In this document: piece by piece, positions 1 through 64,000 of the stretch | Position numbering within the stretch: the stretch's first letter is position 1 | Layout of the letters: each line of letters begins with the position of its first letter | NCBI RefSeq assembly: GCF_010093815.1 | Contig: NW_022985559.1 | Coordinates: 1,191,117-1,255,116 of the forward strand | Origin: Pseudovirgaria hyperparasitica | Lineage: Eukaryota; Ascomycota; Dothideomycetes; Acrospermales; Acrospermaceae | Reading direction: 5' to 3' | DNA length: 64,000 bases | Position numbers and translations under genes: made by a program | Notes under the pieces: model-generated | The model's database searches: none | What the model was told of the DNA's origin: nothing | Seen by the model: the letters and a program-made list of their open reading frames with translations, nothing else

Positions 1-182
1 TTTAACCAATCCCTGGTCTTGCAAGTCTTGATATTACAGTACGAGGCTGCCTTCGTATACCGTATATCAGGTGCCCATGTTTGGCACTAGGATCTCTTTT
101 TTGTCTTGACTGTCACGAAAGCGATGCCTTGTCTTCTCTACGCTCTCTCGTCAAAATACTGTAACTTTAACCGCGCGCCTTC

Positions 183-1763
183 TTAGACCTGTCCATCTTC
201 CATAAAGTCCTCATTAAAGTCGTCAAATTGGGCCGGATACGGCACTCCGCTGTAGCCACGCCAAGGCGTCAAACAATCCTGCCCCAGTATCTTTCTCCAG
301 TGCCATGTACTGAGCCGTTCTGTCGCAGTCTCTCCATATTCTGATGTGGAGTACGTAGTCATTGTCTTTCCATACGTGTAGTTGCTCATCGACGAGCAGT
401 AGGGTCTTAGCGGCTGATGACGCTTATGATCGTCCTCCCAGAACCTGTCGACGTCAGTATCTTTGCCGAAGATATCGTTGACTTCTCGCTGCAACATGTG
501 CGCAACATGATTTTCCAACTCGACGATTTCGTCGTCGGTGATCTCGGGTGTCTCGGTTGATGGTGGCGACGGCTCTTGTCTTGTTGCAGTACAGCATTTG
601 GTCATCCACACAAGGCTTGAGTCGTTCTCCAGGGCTGACATCTGCTCCGATGTTCGCTTCATATTGGAAGCCTTGGAAGTAATTGCTACAGTTCTCTCCA
701 GTTCAGGTGATGTGCTGCTCACAGCAGGAGAATACCCAGCGCTAGCATCAGATTTCCTAACAGTCCGACAAGGTGAGTTCGATCTCGGAGAGTCGTATAA
801 TCTCGTGTTAGGTGGTCCCTCCACCAGCTGTGCGGAACTCCCGCCATTGAGTCCCGATGTTGTACTATCAGGCCTGTCCTCATGCTTCGACTCTTTCGCG
901 CTTTTTAGAACTTGGCGACGGTCTCGCGATTGTCGTTTGTCTCCACCATATTCCGATCCCACACGTGTCTGCGGGAACTCTTTCTCAGACCTTGTTGGTG
1001 ACGGCGGCATGTCAGGCATCGAGGACAGTGTGGTGATTGAGGTTGCATAAGATCTGGCAGATTCTGACGAAGACATGGAATCAGAGTGCTGCTTGTTCTT
1101 TGTCTCGCCACCTTTGTCCTTGTGTGGACTATGTCCTTTCGGCAACATCGGCATTGTTGACGAATGTACCAAGACTGGGATTGTGAAAGGTTTCATGGTC
1201 GCATAATCCGACGTTGCAACCGATCCAACGTCCTCTGTTTGCTCTGTCTCCATCTCTTTCTCTTCCAGTGGACTCACACACCTCGACGTACCCGTTGTAT
1301 TCGGCGTCGATGGTGATCTCGATGTCCGCGCGAGACGAGATCTTGTGCCAGTCGACGACACCGACGAAGGATTCTCTCCCTTCTTCATATCCGTCCCTAC
1401 CTCCTTCCTCGAACTCTTTCTCTCACGCCCAAACAGATCCGTAAACGACCACTCCCCGGCCGTCGAAACAGAAGCAAGCGAATGTCTCCAACTCCTCCCC
1501 GTGGTCGACCCCGAGCTCCGCGTGCCCTGCGTCTCCGTCGACGGCCTCACCATCTGGCACTCCATAACCGCGCTTGTCCTCCCACTCGTTGCGGCATTCG
1601 CAGGATCATGAAAGGAATCGATCCGGACCGCTCTCGGAGGCTCACTCTTCACCTTTCGCGCAGCCGCTCTGGCCTTTGCAGCTGCTTTCGCCGCCTTCGC
1701 CTCGCTCGCAAGTCTGGCTCGCTCGCGCGCCAGGAGATGGAGGTCGCTCTCGAACGTGGACAT
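183..1763 (-). CDS. Hypothetical disordered protein (526 aa)
   Basis: Single-exon reading frame starting at an ATG whose complement lies at 1761-1763. I do not recognise the family. Residues about 10-40 are an Ala/Arg/Lys-rich helix (LARERARLASEAKAAKAAAK) that could form a short basic coiled coil. Residues 45-420 are Ser/Thr/Pro/Arg-rich and look disordered. The last ~110 residues look more folded: an acidic helix (ITDDEIVELENHVAHMLQRE) is followed by an aromatic-rich end with Trp, Tyr and Phe (STWHWRKILGQDCLTPWRGY), then an acidic tail. This split, a disordered body with a conserved-looking C-terminus, is common in fungal lineage-specific proteins. No signal peptide or membrane segment is visible. 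I see no intron signal needed to keep the frame. The long uninterrupted frame supports a real gene; function unknown. Confidence 0.7.
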   Translation of the reverse strand: MSTFESDLHLLARERARLASEAKAAKAAAKARAAARKVKSEPPRAVRIDSFHDPANAATSGRTSAVMECQMVRPSTETQGTRSSGSTTGRSWRHSLASVSTAGEWSFTDLFGRERKSSRKEVGTDMKKGENPSSVSSTGTRSRLARTSRSPSTPNTTGTSRCVSPLEEKEMETEQTEDVGSVATSDYATMKPFTIPVLVHSSTMPMLPKGHSPHKDKGGETKNKQHSDSMSSSESARSYATSITTLSSMPDMPPSPTRSEKEFPQTRVGSEYGGDKRQSRDRRQVLKSAKESKHEDRPDSTTSGLNGGSSAQLVEGPPNTRLYDSPRSNSPCRTVRKSDASAGYSPAVSSTSPELERTVAITSKASNMKRTSEQMSALENDSSLVWMTKCCTATRQEPSPPSTETPEITDDEIVELENHVAHMLQREVNDIFGKDTDVDRFWEDDHKRHQPLRPYCSSMSNYTYGKTMTTYSTSEYGETATERLSTWHWRKILGQDCLTPWRGYSGVPYPAQFDDFNEDFMEDGQV

Positions 1764-3934
1764 TTGTGGTGGTGGTGGTGGTGGCGGACCGGGCAGTCGT
1801 ACAAGCTATGTGACACGACGACAGAAACAACGAGAAAGAATCCCACACCTTCGTTTTCGGGGCGTTTCGGCTGTGCTTGTGTCAAGGATTGAGTGGCGGG
1901 AGATGGTGGATTTTCGCTTTGTTCATATAGCTTGTATATTCAACTCAAGGGCATGCATGCTTTTGTAAAAGAGATTTTTCGAACGCAATGTTGCTTGCTT
2001 GCCTGCTAGAGGAAAGCAGTGGTCGTTTGTACCCCCAAGTGTTGCTGAGATGCAATAGAATATCTCACTACGCTGTGCCCGGATTGAATGGCTGCATTCC
2101 ACATAATCGTTTGCAGAACGAACGAGAGAGGCAGGCGCAGGAAGGGAGGGAAGGAGGGAAGGAATCCCCAAAAGAAAGAACGAAGAGACAAATTCGTTTG
2201 CGGACAGACAGACAGACAGACAGAATGACTGACAAGACGCCGCAAAAAAAAGTGTTGCAATCCTGCAGGTGGCTGGATGCGGTTCGTTGTGTCACCATGA
2301 TTTAAATGCCTGTGTCTGTTTTGTCTTGTGTTGTCTGTCCCGTGTAGTTTGTCCGTGTGTGTGTGTCTCTCTCTCTATGTGTGTCCTGTGTCTGTAGTTT
2401 TGCGCAGGGGAGGGAATGTTGAGCGTTCGTTCGTTCGTTCGAGCGTGGCCGGCTGGCCCCTTGCTTCGTTTCCCTTTTGTCCGGCAAACTAATCAGAACT
2501 ATGCGGTTTGTTCCACATACAACATACACATACACATACTCGCTGCTCTCGCGCGCTCGCTAGCCATTCGTACATATAGACAGGACAAAGCCCGTCTCAT
2601 CTCATCTCATCTCATCTCATCTCGTCCCATTCATCTCCCAAATTCCGAATCCGAAATCATAAACATGCAAAAACCCTTTCCCTTGATGATACTGTCCAAG
2701 ACTACATAAAACACTTTTTTGACCCCCCTTCCCCCCCAAAAAAAAAGAAAAAAAATTGAACATGAAAAATGATGGCTAATTAGTTTTCTTTGGGGGAAGG
2801 TTTCTTCTTTCATGACACTGGTTTGAGAGTGATAGAGGAACGGGTCTTTTTGGAATGGATGCGGATTATCTGTTCAGATCATTTGAAGGTGGTAGACTGC
2901 GCTATGGAGGATGTGTGAAGGGTCTCATTTCTTCAACTCAGGCCAGTCGAGGACTTTCGCTGTGTGATATATAGATGATACGATATTCTGAGAGTCGCGA
3001 GGTAAATGCTTTCAGTAACCGCGACGGTCAACCTAGGTCGGGCCTCCGCATACACTGTCCCGGAAGCTGTCGCATCGTCAATTAGCGATAGCTTCTTTAC
3101 CAGCTTCCTTCAACCCTCCTGCACTGCAAAACTTCACGAGCAAAGCACACCATCACAAAGCAACCACGCTTGTCAACGATTCATTACATTTATTAGAAAT
3201 TAACGAGTCCCAAATCCTGCTTCCGTGATGAACACACAAACACCGTGCAGGCACATGCTACTCGGAAAGCGTCAAGCCTTTCAGAACACACATGTCTCGC
3301 GGCACTCGCAATTTCCCACCATCGCCCATAAAAAGTTTCACGCGTGTGAAAAGCGACCATGAGGGTCGTGGTTCTCGCATTGGTTAGAGAACCGGGGTAT
3401 CTCGAAGCGCTCGTATGAAAGTTCGTATCCAATGGTTCCCACCGTCAGTTCATTCACAGTCCGTCGTCCTCCGACCGTGGGGTATCACCGTTAAGAAGAT
3501 GCGTCCCGAGTCTCCGTGAGATAGAGAGAGTGAGACAGAGAGCAACATAATACAAAGCCGCAGTAGATAGAAGGAAATGAACGAAACGCAACAAAACGAA
3601 ACGAAAGAGATGTCTCACTGGTCCTTTCAAAGCCGTCGTACCCATGTTCTGTGACAAGGGCAAAGTAGAATGGAGATTTACGATCTTGACGTTGACGCGT
3701 CGGATAATCGTTATAACGGTAGAAGGGTAGAGGCCAAAGTGAGATCAGTGCAGCTTCCATACTAGACAGTAGGACTAAGTGATGATATAGCATGGCCTAG
3801 GCGTTGACAATTTGATATGGTGTCTTGCCCCGAAACAATCATGCCCTGGAGATCTTCATAACGCAAGTCTGCGATGGTAAGCTATCGGCACCGAGAAGAG
3901 GCGGTGTGGTAGCTGTTGTAACGCTACTGAAAGC
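1764..3934. other. Intergenic, no gene recognised
   Basis: No convincing coding region on either strand; open frames are short and of low complexity. It holds simple repeats: a GACA tract at about 2203-2223, a TCTCA pentamer tract at about 2594-2624, and a poly-A/C-rich stretch near 2720-2755. The left part is presumably the promoter of the minus-strand gene that starts at 1763. Confidence 0.6.
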
Positions 3935-6665
3935 TCAGCGAGGACAGCTTGCGTAACGTTTGAATCTACCGTGCCCAAGTTCCAACATGCGAGAGCGAAA
4001 GAAGCGTCTTAAACTGTCACCAAGAGTCGGGCACCAGTAAAAGTCTCGAGCAATGACCTGACCGTTACGGTGTCTGCGAATCGTGTCGATGGACCTTCGC
4101 CGCTTCAGAAGTGGATGTGGATGTTGCGCAAAGTCGCGTACAGCTGGAGCATGGTATTCCTCCGAGTCTTCCGGCGCATATGAGTTTTTGCGGTTGGTCC
4201 TCGCGTCCTCGGTGAATTCGTTTATTTCGCCACCATCCATAAAATCGCACACAACTGGGCGAATCTCAGAGTGCTCCGCCGCAGACTGCATACGCGTATC
4301 AGCGTTGGCCGATACAATCACCGGAAAGACCGTGATACCAGTGGCCAGTGACAATCTTGGCTCGGCAGGTAAAGACTTGTACGTATGATTCTCTGACCCA
4401 CGCGTTGCGGACGTCGTGCAGCGCCGCAGTGTAGTAGGCAAGCTACGTGCGACCTTTTCCTTGCGAGGAGAGGGGTTCATAAGCTCCTTCAGACGCGTAT
4501 ATGAGTCTGACGGCCTCAGAAAATCCTTCCCCCCATCAATGAGAGAAAGCGGAGGAGAGTCTTCGTCTGAGCAGGAGCTCGTTGAACTGCGACCATTCCT
4601 TGCTACGTTCATGATCTGTAACGCAGTTGAGGCACATGAGCGAAGGGAGCTTGCTGGGGAAAGACCACCTGTTATTCGTTTCAATGCGTGTGCTGTGCGT
4701 GACTGCGAAGGACTGCTTGAAATGCTTGATGTAGATATAGCTAGTGGTTTTTTCTGTGGCGACCAGAACACACTCATTGCGGACTCAGCAGAGGACTCAG
4801 AATCGCCGGCTTGCATATCACATTGGTCCATGAGATCCTGCAAGACCTCATCTGCAGAGTCGACCTCATCGTCTGCGTCGCAGACCTTTGATTCGATAGG
4901 TGCGAGAGTAGCTGTCGGTATACTTGAAAGTCGACTTTTTTTGAAAGCGCCTGAACCACTAACCGGAGGACAAGGGCCACGCTGGTTTGATCCGGCAAGG
5001 AGAGTTTCTTGTGCAATCGCTTCCTCGGTAATGATCTCCAAGGGACTGTCCGGTAAGATAGCTGTGCAAGCTTCCTCGAACTCAGCCTCTGAGCGAACCA
5101 AAGCTCTTGCAGTGGAGAAATCAAGATCACGCAGATGCTGAGGTCCACTGGCGACGGCAATGGTATCAGATGAAGACACCGATGTATGGTCGAGCTCTGT
5201 TATGTTGGCCTGACTTGCGAGTCTATATTGCTGACGTCTGCGTGGCAAAACACATTGAGTTGTAATTCGTCTTTGAAGTGGTGGAGCAGCGTTTCGCAAA
5301 CCTTGCTGTCTTCTAGGGTCTTGTCCAAAAACCTGGCGTCCTCCTTGGGGTCCCCTAGAAGGTCGAGGTGTGCCACGCGAGTTTAGTTGATGGGCAGCAG
5401 CAGCAGCTTGCTTCAGCTGTTGGAAATGCGCCACACTCGTGACACTGGACAATGAATGCGGAGCCACATTGGGTGGTGCGCCTGTAGGAGGCAATCTAAT
5501 ACGCGTCCTAACGTTGGCAGTCCTCTTCTTCTCCTGCTCTTCCATCTCGATCAGCTTGACTGACAAGGCAGTATCGTGAATTATGAATTTTTCAAGCCTG
5601 CCTTTAGGCTCGTTACTTATGCCAGGCATATAACGGTGGTGCGAGCCAGTCGGGGCATCGCTCACTGCTGGAAGAATGTGAGGCTCCCTGCTCCTGTCAC
5701 TGCAAGAGGGAAAGATACGCCAGGTCTTCAAGTTTTGATGCATAGGTGGGCCAAGGAAGTCCTCCACACGTGGCAGTGGTCCAGGATATTCGCGAGTCGT
5801 CGGTGCTTTAGCAGGTTTTGGGGGTTCCTCAGTGACCTCCGGTTCTGAGCTCTCAGGCAGCTTTAGCCAGTCGCAATTGGCGCGGTATGTGATAGGCCAT
5901 TTCACAGTTGCTTTCATCAGCGAGTCAAGCTCGTCTACAGTGAGAACGATGTTGAAACCACTGTTCGGGAAGGTCAGCTTAATACCATGTATGAGGCAAG
6001 GTGTGTGATACACTTCACCGCTGTTAGGGTCTATAACTTGTTAGCAACAGTCTGAACCCTAAGAGTGTGATGACTTACTCCATTCGATCGTAGAGTATCG
6101 TCGGTTGTACTATTATCACGCCAATTAATAATGGTCATGAAGACCAAGGTGGTGCGGACTCACAGCTTGTCGAACAGCCAGTAGAGACTCTTTCTCATCA
6201 AGAAGCGTAAGTGAGTCTTGTCCGGGTGGGATTGTCCATGTGATGCGTACATCGTGACATTGACTTTCTTCCAATGCTTTGGCATATTGAACCCTTGCAG
6301 TCTTGATCTTCTGGCGCATCAGTGACTCGGGGTGACAGCCAAGAATGTAATTTGGGTAGTGGCCACATGCTGGTTGAGTGCCTATACGATACGGTGGCAG
6401 TTCAGGCGCAGGACATGGTTTGCCGATGTGACGTGCGAACCATGAAATAAGCTCGTCGTTGTCTTTCTTGTTGCAGATGATTTGAGTGAGGTGGAAGGAT
6501 GCTGGCTCATGCAACAGCTGGATGACCTGCTGCACGCAGTCCACGAGAATTTCTCTATCAGGATAACTCCTGCTGACGTGTTAGCAGGTTGGCAGGTTTG
6601 CAGGTTGGCAGGTTGCCGGTTGCGAGAGCAGCGTACCCGCGATACTTCGGCTCATCTTCTTCCAT
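3935..6665 (-). CDS. Hypothetical protein (854 aa), four exons including a 31-nt exon
   Basis: I rebuilt this gene from splice phases: exons 6665-6637, 6572-6164, 6109-6079 and 6030-3935 on the minus strand, with GT donors (GTACGC, GTGAGT, GTAAGT) and AG acceptors. The joins keep one frame and give 854 residues: the N-terminus reads MEEDEPKYRG then RSYPDREILVDC, and the 31-nt exon contributes YNRRYSTIEW. The ATG at 6665 is the only start that joins in phase; longer frames otherwise begin at GTG. Residues 1-240 look folded (helical, with conserved-looking Trp, Cys and Pro). Residues 240-780 are Ser/Arg/Pro-rich and disordered. The last ~80 residues are basic (LLKRRRSIDTIRRHR, then FYWCPTLGDSLRRFFRSR). 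I do not recognise the family. The first intron carries a short CAGGTTGG-type repeat at about 6585-6625. Confidence 0.75.
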
Positions 6666-8342
6666 GTCTGTTGGAGGTAAAGACATTTAGCTGGACATGC
6701 CAATTGCGCAGAGGCTAAACAAAGAGCGGTAGAAGGGAAGAGTAGATTGAAACGTCAAAGATGAGAGGAGATATTGCTTGGACAAAACGCAAAACGTTGG
6801 TCAGTTGCTGAGAGAAGAAAGATGGCGGGGAGGCGGAGGCGGGCAGCAAACAGGCGTGAGTTTGGTGAAGGTAGGTCAACAACACAGAGGTGTCGGCGCG
6901 AGGGCGGATGGGCATGACCGTCGAACGAGTTTTGACAACGCGGCGACGTCAAGTGAACCAGGACGCGCGAATGGAGCGCAATGAAGGAAGTGAATTGGAC
7001 ATGGACATGGACATGTCACCGCCAGCGGTTTGAAGGGACCAAGAATGGCAGCGTATGCAATGAGCAGCGGACAAACAGCGTGATGGATGCACGTTTGACT
7101 CGACTATACGCTGTGGAGGAGAGATGAAAAGCGAACACTGTGACATAGGAGAGCGCGGCGAACAAGAAGAAGAAGAAGAAGAAGAAGAAGAAGAAGAAGC
7201 AGAAGAAGACTGGAAGGGAGCTGAAGCTGAAGTGGGAATATCTACGACTACTACATAGACACAAATACTGAGGGCGCCGCCATGGATACGAATGTTGGAA
7301 GAAGAGAGCGACCAGTGAATGTCATGTCTGCGACTTCTTGTGAACAAAGACTTCAGTCCATGTCAGATCTTAGTCTTCTTCTTCTTACTTTTGGGCAGCA
7401 CGATGGAGAGAATGAAGACAGCGACTACCGACGAGAAAGTGTCTTGTACGACGATGCTGTTCTACCAGCGAGAAGCACTGCAAGCCGCGGGCGGGGACAT
7501 TTGGAGTTGTTGTCGCACCAGACGGAGAAGAAAGGGAAAGGCCCACGATCTATCAACTTGCAGTGTCAGACTGGAACATACAGGTGGCTGCGTGTTCTGC
7601 GTGTTGCAATGGCACACAAGATACACGATTTCTATAGAGCCTTCAAGTATGCGGTTTTGGGATGGAGTTTCTGGTGTTTGTCGAAGCTCACGCGAAGTGA
7701 ATGACGTTGCACGCGAGTCATTCGCAGAGCTAGGGTGTGCTGGTCCGTGCACGTGGCCCCTTCCGAGTGTAGCTAGTCAGGTGCGCTTTAGTGATACTCC
7801 GAAGTTCAACCATAGCCGGTTGAACTCCGGAGTATACTAGTAGGTACGTATCTATACAGACGCGTCTTACGTCATCCGCATTCAAATACAACAACAGCCA
7901 GGGCGTACTCCAAGCAAGCTCAGAGACAGCTCTGTTTTGCGCTTAAGAGCTGTTACATCGTTATGTACTACTATACGTGCACTTGATCAGACAGCCGTCT
8001 CAGATTGTGGGCCCCCTTTTGAACCCCAATACTAGGGCGTGTTGTGACATTGTTCATTTGAGATATTGAGATACGCAAAGCCCAATAAATACCCCCATGC
8101 CACTTATCTGCTCACTTGTTCACGATACAGGAATGTCCTATACCATGGCTTCTTTTCATGGGCATCATTGACAAGATTTGGACTTACCTACCCAAGAGCA
8201 TAGTATCAGTGTATTAGGGAGCGGTGAGAGACAATAGTTCACGTCCACAAAGATATTGATTCACTTGACCTACCCGCCCCTCATCTTGCTCACCAAACCT
8301 GTAATCTTGTTTCCACGGCAATACACCGGACGGAAGCCTAGC
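6666..8342. other. Intergenic, no gene recognised
   Basis: Between divergent genes. It contains a GAA/AGA trinucleotide tract at about 7164-7210 and a strong hairpin at 7794-7835 (listed separately). Open frames up to ~170 codons occur on the plus strand at 7282-7840, but they overlap each other, have no recognisable domain, and one runs straight through the hairpin, so I do not call them. Confidence 0.55.
7794..7835. repeat. Imperfect inverted repeat (18-bp arms, 6-nt loop)
   Basis: The left arm ATACTCCGAAGTTCAACC and the right arm GGTTGAACTCCGGAGTAT are reverse complements with one mismatch, separated by ATAGCC. It lies in non-coding DNA upstream of the DUF7918 gene. It could be a transcript-end hairpin, a small foldback element, or a protein-binding dyad; I cannot choose. 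Confidence 0.85.
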
Positions 8343-8456
8343 TATAAAAACTCTGTTTCTCCCCCCCTTCACTTCTGGCCTCCTCTTCCTCCTTACTCTT
8401 CACCTTCATTGCCGATTGTGCATGGTTTCTTGACTCGAGCATGAGATAACTTCACA
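8343..8456 (+). promoter_or_regulatory. TATA box, CT-rich tract and two minimal uORFs before the DUF7918 gene
   Basis: TATAAAA at 8343-8349 is followed by a CT-rich stretch (about 8355-8410), a typical fungal core promoter layout, 108 nt before the ATG at 8457. The presumed leader then has two very short upstream frames: ATG GTT TCT TGA at 8422-8433 and ATG AGA TAA at 8441-8449, the second ending 7 nt before the main ATG. If transcription starts within the CT tract, both are in the mRNA and would be expected to lower translation of the main frame. The transcript start is inferred, not seen. Confidence 0.55.
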
Positions 8457-11400
8457 ATGCCTGACCTCAAGCAGTTGCATTGCCATCTCGAGCTCTCCGA
8501 TCCAAAGGGCCCGAAGACGGTCTTGCGTGAGTTCAACACCACCTACGCTGACGGCGCTGTCAACACTTTCATCGCTGTGCCCGAGAAACCGGAGCCTTTC
8601 TGCATCAAGTTCTGTTCTAATGGATACATTGCCACCGGTATCGCTGCCTTTGTCTTCATCGATGGCGAATATCAATGCAACCGCGTGCGTCAGGGTCTGA
8701 TTGCTCCAGCTAAGGGTGTCTCACCCGTTAGCACTGACGTGCACTTCATCTTTCGTGGACAGGAACTTCCAGAGGGTCGTACTTTCAAGACGAGATGGTG
8801 GAAATTTGAGGCGCTCAACATTGGTACGTTCCTGATACATTATTCACAATGACCTATCACTGATCATCACAGGAGCTGCTGACGCAACGAATGCGCCCCC
8901 CAACATCGACGCCATGGGCACCATCACGGTTATGGTTTTGAGATGCAAGCCAGACCCAAAAGTTGATTTCGCCAATATTCCGAAATTGATAACCTCACGT
9001 GAAATTCCTCTGAGAACTAAAACTGCTGCGACCAAAACCAAGGTGTCCTCAACTCAAGCAAACGACGATAACAGTAGCGTAGGAGGGCTTGGTGGCCTTT
9101 TCGATGGGCCTTCTGATGATTATTTTCGAACGTCGTCGCGTGGCGACGATGGAAGACGTAGGTCCCTAACATACCACATATGCCTCCTCATTCATTCCAC
9201 ACCGCATTTACATGAGCTATTCCTCTAACACTACTCGGACAGGCAAGTCTCGACGCAGCGAGCGAGATACCCAGGACCAATGGTACAGTGACGATCGCGA
9301 TGAAATTGAGCCATCAAAAGGTCCACATGTTTCCAAAGGCCGCAATAGGGCGGGCCCAGAGCGCCTCAGAGAGATCTTTCGCTCGCCAGATCGTGATCCC
9401 TCTTCGAAAAGCCCTTCTCGAAGCTCTCAGCGTGACTACTCCCAGTCTCATCCGCGCCGTCATAGCAGTCATTCAAAGGCTTCAGAGCATTCACCTAAGC
9501 ACGAACGCCGTCGTTCTAAGCATTTGGCTTTCGATGGCACTGCTTCAAGCGAGGGAGGAAACAGCTGGACACAAGCGCCCACGACAAAAAACTCTGAAAA
9601 CCGACCTAGTTCGTATCGTGCTGTCGGTTTTGAAGATGAAATAGGAGCTAAACCACATACAGTGAAGCACTATGATCCCATTGGCGATCGCATGGGAATA
9701 TGGAGCCCGAGATCTAGCGATTCATATGCCAGCAAGACAGGACTGAAGACCCACGCAGCGAAGCATAGTGGTAAAGCAAAGGACGGCTTTGACAGTGATG
9801 TGAGCTTCATTCCTTCCATAGATGGCTTGCAATCGCGTCATTGAATAAATGCTCCGCAATAGCTCCCACTCTATTCTTGAGAGTAATACCTAATGTTCTG
9901 TTATAGTCATCCTCAACTACCACTGTCGGTGTCAATGAAGCTTCCCGCCGTGCTCGAATGCGCGAAACGCCTACCGAAGATTGGCCTTCCTCCATCCCTG
10001 AGAGTGAAGAAGATACCTATCCAGGTGCGCTACAAGCAGGTCTCAACATGGCCAATCCTGATCACTGGGAAATCCTTGAAGAGAGAGCCACTAGAAGCGG
10101 ACGCTTCACTCACCCATCTCACGCTATCTCTGCAGCTCGACGAGGCCTAAAGGACTCTAAGTGGGACGAAGAAGAGGACAGTGTTGTTGTTGGTGGTGGT
10201 AGCGGTGGCAAAGGTAAAGAGTCCAGCTCGAAAGTCGACAAACCCCGTAATTACAGCGGCCCAGCTTTTGGAAAAGACAGTAGCTGTGATACGAAATGGG
10301 TTCCTAAGAACAGTATCTCAAGCGGAAGCACTCCTCAGAACGATGGCAGTTGGGGCAGCAAACCCGGCAGCTCTCAGATCGCATGGAGCAAGAAAGCCAA
10401 CAGTATCGCCAAGTGGACCGAAAGCATACACCCCGACGAATCGGCAAGCAACTCAGGAAAACGCTCGCATACCAGTACTCCTCCGGGTTCTCAGGATGGT
10501 CCGAGTAACAATCGTGGCAGTCAGTCTGGTAGCACTCGCAGCAAGAATCCCGGTGGGTCTCAGACCAGCCATGCGAGACAGAATCGAACCACCAACGACA
10601 CAGCCTGTGACCCAATCGGACAAGGTCAGACTCGAGGTACTAGCCAGCACCAACGTACCTCCCTTCTAGGCAAACCTGCAAGCAACAATGGTAGTCGCAA
10701 TTCAAGGAACAGTGCTCAGGGTAAAAACACGAAGCTACCAGCGGGGAACAATGCTTCCAATCAAACCCAGTCCGCTAGCAACGCAGTGGAAGGTACAGGC
10801 GTTCAGTCTAAAGACAACAACAGCTCGAACTGGAACAACGGGAATGACCAAGGTTTCAGTCCGGATCAGGGCAATACTTCAGGCTGGGACACCAGTAACG
10901 ACAACCAGAATGCCTCAACAGGTCAAACCCAAAGCAACGCCAACTGGAACGACAACAGCAATACTCCTGTAGACCAGAACCAAGCCTCCAACTGGCAGGA
11001 TTCTGCCGATGCTTCCGGAGACCAAACCCAGAACAACTGGGACAGCAGCAACACCACTCCAGCGATCCCAACTCAAGGAGACTCCAACTGGGACAACAGT
11101 GGAGCCACCTCAGCCGATCAGAACCAGGGAAACGCAGGTTTTACCAACGACGAAAACAGTCAAACCAACAACAACCAAGGCGACCAAGAATGGAACGCCA
11201 ACGCTGAACCCGCAGCAGATCAAACCCAGGGTGACGCAAACTGGGTCCAGAGCGAAGACAACGCAGCACAAGTCTGGGACAACAGCAACAACGACAACAA
11301 CACCACCAGCCAAGCATCCACCGTCGTCCCCAGCACAAACGACTGCACCCACCCCTCCTTCATCCCACCCTGGACCACCTCAACCTGGCACCCACGCCCC

Positions 11401-11721
11401 AGCCCCCCTCTCCACCCCAAGCTCCACCACTCGGCACCAGAAGTGCCCCTGTACACCGTCGCCGCCGCCACCGTCGCCGCAAAATCCGTGGACACCCAGG
11501 TCCGCCACGGCCCGCTGCGCGCCTGGCCCTCCGAGACCGCGCGTCCGGAGTACATGGACACGCCGGCGCGGCCGTACGCCGTGTTCACGTTCCAGTATCG
11601 CAGCAGGGCGATGCTGGAGGGAGTCCTGGGGAGGAAGCTGGAGGAGAGTGCGGGGGAGAAGAGGGAGAGGCTCATGCGGATGAGCAAGGAGGAGGTTGTG
11701 GCTGAGTTGATGGGGGCGTAG
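8457..11721 (+). CDS. DUF7918 protein with SR-like middle and long Asn/Gln/Trp-rich tail (1007 aa)
   Basis: Exons 8457-8823, 8873-9157, 9243-9799 and 9907-11721; all joins are GT-AG and preserve phase. Residues 1-200 match the fungal DUF7918 domain (starts MPDLKQLHCHLELSDP; contains FKTRWWKFEALNIG and ITVMVLRC). Residues ~215-400 are Arg/Ser/Asp-rich (KSRRSERDTQDQW). Residues ~480-880 are Asn/Gln/Ser/Asp-rich with Trp at fairly regular steps (SNWNNGN, SGWDTSN, ANWNDNS, SNWQDSA, NNWDSSN). The last ~110 residues look folded (RPYAVFTFQYRSRAMLEGVL). If intron 3 (9800-9906; donor GTGAGC) is retained, translation stops at 9844 after VSFIPSIDGLQSRH, so a ~417-residue short form is possible. An alternative is two separate genes, but the second frame lacks its own promoter-like start and joins exactly in phase. 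Molecular function of the family is not known to me. Confidence 0.8.
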
Positions 11722-12774
11722 GGGGGAGGGGGGTTGTGGCAGGTTGGCCAGGGGGGAGTGGGCGTTGGTAGTAGGGCTTTGTGATTTGCCGACGCGGTGG
11801 TCGAATGGGAGTGGTTCTTGATTGTGTGCTGTGTGCGTGTGCTGTGATGCTGGTGATGTGATGTGCGTGCTGTGATCTTGAGTGTGTGGTGGATGTGTGG
11901 TGTTGAGACGGTGGATGCTGGCTTTGAGTATTCCACAAATCACGGTTCTGCCTAGGGCCTAGGTAAGGAAAACACATAGGCATTGGATGATCAGATAACC
12001 AAACACACTTACCCAGGATAATCTATGAGCAGAGATCACACAACAACAACATTCTTGTCCGCCTGGACAGACAATTATGGAATCCACATGAGACAAGAAA
12101 GAGACACGACGCCAATTCACACGTGGTAATATACATAGACATCAAAGCAAATAGTAGTCCTCCCTAGTTCAGAGATACCAAAACGCCATAGATAGTAGGC
12201 TTTATTCCAAATCTACCTGGCCAAAGACCATAAATTAAACATAGCCAGAACGATAGCACGGTGTTCCGCCTGTGGAATGTCGATATTTTCTGGATATCAA
12301 GAACAACAGAATATGGGTTCTACCAGTGGTATATCGATACTTTGCGAATAACAAGAGTAGTAGAACATGCATTCTCCTGTGTATTCATCGTCATTGTAGG
12401 GTAGCTAGGATAACACGACGCGGTTGAGTCTGAATAGGGTGGTGCGTATTACGCTGTGTTGGGGAGACAATATGCATTCATCGATTCGTGTCTGTCTGGA
12501 CGATACTGGGCCACGGTGTTGATGTTGACTGGAAGAAGGAGGTGTATAGCTTGGGCATTTAACGAAAGCAAGAGACACACACAACCATACGATGTGGTCC
12601 CTACATATATATTTAGTACCTCTGACGTCAAACATGTATCTTTACGAGCCATCCGCAGAGGCTGTTCTGACATTTTCAAATCAACCCAAACGAGGAAGTC
12701 GGGTATCGCAAAGACAATACCGGAAGACCTACACACTAATCCATCACTAACGGTGCGCTGCGACCTTTACTTGC
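11722..12774. other. Intergenic between convergent genes
   Basis: Lies between the 3' ends of the DUF7918 gene and REX1. It starts GT-rich (11830-11920) and becomes AT-richer. No supported coding region, and no RNA gene seen. Confidence 0.6.
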
Positions 12775-15039
12775 TCACTTCACCGAAACAAGACCGACTC
12801 CTTCTCTAGCCTTTTTGCAAGCCTGCCGCAGTGCTTGCTCGTCACTATCGTCCCACTTCACGCTTAGCTCGTCCCACTTCTTCGTCGCGTATTCGTGCTT
12901 GTACTGCTTATGTTTGGCCTGGAGGCGGTAGACCTCGCGGCAATCGCCCGCTCCGGAGTACACGATGAGGGCGGTGCAGGGTGGTAGACGCGCGTAGAGT
13001 GCGGCGATGTTGTTTACTGTCGATGAAATGGCGGCTGAGAGTGCTGCTTGTGTCGGTGGGAGGGGGACGTCTGAAGGTGAAGTTTCGCTCTCGAGTTTGT
13101 TGGTTTTCTCTCCTTGAACTGGTGCGGGTGCCGGATCTGGAGCATCTACGACTTCAATGGTTGTGGATGGGACTGCATGTCGCTGTATCGCAGCTATGCG
13201 CTGTGCGTCGATGTCGTGCTGCTGGGCCATGCTCCACCACCCTCTGACGGCTTCAAGCTCCCTGAAGCGCGCCCAAACCAGGTCGACGCCCTCGCGCAAA
13301 GCAGGCCCTGCATCTGCATCGCCCTTCAGCACTTTCTGTACTCCTTCAACAACCTCAGCATCATTGGCGCATGGAATGCACAAGTCAGCATTCGCGCCAG
13401 CGCCTCTCCTAGCATCGCCCCAGTCCACAACTGCGCCCTTGCGCATCAGCGGTTCACCCGTGCTATCTATAACCCCCGGTCGAGGCGTTCTTGATAGTCG
13501 TTTGAAGATCGATTCCCCCGATGCCTCGCTGGTTCCCCATTTGGGCCCCTTCTCACACTTCTGTTTGACCAGATCGAGACATGCACGCGCATCTTCGATG
13601 CTGTCATGCCCGGAAGCACCGTGGCCCAGCTGAATCTCGCGTGAGAGATATTTCTGCGTTAGCCATTTGAGCGAAGATTTGAGTGGTGGCCCACGTGGGT
13701 GTGCATAGATGATGGATGTATCAATGATGAAGGGGTGAGTAAGCTTGAGTGCTTCGAGATCGGAATTCAGAGAGTGTCCGATGAGGATCGAATGGGGCGT
13801 GAGAAGCTCGAGTAGACGTGCCTGAATATCTGCGAGCGTGGTGGTGACTGGATCAAGAAGCTCCTTCGTCATGCCAGAGTATGGAGTAACATAGTCGGTG
13901 ATAGGGTTTGTTGGTTTTACAAGTTCGTCCATGACAACAGAGCCATCCCATCCAACAATACTGATGCGGGTGAGCTCGAATTTGGAATCGCTAGTCATGC
14001 ACATCTCGCAGTCAAGAGCGAAGATTGTGCGGCCTGCCGTAATGCTACCTTGCTGGATCTCACTATCACAGACATTGCCATCCTCGATTCTCGTGATATG
14101 TGTGTCCACCCAGCCATCGTCAGGGCCTCGGCCCATACGACGTCTATCAGACATAGCGCTCTCTTTTGCTTCTTCCGATGGCAAATATGCCGGGTGAATC
14201 ACGTAGTCATTTTCCTGGAGATCGTTGACTGACGTAAGGAATTCTGTGATGCTTGTTCTCTTGTTCTCCCATTGGAGGCTTTCTCGAGGAGTTTTGGGTC
14301 CTTTCAGGTTCTTTTTGTCCTCTTTAGATTTAGGCAAGGGGACAGTGAGCATAGCTTGCAGAGATGAATGTATGCGATTGAACTTATCATCACCTGGGTT
14401 TCTGACAGGCCAGGCGTGGGCAAAACAATCGGCCAGCGGTTTTGATGGTGCTGGCAGACCTTCAGGCGTTAAGGCGAAGGGATAGTAGTCATCAGGTGAA
14501 GCGTTCTTCCCACGTTCATGTTGTGATTTTGAACTCTGTTCTGTCTCTGTGGAGGTGGCACCTACAGTGCTTTCTTTAATGTCTGGATTGGCACTAGAAC
14601 CATTTATACTTCCCTTGAGCATGCCAAGCTCGAGGCCGGGCACGGCGAGGATCACAACTCTTCGCACAGAGTTGCGATGGCGCACAGCTATCCACTGAGG
14701 AGCGTTTCCATCGGCAATCAGGTACAGAGCTAGAGACTGAAGATCACTAATCTTAACCATAGACTGGAGACGAGCTGTCGGAGAATGATGAAGGGCAGGA
14801 TAATTGCCTGAATTCTTGCCCTCTTTGCTTTTTTTGCTTTTCTTTCTCCTAGAACAAGCAACTTCCCATTCTGCGCCATTGCTATCTTCAGCATCGCGAG
14901 CAGTAACCGGCGACTTGTCACCTTTGACCTGGTTCTGAGTATTCCTAATGAAAGCGAGGGTGTCGCCGACACCGATTAGATTGCTTTCGGACTCGCCGCG
15001 TGCTTCAAATTCATCGCGGCTCCGTTTACGACTCCCCAT
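12775..15039 (-). CDS. REX1: RNA exonuclease REX1/RNH70-like (754 aa)
   Basis: Single exon from the ATG at 15039. The C-terminal half has a DEDDh 3'-5' exonuclease fold: motif I FALDCEMC (Asp343, Glu345), motif II GHSLNSDLEAL (Asp427), motif III HDSIEDARACLDLV (His478, Asp483). All five catalytic residues are present. The arrangement, an N-terminal region of ~330 residues before the nuclease, is that of Rex1/Rnh70, a nuclear enzyme that trims the 3' ends of 5S rRNA, 5.8S rRNA and tRNA precursors. The N-terminus carries basic stretches (RRKKSKKSKEGK at ~64-75), a plausible nuclear signal. A ~200-residue tail follows the nuclease domain and ends in a Lys/Glu-rich helix. The yeast protein is shorter (553 aa). 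It is head-to-head with the gene at 15506. Confidence 0.9.
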   Translation of the reverse strand: MGSRKRSRDEFEARGESESNLIGVGDTLAFIRNTQNQVKGDKSPVTARDAEDSNGAEWEVACSRRKKSKKSKEGKNSGNYPALHHSPTARLQSMVKISDLQSLALYLIADGNAPQWIAVRHRNSVRRVVILAVPGLELGMLKGSINGSSANPDIKESTVGATSTETEQSSKSQHERGKNASPDDYYPFALTPEGLPAPSKPLADCFAHAWPVRNPGDDKFNRIHSSLQAMLTVPLPKSKEDKKNLKGPKTPRESLQWENKRTSITEFLTSVNDLQENDYVIHPAYLPSEEAKESAMSDRRRMGRGPDDGWVDTHITRIEDGNVCDSEIQQGSITAGRTIFALDCEMCMTSDSKFELTRISIVGWDGSVVMDELVKPTNPITDYVTPYSGMTKELLDPVTTTLADIQARLLELLTPHSILIGHSLNSDLEALKLTHPFIIDTSIIYAHPRGPPLKSSLKWLTQKYLSREIQLGHGASGHDSIEDARACLDLVKQKCEKGPKWGTSEASGESIFKRLSRTPRPGVIDSTGEPLMRKGAVVDWGDARRGAGANADLCIPCANDAEVVEGVQKVLKGDADAGPALREGVDLVWARFRELEAVRGWWSMAQQHDIDAQRIAAIQRHAVPSTTIEVVDAPDPAPAPVQGEKTNKLESETSPSDVPLPPTQAALSAAISSTVNNIAALYARLPPCTALIVYSGAGDCREVYRLQAKHKQYKHEYATKKWDELSVKWDDSDEQALRQACKKAREGVGLVSVK

Positions 15040-15505
15040 TTTGTCGCTGTCCTGCTAATTTCTTCGTGGTGGCGAAGTCTTCGTTGCGAGGAAGACGAAC
15101 TTTGTGGTTGGTCTGGACGGAGCTTAGGTTTCTGTACGGAATACGTATGGTCTGTGCGTCTATGCGGGCTTTTGCATGGATCCAAGGACTGCCAAGAGTC
15201 GAGCGGAAAAAGTTACGGACGGATAATACATCCTACCTGGCTTTGCTCCCAAACACATATGAACAGACAACATACAATTGTTTTGCATCCATCCCTCTCC
15301 TCTCTGCGCGCCCTCTTGGGCTTCTACCAATTCCTCTCCCTCCACGACTTCCTTTGCAAAAGCCCGGGCCGACTGTCGAGTCTATTTTTCAAGCCTGACT
15401 GCTAACCCCTGCGGCAAGCATAAGTCGCCGTGCGACGTGCTCAGGTGAATGCCTTCACCTACTCCTGGGACCTGATCTCGCGTCCTCGAGCTTGAGACTT
15501 ACACC
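15040..15505. promoter_or_regulatory. Shared divergent promoter region (REX1 / unknown gene)
   Basis: 466 bp separate two ATGs in opposite directions, so both genes must be driven from here. CT-rich stretches occur at 15288-15360. No clear TATA box seen. Open frames inside are short and overlap both directions. Confidence 0.5.
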
Positions 15506-16894
15506 ATGACACGCTTGTTTCCTCCGACCTGGAAAGGACTCCATCCAATCGCTCCTGACCTTCCCGAGCCCTACTCACCGCGAGAGTTGGATGTGATTCT
15601 GCAATGCGGTCTATTGTGGGCAACAGTTTCGATGCCATTTAGGTATGGCATCCGTCGTTTTATCCGGAAGCAGAGAATGCCTCTACCCGGTTCGTTTCTC
15701 GCCCACCTCGTATATGGATCTGCCGCCTCCTGGGCTCTGAACGCTTTGTGCGACCAGAGAGAAAAGTCATGCGTCATTCCGTTCTTTGAGAAACATGGGA
15801 TTGAACAAAAACCTTTTCGCATTATCGAAAGAACGGGAAAGATTGGGATGGACGATATTGTTGTCTTAGGAGCATCGGCTGGACTTCTTGTTGCTCGCAC
15901 CAGGTTGAAGCCTACGATCACTGGATGGAGACGGCATATAGGCCTTGCTTTCGCCGGTGCCACTACGATGAGTATACTGGCGGACTATCCGCACCATATG
16001 TGGACAGAGTCCGCATGGGTGTCGGGGCAGGACCCGTATACGCCATCTGCTGCCTTTTATCGACGCTTCAAGCAGGAGCGTCAGCAAGCCATTGTATACA
16101 CCCAACATAGGGGTGAGATCGCCCAATGCGTCCCGGAATCGACGATTTCCATGTCGCAGATGTTAAGAATGCATCGCATTTTTGAGGAACATGCATCGAT
16201 TCCGTCGGGGACCGGACTAATTGAAATATTTTTTGCATATTACTTCCTTCCCATGAAATTGCTGCACTTCTTCCTTCAGCCCTTCGATCCCCCTGGTCCC
16301 GATGATCTTCTCGAAATTGATGAAGAGACACAACTCGGCACGGCGGCAGAGCTCCCTAGGTATATACCAGGTGCCGTACCCTGGGCGACTGCGCACGTAC
16401 CGGCTGTGAACTTGGAAGTAAAGAGAGATTATTTGTGGAGCATGCGTCTGCCGGAAGACATCGAATATATGAAACATGAGCTCGACCAGATGGAGGTGGT
16501 ACGCCATGGCCTTTTCCGCGATAATGCATACATTATGTCCAAGATTGCTCAGAAAGAATATGAGCTGTATACAACTAAAGATCAAGGTACTGCGGAACAT
16601 ACGATCTTGATTTTTCAATTAGACGTTCTGGCAGGTTTTCACAGAAAAATTGAATCGGAAATTCTGCGATTGGGCTGGAGGATGAGGGAAGCACAAAGGC
16701 TCCTTGCTTTATCAAGAGGAGAGAACATAACACCAAAAGAGCGACTGTACTACACGGAGAATTCTATGATCCTTGTGCTAAATAGACATAAAGGTCCTGA
16801 ATTTCCGTGGCCAACTGCAAGCGATGAAGTGGCTAAGACGGCATTCGCGGCGTTGAGGCAAGAATTGGAGGCTGATTTTAAGAGTTCTGACTGA
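15506..16894 (+). CDS. Hypothetical protein with hydrophobic segments (462 aa)
   Basis: Single-exon frame, ATG at 15506 in a good context (ACACC before ATG). I do not recognise the family. The first ~200 residues contain several moderately hydrophobic stretches: LDVILQCGLLWATVSMPF (~28-46), SFLAHLVYGSAASWALNAL (~63-81), DIVVLGASAGLLVA (~115-129) and GLAFAGATTMSILA (~145-158), suggesting membrane association. A further hydrophobic stretch is IEIFFAYYFLPMKLLHFFL at ~240-260. The C-terminal ~150 residues are charged and helical (LDQMEVVRHGLF; ESEILRLGWRMREAQRLLAL). No catalytic motif stands out. The distribution, an N-terminal multi-pass region with a helical soluble tail, would suit an organelle membrane protein, but this is inference. 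Confidence 0.75.
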   Translation: MTRLFPPTWKGLHPIAPDLPEPYSPRELDVILQCGLLWATVSMPFRYGIRRFIRKQRMPLPGSFLAHLVYGSAASWALNALCDQREKSCVIPFFEKHGIEQKPFRIIERTGKIGMDDIVVLGASAGLLVARTRLKPTITGWRRHIGLAFAGATTMSILADYPHHMWTESAWVSGQDPYTPSAAFYRRFKQERQQAIVYTQHRGEIAQCVPESTISMSQMLRMHRIFEEHASIPSGTGLIEIFFAYYFLPMKLLHFFLQPFDPPGPDDLLEIDEETQLGTAAELPRYIPGAVPWATAHVPAVNLEVKRDYLWSMRLPEDIEYMKHELDQMEVVRHGLFRDNAYIMSKIAQKEYELYTTKDQGTAEHTILIFQLDVLAGFHRKIESEILRLGWRMREAQRLLALSRGENITPKERLYYTENSMILVLNRHKGPEFPWPTASDEVAKTAFAALRQELEADFKSSD

Positions 16895-17088
16895 TTGCAA
16901 GCACACTTTTAACAGATAAATTCCAAGTCTGTCTATTACGAGCGCCTAATACGCTTGTGTTAATGATTGCCGCGACTGAATTGGCAAATGTCATGCGTGT
17001 GATAATTACTTGAAGCCCTTAGTTATGGTGTCGAGGGGCCCGTAAGATATCGTGCGCACCTTGTATGTATTCCTGCCCGGACATCAAG

Positions 17089-17882
17089 TCAAGCCTTCTT
17101 CTCCTTGTTCAACTCCTCCATCTTGTCCCTGGACGGTAAGGAATCAGGACCAAATGCATTCGGAAGTAGCTTTACAATCTCAGCACATCGCCTCATCAAA
17201 GGGTGGTCCAACTCACCTCTCCCATCGTCATGACCTCATATTTACCGTCACGATCAAACATCAGTATTGGCGTGGGAGGCTACGTCCAAGTCGTCAGCAA
17301 GTCCTCTACACGCTGTCACAACTACCACACCTCTACACCCCTCTCTCCACATAGCAGTCGTTCCAAAGCCTCACCCACAGTCTGCATCGGCCGAAGCGGC
17401 TTCCCCTCCTCATCCTTCACTCACCTCGCAAAACTCCCTCAGGAACTGTCTACACATGCCGCATGGGCTGCTAGCAGGCGTCACATCTGTAGCCACAGCC
17501 ACAGCCTTGAAGCTCCCCAGCTTATAACCTTGTATCACCGCCGTGCTCATCGCCGTCCGCTCGGCGCAGATGCCTACCGGGTACGAGCCGTTCTCGACGT
17601 TTGCGCCCATGATGATTGTGCCATCGGTCGCGAGGAGGGATGCGCCGACGCGGAACAGAGAGTATGGGCCTGGTGCAGGGAATCAGTAATCTGAGCGAGA
17701 ATCAGGAGTATGCTTGGGTTCTTCCGGGAAGGACGGTGGATTTGAGGGGCAGTATACGTACAGTATGCGAGAGCTTTGGCCGCGATGGCCTTCTCTCCTA
17801 GGATGTGCACTTCGGTGCTGGTGAGGCCATGAACACTCTCTTCATCAGGGGTCATGAGCTCTTTCGATGGTGCCCAAGCCAT
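17089..17882 (-). CDS. CDD1: Cytidine deaminase (169 aa)
   Basis: Four exons on the minus strand: 17882-17762, 17669-17425, 17279-17217 and 17169-17089, all GT-AG and in phase. The product has the zinc-dependent cytidine deaminase signature: AYCPYSLFRVGA after the first join, then CAERTA (Cys ligand with catalytic Glu) in GANVENGSYPVGICAERTA, and PCGMCRQFLREF (the two further Cys ligands). The length suits the small homotetrameric class. It deaminates cytidine and deoxycytidine to uridine and deoxyuridine in pyrimidine salvage. Two of the exons are only 63 and 81 nt; the third encodes PPTPILMFDRDGKYEVMTMG, and the last ends in a Lys-rich tail (KMEELNKEKKA). Without those two exons the protein would lose its C-terminal strand. 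Confidence 0.92.
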
Positions 17883-18391
17883 GTGGACAGTTTCTGGTGG
17901 ACTGGGGAGGGGAATACATGGTTACTCTAGAGGGGCGGTAGTGAAAGCTCTAGCTCTCGGCTGTCTCCGAAACGCTGTTATCCATTATTTTGGTGCGGAT
18001 GATGATAAGGGTATCGTTTAGCGCTCAATTAGAAAAGAATACGTATCGTTGAGGCTGGATTGCGTACATTGCAGTCTGGAGCCACTTACTATCAAGGTTG
18101 CGGAGCACTCCAATCGAACAAACGTCATGACAATAAGCATAAGCAAGGAATTGTAGATTGTTGATGGATGAGCATTTGATGTCTTGCTACTGGATGGCTC
18201 GGATGGCGTCTGCAAGTAGAAGATTATATACGAAGAACCCAGAGCGTGGAGGTCAGTCATAGATGCTCGGTATGCCATCCAATCCGCTTGATACTCAAAT
18301 GAGAAACGAAAGGTTCGCTTCATGATAGCAATGGCAAGACTAACAACAATCATTCATACAGACCTAAACTGCGAATCTGCTAAATAACCCC
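17883..18391. other. Intergenic between CDD1 and UTP12
   Basis: Upstream of CDD1 and downstream of UTP12, both on the minus strand. A 111-codon frame lies at 18018-18353 (minus), hydrophobic and without a recognisable domain; I do not call it. Confidence 0.5.
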
Positions 18392-21355
18392 CTATGCAAC
18401 CTCTACAAACGCCCTCTTCCTGACATTCTTGTCGCTATTATCCTCAAGTACATCTTCTAGTCGAACATTTTCATTATCCTTGACCTTGCCTCCCACGAAT
18501 CTAAGCGCAGCAAGATTGAACCCGAGCACATCTTTTAAGCTCTCTAAGCTCGCCCTCAAGTCGTCCCTCATACCTTCTAATATCAGCCTCAATTCACCTG
18601 AACTGACAATCTGCCGCTGATGCGTCTTCAGCATAAAAAACAGAACCCTACACGTCAACGGCATATTCCATTTCCTTCGCACAAAGATCGCCAGGAACGT
18701 GAAAAGCGACGGCAACATCGAGAATGGCAGCACGAGCAGCGCATCCTGCAAGCTAGGCGCCGGGATTCGCGCCATGGTATTGAGAACATGTCGCTCTGCA
18801 GAGATGCCGCCAAGAGCCATGAACAGCGGATCCCGTTGCGGTGGCGCAACGTTGACGTTTGGATTATCTTTCTTTTGCGCTTCGTAGCGTTCGACGATGG
18901 CTAGGTCGGCAACACCTAGCTCAAGAGCCTCGGCGATCTTTTCTCCGGCCGTGAGCGTTTGGATGGTCTGCTTCGATGCAAGGGTCAGCTGGTCGCGAGC
19001 TTCAGTACCATCGTCTTCGTCATTCAGGGTAGCTTGAAGCGCAGCTTCGTGTAGCTCCTCCAAGTCCTTCTCGCGCTCTTCTTCGAGGAAGAGAGGCTCG
19101 TCTGTTTGTGCCCAAATGCGAATGCTTTTGTCGTGGGATGCGGTGACGACGAAGTCGCCAGTACGGGAAACGGCAAGGGACCAGATTTCACCATGATGCG
19201 CATCGAGCTTCTGAATCTGCTCAAACTTGTCGCCATCCCAGGATTTGAGGGTACGGTCTTTGCTGGCGCTGAAAAAGATATGGGCGTCGTCTCTGTTCAC
19301 AGGATGCGGGATGAACTGTACGGCCATGATGCTGTCTTGGTGGGCGAATATCGCTTTATGGCAGTCGCCAAAGTCGAGTCCCCAGATGCGGATGTTTTTA
19401 TCGGCGGAGCAGGTGGTTATTAGCTTGTTGTCGGAGGATATGGTAATATCAAGTACGGGGAGCTTGTGGCCATAGAGATTGAGGAAGACTTTGAGGGAGT
19501 CGGTAAAGAAGACTTTGACGGTGTTGTCGAGTGTGGAGAGGGCGAGAAGGCGGGCGTCAGGGGAAAAGCAGAGCTTGAGGACATCGTCATTGAGTTTAAG
19601 AATGCGAGTATGCTTAAGACGGAGCTTTTTCGTTGTCCGCTTTGTGCCAGGTATTTCTTCTTGAAAGACTTCGAAGGCCCAGAATTTAGCACATTTGTCG
19701 GCGCTGCCTGTTACGAGCGATTGACCGCCGGGATGTACTGCAAGTGTCCAGACAGACCCGTCATGGGCCTGAATTTTCTCAAGCAGAGTTGAAGACGCAA
19801 TGTCGAAAAGCTCAAGCTCACCAGATTTGGTTCCTACGACGACGATCTTGTCACCAGGAACAAATGATACACATAATGCATAGCCACATTCCAGTGTACG
19901 GATACATGTCCGTGTTTGCACATTCCAGATTTTGAGGCTACCATTGGAAGCAGTGGCAAGCATTTTGTCGTCGGAGCTGAGTGCCACAGCGCGAACATCG
20001 GCGCGATGCCCCGGAAGTTCGACGGAAGAGATACGATCATACTCTACTTCTGTATCATCTTTTGACTTCTTGATACGTTCTTTGGTGGTGACGGTATATG
20101 CTTCGATTAGGTTGTTTGTTGCTGTTGCGATGAGTTGTAGAGATCTGGAGGACTTCGTCCTCGCCCAAGCTACTGAACGGATCTTTCCCCCCGTTCTGAC
20201 GATCGTATATGGGACAAAGACCTCTTTAATGTCAGTCTGACCGTTGTCCTCGAGCATGTCTTCATCAATTTCTTCGCCTTTTTGAGTTGCTTTCTCACGT
20301 CTTCGCTTACGCTTGCGTGCGAGTGACTTCTTGATCTCCTCTTCGCCTCGAATGCGCCATATCTCGACAGCTTTTTCTGTACCATGGATCGCAATGTAGT
20401 CAGCTTTGTGGTGGAATTGAATACCTGTGGTTCGGTCTTTTCCCTGTCGATACAAGAGGCCCATCTCATGTAGTACTCGATCACTCTCCCCCAGTCCTCT
20501 ATCGCTCAGACTTGTCGCAAGTACGTTTGAATTTATCGACCAGACCTTGAGTTCACCATCGTTACCAGCTGTAATGCAACCTGTACCATCTGGAGAGACG
20601 GACATTGCCCAGCATTCTCCGTTCGTTTGAGCCACATGGGTTTCAATGCAGTGCTGCGATGAAAGTTCCCAGACCTTGATGAGTGCATCTTTGCTGGTTG
20701 ACAGTAAAACATTGCCCTCTGATGGTGGTGGTAAGCGTTCCTCGTCCTGCAAGGCTTGAGGGTACAGGAAACAGAGAGCCGTGACCTGATCTTTGTGGCC
20801 GCGAAGTTTGAATAGACCGACTTCGCTCAGGAGATCCCATAGAATGATATCCGTATCCTTAGACCCACTCGCAAGACGGGCTCCGGTACGGTCAAATTGG
20901 AGAGTTGTCACGGCTGATTTGTGGCCGTTGAAAGTAATGAGGCAAGTATCCGTTCTTGCATCCCATATTCTGATACTGCCATCTGCGTGCCTATCTTCCC
21001 ATCAGATTGGCCCTTTCTGAATAATAGTGCCAACTCACCCAACCGCGAATATAGATTCATCCGCTGTTGATTTAGATACCGCCGTGACTTCAGCGTTGCA
21101 CTGAACATCTTTCCACCGACTCAAGAGTTGGCCCTTCCGGACATCCCAACTCAACACTTCCTCATTCGCGCTGACATACGCGACACCAGCTCCAGTTTTG
21201 GATGTTGATGCGTCTTCTTGTGGCGCCCAAACAAGATTCGAAGATCCAGTGCACACTACACCAAAAGAATGCGACTGTTCATATTTGCTGTATCGCATCA
21301 GCATTAGATCAATGAGGCTCACTACAATTGATACATACACATATGACTTGACCAT
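18392..21355 (-). CDS. UTP12: U3 snoRNP subunit UTP12/DIP2 (954 aa)
   Basis: Three exons: 21355-21339 (17 nt), 21287-21039 and 20990-18392. The tiny first exon supplies MVKSY plus two bases; joined it reads MVKSYVKYEQSHSFGVV, the expected conserved N-terminus. Donors are GTATGT and GTGAGT. The protein has two blocks of WD40 repeats, recognisable by units such as GSIRIWDARTDTC, GSLKIWNVQTRTC, KNIRIWGLDFGDC and KSIRIWAQTDEPL. It ends in a Utp12 domain (LLVLPFSMLPSLFTFLAIFV to about DVLGFNLAALRF). This architecture and length (yeast Dip2 is 943 aa) identify the small-subunit processome component needed for 18S rRNA maturation in the nucleolus. A basic Lys/Arg stretch (ARKRKRRREKATQK) sits between the WD blocks. 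It shares a ~300-bp divergent promoter with ARPC2. Confidence 0.93.
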
Positions 21356-21655
21356 GCTCGCTGTCGAACAGTTGCTCTGTTTAAGCTTGTCCTAGAATTT
21401 ATCATCCCAGGCTTTTTTTCGATGCCGCGACCGAGTGCAGATCTCGACATTTTAGTGGAGCCTCGGGCTGTGGCGTGCGTGGCTGAAGCGTGCAATGAGG
21501 CATTCTTTCAGGCATCAATTCGTGATACACAACCCCACATCATTCGTAGGCCGTATTGGAAGCTACACTACACACCACATCTCTTCGCATTTTCAAGTCA
21601 GCGGCGCACGGGGCTCGAACATATCAAAGCTATATAGACCTCAGAGAACGGCAGC
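21356..21655. promoter_or_regulatory. Divergent promoter between UTP12 and ARPC2
   Basis: 300 bp between opposite ATGs. No clear TATA box for either gene except a weak TATATAG near 21631-21637 close to the ARPC2 start. Presumed to contain both promoters. Confidence 0.5.
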
Positions 21656-22762
21656 ATGCTTCTCCTCGACTACCAGAATGTGCTCATTGAATCGCTGCTG
21701 AAAGACCGCTTTGCTGGGTAAGATCCTTACGTCTTTGCTCTCCTGCGGACACATTCAAGTTGCTAACAACTCTACAGAGCTGCTCCTATTAACATTGATC
21801 AGATAGTCTCAGACTTTGACAATGTCACGTTCCATATATCTACCCCTGAAACCAAGACCAAAATTCTCATCTCGATACGTGTGAAGTGCTTCCCAGAGCT
21901 AGTGCAATATGGCGCTCAGGCCGTCTTAGAAAGAGAATATGGGCCATACATAGTGTCGCCGGAGTCAGGGTATGACTTCTCGGTCCAGGTGGATTTAGAG
22001 GCATTACCAGAGAGTCAAGAGGAGAAAGATGACCTGATTCGCCGTATATCACTATTGAAGCGCAATGCGATGGCTGCTCCATTCGAGCAGGCTTTTGACG
22101 AGTTCAAGGCATTACAAGAGGAGGCATCGAAGTACACATCTGAACAAGCACCACAGGGTGTGCAAGAGGGAGGAGAGGTTCGGGCAATTCACTACCGTGA
22201 AGCGGAGGCCATCTTCGTAAAGGCCAGTCATGATAGAGTAACTGTGATATTCAGCACCATCTTCTCCGACGAGACGGATCGCATCTTCGGAAAGGTGTTT
22301 CTCCAGGAATTCGTGGATGCGAGGAGAAGGGCCATTCAAAACGCACCACAGGTACTCTTCCGGAATGACCCTCCGCTCGAGCTACAAGGTGTTCCCGGTA
22401 TTGATGCAAGTGGCTCGGCCAAGATTGGCTACATTACGTTTGGTGAGTTTGTCGAAGTGCTTGTTGGTGGATGCTGATCAAGTAGTTCTCTTCCCACGCC
22501 ATCTAGCGGATCAGCGTCGCGAAGATGTTATATCACACATACAAACGTTCAGAGATTACTTCCACTATCACATCAAAGCATCAAAGGTAAGTGCTACCGA
22601 CCTTCCATTGACTTGCACTATTGACCGTTGGAGGCATATATTCATTCGAGGATGCGCCGGCGCACGGCCGACTTCCTCCAAGTACTGCGCAGAGCCAGGC
22701 CCGAGGCCGAAGAGAAGGAGCGCAAGACAGCAAGTGGACGGACGTTCAAGGTGCAGGCTTAA
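21656..22762 (+). CDS. ARC35: Arp2/3 complex subunit 2, p34-Arc (318 aa)
   Basis: Four exons: 21656-21717, 21778-22442, 22486-22586 and 22634-22762, all GT-AG with phase kept. The N-terminus MLLLDYQNVLIESLLKDRF and the later stretch HYREAEAIFVKASHDRVTVIF are characteristic of ARPC2, the 34-kDa subunit that with ARPC4 forms the structural core of the Arp2/3 complex. The complex nucleates branched actin at patches during endocytosis. The C-terminus ends in the long basic helix HSRMRRRTADFLQVLRRARP, which in the family packs against ARPC4. Length fits the family (about 300-340 aa). The last two introns are only 43 and 47 nt. Confidence 0.95.
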
Positions 22763-23156
22763 AGTGTTCATAGGATATGTTCCTGTGCAATAGACGAGCT
22801 TTGCTTAGCCATTCTGGGTGAAGATGGCTCACGTATCGCAGATTCAGGGGGCCGTTATTACAATACATAGGTGCAGGCGACGTCGTATAGACAGTCGAAA
22901 TGTAGGTGTAGCGATACAAACAAAAGACATTAAAAATGCTCAAATCAAATACACACGGAGTACACGTTACTGTGATATTTGCATGTCAGGTTTGGTGTTG
23001 ATTGCTTTTGTGATAATATTCCACTACAGTGGATGCCGGGTCCCTCAACCGCTTTTTACCGAGCGAAGCCCGCATCTCGACGTGCATCCTGGATTACCAC
23101 GATTTAAGCACTGATTCCACTCAACGCGTTGAACTACAGCCACCGCATCGCGCACG
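22763..23156. other. Intergenic between ARPC2 and LCL3
   Basis: 394 bp; ARPC2 3' region and LCL3 promoter. No gene or repeat recognised. Confidence 0.55.
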
Positions 23157-24000
23157 ATGCGATGGCCCTGGACTTCCGAAACAGACATTCACAAGCGCTC
23201 GGATAGTTCCTGGAGCTGGAAACGCTTTACAGAACCGCAAACCATCCTCGCATCGCTCGTTCTAGCTGGCGGTCTCCTCACATCTGTGCGTGTCTACAAA
23301 GAGTATCTTAGGCGCATACCCAATTCGAAATATATTAAGCCAGGATGGCTAAGGCAGAAAAGTCTGTTTGGAACTGTCACAAGAGTTGGTGATGCAGATG
23401 GCTTCCATCTCTACCACACACCAGGCGGAAGACTGGCAGGATGGGGTTGGTTTCCAGGAAGATCAATACCAGTCAATAGAAAGGAGCTAGTTGGCCAGAC
23501 GGTGAGATAGGAACGCGGATGTCTCTCACAAGCACGTATAATCTGACATATTTTACGCTCAGATATCAGTCCGTATTGCCGGCGTAGATGCACCTGAGTT
23601 GGCACATTTCGGACAGGAGGGGCAGCCGTACGCCAAAGAGGCGCACCAGTTCCTGATCGGTCTCATAGACGGCCGAAGAGTACGAGTATATCTCCACAGT
23701 CGTGATCAGTACGACCGGGTCGTCGCTACTACCTACGTTCGACCGTGGGTTTTGAAGAAAGACGTGGGACTGGAGATGCTAAAACGCGGCTTGGCTACTG
23801 TATATGAGGCCAAGACCGGGGCTGAATATGGAGGCAAGAAAGAGCTGTACGAGACTACGGAGCAAAAGGCAAAAGACAGCAAAGTAGGCATGTGGGAAAA
23901 ACCAAATCTTCTGTCTCGCTTGGTTGGTACGAAAGAGTTTCGGACAGAGTCGCCTAGAGAATATAAAAACAGACACAAGGAGGAAGCCGTCAAGAAGTAA
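23157..24000 (+). CDS. LCL3: LCL3-type membrane-anchored staphylococcal-nuclease-like endonuclease (260 aa)
   Basis: Two exons, 23157-23501 and 23563-24000, joined in phase 0. Residues 1-30 are polar, followed by one membrane segment ([19 protein letters not shown], ~29-47). The rest is an SNase/TNase fold: [20 protein letters not shown], then [20 protein letters not shown] and [15 protein letters not shown]. These hold the Asp/Arg/Glu/Arg residues that in this family bind Ca2+ and act in catalysis. Length and order match fungal LCL3, reported as a mitochondrial membrane-associated predicted endonuclease. The C-terminus is Lys/Arg-rich. The ATG at 23157 is chosen because it starts the frame just before the membrane anchor. 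Confidence 0.9.
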
Positions 24001-24953
24001 AAGGGAGAATCTATGCTGCATAGCGAGGCGTTTGACAGAATAAATCCCTATGATATCTGCTTGATTATACCAAACAATATCGAATTTATCATGCCTCAGG
24101 CTGCAACTGCTCCACGGCTAATGAAATGGGCGGGCTCTCCACCGTCTTAATTAGGTACTTCGGTACCGTCCCCGAGTTCGGACGGAACCTCCACGAATGT
24201 GGAGAAGTCAGATAACTAAAATAGAAATAGATGAGGTGATTGGCCTGTCAGTTTGAAAGAAAAAAAAATGCACCGAACATGCGCAATGCAGGCATGGTCC
24301 TCGACGCCTCAGGTTCTAGAGCGCGTCACGGGTCAACAGCCAGTGATAGCAACCTCTTACCGCCTGGCCATGGCATGGATGTATCCGATCAAGGCTTGCA
24401 AGCAAACTTTTTTTTTGCCTGGCACAATTTGCAAGGCTTGTGCATGACAAGGAACACGGGAGAATGGAGAGGCATTGCAAGGAACATTTGCCGTCACCGC
24501 ACCTCGATCGATGCAGGTGTGGTGGTGTACAGGTTCAGTCCCACGCAGAAAAGTTCTGCTTGCGATTCCTGAACATCTGCCAGGCTCTCTCACGCACTTA
24601 CTATACGTATGGCATGCTAGACATACACCTAATATTCTTTGATTGACAATTCGTCTACCTTGTGAGGTAATTCCTAGCATTGCTAGCCTTGCCGGTGCCC
24701 TATCTTATCGGGGAGCTCTTAGCTAGCGCGCAGCAATAGAGTCATTCGAGGTTGTCCCCAGCTTTTTTTTAAATTCACACGAGCATCTTGACCTCACTTT
24801 TCACGCACACCGCACATTTCCTTCGTTGTAAACGCCTCTATATCTCTGATCCTGCACCTTGGTATGCAATACACTGAGTAGAGAAGAATATCACCTAACT
24901 TGTCAAGGCATTTGAGGCACAATTGGCCGTCGATCGCCCAAGCCAGAGCTGCC
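24001..24953. other. Intergenic with a small uORF before CPA2
   Basis: No gene recognised. Short A-tracts at 24260-24268 and T-tracts at 24409-24416 and 24762-24770. Ahead of the carbamoyl-phosphate synthase start lies a five-codon upstream frame, ATG CAA TAC ACT GAG TAG, at 24864-24881. This is not the arginine attenuator peptide, which belongs to the small-subunit gene. Whether the uORF is in the mRNA is not known. Confidence 0.5.
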
Positions 24954-27900
24954 ATGTCTCTCTGCGCCCGCGCAGGTCGCGCAACTTCAAAGCTTCTGCA
25001 GCAACCCACCACATATCGACTTTCCCGGCGATGCCTTAATACATCCGCTGCTCATCCTCGGCCAGTTTTCGTCTGCAGGTCGCAGCTGAATTCGCCCAAA
25101 AGTCAATTGCGATCTTTCACAAGATCTGCAGTCGCTAGGAATGCCTCTCAAGAGGCCCCGAACTCTCAAGCATACTTGAACAGTGGTGCAATCTCAGGGG
25201 CTAGGAATCTTGTCAACGTAAAGAAGGTACTCGTCATTGGCAGCGGTGGCCTCAGTATTGGGCAAGCTGGTGAATTTGACTACTCTGGTGAGTCACGAGT
25301 GGGCGATCAGGCCTGGTCACAATATTAGCACCGATATAACTTACCTCACTTTGGCATATAACTACAACAGTATACGAGACCAATAGCTAACGAGTGCAAC
25401 GCATAGGGTCCCAAGCTCTCAAAGCCCTCAAGGAAGCGGGCGTTCAGTCGGTTCTCATTAACCCTAACATCGCTACCATCCAGACCTCCCACGTCCTAGC
25501 AGATCAAATCTATTATCTACCAGTCACCCCTGAATACGTCACATATGTCATTGAAAAAGAAAGACCAGATGGCATCTTCCTCAGCTTTGGTGGCCAGACC
25601 GCCCTTAATTTGGGTGTGCGCATGAACAAGATGGGTATCTTCGAGCGATACGGAGTGCAAGTTCTTGGTACGAGCATCAAGACTTTGGAGACCAGCGAGG
25701 ACCGAGACCTCTTCGCCCAAGCACTCAACGAGATCAATATTCCTATTGCAGAGTCCATTGCCGTTTCGACCATCGATGAGGCCCTCAAAGCTGCAAGCAA
25801 GATCGGGTACCCCATTATTGTGCGTGCTGCTTATGCCCTTGGTGGTCTAGGATCTGGCTTCGCAAACAATGAAGAAGAACTTCGAGATCTGTCTGCTCGC
25901 TCACTTACCCTCTCTCCTCAAATTCTGGTCGAGAAATCCCTGCGAGGCTGGAAGGAGGCTGAATATGAAGTGGTACGCGATGCCAGTGACAACTGTATCA
26001 CTGTGTGTAATATGGAAAACTTTGACCCCCTTGGCGTTCACACTGGTGACAGCATCGTCGTGTCTCCCAGTCAGACTTTCAGTGACGAGGAATACCACAT
26101 GCTCAGGTCTGCGGCCATCAAGATTGTCCGCCACCTAGGCGTTGTAGGCGAATGTAATGTGCAATATGCTCTGCAACCCGATGGTCTCGACTACAGGGTC
26201 ATCGAAGTCAATGCCCGTCTCTCCAGGTCTTCGGCTCTTGCATCCAAGGCTACTGGCTACCCCCTGGCCTACACCGCAGCCAAAATCGGTCTTGGTCACA
26301 CTCTTCCTGAACTACCAAACGCCGTGACAAAAACAACAACTGCAAACTTCGAGCCTAGTTTGGATTACATCGTGACCAAGATGCCTCGATGGGATCTCAG
26401 CAAATTCCAGAACGTCAAGCGCGATATCGGAAGTTCGATGAAGTCTGTCGGCGAGGTAATGGCCATTGGAAGGACGTTTGAAGAATCGTTCCAGAAGGCT
26501 TGTCGACAGGTTGACCCTAGGTTCCTCGGCTTCCAAGGCGACAAATTCGACGATCTTGATGAAACCCTCAGGAACCCGACGGATCGCAGATGGCTCGCCG
26601 TTGGTCAAGCTATGTTCCACGAGGGCTATTCTGTGGACAAGGTCCATGACTTGACCAAGATTGACAAGTGGTTCCTGTACAAGCTGCAGAATATTGTTGA
26701 TTGCACCAACGAGCTGCAGGAAATTGGCAGCCTCTTCGGCCTCCGACAAGAGATCATTCTCAAGGCCAAGAAGCTGGGTTTCTCTGATAAGCAAATCGCC
26801 AAGGCTGTCAACAGCACCGAGGACGAGGTCCGCGCTCGCAGGAAGAGCTTTGGTATCAAGCCTTGGGTCAAGAAGATTGACACTCTTGCTGCTGAATTTC
26901 CAGCGGATACTAACTATCTCTATACTACTTATAATGCCAGTTCTCACGATGTCACTTTCGACGATCATGGAGTTATTGTACTTGGGAGCGGTGTCTACCG
27001 TATTGGCAGCTCCGTCGAATTCGACTGGTGTGCTGTCAATGCGACCCTGTCGCTGAACAAACTCGGCAAGAGGACCGTTATGATCAATGTGAGTCGAAAT
27101 GCATATATTGTATTTCTCAAGTCTCGCCATCCCCGGACCCCTTTTGCTTCTCTACGACATTGCTCGCTCTTTTCTTCGATGGATATCTTCTTTCCTTCCT
27201 CACTTCATTTCATTACGTTTGTGCACAACATCGTCGCACAGTAGATGTTTTCTCAATTTTGTCCATTCGCTAACTTGAATCATAGTGTAAGCCTTCTCCC
27301 CATCACATCATTGACCCCATAATCCCCTCACCCGGGGCACGATTCTGGAATGCCTGGTCACCGTATTGCGTTCCTGCCGGATACCGGATATCCGAAGCAA
27401 CATCCCCATCTGTATCGATTACATCAATTGCCCGTTCCCAGTCCAATGCCTCTAACCAAATCCCTGCCACTGAGTATCGCACATCAATTCCCGTCCCTGG
27501 AAATTGTCAAAGCATCTGGCTATCGTCAACAATCACTTCAATCATCATCATGGCTACCGTTGCCCTGAATTTGTCCCCATCTCGCCGCGATATTGTTATC
27601 TACCGGGCTCCCTACTCACTTCCAAGCCATTTGTTCATTTGTTTCCTCTTGCAACGTATAGCTAACTTTGCGCAGACAATCCAGAAACCTATAGTACTGA
27701 CTTCGACGTCGCCGACAGACTGTACTTTGAGGAGCTGAGCTATGAGCGGGTGATGGATATCTATGAGATGGAATCTGCCACCGGTGTAGTAGTATCTGTC
27801 GGAGGCCAGCTCCCCCAGAACATCGCTCTCAAGCTTCAGGAGGATGGCAAAGCGAAGGTTCTGGGCACAAACCCCAACGACATTGACAAGGCCGAGGACC

Positions 27901-29214
27901 GACACAAGTTCTCGCAGATTCTCGACTCGATCGGTGTTGATCAGCCTGCGTGGAAGGAGCTTACTTCGTTCCAAGAGGCTAAAGAATTTGCCAATTCTGT
28001 CAGCTATCCGGTCCTGGTACGCCCTAGCTACGTGCTCTCTGGTGCTGCCATGACCGTCATTCACTCAGAAAGTGAGCTGGAAGAGAAGTTGACAGCTGCG
28101 AGCAACGTCTCTCCTGACCACCCTGTCGTCATCACCAAGTTTATCGAGGGTGCCCAGGAGATTGATGTTGATGGTGTTGCGTCAAATGGCGAGCTACTTA
28201 TCCACGCCGTCAGCGAACACATTGAAAATGCGGGCGTTCACTCTGGAGATGCCACATTGGTGCTACCACCGGCCTCTCTTTCCGAGGATATCATCAAGCG
28301 CGTCAAGGAAATTGCTCAGAAGGTCGCCAAGGCTTGGAGTATCACTGGACCTTTTAACATGCAGATCATCAAGGCTGAGGACCCAGAAGGTGGCGAGCCG
28401 GCGCTCAAGGTCATCGAATGCAATCTTCGTGCCTCTCGATCGTTCCCCTTTGTCAGCAAGGTCTTGGGTACCAACTTCATTGATGTTGCTACCAAGGCTC
28501 TTGTTGGTAAGGATGTTCCTGGACCTGTCGACCCGATGGCGGAGAAGAGAGATTATCTTGCGACCAAGGTGCCTCAATTTTCGTGGACCCGTCTCGCTGG
28601 TGCGGACCCATACCTGGGCGTTGAGATGGCTAGCACGGGTGAGATGGCTTGCTTCGGGACGAACCTTGTCGAAGCCTACTGGGCCTCTATTCAGTCCACG
28701 ATGAACTTCCGCATGCCTGAGCCCGGGGAGGGTCTCCTGTTTGGAGGCGATATCAGTGCGCCCCACCTGGCCAAGATTGTAGACTACATCAACCCGTTGG
28801 GCTACAAGCTGTATGCCGCAAACGAGGAGGTGAAGCAACATCTCGAGCAGGGATCCAAGGACAACAGCGTGAGCGTCGAAGTGATTGAATTCCCCAAGCA
28901 GGACAAGCGTGCGCTGCGCGAAGTCTTTGAGAAGTACGACATCCGCGGAGTCTTTAACTTGGCCAAGGTCCGCGCGAGCAGCTTGGTGGATGAGGACTAC
29001 GTTATGAGGAGGAACGCGGTCGACTTTGGCGTTCCATTATTCATGGAGCCACAAGTAAGTTTTGGACTCTGACATGTTTGCACGCGCGTATTAACGACCC
29101 AACCAGACCGCTGTGCTTTTCGCGCGATGCATGAGCGAGAAGCTCCCCAGGAAGGAAGGTATACCCCCAGAAGTGCGCCCGTGGACCGACTTTGTCGGCG
29201 GCAAAGTGATCTGA
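24954..29214 (+). CDS. CPA2: Carbamoyl-phosphate synthase, arginine-specific, large chain, mitochondrial (1167 aa)
   Basis: Exons: 24954-25287, 25407-27088, 27286 (one nucleotide), 27676-29054, 29107-29214. The enzyme makes carbamoyl phosphate from ammonia, bicarbonate and ATP for arginine synthesis. The first ~65 residues are rich in Arg, Ser and Ala with few acids, a mitochondrial targeting peptide ([20 protein letters not shown]). Two homologous synthetase halves follow, each with a pre-ATP-grasp and an ATP-grasp domain: half one begins [20 protein letters not shown], half two [20 protein letters not shown]. Both end with an E-N/C-N-[AL]-R signature ([40 protein letters not shown]). A shortened C-terminal regulatory (MGS-like) domain follows, as in yeast Cpa2 (1118 aa). 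The alternative, a pyrimidine CAD-type protein, is excluded because no glutaminase or aspartate transcarbamoylase is fused. The central splicing is unusual and is discussed as a finding. Confidence 0.95.
27286..27286 (+). other. CPA2: Inferred one-nucleotide exon of CPA2
   Basis: Exon 2 ends ...ATG ATC AAT at 27088, followed by donor GTGAGT. Coding sequence resumes at 27676 with AC AAT CCA GAA ACC. A direct join puts this out of frame. Between them lie two complete introns, 27089-27285 and 27287-27675, each with a GCTAAC branch site near its end, separated by a single T at 27286. Including that T gives AAT TAC AAT CCA GAA ACC, i.e. N-Y-N-P-E-T, the conserved motif of this enzyme (N-[CY]-N-P-E-T). 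Confidence 0.8.
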
Positions 29215-29402
29215 GCCGGCGATCCAAGAGACATGCATGCTGTCATTGGGAGAAGACAAGAGAAATACGTAAAGCAATATTTAGGACAACAGGAAATGGT
29301 CGAATGCTCTAAAGTGTGCGCAAAGTTGGGTTATTAATTGTAGATATTACGATCGGGCGGTCGGCGCACGCAGCTATGTTGTTCGAGCGAGAGAAAAAAA
29401 AT

Positions 29403-29494
29403 ATGCCCTATCAACGAGTGATTCAATGCCCTATCAACGAGTGATTCAATGCCCTATCAACGAGTGATTCAATGCCCTATTAACGAGTGATTCA
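29403..29494. repeat. Minisatellite, 23-bp unit x 4
   Basis: Four adjacent 23-bp copies at 29403, 29426, 29449 and 29472. Each begins ATGCCCTATC and ends CGAGTGATTCA; the fourth differs by one base (ATTAACG for ATCAACG). It lies ~190 bp after the CPA2 stop, so may be in or near its 3' UTR. Confidence 0.95.
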
Positions 29495-29704
29495 ACAGTA
29501 CGGTTCTTGCTGTTCCACTTATCTTCGTGCAAATGCCCTTTGTCTGTGACCGATTGAAGGAGCAGAGAGAGATTCAAAGCACTCGGACTCATACACACAT
29601 ATTTACAACATCAACAGCAAGAAGTCGTCAATACCTCCAGCCCTCCCCCCAACAAAAAGAGATGCTAATAATAATAGACACTCACCTCAATTCCGTCCCA
29701 TCGC

Positions 29705-31160
29705 CTAGAATTTCCGCCCGGCAGGAAACGACAAGACGCTCTGACGACAAGAGGGAAATGTGATTACTTACCCCATTTCGATTTTGCTTATATAGGCCCG
29801 TGAGGCGGTTGATTCACGTCGCTAGCAAGAGTCTAGCGCCTGAGAATTCCCCCCCTGCTGGTACTGGTAGTAAACGACAAGACGCTCAAGTATGGAGAAA
29901 GGGGGGGTTGGGGGAAGAATAGGGTTACCCTTCCTTTTTGAATCAACGGGTTGGGATGTCATAGGGCAGTCAATTTCACTTTACGACTGAATAGAGTCTA
30001 GCGCCATAAATCCCCCCGCGGAAAACGACTAGACGTTCGACGACGGAGGGGGGGATAGATATTACCCTTTAAGTTTAGGACTAAGGGTTCTAATAGGTCT
30101 GTTCTATAATATAATGGGGATTTATATTATTTCGGTGGTGCGGTTCACTCTATTTTTATAATTCACTACCCTATCCGTGCTAGCGCATGAAATCCCCCCG
30201 CGAAAAATAACTAGACGTTCAACGATGAACACGCTATTAGATTACCCTTTCTATACTTAAGGGAGGTGCGCTATAGGGTAGGTAGGGTAGGTAGGTAGAT
30301 AGTCTATTCACTCTATTTTTATAATTCACTACCTTATCCGGCTTAGCGCTATAAATCCCACCGCGGAAAACGAGTAGACGTTCGATGATAAACATGCTAT
30401 GAGATTACCCTTTTTAAACTTAAGGGAGATACCCTATAGGGTGGATAGATAGGTAGGTAGGTAGGTAGATAGGTAGATAGGTAGATAAGTATTCTATTCA
30501 CTCTATTCTTATACTCCCCCACCCAATCCGTGTACTTTCCCATAGAAAAAACAACACGACGTTCAACGATAGAGTTAGTATTAGATTACCCTTTTTAAAC
30601 TTAGGGGAGGTACCCTATAGGGTAGGTAGGTAGGTAGATAGGTAGATAATTCACTCTATTTTTATAATTCACTACCCTATCCGTCCTAGCGCTATAAATT
30701 CCCCTATAAAAAAGGACTAGACGTTCGACGGTATACATGCTATTAGATTACCCTTTCTAAACTTAAGGGAGGTGCGCTATAGGGTAGGTGGGTAGGTAGG
30801 TAGGTAGTCTATTCACTCTATTCTTATACTCCCTAACCCAAATCCATCCTAGCTCCCGCCGTTCCCCGTGAAAAACGACACGACGTTCAACGATAGAGGG
30901 GGTCCTAGGAATTCCCTATTTCGAAGTAATCGCTATAATTTCACTCTATTCTTATACTCCCCCACCTAATCCATCCTAGCTCCCGTAGTCCCCCGCGAGA
31001 AACGACTAGACGTTCGATGATAAAGGGTGTCCTAGGAATTCCCTTTTTCAAAGTGATTACTATAATTTCACTCTATTCTTACACTCCCCCACCCAAATCC
31101 GTCCTAGCTCCCGCAGTCCCCCGTGAAAAAAACGACACGACATTCAACGATGGAGGGGAA
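29705..31160. repeat. Degenerate satellite array, about ten monomers
   Basis: A core ACTAGACGTTCGACGATG or its sister form ACACGACGTTCAACGATAG recurs at about 29725, 29880, 30031, 30213, 30376, 30557, 30719, 30881, 31009 and 31137. Full monomers carry in order: a CCCCGCGAAAAACGAC segment, the GACGTTC core, GATTACCCTTTTTAAACTTA, the palindrome TACCCTATAGGGTA, a GGTAGGTAGATAG microsatellite of variable length, ATTCACTCTATTTTTATA, and CCTATCCGTCCTAGCGC. Spacing is ~160-182 bp in the middle and ~128 bp in the last monomers, which lack the palindrome and GGTA tract. No coding potential. Not a family I know. Confidence 0.9.
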
Positions 31161-31444
31161 ATTAGAAGTTGCCTGTTTTGGAGTGAACTGTTGGTTGGTT
31201 GGTTGGTGGGTTGATTGGCGGGTTGATCAGGGGGTTAGAGTCATGGGATTAGTTAGTTAGATGGGATGTATATACAAGTGAAGAAAGAGGAAAAAGGGAA
31301 AAGATGAATTTGAAAAAAAAGAATGAAAAACAAAAATTCTATTTTCGACGTGTCTATTCGGCATCTACTACTACCTACTACCCTCATCACTCTCAGCCCT
31401 GTCTGTCCAGAACAGCACTACCCTCCCCTCCACCCACATCCTCA

Positions 31445-33727
31445 TCATCCACCCTCCGACTGCTCTTCCTCCTCCCCAACAACAGCCGTATTCCTACCAA
31501 CCCTCAACGGCAGCGGCACAGCCGCAACCTGGCTATACACCCTCTCCTGCCTCACCCTCTCCTGCCCCACCTCCCCCAGCCTCACCCTCTCCTGCATCAC
31601 CCTCTCCCGCCTCACCTCCCCCAGCCTCACCCTCTCCCGCCTCGTCTTCCCAACCGGCAATCGCAATTTCAGTTGTAATGCAGCTGGTGCAGCTGGAGGA
31701 GGTGGTAAAGGCGGTACCACCCTCTGCCTCTGCCCCTGCCTCTGCCCCTGCCTCTGCCCCTGCCTCTGCCCCTGCCCCCGCTGATCAGGCACCTGCTTGC
31801 CCGGCTTCGCCGTCGAACGGTGGGAGAGCGATGAGGCGAGGGACTCGTGCGAGGTGCGGGGTGTTGTGTGGGGAGAGGAAGAAGAGGAAGAGGTGGTGGT
31901 GGAGGCGGTGGTGGAGGCGGTGCGTGGGGAGGATGGGTGTGAGGATGTGTGCAGAGAGCGGTGGGAGGGAGAGGGGGAGGGAGAGGGGGGTTGAGACGGG
32001 GATTGGGATTGGGATTGAGATTGTGATGGTGATTGGGATTGGGATGGTAGTTGTGATGGGGAGTGAGAAAGAGAATGAGAAAGAGCCGGCGAAGACGAAG
32101 ACGAAGACGAAGCACAACCCTGCGTCCGGCGCGAGAAATTCGTTGCATCGGCAGATGCCTTCCCAGCAGTCAGCGGTCGAACAGCATGCTGCGAGTCCGT
32201 AGCCGTCTTGGGTATCACTGCTGCTGGAAGCATCGTCACCGTCAGCGGCGCACCCACACGCTCCCCAGCCATCACAACAGGCACAACCTGCACCCCCCCA
32301 TCCACCACAGCCTCATCCCCAAGCCCACCCAGCCCACGCACCTCAGCACCGCGCCCAACACCACGCGCATCATCCGTCTTCTTACGCGGCGGGACAGCCG
32401 GCACAACAGCAGGAACAGGCGGCTCAGGCAGAGGCAGTCTCAGCGGCGGCGGCGAAGTGAGCGCGGCTGGCAGGGCCTTTTCAGGGGGGTGGGAATCGTG
32501 AGGCTTGGGGACCGGGGGTGTTGCGATTCTCAGGGATGGCGGGGGAGAGGGGTCTAGGGAAGGTGGTGGTGGGGATTTGAAGGTGCGGGTGTCGAGGATG
32601 TCGTTGTTGGAGCGGGAGGCTTTGTTGGTGGTGGTGGTGGTGGTGGTGGTTGAAGGGGGTGGGTTGGCATCTCGGCTGGTGTCTGGTCGGTCGATTTGAC
32701 GATACGAGGGGTGTAGTGGGATGGGGTTGGAGATCTTTCGGTAGACGACGCGTTCTGAGCTTGGTTGTGTATGGACACGACGATGATGATGATGATCGCG
32801 CCCTCTGCCTGCGTGAGCCACAACCTTACCGCCGCTCTTCACCGACCCAGGTTTCTTCAATCCAATCCTGGGCTCCTCTTTCCGTCTCGACCGCAGCATA
32901 TCCACCCTCTGCTTCACCAGCAAAGCTTTCCTCTTGTACCCCAGCCTGAAACCAACCGGCACCTCATTCCCATCCTGACCATGCCGTCCACGAGCGAGAC
33001 CCGTACCGCCATGCGACGACGCCGACAACACCTCACCAGCCTTCCGCAGACCAGCACCATCGTCCACCACCGCCACCAGCGTCGATGAAGCAGAAGCAGA
33101 AGCAGAAGCAGAAGCAGAAGCAGAAGCAGAACCAGAACCAGAACCAGAAATCAACCCCTCGACCACACCCCCCAACTCCCTAAGCCCACGCCTCAGCACA
33201 AGAAACGCCTCCTCCTCCTCCTTCTCACGCCTCGCCCCAACACCACCACCAGCACCACAACCAGCACAACCAGCACCACCCCTCAACCCCTCAACCACGC
33301 CCCTCAACTCCGCCCTCTCCCCCCTCAACCGTGCCGAAACCCGCCTTTCATCCTCGAGCTGCCGGGCCAAAGCCTGCTTGTCGCCCTTTAGCCTCTGCAC
33401 CTCGCGCTCGAGGCTGTCGTTGTGCGCGCGGGCTTCGTCTATGTGGTGTTGGAGGTTGGCGGTGAGGGACTTGAGGATGTCTTGTGGGTTTATGGTTGTG
33501 GTTTTGTTGCTGGCGGTGGATAGGGGGTTGGATAGGGGGTTGGATAGGGGGTTGGATAGGTGGTGTTTCGTGGTGGTGGAGGGTCTTGATGTGGATGTGG
33601 ATGTGTTTGTGTGTGAGGCGTCTGTTCGGGGGGGTTTGATGGTGGAAGAAGAAGAGGAAGAGGAAGATGTAGCAGTAGTAGATATGCTGGATAGGAGGCC
33701 TTTGAGGCCAAAGTGTGGGGGTGACAT
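31445..33727 (-). CDS. Low-complexity coiled-coil protein (760 aa)
   Basis: Single-exon frame from the ATG at 33727. I do not recognise it. Residues ~1-80 are Ser/Thr-rich with a SNPLSNPLSNPLS repeat. Residues ~85-150 form a clear coiled coil (NLQHHIDEARAHNDSLEREV continuing to LRGERAELRGVVEGL). A Ser-Ala dipeptide run follows at ~200-225, then basic His/Arg stretches and long Pro/Ser regions. The last 110 residues have a GQRQ repeat and Arg/Glu-Arg-Val repeats (VRLGEVRRERVMQERVRL) that are predicted helical. Codons in the repeats are near-identical, so the opposite strand also stays open for long stretches; I prefer the minus strand because only it gives a start, coiled coil and stop in one frame. 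A cytoskeletal or scaffold role is possible but unsupported. Confidence 0.65.
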   Translation of the reverse strand: MSPPHFGLKGLLSSISTTATSSSSSSSSTIKPPRTDASHTNTSTSTSRPSTTTKHHLSNPLSNPLSNPLSTASNKTTTINPQDILKSLTANLQHHIDEARAHNDSLEREVQRLKGDKQALARQLEDERRVSARLRGERAELRGVVEGLRGGAGCAGCGAGGGVGARREKEEEEAFLVLRRGLRELGGVVEGLISGSGSGSASASASASASASASSTLVAVVDDGAGLRKAGEVLSASSHGGTGLARGRHGQDGNEVPVGFRLGYKRKALLVKQRVDMLRSRRKEEPRIGLKKPGSVKSGGKVVAHAGRGRDHHHHRRVHTQPSSERVVYRKISNPIPLHPSYRQIDRPDTSRDANPPPSTTTTTTTTNKASRSNNDILDTRTFKSPPPPSLDPSPPPSLRIATPPVPKPHDSHPPEKALPAALTSPPPLRLPLPEPPVPAVVPAVPPRKKTDDARGVGRGAEVRGLGGLGDEAVVDGGVQVVPVVMAGERVGAPLTVTMLPAAVIPKTATDSQHAVRPLTAGKASADATNFSRRTQGCASSSSSSSPALSHSLSHSPSQLPSQSQSPSQSQSQSQSPSQPPSPSPSPSHRSLHTSSHPSSPRTASTTASTTTSSSSSSPHTTPRTSHESLASSLSHRSTAKPGKQVPDQRGQGQRQGQRQGQRQGQRQRVVPPLPPPPAAPAALQLKLRLPVGKTRRERVRLGEVRRERVMQERVRLGEVGQERVRQERVYSQVAAVPLPLRVGRNTAVVGEEEEQSEGG

Positions 33728-34346
33728 GCTGGGTATACAACTCTATAAAGGTTAGGGGCTGGGCAGGGGATCGAAGGCTCGTGTAAGTTTGTGAGAGGAG
33801 GGTGAGAGAAGGAACGACCTGCGGGCTTTCACAGCCCTAAATACCTCCTTCATCCTCGTCCTCCTCGTCCTCGTCCTCCTCCAAGCCATCAACAACGTCG
33901 TCCTGTCTCACGCCAACAAAGCACCTTCAGACAAAGAAATTACATTGTGAAGAGATACCTACCATCAATCAAGCTGAACAGCGCAAGGATGAGACCGACG
34001 ACACATTCTGAACAACATAATAAAACGGTGGCGTCCCCCAAGGACAAGCCAAAAAAATATGGTTGGTGGTGTATGTACAGTCTGTCGTCTATAATAATGG
34101 CATATGCGAGGAATCGAGTATAGAGTTCCACCAAAGCCAGTTGTATGTATATATGTATGCCATCCGACGTCTGAAGACGTCCCTAACCACTGCGATAGAT
34201 TAAACAAAAGGGATTCAAAGCCGTGGGCTGAATGCTTATAATGCATGGAATGTTTTCTTGATCTCAATGCCTCTCGCTCGCTATGCAAAACCTGATAAAA
34301 ATGTGCTCCCTGATTCGATATTACAGTCATGTCATGTTATTAAGTA
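33728..34346. other. Intergenic between two minus-strand genes
   Basis: Holds the CAF120 3' region and the promoter of the coiled-coil gene. There is a TCCTCGTCCTCCTCG-type CT tract at about 33850-33885. No gene recognised. Confidence 0.55.
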
Positions 34347-37300
34347 TCATCGTCTTCCTTGATTATTGTATCGATTTTGTTGTTGCGCCTGTTGAGCATC
34401 CCAACTAGCACCGTAGGCTTGTGGTAGTATTTGCTGAGAAGCATAAGTGGCAGGACCTCCACCTTGAAACTGCTGTGGCGTTCCGGGACTGCGACCTGGC
34501 GTAGATGGACCGTAGCCATACTGATGATTCTGTTGCGCGTTCGTGAAGTACCCTTGAGACTGATTCTGGTTTGGAAAGCCGTACAATGAGGGAGAGCCGG
34601 ATTTCTGTTGGATTCCTTGACCGTAAGGAGGTATAAACGGCTGTGGAGAGAACGGTTGCTGCTGGACTGGGACACCCATGTTCATCATAGCCGGATTTTG
34701 CTGCATCAGCATGCTCATGTTCCCAAGACTGTTTGCGCGCATATGCTGCTGCATGGCGTGTTGCTGTTGTTGGAGCATCTGTTGTTGCCGTTGCTGTAGA
34801 GCATTCTGAACCAATGTGCCACTGGAGCTCCGACTCTGGAGAATATCGCGTTTTTCCCTTTCGCGAGCCTCAATAGCACCAACCAGTCCAGATGACTTGG
34901 GTCGTTGTAGCTGCTTTGTTTGATCAAGCTCGATCAAAGGTGTGCCAGTGGCGCGAGCTACGTACTCTTGCTCTCGAGCAGATAGCTTAGCCGACTCGGT
35001 GTTGACCAAGCCTTGAGGGTTCAGCATGACAGATGCACCCCGAGAGTGAGGTCGTAATGGCACGCGGTCTGTCGGGTTTCTTTGGTAGCCGGCCGTCAAC
35101 TGAGACCAGTCTCCAGAAACTGCCCGGCCTGTTGGATGGAAACCACCACCATTAAGATTGTTGACTTGACCAGACGCCGGGGAGACCCGAGGCGGAAGAT
35201 GAGGTTGGGAAGCAGCAATCGCTCGTTGTTGAACCCACTCTTCAGCACTGAGACTAGGTTTACTCTGGTGCCCTGCCGGCGAGCCTGCAGGTGACGTGCC
35301 CATCCCTGGCTGCCATATCACGCTGCGCCGCTTGTCCAGTGCAGGGTCGCTGTCATTAGGAGATGGCTGTCCTGGACTACCACCACCAAAATACGACAGA
35401 CGGTTGGCGCTGTCAGGTGTCACAGCACCACCCATAGCACTCAATCGTTCCCTCGATCGTGAGCGTGATCGATCGTGAGCCGACTGCATCATAGTACCGC
35501 TGGTGCCCGGTCGCGACTTGGGTTCAGGTTTCAGGGCGTAGGTTGGCCCGAAATCGATTGTTGGCATGCCCAATTCTGCTTCAGTCTTTGGCTTCGTACC
35601 ATATTCCATGTCTCCCACGATGACAGGCTTTGCTTCTACTTGACCGACAGTTCTCAACACGCCCGTTCTAGGTCTATCGTAGTCCCTGGCTGGAACCGCA
35701 GGTACAGGTTTTCTGATGGTAGACTTCATGCTCGCGTGGTCTGTGCTGGCGTAATCTGTAGATGCTAATGACTGGTTATCGTAATTACTGCTCGAATAGC
35801 TAGGTGCTCTAGCAAGTACCCTTTCGCGCTCTCCGAGGCGATCTAGAGCTTCCGGCTCGATTACATTGCTTCGTAAACTGTTTAGACTTGAGCTTGTTGG
35901 CGCCGAAGGCGCGAGTGCTTCAGCGTTTAGTGGTGACCGACCTGGAACTGGTTTGCGTTGAACGCCCGGATTGTTCAGAGGGCGACTTGGCGCATCCTCG
36001 TAAACCTCCTCCCCGTGCGACACACCAAGAGGATTGGTATTCGCAATATCTTGATACTCCTGTGGAACGCCATGTTCGGGTACTGAAGGCGCAGTAGGCT
36101 CATAGTTGGCCATCGCGGTCGCAGTAGGATCGCTCTGCTCGATGAATGGGGAAGCAGGGATGGTGGGCAGTCTGTTATTTCGCGGCCCTAATTGATCTTG
36201 ATGGAAGGCTCGCTGATCTGGGCGAAGGCGACCGCTCCGATCCGAGTCGCCACTGCGACGACCTTCCCTAGCTTCGAGGCTTGACTTCCATGCTGCTGCC
36301 GCTCCAGCCGTCGAGTAGTTTGACGAAGGAGCATTGCTAGCATCTGCCATTTGCTGCAGTGTTGCAGAATCGACATTCGATGTTGCACGGCGCAATTCCG
36401 GGGAGGTATGCGGCATTGGCGTTGGTTTCTCAGTGGGCTTGTGCGTCATTGCGGGCGGAATGGCCACATGGGTCGGAGGAGGGGTACCCATGGCGACAGC
36501 CTCCAGCTCTGGTGGAACGACAGGCCTTGCGACGCCTTCATCGCCTGTTTCATAACCGTCGGGCAGTGACGCTTGGCTACCGCCTTGACCAAGATATCTA
36601 GGCGGGGACGGATTCTCGTATGAGGTGCGACCATTCATGTCATACCTCTTTGCTTGGTACTGACTTTCCGAAATCGAACGCTGATGTTTAGGTCCGGCGA
36701 AGCTGATGGGCGGAGCAGAATCGGTTCTCCTAGGAGGTGCGGCAATATATTCTTCACGGGAAGGCGAACTTCGGCGAGTGCTTGGCTGAGACAACGCGGT
36801 ACCGTTCTCGTTGAAACGCACTCCGGCGCCTCTGCCAGACAGAGTGTTTCGCCGGTTCGTCGTTGAGCTCTGCTCACGCGACGGTCCCGAAGTCATCCGG
36901 GTAGAAGTCAATTCCTTCATTTGCTTCCTCCACTGGCGTTCATTCCACGTCTTCGAGCCGTCTTTGAGAATCAAGCTTGCGACATCCCATAGTTCTAGGT
37001 AGCCATATCTGCGATCTTTTGGCATGCCAAACATCAATCCTCGAGTATCGAGAGGCTCGGCCACCAAACGATTAGGACGGCCATACAGGGCAAACGTGTC
37101 GAAGACCGGGAAGAGGAAGCGCATCATGATCTCGAAACCGGATACAGCAGGATGAGATTCGGGCATGACAAAGACGAAGCCTTCGGTTGTAGACTCTGGC
37201 TTGGAGTGAATCGTGATCTGACCTTCAATCTTGACCAAGGTAGATTGGTCGATGAGAGGCTTAGACTGCGGATATATGGCGTATGCTGAATATGCTTCGG

Positions 37301-38652
37301 TGATGGTGGCGATCGGCCGAGTCCTTTTTGTAACCTTCTTGGTTTCGTAAAACCTGATGTCGCCCTTTAACACAGGCTGTGACTTATCATATGCGCCGCG
37401 CTTCTTCATGGTCTTTTGCAACTTTGCGTACTCTTTCTCGTCTGGAGGATTGACAACACACCAGCAACGGCGCCATGGAGTACCAGCTCCAAACCGCACC
37501 CTTGCCCAATCTTCGTGTTTCATTCTTGTGCGCTCCATGATGTCGCGAATGTTGTTCAACGTCTTGCCCTTGCCAGCAATCAAAGAACCGGTATAGGCCT
37601 CTTGGAGGGCTGTGTGTTCGTACATGGCCAGGCGAATGCCAGAAGTCCATTGAGTCAAGGAGTTGAGAGAGTTGAAGTGTAGGAGATATCTGTTGTTCGC
37701 AGCTGTGGAAACACTCAGGACGTTCTGCAGAGTCTGGCCTGTCGTACTAGACCCAGTCATGGGTAACGAAGGAATCTGTATATATTAGCACGAGCCCTGT
37801 GTAGATGAAGCAGTTGCCAAACCATCTTGATTGAAGCATCAGCCAAATTGATAAAGGTCGGAATGACTTCGCCATCTGCACCGGCAACATCGAGCTGAGC
37901 AGCATCCCAAAGAGACACCACAGTGCCAGAAAGCTGGGCAAACACTTCAGACCATTCTCTGTTTGGGCTCGGGCGTCCTCCTAGCAGCTTGTCAGCTTCG
38001 GGTGTCTTCGATTTGTAGAAGCTGTGAGTGAACTCTTACTTGTGTCCAGATCGTGCAGCATCAGAAAGTAGCCCTCTTGATATAGTTTGTTCGAATGGCT
38101 GTTCAAGTATGTAAAGATGGGCATCAGCTCGGGTAGAGTATCTTTTTCGAGCGCCATGACTGGAGGATGATAGGTCTGGATCATGGACAGCGGACGCGAA
38201 GACCGCCTCTGCGAGATATCGTCTGTATAAGACTCGGAGCGAGAAGGACGGTGACGAGGAGAGGAGCGAGGGCTGAGCGGAGGAGAGGTAGAAGCAGCTT
38301 CGGGGAAGAGAGCGTCAACATCAGCATTAGTTGTGGAAGGCGCGACCTTCTGGGGCGAGGAGGAGGAAGATGGGGAAGGAGCGTCGTCAGCAGGTGAAGT
38401 AGCAACGTTGGTGGAGGGAGGTAAACGCGGTCCACCCCATTGGGAGATGAAGGAGAGCACTGCAGTGTCCGCCCAGTTAGCTTATATGGCCCAAAGTTGC
38501 ACGAGCTGCTGCTGTTGTCCACCCAGGTGAGCATAGTCCGGGGACACTGACACCCACCCGTCACAACGCGGAGCAGTGTAGAGTAGAGTAGAGCAGCAGA
38601 GACGCGAGGATCGACGGGGTTGCACGTTACCTCTGGCACGCCCGGGAGCCAT
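34347..38652 (-). CDS. CAF120: CAF120-like PH-domain protein, CCR4-NOT associated (1342 aa)
   Basis: Four exons: 38652-38631 (22 nt), 38459-38040, 37980-37823 and 37775-34347; phases agree at each join. The 22-nt first exon gives MAPGRAR, then VLSFISQWGGPRLPPSTN. Residues ~110-400 are the conserved core: LPIFTY-type helix (TLPELMPIFTYLNSHSNKLY), EGYFLMLHDLDTRGRPS, WSEVFAQLSGTVVSLWDAAQ, TFINLADASIKM, NRYLLHFNSLNSLTQWTSGI, and a pleckstrin-homology-like domain with ARVRFGAGTPWRRCWCVVNP. The rest is a long disordered tail rich in Pro, Ser and Gln, ending in poly-Gln/Asn (RQQQMLQQQQHAMQQHMRAN). This fits fungal CAF120, an accessory factor of the CCR4-NOT complex that controls transcription and mRNA deadenylation. 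The frame that opens at 38460 starts with GTG and is internal; the ATG at 38652 is the true start in my model. Confidence 0.88.
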
Positions 38653-41600
38653 GTTTGGGCGAGTTGGAAGCCTGGAAACCGGGGGAGAGGGAGTAGGTAA
38701 TGCACAAGGCTACACGAGATTGGGAGTGACGGAGTTTCAGCGATAGGCGAATGAGAAGAAGAAAAAGGGGACAACGTGATCACGTATCACGTAGGGCTCG
38801 GTAGCTATGTATAGTATAGGTGGATGCAGCTGGAATCAGGGCTCCAGGCTTGCTGCTTCTATACCGACACCGACACCGACCAAAGACCAGATGGATTATG
38901 TATGACGGAGGAGCTGCAACCAGGATCAGCCAGGCCGGACAGGCGGATGGCGCGGAACGAGCAGTAGTCGGACGGGGCTCACAAAAGACCAAAAGACCAA
39001 AAGACTGCTGGAGAGGAGGGAGGATGTGTGGGTAGTGTTCGATTGGCAAGCAAAGAAAGAAGAAAAGGATTGGTTGCTTGATTGATTGGGAGGGAGGATG
39101 AGTTTGCCAGCCAGCGTGCGTCGTGACGGACAATTGACACGAGACGCGAGAAGACAAAAGGCGTGTGTGTGTGGGTGGGTGCGACAGAAGCAAAAAGGGA
39201 AAAAAAGGATATAGAGGTCTTATTGTATTTATTGGTCCAGTAAGTAGCAGTAGCAAGTAGCATCATTACATATTGAACGAGCGAGAGAGAGACTTTGCCC
39301 AGTTGGGCGGTGGTTCGGTCTTTTTAACGCGCGGCGAGAATGAGAATGGGTTAACAATTCACAGGTCAACAGTATCAGGGCGGGTCTCTTTTAACGGTTC
39401 CCTACCGGCTTCAGTGCTTTCGACTACAATTATACTAACTACACTAGGCATGTCCGGCCTAGCTGCAAGTCGACGCCAATACATGGTGGTGATCATGACG
39501 ACGCGCATACACACACGGACGTGACTCGAGGACATGATTACATACAGTCCATGCTTCGCTTCTTTGACTGAGCCGCCGCTGGACAATGGACAGACAAGTG
39601 AAAGTGAAACAGATCTCGTGCTGCCATGACGCCTCTCAAACAAAAAGTATCAACTGCGCCCTCCTCTCTCCTTTGTCAGTCTGTACATATATCCATGGAC
39701 AGACAAACCTAAGTGGTCACCGTCCAGCCAAGCAGACAAAAGCCTCGGCGGCTGGCGGTGCTCACTTGCTGACGACTAATATCGAATGGATGGAGAGAAA
39801 GGGACCAACAACAAAAGATCTAGGTGGGACTGGCAACAATTAATTACTGGGTCGCTGGAACTGCTGGGAGAGGAACTGGCTGGAGATGCGAGGGCATGGA
39901 TGGCATTGACGCCGCTCCATCGCATCCGGCACACACGCACACACACACACACAGCTGATGCTGCCACCCAATAATCAAAAAGTATGAATACGTCGTATCC
40001 GCTCGCTGCTTTGCGTATATTCTCACATAATCGCCATCCTCTCTTGACAACCAACTCGCGACTCATTCATCGTCTTACGCGCCAGGATGGATGCTTGCCA
40101 GTCGCCACGCGCTCTCTCTCTCTCTCAATGGAAGAAGACACAGACATTCATTACTCAAGCAGCGCCTCTTCATCATCATCATCATTCATCATCATCACAA
40201 ACCTACCACTACTACTACTCCGCCTCCTCCAGGACTCCCAGTCCATTTCTGCCCAGACTCTCGAATGTATGTATGTACGTACACAGTACAGCAGCTCTCA
40301 GGCGCAGGTTCTAGTTAGCAGACATGTCCCACGTGTTGCACCACCACCTCTCTCCCATCATCCCAGCCAAGCCCAGCATGCGTGAGACCCTTTTCCCCGG
40401 GTGTTACCTTGTACCCTCGTACCCTACCTACCTATCTACCCCAGCACAAGCAAGTAGGGCCGGTCCCCTCACCTAAGAATGCCTTTCAGACTATCAGGCT
40501 TTCAGCAGGTAATCAAGTGATTATTAGGTCCAGCGTCAGTCTCGCCAGAAAGAAATGATTGCATCGCACCGGGGCGGGCAACTAAACGATCGCAATCGTC
40601 ATCGTCATCGTGACAGCCACGCAAATCTTACTCGTACTCAAAAAGCCACAGCCAGCGCCATTCGTTTACCGCCAGCCACTATCTCGTCTTTTCTTCCACG
40701 CGCTACCGCAGCACGGCCTGAGCCGCTTCCGTCCACTACTGTCCCGATGTGGAATGGGCGGTGCACGTGATGAGGCTCGGTTGAAGAATGGATCGTAGCT
40801 GGGCCGTCTGGGCAATAAATAATTAATGTATAGGTTAGCCGTTCTTGTTCCATCGTCATCGTCATCATCACCATCATCAAATCTTCCATGCGACGATCTG
40901 GAGACTTGATATTGCAATTTCGATTCTTGTCCACCATCGTCACGGCACTGGAGGTATCACATACCCGGCGTGTGGAATGCTGAACAGGCATACCCGTCAC
41001 TGGCTGCTGCCACCGTGGACGAGTATGACAATGATCCAGTCCGTCACCTTGCCAAGAAGCCGTCAAGTAGAGGCATAATCCACGTAGAGCACGACGAGAT
41101 GGGTCAGAGTAGATAACATCGTCCTCCACAACATCAAAAACACACAAATCCCATCTAAGTACACAAGATAACATTCTAAAAGTCCATGCGCCCAACACCG
41201 TCTTCTTGTAACACACTCGTCACAACCATCACCATCACACCTCAGGCATACATCACACTTACCACCACCACCACCACCACCACCACCACCACAACCCACT
41301 ACTACACATCACCATCATCACCATCATCACCATCATCACCATCATCACCATCATCACCATCATCACCACCAGCACACCCACCACCCCATCATTTGTCCCG
41401 CTTATACTCGTCCACAAACGTCCAGCCCTACAGCGGAACACCCCGGCAAACACACACAACATACACACGCCAGACACGCGTCATGACATAAGCATGGCTA
41501 CAATCTGGTGCGGGGCCCATACGTCCACTTACTATCTGATCCACGAGAGCGGACGTGTTAGTAGTGGTGGTGGTGGTGAGAAAGTGTTATATAGTTCTTG

Positions 41601-42244
41601 GATTCTATTTGAGGCCTTGGGGGTCTGCTGGGTATGTTTGCTGGGTATGTATATATGTGTGACTGCCCATGCATCTCGGTCTATCCATACCGTGCACTAA
41701 TTACCGTCATGCCTTCCCAAAGCAGATCTACAAACCACATATTAAAACAGGCAGTCACACATCCAACCAGCCAGGCAAGCACGACCCAGACACCTACCCA
41801 ATCCTCCTCCTCCATCACCACCATTCACAACACCCTTATTACCTAATACCCCAACGCACCTACCCGTCCATCCATCCCACGCCTTCCCAATACTATAACT
41901 AGTCCTATATAAAACTATCCCCATACATCCTCCTTTCGCACATCTGCATGAATTCCTCGGAAGAAAGACTACGGTCTGCATGCCAGAATTGGCAATGTGT
42001 ACATAAGCTACAATAGCCAATGCATGCTGTGTGTGTGTGTGTGTCTCTCTCTTACAAGCAGATTCGCAGATGGGCGTTTGAGACACGTTCAACTCACGGA
42101 ATGGTGGTGGTGGTTTTTCTTAGTGATGATGATGTATAGCGATGGATTGTAATGGTGATGACGGTGATAATAATGTCCATCAAACATATTATATCCAAGC
42201 ATCCCCATCTCCATCCTATCCATCCATCTACACCCCCCTACCCC
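38653..42244. other. Long gene-free, microsatellite-rich region
   Basis: About 3.6 kb with no coding region I can support. Open frames are short, overlap in several frames and are rich in His, Ser or Thr from simple repeats. It contains CA/TG tracts (about 39938-39953 and 42030-42047), CATCAT tracts near 40170-40200 and 40855-40880, a CCA tract at 41261-41291 and a CATCAC array at 41308-41366. It includes the CAF120 promoter at its left edge and the 3' side of the pirin gene at its right edge. Confidence 0.6.
41261..41366. repeat. Compound microsatellite (CCA)n then (CATCAC)n
   Basis: About ten ACC/CCA trinucleotides followed after a short gap by about ten CATCAC hexamers. On the plus strand it would read Thr/Ser-Pro, on the minus strand Trp or Met-Val runs, so open frames here are artefacts of the repeat. 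Confidence 0.95.
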
Positions 42245-43279
42245 CTACCGCCCCATCATCGCCCTCCCAATCTCACTCCGCCACCCCTCCGCCCGCTCAA
42301 ACCCATTCGAACACGTCGAGTAGTCCCTCAAAGCCTGATACACCTCCTCCCGACTGCCCAGCACAAACGGGCCATACTGAACCACCTCCTGGTCGAGCGG
42401 CACGCCCGCGACAAGAATGAAATGCCCCGTCTCCGCCGCATCACCCGGCACCTCCGCAAGCACCGTGTCGCCGCGCTGCTCAAACACGACGTTATGGTGC
42501 TGCGGCACCGTCTGCTGCCCACCGCCCTGTCCATCCCCTCCCGCGCCACCAAACACCGTCGTCCCCGCAATCGTATACGCAAACGCATTCCACCCCACCG
42601 GCAACGCCTGCACGATCCTCCCGCCCGGCCGAATCCTCACATCCAACAGCCAAACCGGCGTATACGCCAACTCCCTCACCGAATCCACGCCATGCGACCG
42701 GCCCGAAATCACCCTTACCTCCACCCTCCCCGCATCAACCACCACCCGCGGAATCTCCCCTGCGCGCAGGTCCCGATACCGCGGCTCGCACATCTTCAAC
42801 CGCCGCGGCAGGTCAACCCACAGCTGCAAGCCCACATTCACATTCACATTCGCACTGCCGCTGCCAATACCATCCGCACTCTCCGTCTGCCGCGGCATCT
42901 CCGCATGCACAACCCCCCTCCCCGCCGTCATAAACTGCAAATCGCCCGTCTCGATAGTACCCCTATTCCCCGCAAAATCCTCGTGGTCGACGGCGCCAGC
43001 GAGCAGATACGTGATCGTCTCCTGGCCGCGGTGCGGGTGGTCGGGGAAGCCGGCGCCCGGGGAGATGGAGAAGTGGTCGAGCATGAGGAAGGGGGAGAGG
43101 CGGCGGAGCTTAGGCGAGCCGATGGAGCGGCGGACGCGGGCGCCGGCGCCTTCGGATTGTTCGGTTGCGAGGAAGGAGAGGGCGATTTTGCGGGGGGTGG
43201 TTTCGTGGGGGGGGTTGGTGAGGGAGGGGGAGGCGGGGGGGATGGTGGGGAGGTTGGGGAAGGGGGGTGGTGGGCTCAT
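42245..43279 (-). CDS. Pirin family protein (344 aa)
   Basis: Single exon from the ATG at 43279. It is a two-domain cupin of the pirin family: SPFLMLDHFSISPGAGFPDH, then PHRGQETITYLLAGAVDHED and GRGVVHAEMP. The metal ligands of human pirin (two His of HPH, then His and Glu of HAE) align with His81, His83, His125 and Glu127, so iron binding is likely kept. The second cupin domain carries HNVVFEQRGDTVLAEVPGDA and ends with FVLGSREEVYQALRDYSTCS. Some pirins act as quercetinases, others as nuclear co-regulators; the sequence does not decide. An in-frame extension upstream of ATG 43279 meets a stop 111 nt before it, so the start could shift only slightly. The gene is strongly GC-rich, so the opposite strand shows long shadow frames. 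Confidence 0.92.
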   Translation of the reverse strand: MSPPPPFPNLPTIPPASPSLTNPPHETTPRKIALSFLATEQSEGAGARVRRSIGSPKLRRLSPFLMLDHFSISPGAGFPDHPHRGQETITYLLAGAVDHEDFAGNRGTIETGDLQFMTAGRGVVHAEMPRQTESADGIGSGSANVNVNVGLQLWVDLPRRLKMCEPRYRDLRAGEIPRVVVDAGRVEVRVISGRSHGVDSVRELAYTPVWLLDVRIRPGGRIVQALPVGWNAFAYTIAGTTVFGGAGGDGQGGGQQTVPQHHNVVFEQRGDTVLAEVPGDAAETGHFILVAGVPLDQEVVQYGPFVLGSREEVYQALRDYSTCSNGFERAEGWRSEIGRAMMGR

Positions 43280-43849
43280 GGTTGAGGAGGTGGATTGATG
43301 GGTTGTGGGCTTTGGGATTGGGTGCTTTGAGGGCTGGGGTTTGGTTGGTGAGGAGTGGGCGTAGTCTGTGGGTTATTGTAGAGGCCGTGGTGATGTCTGG
43401 TATGGGTAGCTTTGCTTGGTAGAGATCGAGCGAGCTGCGATGATGATGACTGTTGAAAATGCAGAAACGAGAAGCCTCATCCGGGCAATGGTGGGTACTC
43501 ATAGATGGGCGTTGAAGAACGAGAAGATGGTGGAAGCTTCATGGTTTGATGCCAAAGGGTTTGAAAGACGTTATCAATGATACTTGCCGGCGCCGGAGTG
43601 TGGAGACGAGGCTAGTTCAGCGATGACAATTGCTGATCAATAGGTTTGGAGGGGAAATGGAGATGCATTTGCTGCCTTGATGCCTGGTTAGTCAGACACA
43701 AGAACGTTCCGACTGTGGCGCAGATCATTCCCGTGAAAAAGCCTTCATTCGTCTTTGTTATATGCTATCATACTTCTCAGACTGACACCCATCATCCCCA
43801 TATGCGCCGCCCAGCCGGGAATACGTGACCTACTCCACCAATCCCACCA
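43280..43849. other. Intergenic between pirin and the small membrane protein
   Basis: Pirin promoter side. A frame beginning at an ATG at about 43489 (minus), encoding a hydrophobic MRLLVSAFSTVIIIAARS start, runs into a stop just before the pirin frame; I see no convincing donor that would splice it onto pirin. Confidence 0.5.
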
Positions 43850-44107
43850 TCAGCAGTCGCCTCTGTCGTAGCAATCCCGATTCCGCACAGCCCTGACAAC
43901 AAACACAATAACTACTGCAGCGCAACCCCCGATGACGACAAAGCAGCAGAGCAAAGCAATCGCAACCTTCCAGGGACTCCAGTCTCGTAACTTTGGTGTG
44001 ATTTGATAGAAGCGGCCAGAGCCCTTTTCGGCCGGAATAAACACTGGTCCGGTATATGTCGGTGGGATTTGATTCTCGTTCTGCATCGTGTTGACTCGTC
44101 TCGGCAT
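43850..44107 (-). CDS. Small single-pass membrane protein (85 aa)
   Basis: ATG at 44107 followed by an 85-codon frame. Residues 1-45 are polar with Pro and Tyr (IPPTYTGPVFIPAEKGSGRF). A tryptophan-containing basic patch (LRDWSPWK) leads into a clear membrane segment (VAIALLCCFVVIGGCAAVVI then VFVV, ~48-72), then a basic end RAVRNRDCYDRGDC. The basic residues after the segment favour a cytosolic C-terminus. No signal peptide, no known family. The single, well-formed membrane helix in a small frame is the main evidence. Confidence 0.45.
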   Translation of the reverse strand: MPRRVNTMQNENQIPPTYTGPVFIPAEKGSGRFYQITPKLRDWSPWKVAIALLCCFVVIGGCAAVVIVFVVRAVRNRDCYDRGDC

Positions 44108-44737
44108 GTCTGGTAACGTGTATGGGCGGTTGAAAGATCGGAGACCTCTTCAAGATAGTTGTCAATACGATTTTATGGGTGACGTTTCTGTCGTGTTGTA
44201 TCCGAAGTCGTGTTATGCGGAGGTTGGGTAGTGTAATGGTATAGCGAACAGCTCAAAATCAACACAAAGCGTCCCAGATGTAACGGCAGAAACTTTGTGA
44301 GGCAGTCTACCAAGGGCGGCTTTACATATCATACCAACATCAAAGAGTGCAAGCTACAAGGCTCTGGCCCCCACTCACTGTTGAAAGGTCAGTGGTGCTC
44401 CGCTATTGGCTTGCGAGGCGCAGCAGCTTTGTTTTGGGGGCCTTTCTCTTAAAGCATGAACTTGAATGAATCTGCAGAGGTCCGAGCGTAAGCTTGCGCC
44501 TGATCAGATCTTCATGAATGATACAAAGAGGAAAGCATTCCATTCCTGCGAGTGGACTCTCAAATGGTAGATGAAGAACCAACTTACGAGTATGCAGCAT
44601 ACTACGTGGGGATAGCGCCTTCGCAGACGAAGATATAATTTTTGTCTTCTTATAACATCAGGTTGCGCGCCCACACTGGCAAACCTTCTTCATCTTGAAT
44701 GCATCGCCAATAACTGCCAGTGCCACGATACTCAAAA
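44108..44737. other. Intergenic, nothing recognised
   Basis: 630 bp between two minus-strand genes. A GGTAGTGTAATGGTATAG stretch at ~44227-44244 resembles a tRNA A box, but no matching B box or cloverleaf follows. Confidence 0.5.
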
Positions 44738-45526
44738 TCAGTAGTCAAGCTCGATCTTGCTCTCAGTCGTCTGGTCAAGCTCACGGGCGATGCGACGTGG
44801 TGTTGGTTCGGCCCTGTCCAACGCCCTCTGCGCCTTCTCCTCTGTCTCAGCTTCCCTGCGATGCTTGTGCCGCTGCCTCGCCTGCTTGCGCTTCAGCCTT
44901 TTCGAGACTGTCTTCTGAAAGATGTTCGTTGATCGCTGACCATCGGCATCGCGACCATACGAGGAGGGCGTCGAGATCGGGGTCACTGCAGCCGCACCGG
45001 CCGAGATATCTTCATCACTGTTTTCCAATTGATTGTCTGTCCTCGTCTCTGTCTGAAGGCTTGTTTCTTGCTCAGCATCGAGCTGATCCGTCGTCTCACG
45101 TGACTCTGCACTTGGAATGGAATCATGATGAGACGAAGCCGCATCCTTGTGCTTAGCAACGAGCATTTCGGCCGCCTTGCGTTTCTGCTCTACACGGTTC
45201 GCATTCCGCCTTTTGTTCCGCTCGTAGTTCTTTTGCCTCTTGGCAAGGATCTGCTTGACTTCTGAGCTTCTGAAAATGGCGATTTGTTCATCTGTGAGTG
45301 TGCGTTTCACGCCGTCGTCGTAATAGCCCAGTCCATCGTCGTCGTCATCATAGCGGTATTCATCATTCCATTGCTCGTAGAAGAATGATTCCGGCAGAGA
45401 TGCCGATGGGAAATGCACGAGTCCAAACTGCCTGAGATCGTCCTGCCAAATCTTAGCAAGTCAACCTACCTGGAGCTGCAGTCGACGTACTTCAGTCACC
45501 GTGGGAATATTGAACGTAAGGGACAT
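44738..45526 (-). CDS. DUF3807 family protein (253 aa)
   Basis: Two exons: 45526-45470 and 45442-44738; the intron between is only 27 nt by my model (GTAGGT...CAG), which is shorter than usual and is the weak point. Joined, the N-terminus reads MSLTFNIPTVTEVRRLQLQ then DDLRQFGLVHFPSASLPESF. It matches the fungal DUF3807 pattern: FYEQWNDEYRYDDDDDGLGY, DGVKRTLTDEQIAIFRSSEV, then a long basic helix (ILAKRQKNYERNKRRNANRV). The C-terminal third is disordered and ends with another basic segment (KRLKRKQARQRHKHRREAET). The charge pattern suggests a nuclear or nucleolar protein; the function of the family is unknown. If the 27-nt stretch is not an intron, the frame still stays open across it (27 is a multiple of 3) unless it holds a stop: it reads through TGA, so it must be removed. 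Confidence 0.78.
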
Positions 45527-45811
45527 GGCGGAGATATAGACCTAAATCACCTCCGCTGCCCTCCTAACGCTCTATTCTCAGGATGTTTCGAATACTGTAA
45601 TTATGGCGTGGTTGGTTCTAAGAAAGGAAAGGCGACGAATCGACGCACATAACAAGCGCCTACACCAAAAGAAACGCGTTTTAGTCCGTAACGGGTTAGC
45701 GCGTAACCTCAAGTGCCGCGTGGGTCAGTCCATGATGACGTCGGACGTTCCACCTCACGACTCCAGCCTGGAAGCATCAATGCAAAACACAGAAGACAAC
45801 CCGCTGTAGCC

Positions 45812-46494
45812 ATGAAACACATACAGCAGCTCCTTCCACTCACCCTCCTGTGCTTTACCCTCACCGCCACAGCGCGATACCCACCTCCCTCCGCGCGACA
45901 CAAGACCCTCGAGAACCCCGCCATCAAACCCAACCAGCAATTCCTCCATCCTCCTCAAGCCGCAATGCCACCCAGCGACATCGCGGCCGGCGTATACATC
46001 TCCGACGTCATCGGCAAGACGCAAGATATCGCCATCTTCAGCTCGCTCACTCGCGACATCGACAGCGTATCGGGGCGGCTAGAAGACTCGTCGCAAAACG
46101 CCACCGTCCTAGCACCCAGCAACAGCGTGATGAGGAGTCTGCCACGAAAGCCATGGGAGAACCCTGGCGATTATGGAACCTACGGCTCCGATGCGTATAG
46201 TGGGCAGAGTGGCGAGGACAGAGCGCAGGCAAACTTGAGGAAATTCGTGGAGGCACATGTGGTGCCTGTGAGTCCGTGGACCGAGGGCGAGAAAGTGAAG
46301 ACGTTGGCTGGGAATGAGATCTGGTGGGAGGTTAGGGATGGGAAGAAGATTGTAAGTGCTTGATAGCTACTCTACAGGAATGCTGGCTAACGAGCCTCTA
46401 GATCAACCCCGGAAGCGTCGAGGTTTCCAGTATTGCTGATAAGGTTGGTAATGGGGAAGTCTGGATCCTCAATGGAGTTGTCAATTACCAATGA
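45812..46494 (+). CDS. Secreted FAS1 (fasciclin) domain protein (210 aa)
   Basis: Two exons, 45812-46351 and 46402-46494, joined in phase 0. The N-terminus is a signal peptide: MKHIQQLLPLTLLCFTLTAT with likely cleavage near residue 21. Residues ~55-208 form one FAS1 domain: GVYISDVIGKTQDIAIFSSL, then NATVLAPSNSVMRSLPRKPW, LRKFVEAHVVPVSPWTEGEK, and the H2-like end VEVSSIADKVGNGEVWILNG VVNYQ. FAS1 proteins act at cell surfaces in adhesion. The protein resembles the single-FAS1 fungal family to which yeast YDR262W and S. pombe mug57 belong. One potential N-glycosylation site (NAT) lies inside the domain. No GPI signal is visible. Confidence 0.88.
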
Positions 46495-46971
46495 CCGCTC
46501 AACCCTTTTTTACGTTCACGATTGCATTATAGAAGGGCGTTTGTCAGGGGGACTATTGATATCACCGTAAGACAACCCGGGCTGTTGTTGGTAAGCACGG
46601 CATGTGTAGGCAGTGTTGCGGCTTCTATAGCCATGACCAATTACCACTGTTACAAGGAATGCTAAGATTCTAGCACAGCGACTACACAGATGTTCTCGTA
46701 TATAGACTTCTCATTATCTAATGGCACAGAAGACAGCCAATCATGTAAGACCATTCTACTTCCAGACCTGGCCTCCTGCTCTGAGTAATGCGCAGCGCAC
46801 CATTCCGCCCGCCGATCACACAAACATCCATACATTGACAGATATGTAATCTGGAGCATATGGTCTCTCGTATAATAAATAGATGGTGCCAAACACAGCA
46901 CGAAGCAGGGAACCCCACCTCTCCTCACCTCGGCTCGTCTCAACTCCCCATGACCAATACCTGATATCAAC
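46495..46971. other. Intergenic between the FAS1 gene and the MBL-fold locus
   Basis: 477 bp, no gene recognised. Presumed promoter of the downstream locus. Confidence 0.5.
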
Positions 46972-48252
46972 ATGGTAGACGTATCAATGGCAATCGACCT
47001 CCAACGACCCGACAGCACCACCACCGCCAACATGACAACAACAGTACCAAACACCCTAACCTTCACCCAAGAATTGGAGAACAGCGCCATATGCATGACC
47101 TGCGGCACGCAATACGCCATCCCCCTCTCATCAGCCCCAAAGACATGCAGAATCTGCGCCGTACGTAGAACAAAAACACCAGTCTCTCAAACCACCACAT
47201 ATCAATCAAACATGTAACAATACCCACAGGACCCAAGACAATTCATCCCCGGCAACGGCCAAACCTGGTCCAGCTACGCGCAAGAGCGCAACAAGCACGA
47301 GAACCACTTCACCCAAGACCCGCACGACAAGCGGGATCTGGTTCATCAACACCGTGCCAAAGGCATGCATGCCCTCCTTTCAAAAAACCCCATCAGCACC
47401 GCACCTGTAGCTCTAGACACAACAACAACAAACAATCTAACAACCACCCCAGCTCGGCATCAGCCAGCGCGCAATCCTCATCCGAACCCCACACGGCAAC
47501 ATCCTCTGGGACCTCCTCGCATGGATCGACTCAAAAACCAAAACCTGGGTCCGTCGTTCCCCTTCTCCCCCTCTTCCAAACTCTAACCCCAAACCCCAAG
47601 ATAACATCCCAAGGCACCCTCACAGCAATCATAATCTCACACCCACACTTCTACACCACCCACGCGCTCTGCTCCACGCTCTTCCCACACGTCCCCATCC
47701 ACACGCACGCCCGCGACACCGCATGGCTCAACTACCCCACAACCCAGCCCTCTCGCCGCTCACAAGCCCGTCTCACACGATCCTGCCGGGACTCGTAACA
47801 GCCGTTTGCGCGGGCAGGCGGGCATTTTCCCGGCTCTCTGGTTCTGCACCTGGCGTCTGATTCGTCGCGCAGGGCGACTCTAGGCGGACTGGAAGCCTCG
47901 CCGGCAGAAGGATCAGATGGCTCGGCGGAGGCGGTGGGAACGCTGTTCGTTGCAGATACCTGACGACGGTGCCGTCAGCGCATACGCCGGCTTTGCATCG
48001 GGTGCCTGGTACGCCGACGTATGCGTTCATGTGGAGTATTCCGAACATGCAGCCGCTGGCGCCGGAGGCGATATTTGGGATCTGGGAGGCGCTGAGCGGG
48101 CTGGACTTTGGGGCTACGTATGGCGCGCGTTCACGGGGCAGGATGTGCGGGATGTCGAGTTGAAGAGGAGGGTGCTGGAGAGCATGCAGGGACAAGTGAG
48201 ACGGAGCGGGTGGGAAGAGGCTCAGGCGGACATCTTGAGGGTCAGGATGTGA
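46972..48252 (+). pseudogene. Frameshifted metallo-beta-lactamase-fold hydrolase gene
   Basis: The pieces match a filamentous-fungal MBL-fold family with an N-terminal zinc-ribbon: NSAICMTCGTQYAI...PKTCRICA, then WFINTVPK, LGISQRAILIRTPHGNILWD, GTLTAIIISHPHFYTTHALC, GGHFPGSLVLHLAS, FVADT, LTTVPSAHTPALHRVPGTPT, YAFMWSIPNMQPLAPEAIFG and FTGQDVRDVELKRRVLESMQ. Introns: 47161-47229 (GT-AG), 47363-47452 (GC-AG) and 47549-47600 (GT-AG). But no single frame links the pieces. I see shifts at about 47333, between 47773 and 47815, near 47960 and near 48123. Several lie in G/C runs, so either the gene is a young pseudogene or the assembly has small indel errors. Few in-frame stops exist apart from those caused by the shifts, and conserved motifs are intact, so loss, if real, is recent. 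The last piece keeps a normal C-terminus. Confidence 0.75.
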
Positions 48253-48707
48253 GAGAATGGGATGGATGATGCATACATATGTGGGCTCCAAGGAGAATGC
48301 AACTCCATCGAATCTGATGACAAGGGGGCACACTATCGTGAATGATCACCATGCTCAGAAACATAATAATGAATCGATTTGTTTGCTCTTGCATTACAGA
48401 CGCCGTATCAGACCAATTGAAACTATACCTAGCATACTCGTGCGGCCGACCCCATCTGACCAAAATAGACGAAGACTCATCCCATCGCTTGGCGAGGTAA
48501 ACATTCGCGAAACGTCCATCCCCGGCTGGGTGTCATACGATTTTGTACAGGGCAACATATATGAAAACTTTAGCATGATGGGCCCAAACTAGACCACCTT
48601 CTTCAAAAGAGCAGTATATCCACCATCAGTTGAGTCGAAAGTGGGTATTACCGACGTATAAGATGCAAACCTCGTGCAAATGAAAGGAACCAGGACCTTT
48701 CTAGTGA
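48253..48707. other. Intergenic between convergent genes
   Basis: 455 bp shared by two 3' ends. Nothing recognised. Confidence 0.5.
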
Positions 48708-50577
48708 TCAAGCAGTGCCTGCTGGAACCTCGGTCGACTCTTTGACTGTCTTTTCTGGCTCGTCTTCATTTGCTTCTTCCGCTGCCGCATCAGACATGAT
48801 AACATCTTTTGTTTCATCAGCTTCAGGCTCCTCCTTGGGAGGGACAGATTCCTCCTTATCGTTAGGTGCTGTCGATTCTTCCTTGTGGCCATTGGTGAAA
48901 GCAGGCGGCGCCGCTGTCACTGGTGTCTCGCTTGCACTCTCGAGAGTCTTGTTCCAAATATCCATCAGGGCAGTGGATCTCTTGACGAAGTTGTACTCTT
49001 CATCCTTTGGAGGAACTGGCGAAAGCTTGGTGATGCCTCTCAGCACTTTGTGAATCTTGGTCGCTTTGATGATCTCGGCTTCCAAATCCTCGTGTTGTTC
49101 CAACTGCTTCAGATGACTGTCCATTGCATCCATATCTTCGGCTTTGGGTGCAGTATCCTTGTTCAAGAAACCCTTTTGTAAGCGATGACGAAGATACAGG
49201 ACTGTCTTCTGCGTCTTTGCCTGCCTCTCAGGCCCGGTCAATTCCACCGCCGCAGGCGACGCGGTGGCTTCAGCCTTGGCCTTCTTCTCCTTCGGCTTCT
49301 TTGACTTTGGCTTCACAGCCGAGTCCGCGGCAGGGGTCTTGGGCCCATTAACCTTCAGCTTCTTAGGGGTCTTTGCCGCCTGATTACGACGTTAGTGTTG
49401 TCTGCCGCTTCAAGAGATATACATACTTTATCGTCCACATCGTCGCCGTCCTTCTTCCTCTTCTTATTCTTTTTGCTAGAGTCACCGGCAGCGTCTTCCA
49501 TCTCTACGTCGTCGTCATCAGCCTTGGCACTCTTCCGACGCGCAGCTTGCTCCTTTTTAGCTGCCTTTTCTGCAGCGCGAGCCTCTTTTTCCTCTATATC
49601 CTGCTGAATGGCTACCTCGTGCTCAGAAAGCATTGTTTTGAACCATGATAAATCATGCTCCTCTGCGGCAATGCCGTAGGCGTCCCAGAGGCTTTGAGAC
49701 TTCTTGCCTTTATCCTCGGTACTGTAGATACGCTTTACCTCTTCGACGTCAAGAGGTCGTAGATCAGTGTTGACTAGCCAGGCACTGAGACGAATTCATC
49801 AGTAACAAGATCGCTGTGTAGGTATGCTAGAGAGTAGGCATGGCCTAAGATGGTGACAACTCACAATTCGTTGGTACCAAGGAACATGACAGGGTAGCGA
49901 CGGTCTCGCGCGTTTTTTTGGCCTTCGTGGAAATCTTCGCGATAAGATCCATCGGGTCGGGCAGCGCTGACAGGCCGCTTCGAAAGCAGACTTTCAGGTA
50001 GCATTTCCTCATCGCAGATGATGGCGGGCCACGGGGCGTGACCCTTGAATATGGCAAACCATAGGTCGCCCGGCTTCGCGTTCAGATGCAAGACAGGAGG
50101 GGCCTTCTTTTTGCTTGCCGGTGTCTTCTTGCCTTTGTGCTCAGGAACGCCAGAGGAGCCTTTTCGCTTGCCATTCTTAGGAGCTGGCGTGCTTACCGGG
50201 GCTGTATCTAGTCAGTGACCACTCAGGCTGAGCGCGTATAACGCGTCGCAATTGCTTGGACAGAGCGCGCATTACCGGGTGTAGCCGATCCGGTATCAGC
50301 ATTATCTTGAGTTACGTCCTGCTTGGTAGCAGTGCCATTGGTATCACCGGTGGTGGCTACTTCTGCGACAATTAGATTTGTCGAAACTATGCTGCGCTGA
50401 TTCGCAAGACCCACCTTCAGCGACACCAGCATCTTCCTTCGACTCAATTGCCTCAGTCGTTGTTGTAGTATCGGCAGCAGGGGCGCTCGCAGTTGTGTCT
50501 AGGTCAGCAGAACGCGTTGCCGTCTCCTCTGGCTTGGCGTCTGCGACAGGTGATTGTGCAGGTGCGTCGTCGGACAT
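48708..50577 (-). CDS. PWWP-domain chromatin protein with TFIIS-N-like C-terminal domain (540 aa)
   Basis: Five exons: 50577-50415, 50362-50276, 50207-49865, 49784-49427 and 49379-48708; all GT-AG and phase-consistent. Residues 1-115 are acidic/Thr-rich then basic (APKNGKRKGSSG, KGKKTPASKKKAP). A PWWP domain follows (~122-260): LNAKPGDLWFAIFKGHAPWP, then RRYPVMFLGTNEFAWLVNTD. PWWP domains read methylated histone tails, especially H3K36me, together with DNA. A charged Lys/Glu coiled region (QQDIEEKEARAAEKAAKKEQ) and a second folded region (~365-465: TVLYLRHRLQKGFLNKDTAP, EIIKATKIHKVLRGITKLSP) resemble the TFIIS N-terminal/LEDGF-type bundle. The closest known architecture is Ioc4-like or LEDGF-like readers. 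The tail is very acidic. Confidence 0.85.
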
Positions 50578-53485
50578 TGTAAGGTGAGGGCGACAACGTG
50601 TGAGAACGTTGGGAAGATGTGCGGGTCGCTGATATGAGAGCCGACGCGTGTGGGATCGAGCGCGACGCGAAGGTTACGTGTAGAGACGTAAAAGAAGGTG
50701 GACTTGACGTGGAACGATGGTTGGGATGAAGTTGTCGATGAGAGGTGATGCGGGTGATGGATGGACGGAAGAACGGGGTGAGGTTGGTGTAGGAGGTTGA
50801 GAGAAAGCAAAGAACCACCTTAAGATTTGAACGCCGGCAGCAAGAGCTCGGTGGTGGGGATCACGTGATTTGGTACGTCGGGTTGTTGATGCGCCACGCC
50901 AGTCCTCGGCTCGAGAAACGGCGGACCAGGCAAACAGACGAGTTTGCAGAGGCGATTGCTCTCGTATGGACGCAGTGAGATACGGACTCAACAATCTGGT
51001 CTTGCAATCCGGATGCTCATTGTTCTGCTGGGGAGGAATTTGCGTGCGTGGTCCAGGTGGTGTGTCCCGCTCGATCGGGGATCGCGCAACATCAGCAGCG
51101 CATTCGGCCGCCACCGCCCCGGGGCATCCAGCTCCTCATCGAAACCTGAACAAGCCCCTCATTCCTCGTCGCGATCAGTGCGTCTCATTCGAACAGACGA
51201 CGACAAGGGTTTTGCGTTGTCGTCGTGTCGCATCATCTCTGCGAAACAAACCATCCCAAGCTCGAGGGCTTCTCTACGTCCTCTACTGCTGGCTTCTGAG
51301 CGACAATGTCATCTAGCCGAGTCGTTCGCTGTAAACCAGAACCACATTCTCCAGTTCCAGGCTCTTAGCTCGTAGCTGAGGAGCTTTACAGGTTCATACG
51401 TGCTCTGAGCTTTTCGAATCGAAACTGTAACGTGTAAATATTGGCGAGATCGCAATGATTCTAATCACTCAGTAAATAACTTCAGGTGCAACTTGGATTA
51501 CTGATGAACTATCACATCACCCGAGACGAGCAACGTCTATTTCGGTCGAGATAATTCGATTGAGAAGATGATCAAGCGTGCCTGCGTGTGTTAGTTGCAG
51601 TACTAGCGTAGGCTCAGAATTACTTACTAGCTACATTAACATACTGGTCCTGGACCCTATTAACGTCTCGCCTCAAGACAGTCATCGTCCTAGCACCCTG
51701 ACGCCCTTGACGCCCTTCAATATGCGCGGAAACTGCTTGAGTATCTCGAGCAGGTCCAGCATCATATACACCTGCCGAGATAGGGCTATATCCGAAGGCA
51801 AGGTTATGGCACAGGAAGGATCGCCGACCATGTAATATCATAACTCAGCGAGATGTCCACTTTTAAGGTTTCTAGAATAGATACTCAAGTACGCCACCAG
51901 AGATGAATCTTCTCTAGCATAAGACGTGGACCGTTGGATCCAGTCACGCCACAGTTGCGTAAGACACTTCACCAGAGGTACGAGATCACACCGAATCATC
52001 AATATAGTCCTGCCCTTGACCTTGTATACATTGACCTTGTATATACAAGGTCGTCAGAGATTCACTAGTCGCGTTGTCGTGGGTGTAGATCAATGGTATC
52101 TTTAGCGGACCACGCCGAAGCACTTTCGCCATGTCAAGCTATGTGTTTATTTCCCATGCTCTTTCTGACGTCTTAAGCATATAGCATCACTCTTCCCCTG
52201 TCGAGTATGGGTTGCAAGCAGTGAGAACTTCGGGGATTGGCCGAATTGTCATGCCACCTGTACCCATCGCGATGTTGCCGTGAGCGGTCCTGTTCGAACG
52301 AATACGAAGGATGTCCAGAACATTATGTCCCAGTATATACACTTGGCTCTTGTAAATTGTGGACTGGAAAGAGGCCCTGGAAGTCTGTGTTTGTAAAGGA
52401 GCTGGTTCTCAAGTCCGACGTCAAATCGATAGAGTGAGGTGGACGGCTACGCAATCGGGAGAAATGGCTCTAGAAATAACTCGGTTCATTCCGTAAATCT
52501 GGCTTCAAAGGACGTTGGATCTATTCCGATGATGGAAGTACTGTCTGGGCCGCTTCCCTACAGAAAAGTGATGCATGCGTCGCCCGCGGTTGAGGTTCGA
52601 CGAGCGCCAAGAGATCGTTTAGTCAATCTAATCTGTGAATCACGTGCCATGGCCCTTGAAACAGTATTTCAGTCAATGACTTATAGAAGACCAGAATCTT
52701 TGATGCAGCGTTGCTACGAGATCAAAATCAGTACCCAGCGCATAGCCACTCTACTGCAAAACAACCAGCTATGAGCCAATAATGCACAAGTCTTTTATCA
52801 ACAGAACACGACCAAAACATTAGGCAGGAAGCACTATTCAAAGGTAATGCTCTATACCTCGACAGTAGATACGACGAATCACGGGAATGCATCACGCGGA
52901 GAATTGGTTATATTAAGCGTGTATTTCCTACAATACGTGGCGGTGATCTTCGATACCTGGACAGAGAATTGTGTCCAATAACGTCTGGGATATTTCTCAG
53001 ACTGATGTAAGCAATAACACGATGGACTAAACCGGTGTTTGCCTGGGTGGCAAGTACGTGAGCTATAAGGCTACTCAAGTTAAACCCCGTGGAAGCTGGG
53101 AAAGAGTCAGCGGTGATGTAGGATGGAAATTATGGGTCGATACGAAGGTCAGTGCGACAGAAGGGCCAAAGAAAGTAGCTTCAGCTTTGCTCAATCGTTT
53201 CATGCCGGGTTTCCTCTCATTGCGGTTTCGTCCTGACTCGCTCGTCTGAGCGCCATAAGCTTTTGTTTTAGAAATTTCTCTCTGAGTTCAGAACTTGTAA
53301 GTGTTGTCGTGGACTTGCTCTATGGAGAGGATCAGTAAACCTGGATCACTTCCTATCACAGAGGGGAAAGGAGGTCAAGAGGATGAGTTACGGATATTGG
53401 GAATGTGCGCTAGAAATACATGGTGTGGATGGGATACAAGTCATGAAGAGTGTAGCTATGCGGATGCTTTATGGTAAGCTCGGGA
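50578..53485. other. Long region with no recognised gene
   Basis: About 2.9 kb. Left 300 bp is the PWWP gene promoter. The rest has open frames of 60-145 codons without known domains. The best is 52439-52774 (111 codons, GTG-initiated), preceded by another open stretch 52237-52437; neither has an ATG, promoter or splice structure I can defend. A perfect palindrome lies at 52033-52052. The right end is the 3' side of the PWI gene. Confidence 0.5.
52033..52052. repeat. Perfect 20-bp palindrome with adjacent direct repeat
   Basis: GACCTTGTATATACAAGGTC is its own reverse complement. Its left half TTGACCTTGTATA also occurs once more directly upstream (52016-52028). Confidence 0.9.
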
Positions 53486-54997
53486 CTATTCACCCACCTC
53501 TTCCGGACTGTCGATGTCCATCTTGTCAGCTGATAGAGTTGTTGATTTTGTCTTCTCCATTGGGGATCTGCGGTCAATTTCAGGAGACACTGTTGGTCGA
53601 TGTCGCTTCGACATGGGCTCATAACGTTCCACGGAGGGTCTTCTTTTGCGAAGCGCAGGTGACACTTGAGAGTGATTGGGACTTCTGCTTCGGCTTCGCG
53701 ACGGGCCATGTCTGCGTGCTTCTCTTGTCTTGTCCTTTCGAACATCAGCTCGGAACCTTCTAGAATTGTCATCACTTAGGGAGGGAGATCTCCTGCGTCT
53801 GTTCCTATTCTTTGTGCGATTGCGAGATGGCGATCGAGAACGTGAAGACCGCCGGTTTCGTGAGATCGAGCGACTTCTGCGGCGAGGAGCTCGTCGGGGA
53901 GATCTGTCACGACTGGAGTATGATCGAGAACGATCTCTTCTTGCTACCTTTCTTCTGGGTGAACGTGAGCGGGATCTAGCGCTTGGGGTCAAGGATCTTC
54001 TCTCATCTCGACCACGACTACCGCCGGGCGACTTAGATGTGTGTTTCTGCTTTCTGCGGCTCTGTGGTCTATGGCGGGGTGGGCTCCGAGAACGGGATGT
54101 AGAGATGGAGCGAGACACGCTCGGAGATCGTCGTCTCTGCCTTGGGCGTGGTGAAGCCGACCGTGACCGGCCCGAGGACGGTGAGCGAGGGCGGCGTCGA
54201 GGATCGAACCGATTTCCTCGGCCAGAAGGAGCATAAGTATCAGCTTCACGGCGCATGAAGCCACGGTCTTGGGAGCCTCTGCGACGTCGAGGAGGAGATC
54301 TTGAGAACCTGCGACGATCGAAGTCTCTGCCCGGTCCACCGCGATGACTAGCTCTACCACGACCACGACCTCGCTCGCCGCGTTCTCTTTGCCTAACGGA
54401 ATCCAGGTCTCGCTCGCGATTGCGATCGTCCTCTCTACGCTTCCGCGTCTCTTCTGCGACTTTCTCTTGGCGGATCTGCAGTGAAACTCAACACGGCTCT
54501 CTACAATGTATGGAGGCTAATACTTTTTCCTGAATCATTTCTAGTTTCTTCGCTTCAAGTAGCTCTTTCGGGACGCCCTGGGGACTGCTTTGCGCACTTA
54601 TGCACATCTGCCACAGCTCTTTGCAGAATGTTGCGACTTCACGATCCAAGAAACCAGTGAGCTGGATCTGTATTTCTTTGATTTTTGGCTGTTGTGAAGT
54701 CAGGTTATGTGCTAGAATGCAAAGGCGGTTTTGACCTACGAATGGTGATGGCGTTTTAGTTGGATCCAACAGGTTACAAACAAGCTCGACCAAGACCTCG
54801 TCTTCCTGTTTGAGGATGTCCTGAATCTTACCGCCAATCCATCTGTGGTGCTTGTTAGCACATTACACGCGTTACTAGTGACAGAGCACATACTTCTTCA
54901 TGACATCGAGATTGACCTTGCGCATGTCCACCTTCTCGTCAAACTCAGGCGGGAACTTGGTCCGCTTGAGGAGCTTCTGGTCTACCGTAAGCGCCAT
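53486..54997 (-). CDS. PWI-domain SR splicing factor, SRRM1/SRm160-like (470 aa)
   Basis: Three exons: 54997-54894, 54842-54524 and 54475-53486, with donors GTATGT and GTATTA and a clean phase. Residues ~10-130 are a PWI domain: KRTKFPPEFDEKVDMRKVNL, DVMKKWIGGKIQDILKQEDE (the family's P-W-I-like signature, here K-W-I), LVELVCNLLDP, then IQIQLTGFLDREVATFCKEL W. It is followed by a charged Arg/Glu helix (KIRQEKVAEETRKRREDDRN) and an RS domain of ~270 residues with many RS, SR and SP pairs (SRSRSPPRHRPQSRRK). This is the arrangement of SRm160/SRRM1, a nuclear co-activator of pre-mRNA splicing that links to the exon-junction machinery and binds nucleic acid through PWI. The C-terminus is acidic (DKMDIDSPEEVGE). 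Confidence 0.9.
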
Positions 54998-55695
54998 GGT
55001 GGTCGATTGAAGGTAGGAAGCGAAGAGGTGAGCTTGACAGCAACTTAGCAAGTCGGGCGTGGGTGAGGTGTTCGACCGGGATGATGTCGGTCGCGCCGAT
55101 TGTTTGTGAGCTAGATTGCGCTTAGCCTTATCAGGAACTAGCGGCTAATTACCACACCCGCAACTATACTTTGGAATTCACTTGCACTCAAGGTACCTTG
55201 CAGTTCACTTGCACTCTAGCGGTGAGACTTCGCCGTCAGTGAGATAGACTCAAATCAAGGAAGTCACGAGGAACTCAAAGTATGTCGAGTTATCAATTAG
55301 TGTCAAGCCACGTGCAACACAGACAGTAGATGGCGTACATGACCTCCTCATTAGGCTGACTGCGGAGATACGTGCAACTATCTAGCTTCGAGATGGAATG
55401 TGGATATTAGAAATTAAAACACACCGCCGGGAGGAGCTGTGGGCAAGCGTAGAAGTAACGATGGTGGTATCTCATCACAGCCGGTAAGAGCTGTGTACAT
55501 GTCCTGATATCTGCTCAGCCTTCGTGTGCTGTATCGTCTTTCTACAACATCCCAACTCGTGGCTTGTTGACACATCCATCAAGTCTACTTTACAGTTTGC
55601 ATCTCTATTCATCCGCTGTCCATCGTGCTCGGGGTCATTCTTTGTCACTGAGCCTTCTGCCTTATTCTTCCGAGTCCCTCTTAGCGTTTTCGACC
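54998..55695. other. Divergent intergenic region
   Basis: 698 bp between the PWI gene and the gene starting at 55696. A near-direct repeat (TTCACTTGCACTC, then GTTCACTTGCACTCTAG) lies at about 55177-55217. CT-rich leader before 55696. No gene seen. Confidence 0.5.
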
Positions 55696-56892
55696 ATGTC
55701 TGATGTAAAGGTCACTGTTGGCGGTGTCACCATCTTGGTAGACCCCAGCAGTCAGACGTTGCGTACAATCAGTGAGTATCAGGGCCGCGTTGAAATGGTG
55801 CCTGCAGTACCACTAACGTATAACCATCAAAGACGTAGATGGGGCCGCTGGTAAGAGATTATCGATAATCCAAACAGCTTCGCAAGGAGTCTAACCCATC
55901 GGTAGATGGAACAGATGCTCCTGTCGGGTCTGAAGTCGTCACTGAGCCTGCCAAAGAGGTGATAGAGGATGACCAAGTAATGCTCGAATCGACCAGGGAC
56001 AAGACCGCCGATACTGTTGAAGAAATCAAGGATGTGACCGGTACCACCGACGAGAAGCCTGTTGACGCATCTAAGGAAGTTGTGGATGAAGTCAAGGAAG
56101 TGTTCGAGGCCACGAAAGAGAAGGTTGCGGAGGTCGTTGAAGCAATCAAGGAAAAGATTGAGGATGTCCTTGGAGAGGCGGAAAAGCAGACCCCCAACAC
56201 CGCAGATGATGTCAAGAACACTGCAGAGAAAGACAAAATTGACACTGGGGCCGTAGCTACCTCTGAAACTGCTGATGAGTTCAAGGATGCAGAGGAGCCA
56301 CAGTCGGTACGACGATCGTCTGTTTTCAAGGAGGTTGAGACTGGGACCAATCCAGGCAAGTCGCTCCCTCCACTGACGATGCTTTGAGGCGTGTCTTGTA
56401 TACACCCAAGTGCGGGCTGCCAGGTGTCATTTCTGACGTGTTGGGATGTGACACGCGTTTGAGGATGACATGACTGCTATCTGTTATGGCTGTCCTAGCT
56501 GACGTACTACAGAGGGTACCGCAGTGGTCGAGATCTCGGAGATTCCGACTGCGGAAGAGTCTGCGGCTGGTGCTGAGCCAGTCCGAACGCTTGAGACCGT
56601 ACCGGTCGATGATGCCTCAACTTTGAACGAGGGCGCTCAGAGTGCCATAAACCGCAAGTCCACTTCCGTCACTTTTGACAAATCTGTGTCCGAAGTCACC
56701 GTCCCTGTGAAGAAGGCTGGTCGAAAGATCGATAAGGCACGAGCAAAAATACCCAATGGTATCTGGAAGCTTATCCTGGGAAGCTCTCTTGTCGATGTGG
56801 TGAAAACAAAGCTTCTTGAGCTTGCTGCGAATCCGGCATCTCCTCCACCGTTGCCTCAAGGCGATGAAGTTGAGAACGTGACTGTAAAATAG
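55696..56892 (+). CDS. Acidic charged helical protein (307 aa), with an 18-nt exon and a GC-AG intron
   Basis: Four exons: 55696-55771, 55833-55850 (18 nt), 55906-56355 and 56513-56892. Phases agree (76, 94, 544 and 924 nt running totals). The third intron begins GCAAGT after CCAG, a perfect non-canonical GC donor (AG|GCAAGT), and ends in ACTACAG; 157 nt long. The N-terminus reads MSDVKVTVGGVTILVDPSSQ. Residues ~60-175 are Lys/Glu/Val-rich and amphipathic (EVKEVFEATKEKVAEVVEAI KEKIEDVLGEA), resembling late-embryogenesis-abundant or hydrophilin-like helices. The C-terminal ~80 residues include a basic stretch and a more hydrophobic one (IWKLILGSSLVDVVKTKLLE). No family recognised. A stress-related or membrane-surface role is possible by composition only. 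Confidence 0.72.
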
Positions 56893-57138
56893 GAGCGCGA
56901 GAACAACCCACAACCCGCTCGCATTCCCGCGACACACTTCCGAGCTACTTCGTCATTGTATCCCCTATGACTCTTGTCTTTAATGCCTGGTCCTAGGGCC
57001 AGCGCGCATCCATAGTCCTAGAACCTACTTTTCGTTCCTAGCCCTGTCACTGCGCAGGTCTATGCTGTTCTCTTGTGTGTCATTATCATGAAGCATAGAT
57101 CATATGCAGATGCCAATGCGCCCCGAACTATCATTCAT

Positions 57139-57230
57139 ATGTATCCAAGACGTAACCTGAAATGTATCCAAGACGTAACCTGAAATGTATCCAAGACGTA
57201 ACCTGAAATGTATCCAAGACGTAACCTGAA
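57139..57230. repeat. Minisatellite, 23-bp unit x 4
   Basis: Four perfect 23-bp copies at 57139, 57162, 57185 and 57208; each starts ATGTATCCAAGACG and ends TAACCTGAA. It lies between two convergent genes, ~45 bp from the stop of the SET gene and ~245 bp after the stop of the acidic protein gene. Confidence 0.95.
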
Positions 57231-57274
57231 AAATGTGGTCGGCTCATGAGGCTGCCAGACCTCCTCTTGCTTCG

Positions 57275-58744
57275 TCATCTTTTCTTCGTTCGCCGTGTGT
57301 TGTCTCTCTTGGACCTCCGCTCCTGCAGTCTTTGCATATTCGCCTTGGCTCGTATGACTTCATTGTGATCATCTCCTACGCAGATCAGCGCGAGTTTGTG
57401 ATACTGCTCCCACAGGAGACACGCCGATTCTGCGTCATCTGCACATTTCTCCTGTATCAGTGCCCCTGTGGTCAGCCTGTCAAAATCGTTTATTAGCCAG
57501 AAATCACTACGTCTCCCTGCCTGGATGACTTACATATCACCCAACTGGCTCATACTCAGATATCCCTCCACGACTGCGTCCTCCATGACTTCGATCAACT
57601 TCGTCTGAATGGAAGGCAAGCGCTCGTCGTCCTTCATTGTCCGGTGATTGGTCTTCAACTCCTGAAAGAAGCCACGAATATCTGCCCAGCGCCCCTTCAT
57701 CCGATGCCTGCGGCGATCGGAGGCTGACCAAACTGGCGATTTCGGCAACTGTCTAGCAGGTTTCCGACCTCTCGAGGGTGCGCTGGCACCCTTTCCCGGT
57801 ACTCTCTTGTTGGCCTCCACTACGCCAATGCTCTCACATCCGATGGCATGCACCGCCGCCATCGACCCCGACTCCTCACACAGCTCACACGCACACTCGA
57901 AGCCCCACTCCCTCATGTGCTCCCTCCGCTCCTCACTCAGCCTAATCTCACCACCGCCGTAATCGACCGTCACTTCCACGCCCGCCCCCAGATCACACAT
58001 TGCATGCACCGTCCCGCGTGCAATGCGGTCGTTGAAGGCCGGGAAGCTGTTCGGCCGACACGAGTGATTGATCATGCTGATCTCCGCATACAGAATCTGG
58101 CAAACCACCGTATCGTCTTCGTCGTATGCCGCGTCTGCCACGTCTGCCGCGCCCGACCGCTGTCGGTCGTGCTGGTACGCGTTCAGGTTGAACTTGGAGA
58201 TCACGCCGGGCCAGCCGGCGTGTCCTGCCAGTCTGTCGAGCTGGGCTTTGCGGGGCGCGGGGAGGGCACGGTACCGGGCTTTTATGGCTGCCGTGCGTGC
58301 TTTCTGCTTCGTGCTCCCGCTGTATTGGATCAGGGGAGTCTCGGAGAGGAGGCGGGTGCCGGCGCGGATCGGCTTGCGGGTGTAGACGGCACGCCCTTTG
58401 GAGGGGTGGGTGCGTTCTTCGAGGAGGTCGTTTATGACACGTGATGGTGGGGATGGAGTGGTGGTAGGGGCGATTATGGGGGTTTCGGGACGGGATAGGG
58501 GTCTTGGTGCGGCGGGTTTCTTGGTTATACGGCTGCTCCTGGGGTTGGAGCGCGTGGATGGGGGTTCCATGGGTTGTTGGGGGTGGTGATGGGCGGGGGG
58601 GAGATGTGGTGATGATGTTGATTGTGATCGCGTTACTGGTCGGGTTGACAGTGCTGTTTGTGAACGCGTTGTTCGACGGGTGGACAATGTCGGAGATGTA
58701 GACTTTGCACGACCTGCGTGCGTAGTCCTTCTCGTAGCTGCCAT
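57275..58744 (-). CDS. SET-domain protein (464 aa) with a separate C-terminal exon
   Basis: Two exons: 58744-57541 and 57465-57275. The first 110 residues are Ser/Thr/Arg/Pro-rich with TRSQ repeats. The SET domain spans ~120-310: GRAVYTRKPIRAGTRLLSET, a helical insert, ISMINHSCRPNSFPAFN (the NHSCxPN core that binds S-adenosylmethionine) and VTVDYGGG (place of the usual [EF]-Y-x-x-Y end), then a post-SET-like CACELC. This is the compact SET type related to SMYD and fungal SET5/SET6-like proteins; substrate unknown. A frame read straight on would stop at 57530 after SMSQLGDM, but the donor GTGATA at 57540 joins in phase to 57465 and adds 62 residues (ALIQEKCADDAESACLLWEQ and YHKLALICVGDDH, then a basic end). 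A better-looking GTAAGT lies 6 nt further on but gives a frameshift. The ATG at 58744 is preferred over upstream codons. Confidence 0.82.
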
Positions 58745-59342
58745 GTTGATGATGTGTCTTGAAGGAGTCTTTACGAGAGATGAGAGGAGACAATCAAGGT
58801 ATGCACACGGATCATAAAGATGCAGACAGGAGGTCCAGATGTAGAAGACGTAGAAGTAGGGTGGAGGGAACGTGAATGGCGTCGTCACCCTATTCAGGAA
58901 AGTGACAGTGCACACTGTTTGACAGGAAAAATTTTCAGTGATAAGGACCTTGTTTCGGTTTTCTATTGTTCACTATGTCAGTCACCCCTGAGCAACAATA
59001 TGTTCGGTGCCTTGACAATAGCGAGATTTCCTATTTGCTATAGACTACTAGTACGTGAGATGAATATAGCTATCTGTAATAATACTTCTCGATTTCTATT
59101 GTAGACTAGATGGATCGGTGTTTCGAAGCTGGTGGTCAATAGCTGTTTACATCCACGACAGGGGATTCCAAGCACTTCTACAGCAGTCAGGGGTCCAAGA
59201 GCTGGTTACGTCTACGACAGAGGTTCTCGAGCACTTTGACAGCAGTTAGGGGTTCAATCGCGCAATCCCATGATCTCTCGTATTCTTTCATAGAAATAAT
59301 CTATTTCAAAAATTATAATCACTCAAGTAAAACATACATCGT
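58745..59342. other. Intergenic with a 59-bp duplicated segment
   Basis: 598 bp between two minus-strand genes, AT-richer than its surroundings. Holds the tandem duplication listed next and nothing else recognised. Confidence 0.55.
59141..59257. repeat. Two imperfect 59-bp tandem copies
   Basis: The copies start AGCTGTTTAC (59141) and AGCTGGTTAC (59200) and share CACGACAG/TACGACAG, AGCACTT, ACAGCAGT and AGGGGT in the same order at the same spacing, about 80 per cent identical. Non-coding; downstream of the monooxygenase gene. Confidence 0.8.
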
Positions 59343-61105
59343 TCAGCGCACTGTCGTGAACCCAACCAGCGAGGGCAGCACCGCCCTGATCTCCTCATGG
59401 TAGCGCCCTACACCACCAGCGTAATTGACCTGTTCAAATTTCTTTCCCGGCATTGAGCCGCCCATGTACGTTGATCGCGTCGTGGGCAGCAGCGTCATAT
59501 TGCTGAGCTCGTTGATATGGTCCTTCCACTTCTTGCTAGCCTCCTGGGTCGCGTCGATATACTTCACCCCTTCGCGCGTGATGAGCTCGATTGTGTCTTT
59601 GATCCACCTGCCTTGTATCTCGATGCTTGAGGGCCCATTGCTGATCAGCGTCGGACCGTGTGAACTGTAGAGGTGGAACATGTTTGGGTAGCCGCTTATG
59701 GTGGTTCCGAGGTAGGTGTAGGCGCCTTCTTTCCATTCTTCTTGGAGGGTTGATCCATGGATACTAGGGAGAACCTTGGTCAGTATCATACCATATATCA
59801 CGAAAACCGTCCTTCTCACCTCTTCAGTCCCATGCTAGTCAAGCCGCCAGAGACAATATCAAAGCCTGTAGCAAGCGCAACCACATCGAACTCATGCTCA
59901 CGACCATCCGTCGTCCTGATCCCCTTCTCAGTAAACTCAGCAATACCAACGCCATTCTTCTCCGAAATATCCACAATCTCGACATTGTCCTTGTCCAGGA
60001 CTTCGTAGTAGTTCTGCTCGAGACAGGGCCGCTTGACACCAAAGTGATGCGGCGGATCCAGCGGACAAAGCAGATCTCGTTTCGCCGGATCCGTGATGCG
60101 AGGGCGCTGCTTCTTGGCCCAGAAATCGTACGAGGCCCGATTGGCTGCCGGGTCGAACAGGTGGTCCTTGAAGTTGGCGAGCCAGAAGTGGAACCCTTTG
60201 CGCTCCCAGACTTGCTCGTGGAGGCGCTCCCGCTCCTCGTCGCTGACCTCGAACGTGCTCTTCTCGAGGAAGTCGTAGTGGAAGCCGGCGAAGCAGCGCT
60301 CGCGGTAGGCGAAGATTTCGGGATAGAATCGCTTGGACGCGTCTTGCTCGGCGGCGGAAAGGGTGCGCTTGCCCATGGGAAGGGCGAGGTTGGGTGTTCG
60401 TTGGAAGACGGACATGTGCTTCACTTGGGACGAGCCCCATTCTTGAGCAATCTGTACGCCGGACGCGCCTGTGCCGATGATGGCGACTCGCTTGTCTGTT
60501 ACATCGACACCCTCATTAGGCCAGAACGAGGAGTGGTGCATAACCCCCTTGAAGTTCTCCAGGCCTTTGAAGTCAGGTATATATCTCTTTGCGGCAAAGC
60601 CTGCGGCGACAATGAAGAACTTTGCCTTGCATGAGCGACCATCAGCAGTCTTGACTGCCCATTTACCTTCCTCGGTATCAAACTCAGCCGATGTCACCAC
60701 CGTGCGAAAGGCACAGTCTTTGCTCAGGTCAAGTGTTTTGTCAACATGATCAAAGTACGCTTGTAGGTCATGGTAGTCGGGGTAGTTTGTTGGCCAAGTC
60801 CACGTCTTCCAAACCTCAGGAATGGAGAGCTCGTATAGGGGCACTTCGGAGTCGACACAGGCCCCTGGATACACATTCCAGCGCCAGGTGCCTCCGAAGC
60901 TAGTACCGGCATCGTAGAGGACCGTCTTGAATCCAGCCTTGCGCATCTCGTACAGGAGGTATGTGCCCCCAAAGCCGGCTCCTACGATCAAGACATCTAG
61001 ATCGAGATTGTCGGCATAGGGTCCATCTGTACGGAGACGAGTACCATATTCGTGAAGATGTCGCTTCAGGGGCGTCTCTCCGTGCTCAGACCCGTTTGTA
61101 GCCAT
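59343..61105 (-). CDS. FAD-dependent Baeyer-Villiger-type monooxygenase (568 aa)
   Basis: Two exons: 61105-59820 and 59763-59343 (56-nt intron), phase kept (MGLK then SIHGSTLQ). Two Rossmann nucleotide-binding motifs are present: GAGFGG (residues 42-47, FAD) and GTGASG (211-216, NADPH). Between them is the Baeyer-Villiger fingerprint F-x-G-x-x-x-H-x-x-x-W-P, here FKGVMHHSSFWP (185-196). GGTWRWNVYPGACVDSEVPL is the usual active-site segment. Such enzymes insert oxygen next to a carbonyl to make esters or lactones, or oxidise heteroatoms; the substrate cannot be read from sequence. Length is normal. No secondary-metabolite gene is adjacent, so it looks like a stand-alone enzyme. The frame continues upstream to a TTG codon, but ATG 61105 is the natural start. 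No signal peptide, likely cytosolic. Confidence 0.92.
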
Positions 61106-61624
61106 GTTTCTTGTGTTTGCGTCAATGGCAAGTGAAGCAAAGAGTTGATGAGCTCTTCGACTTATAATGTGATACAATGAGGGGAAAATGCAAGAGTGAC
61201 CTTATCGATCCAATCCCCGTCCGCTGTCATGAGTGGAGGGGATGGATGCTTGCCTGCTTACTTGTGATGCGCATGATGAGCTTGGTTCACACTCGCACAC
61301 ATGTATGGTACGCCGCAATTTCCAATTATCCGGAGAGTACGTTTGGTACAAGTAGTCAGCTTGTGTATCTTGGCTTAGACTAAGTATTTGGTCTTTGTCT
61401 GCCGTGCTGGTCTAAAGGGGCTTAAGGCAGTAGTTCGCAAGCTTGCAGTCGTTGGCGTGAACAGCGAATATCGCGTAGCCTCGCAGTCACACAAATGCAT
61501 GTCCACGACGCAACTTTTGCGGGGTCACTGTGAATCCATGAAGTCCGCATCTTGGCATGGTGTTACCAAGTGTAATGCTGCAAGGGTAGCATGTAGACCT
61601 GACTCGAGTATTCTGTTCGAGTGA

Positions 61625-61888
61625 ATGGTGTGCAAAGACGAGATCTTAGGGCGTCAAGACGAGATCTTAGGGCGTCAAGACGAGATCTTAGGGCGTCAAG
61701 ACGAGATCTTAGGGCGTCAAGACGAGATCTTAGGGCGTCAAGACGAGATCTTAGGGCGTCAAGACGAGATCTTAGGGCTCCAAGAACTTGTGGGAGGAAT
61801 TAGAGGTCTTCTTGATAGACTATCTGAAAAATGGAATGGATGGAAGTATCTTCAATTCGATCTTTCCATGGGACGACTTATGCCATAG
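61625..61888 (+). CDS. Small heptad-repeat frame (87 aa), doubtful gene
   Basis: ATG at 61625 opens into seven copies of a 7-residue unit DEILGRQ, then LQELVGGIRGLLDRLSEKWN and a short end. Because the DNA unit is 21 bp, other frames also stay open through the repeat, so the open frame alone proves little. The non-repeat part (LQELVGGIRGLLDRLSEKW) is a good amphipathic helix, which is the only positive sign. No neighbour, promoter or known family supports it. It could also be an exon of a larger gene I cannot see. Confidence 0.2.
   Translation: MVCKDEILGRQDEILGRQDEILGRQDEILGRQDEILGRQDEILGRQDEILGLQELVGGIRGLLDRLSEKWNGWKYLQFDLSMGRLMP
61636..61782. repeat. Minisatellite, 21-bp unit x 7
   Basis: Seven adjacent 21-bp copies starting every 21 bp from 61636; each begins AGACGAGATCTTAGGGC. 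Six are identical, the last differs by two bases at its end. Length divisible by three, so it codes for heptads in any open frame. Confidence 0.97.
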
Positions 61889-64000
61889 GATGACCTATGG
61901 ACAGCTCGGCGGAGAATGATAATTGCTGCGTGATCCACATCTGTATCTGTTTACCATGCCATGGAGCATCGGGAGAGACGATCGATGCGAGAAGTGAGCT
62001 AGTGAGCGATTATCTAGGTTGGTGTGATGAATGGCCTGGTATGTCACACCACACCCCAGTCAGAGAGAGGGGTTTCGTGCAGCCTGTGATAATGAATGAG
62101 CTCTTGAGCAAGACATGGAAGTATTCAGACAGGGAGTCTGATCTCTGGCTTCCACTCTGTCGCGTCGATTACTAATGTCGCAAGACTGCAGGTGCTTGGC
62201 ATCAGGAAGTCGTTATAAGGAGCGACTATCGTCCCCAATTTTATGCACGGCGAAGGTCATCTCAGCAAAACAATTTAATTTTTTGGTTATTTCGTGGGAT
62301 TGGAATTATGGGGAAGCCTGGATGCATGCGAGTGCTGGGCCAATGAAGGAGGCAGAGAGTGTGTCTGTTACAGAATGACATTCTGATGGGTACACTGGGG
62401 CGGAAGTGCATCCTACGTGCTGACTTGTTTCACAAAAGTTGTTGACATGCCGACGACATACATATCATCTAGTGCAGCTTCTTGGCCGTTTCTGATATAC
62501 ACATCCACCTCAACCTAAGCAGCAGCACTGTTTGTAAGACACACAGAAAGAGAATATGCGTTCGCGCTCCTAGGTTCGCTATATTTCGCGGCAACAGAGC
62601 TGGCATTTTGGTTCTGTAACTGGCTGTATTGTGCCCAGTGCTGAGTCTCATCATCATCCTCTCCTCGTAGTGACGCTTCGGATGCAGATATTCAACTGCT
62701 GGTGAAAATCTCATGATGAAGATCATCATCACTCACTGTGCAACTCGTCGGCCACGGACCGCATTTTGTGATCGTGTGGCAGAAGCACGACACCAGTCAT
62801 GGCACCAGAGATGCACCAGAGCATGGAACTAGAGCTTTGGTGGATATCATCACTAATGTTACGCCATTTGTAGCAAAGAGCAGAAAGAAAGAAATATGCA
62901 ATGAAAGTAAGAAGAAGTATCAGAGGCGCTCAATACTTATACCCTAAGCACACGTATCCACATGCCACTCACCGACCTCAAGAATCACCTGTAACTACCC
63001 AGACAACTGTCTCCTCCCTCTTACCCGGCACATCTGCTGTTCGCCTACCTGTCCTTTAAATATCCACCTTCCCTGCAGCCAGTTCGTTCGCCTTCACCAC
63101 AGAACACAACACTGTGTACTCTGGAGGCCAGGGACAAATTTAATGTGCGTGTGTTCGACGTATCTCACAACAAACAGGAAAATAATGGTCTGTCTGGCGT
63201 CGCTCTGTGCTCTAGACGTGGTCTGTCATATCCACTCGACGGAAACCGGCGATGGAGAATATGTTGTATGGTGGTGATGTAGTGCATCACGGACGTGCGG
63301 TGGTGGTGGTGATGATTGTGTGCTGTGTAGGTCGGCAGATGCGAAGGGTTTGTCTGTATGGCTTGAAGGTAGGAGGTGCAGTATGTGCAGACGTGGTATA
63401 GATGTATGGACTTTGATATCTCGTTACCTGATACCGTTCCATCTCTACACAGACTCACCATCTAGCATGTCCATCCACGCACTCAACACCCATCCAACGC
63501 AATCAACATAGCACACGGGACCATACACTCAGCTCATCCAAGGTCCATCCATACACACCCATCCCATCCCAACCAGCACCCACTCCCTAAACACACGCAT
63601 AACACCTCCGTGGCGTCAAACCCAAGCCAATCGAAAAGAAGCCCCTACACAAACCACGCCACATGTCGTCAGTCCAGTCGGCAACAGCCACAAGTGTCAC
63701 GCACGCACGCACGCACGCACATACTGTATGCATCCGCCGGAGATGGGTGGTGTGGGGAGTATGTACAAGTACAGTACTGTACAGTACTAAGCCGTACTAA
63801 GCCGTACCAACGCACAGCGTAGCGCTAATCGTTCGTGCGAACGGCATAACGGTCCACGGTCAGCGATGGATATGTAGATGAATGAATGAATGGACGGATG
63901 GTTCGAGGACAATGAATACGGCTGTGCAGGAGATGTTGGCAGTGCGTGCGTGGTATTTCGTATACGATTCCCGTCTATCTAGACCAGAACGACACATTAC
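61889..64000. other. Terminal stretch, no gene recognised
   Basis: About 2.1 kb. Short open frames only (up to ~98 codons) without domains. A CGCA tract lies at about 63701-63720, and GTACAGTACTGTAC-type palindromes at about 63770-63788, followed by a short AAGCCGTACT duplication. The rest shows nothing I can name. Confidence 0.55.

Follow-up and report, generated by a model that had tools for sequence, protein, structure and literature searches.

A predicted one-nucleotide exon between two introns of a fungal carbamoyl-phosphate synthase gene

A 64,000-nucleotide stretch of the genome of the ascomycete Pseudovirgaria hyperparasitica (NCBI RefSeq assembly GCF_010093815.1, contig NW_022985559.1, positions 1,191,117 to 1,255,116 of the forward strand), termed the window and used here for all coordinates, harbors at 24954-29214 (+ strand) a gene for the large subunit of carbamoyl-phosphate synthase, whose coding sequence is interrupted after 27088 and resumes at 27676. 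The question raised by this locus is how the intervening gap is closed in the messenger RNA. Direct joining of 27088 to 27676 breaks the frame, as the original prediction had claimed, and leads to a stop at codon 693. It was therein proposed that the gap consists of two complete introns separated by the single nucleotide T27286, and its coordinates proved correct throughout, both on direct reading and on scripted splicing.

The identification of the gene as a carbamoyl-phosphate synthase was borne out by the profile TIGR01369 (carbamoyl-phosphate synthase large subunit), which was matched at 1474.1 bits against a curated cut-off of 1027 and almost over its entire length, with model positions 5-1052 of 1052 corresponding to protein residues 88-1141 of 1167. 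The five-exon coding sequence (24954-25287, 25407-27088, 27286, 27676-29054 and 29107-29214) comprises 3504 nt and, with T27286 included, is translated into 1167 amino acids with zero internal stops; the nearest solved structures are those of human CPS1 (1215 bits) and Escherichia coli CarB (795 bits). Coding exon 1 (24954-25287) carries the start codon, a probable mitochondrial presequence and the beginning of the first synthetase half, where the presequence is suggested by the character of the N-terminal 87 residues lying outside the TIGR01369 match. It is followed by the ordinary intron 1 (25288-25406; 119 nt, GTGAGT...GCTAAC...ATAG) and by coding exon 2 (25407-27088), which closes with the codons ATG ATC AAT. 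Beyond the gap, coding exon 4 (27676-29054) opens with AC AAT CCA GAA ACC and encodes the second synthetase half, and the last ordinary intron (29055-29106; 52 nt, GTAAGT...ATTAAC...CCAG) precedes the last coding exon with the stop codon (29107-29214), all of these features being located on the + strand. Since the profile covers residues 88-1141 of the 1167, neither a glutaminase nor an aspartate transcarbamylase domain could be accommodated as a fusion, and the protein is, by length only, a free large subunit. This would fit the fungal enzyme of arginine synthesis, in which the large subunit is free and which we take to be of the CPA2/arg-3 type.

Inspection of the gap revealed the arrangement TAG-T-GTAAGC at 27283-27292, in which a single base stands between the AG of an acceptor and the GT of a donor. 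The upstream intron, designated as 2a (27089-27285, +, 197 nt), reads GTGAGT ... CGCTAACTTGAATCATAG with CTAAC at 27270-27274 and a terminal TAG, while the downstream intron, designated as 2b (27287-27675, +, 389 nt), reads GTAAGC ... TAGCTAACTTTGCGCAG with CTAAC at 27662-27666 and a terminal CAG. Each of them carries its own good donor, branch site and YAG acceptor, in agreement with the earlier description of two complete introns flanking T27286. When 2a and 2b were compared with five other introns, the seven together being drawn from three genes of the window, they resembled the others in the kind of their splice signals, and the distance from the branch A to the end of the AG was 12 nt in 2a and 10 nt in 2b versus 11, 8, 16, 16 and 12 or 34 in the other five. 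Intron 2b is the longest and 2a the second longest of the seven, the remainder measuring 43-119 nt, and the predicted pairing of U1 with their donors (-5.5 kcal/mol for 2a; -5.3 or -4.3 for 2b) is weaker than that of the ordinary donors of the same gene (-9.2 and -6.8 kcal/mol).

The possibilities that 2a and 2b are related in sequence, or that they represent a repeated intron element, were considered as well and rejected: matches between the two did not exceed 14 nt, and the window contains no second copy of either, short matches of at most 21 nt excepted. A 22-nt inverted repeat with 73% complementarity links the end of exon 2 (27066-27087) with the segment immediately 5' of the second branch site (27631-27652), which is probably a product of chance.

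The coding need for the additional base is evident from the protein family. With T27286 retained as the first base of the codon TAC for Tyr673, the junction reads Asn672-Tyr-Asn-Pro-Glu-Thr, and the spliced junction predicted from the DNA is ATGATCAAT-T-ACAATCC. The expectation that this would reproduce the N-Y-N-P-E-T motif was upheld, because the motif is ungapped with T27286, and human CPS1 and E. coli CarB, both of which read NCNPET at the junction, align through it without a gap. A wider alignment was assembled from 85 loci, namely 80 bacterial or archaeal loci (the best of 589 genome stretches in a profile scan), four viral contigs from a second, profile-based viral scan, and one locus, L001, from a viral-contig scan with the whole protein. 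N-x-N-P-E-T is ungapped in 84 of these 85 loci, a count that is inflated because the NPET motif served as a search pattern in the genome scan behind the 80 loci, where [MV][VI]N[CY]NPET was one of the two patterns used; the middle residue is Y in 47 of the 84, C in 25, S in eight, N in three and F in one. Other patterns had retrieved the four viral loci of the second scan, and these all read NCNPET (4/4). The 85th locus is uninformative for the motif, as it was aligned through the first half and is cut off at the contig end. It represents a side observation in itself, in that L001:5001-5870 of an uncultured viral contig encodes a truncated first-half stretch of carbamoyl-phosphate synthase with 64% identity to the fungal protein over 290 aa. 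In the fungal gene, T27286 is thus required for the reading frame as well as for the conserved motif.

Whether any other arrangement could serve equally well was addressed by two enumerations. In the first, the first donor and the last acceptor were fixed, both introns were held to at least 45 nt, and every in-frame AG-exon-GT solution was collected and scored on three signals, namely a CTRAY branch site, a YAG acceptor and a donor that agrees with at least three of the four positions preferred after GT. Only one of the 14 internal exons so obtained combines all three signals, and this is T27286, the donor of which agrees at 4/4 positions. A longer internal exon within the gap, with a length of 1 mod 3, would be offered in principle by the 13 further in-frame solutions, but none of them (0/13) unites donor, branch site and YAG, and in each of those listed (11 of the 13, with lengths between 16 and 148) the ungapped motif would gain residues, which renders such an exon extremely improbable.

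The second enumeration was concerned with single introns of at least 40 nt with GT or GC at the start and AG at the end, in-frame and stop-free, starting at 27031-27286 and allowing the coding sequence to resume at 27286-27739. Among the 43 solutions found, 0/43 give MIN-x-NPET without an inserted or lost residue. The nearest to the family motif is an intron from the donor at 27093 (GTCGAA) to the acceptor at 27675, which keeps the frame and alters the length by one residue (N-V-N-N-P-E-T). This single intron is nevertheless regarded as highly improbable, in that its donor agrees with 0/4 of the positions preferred after GT, its predicted pairing with U1 amounts to -2.5 kcal/mol, and the residue it adds would fall at a site that is ungapped in all 84 informative loci. 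The single-base exon of the original prediction is accordingly the sole solution that fits in both enumerations (1/14 internal exons; 0/43 single introns).

The unusual exon would no longer be required if the gap were one 587-nt intron (27089-27675) accompanied by a one-base assembly error or residing in a frame-shifted dead gene. This explanation would also need a branch site followed by YAG-N-GTRAGY to have arisen independently, by chance, within the same intron, the frequency of which was estimated in several ways. In dinucleotide shuffles of the intron interior (27095-27655), YAG-N-GTRAGY appeared in 11/20000 and together with a branch site in 0/20000, while a second shuffle method gave 2/1500 and 0/1500, respectively. 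Markov sequences of intron composition contained the pattern in 23/20000 cases and with the branch site in 0/20000, whereas those of the same length and whole-window composition contained it in 298/20000 and 32/20000. The figures derived from the intron sequence are lower because AG is scarce there, with 10 per 560 nt in the intron compared with about 36 in the window, and all of the chance figures are best-case support, since the pattern was picked after the site had been seen. Moreover, the chance base would also have to restore the tyrosine of the family, and the remaining frame is unbroken across 1167 codons, so that an assembly error or a dead gene is considered very unlikely. Taken alone, the 10-mer YAG-N-GTRAGY was discarded as evidence, with 3.56 expected by chance and two observed in the 64 kb window; the weight for T27286 lies in the combination of branch site, position, phase and motif, and independent weight is provided by the retained base restoring the exact frame and the family residue.

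On the strength of this sequence anatomy, T27286 is most probably a true, constitutive one-nucleotide exon between two U2-type introns, each recognised by intron definition, to which reading a probability of roughly 0.88 is assigned. According to this one-nucleotide-exon reading, two ordinary U2-type introns would be separated by one base within a highly conserved motif, which belongs to the second synthetase half, and each would be recognised across itself through its own donor, branch site and acceptor. In filamentous Ascomycota the pairing of splice sites is described as occurring across introns (PMC6616335), and a one-base exon therefore would need no exon definition. The original prediction had reasoned that the introns must be removed stepwise on the ground that exon-spanning factors cannot define 1 nt; this reason falls away, as such factors are unneeded under intron pairing as described in the same source (PMC6616335). 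A different basis for stepwise removal is suggested by the acceptor AG of 2a (27284-27285) overlapping the U1 region of the 2b donor, for which reason both could hardly be engaged together. The two splicing events would thus be mutually exclusive in time, and that part of the earlier claim may stand, while the specific order of 2a before 2b was not upheld, because the pre-mRNA contains both introns in complete form, so that on paper either may go first. If 27089-27285 were removed first, AATT|GTAAGC would be left as the donor; if 27287-27675 were removed first, TAG|TAC would be left as the acceptor; and both orders would converge on AAT-T-AC, encoding Asn-Tyr-Asn. The order is not settled by the predicted U1 pairing of the 2b donor, which amounts to -5.3 kcal/mol while the pre-mRNA is intact and to -4.3 once 2a has been removed. 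Donors rebuilt at exon junctions are reported to be repressed by the exon junction complex in human cells (PMC6224609), and if a similar repression operated in this fungus, it would be avoided by removing 2b first.

Failure of either step is predicted to have distinct consequences. Skipping of T27286 through direct joining of 27088 to 27676, which would presumably be rare, would shift the frame towards the early stop at codon 693, whereas retention of 2a would lead to a stop at codon 724. Intron 2b is stop-free in the frame entered after removal of 2a, a property shared by 31/5000 mononucleotide shuffles, and its retention alone would therefore prolong the protein as far as a stop at codon 823. 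It is conceivable that the one-nucleotide exon is real and is used as a switch, in which skipping of T would yield a frame-shifted mRNA, probably degraded by NMD, and would thereby tune the enzyme level. The position of the stop, at codon 693 of 1167, would suit such a role, as would the placement of the second donor, after removal of 2a, at a new exon junction, the type of site repressed by the exon junction complex in human cells (PMC6224609); the one-nucleotide exon of plant APC11 is, on the other hand, described as constitutive (PMC4674806), and a switch is judged unlikely.

The tandem introns invite comparison with stwintrons, in which a nested intron splits a splice signal. Two adjoining fungal introns that would be removed stepwise are common to 2a/2b and to the [D1,2] and [D5,6] stwintrons described with successive splicing (PMC6616335, PMC5639578, PMC9024468, PMC12403724). 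In those accounts, however, the internal intron splits a signal of the external intron, whereas the donor, branch site and acceptor of both 2a and 2b are unsplit in the pre-mRNA and one base stays in the mRNA. Because no signal is split, 2a/2b is not a stwintron, as the original prediction had already distinguished; by the definition given in the source (PMC6616335), the term would apply only if exon position -1 were counted as part of the donor, and we hold this classification to be highly improbable. Recursive-splicing ratchet points, as described in PMC8605326, likewise share with 2a/2b an acceptor facing a donor and stepwise removal, but there the two sites abut and the mRNA need not keep any base, while AG-T-GT leaves one coding base. 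The AG here is not directly followed by GT, and the site is not a ratchet point because one base is retained.

The original prediction knew of one plant report of a one-nucleotide exon, a view that proved too narrow, as plant VPS55, Fusarium CYP621A, a Candida snoRNA and fungal mitochondrial cases are on record besides APC11. The closest counterpart is the one-nucleotide exon of CYP621A in Fusarium, reported by Nelson and Syed in 2026 with SRA reads from two species and with orthologs across many Fusarium species, and called by its authors the first for a fungal gene (PMC12940212). As described there, it is fungal, nuclear and protein-coding, with one frame-essential base between two introns within a conserved motif, as at T27286; it differs in belonging to a P450 gene, in its base (G in AG-G-GT) and in a total gap of 139 nt in F. 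graminearum (PMC12940212). A 2016 paper describes a single base exon (G) in the snR57-55-61 snoRNA polycistron of the Candida parapsilosis group, which is likewise a fungal single base between introns with two removal orders and the same outcome, whereas its host transcript is non-coding, with no frame or motif at stake, and nested as well as zero-length recursive splicing is also involved (PMC5033589). In the Ophiostoma mitochondrial genome, a 2025 paper reports the rnl-576/rnl-577 single-nucleotide exon and cites a similar layout in Ceratocystis; one base (A) again lies between two fungal introns, but the gene encodes mitochondrial rRNA and the introns are of group II rather than spliceosomal (PMC12308204).

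Among plants, the exon of Arabidopsis APC11 resembles T27286 in consisting of one base, in being constitutive and in rescuing the reading frame of a conserved protein, and differs in its kingdom, in its base (A) and in having been proven with cDNA and reporter mutants (PMC4674806). The VPS55 microexon also contributes a single coding base and is followed by a good GTRAGT donor, but is described as conserved in diverse land plants, some lineages showing its inclusion as well as its loss through intron retention (PMC8831610). In the matched portion of PMC8208691, the searched term occurs solely where the Arabidopsis paper is cited. None of the literature matches listed reports a carbamoyl-phosphate synthase gene with a one-nucleotide exon, most subscription papers having lain outside the search. 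With plant and fungal cases in print, T27286 would therefore add to the fungal protein-coding examples one from an unrelated, central gene.

The surroundings of the gene include ARPC2 and a gene for an SNase-domain protein, and the introns of the window are short, with YTRAY branch sites, all of which gives the window a fungal character. The neighbouring ARPC2 (p34-Arc) gene contains the shortest of the seven introns compared (22443-22485; 43 nt, GTGAGT...GCTGAT...GTAG). A tandem repeat with a 23-nt unit (ATGCCCTATCAACGAGTGATTCA), present in four copies at 29403-29495, lies some 190 nt beyond the stop codon, and two arrays with units of about 162-163 bp and TAGG/GGTA runs extend over 30144-30897, possibly representing a minisatellite or a decayed repeat.

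Correct reading of this gene for an arginine-making enzyme requires that one letter be kept between adjacent introns, and T27286 would thereby join a very small number of known exons of minimal size. If the exon is true, its presence in a conserved fungal enzyme would suggest that one-base exons recur and are overlooked by annotation, with missed ones leaving central genes with wrong gene models. A broader interpretation is offered tentatively, and all of its parts would have to hold jointly: that the exon originated independently in a central metabolic gene, one-nucleotide exons being recurrent and mostly unannotated in filamentous fungi; that such exons arise where introns end up one base apart and the motif is too conserved for any other repair; and that the two splicing steps are mutually exclusive and may take place in either order, with skipping of T as a possible off-switch. 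The T27286 locus would, if the exon is true, provide a simple natural test of how the spliceosome handles an overlapping acceptor and donor, with intron definition at its limit.
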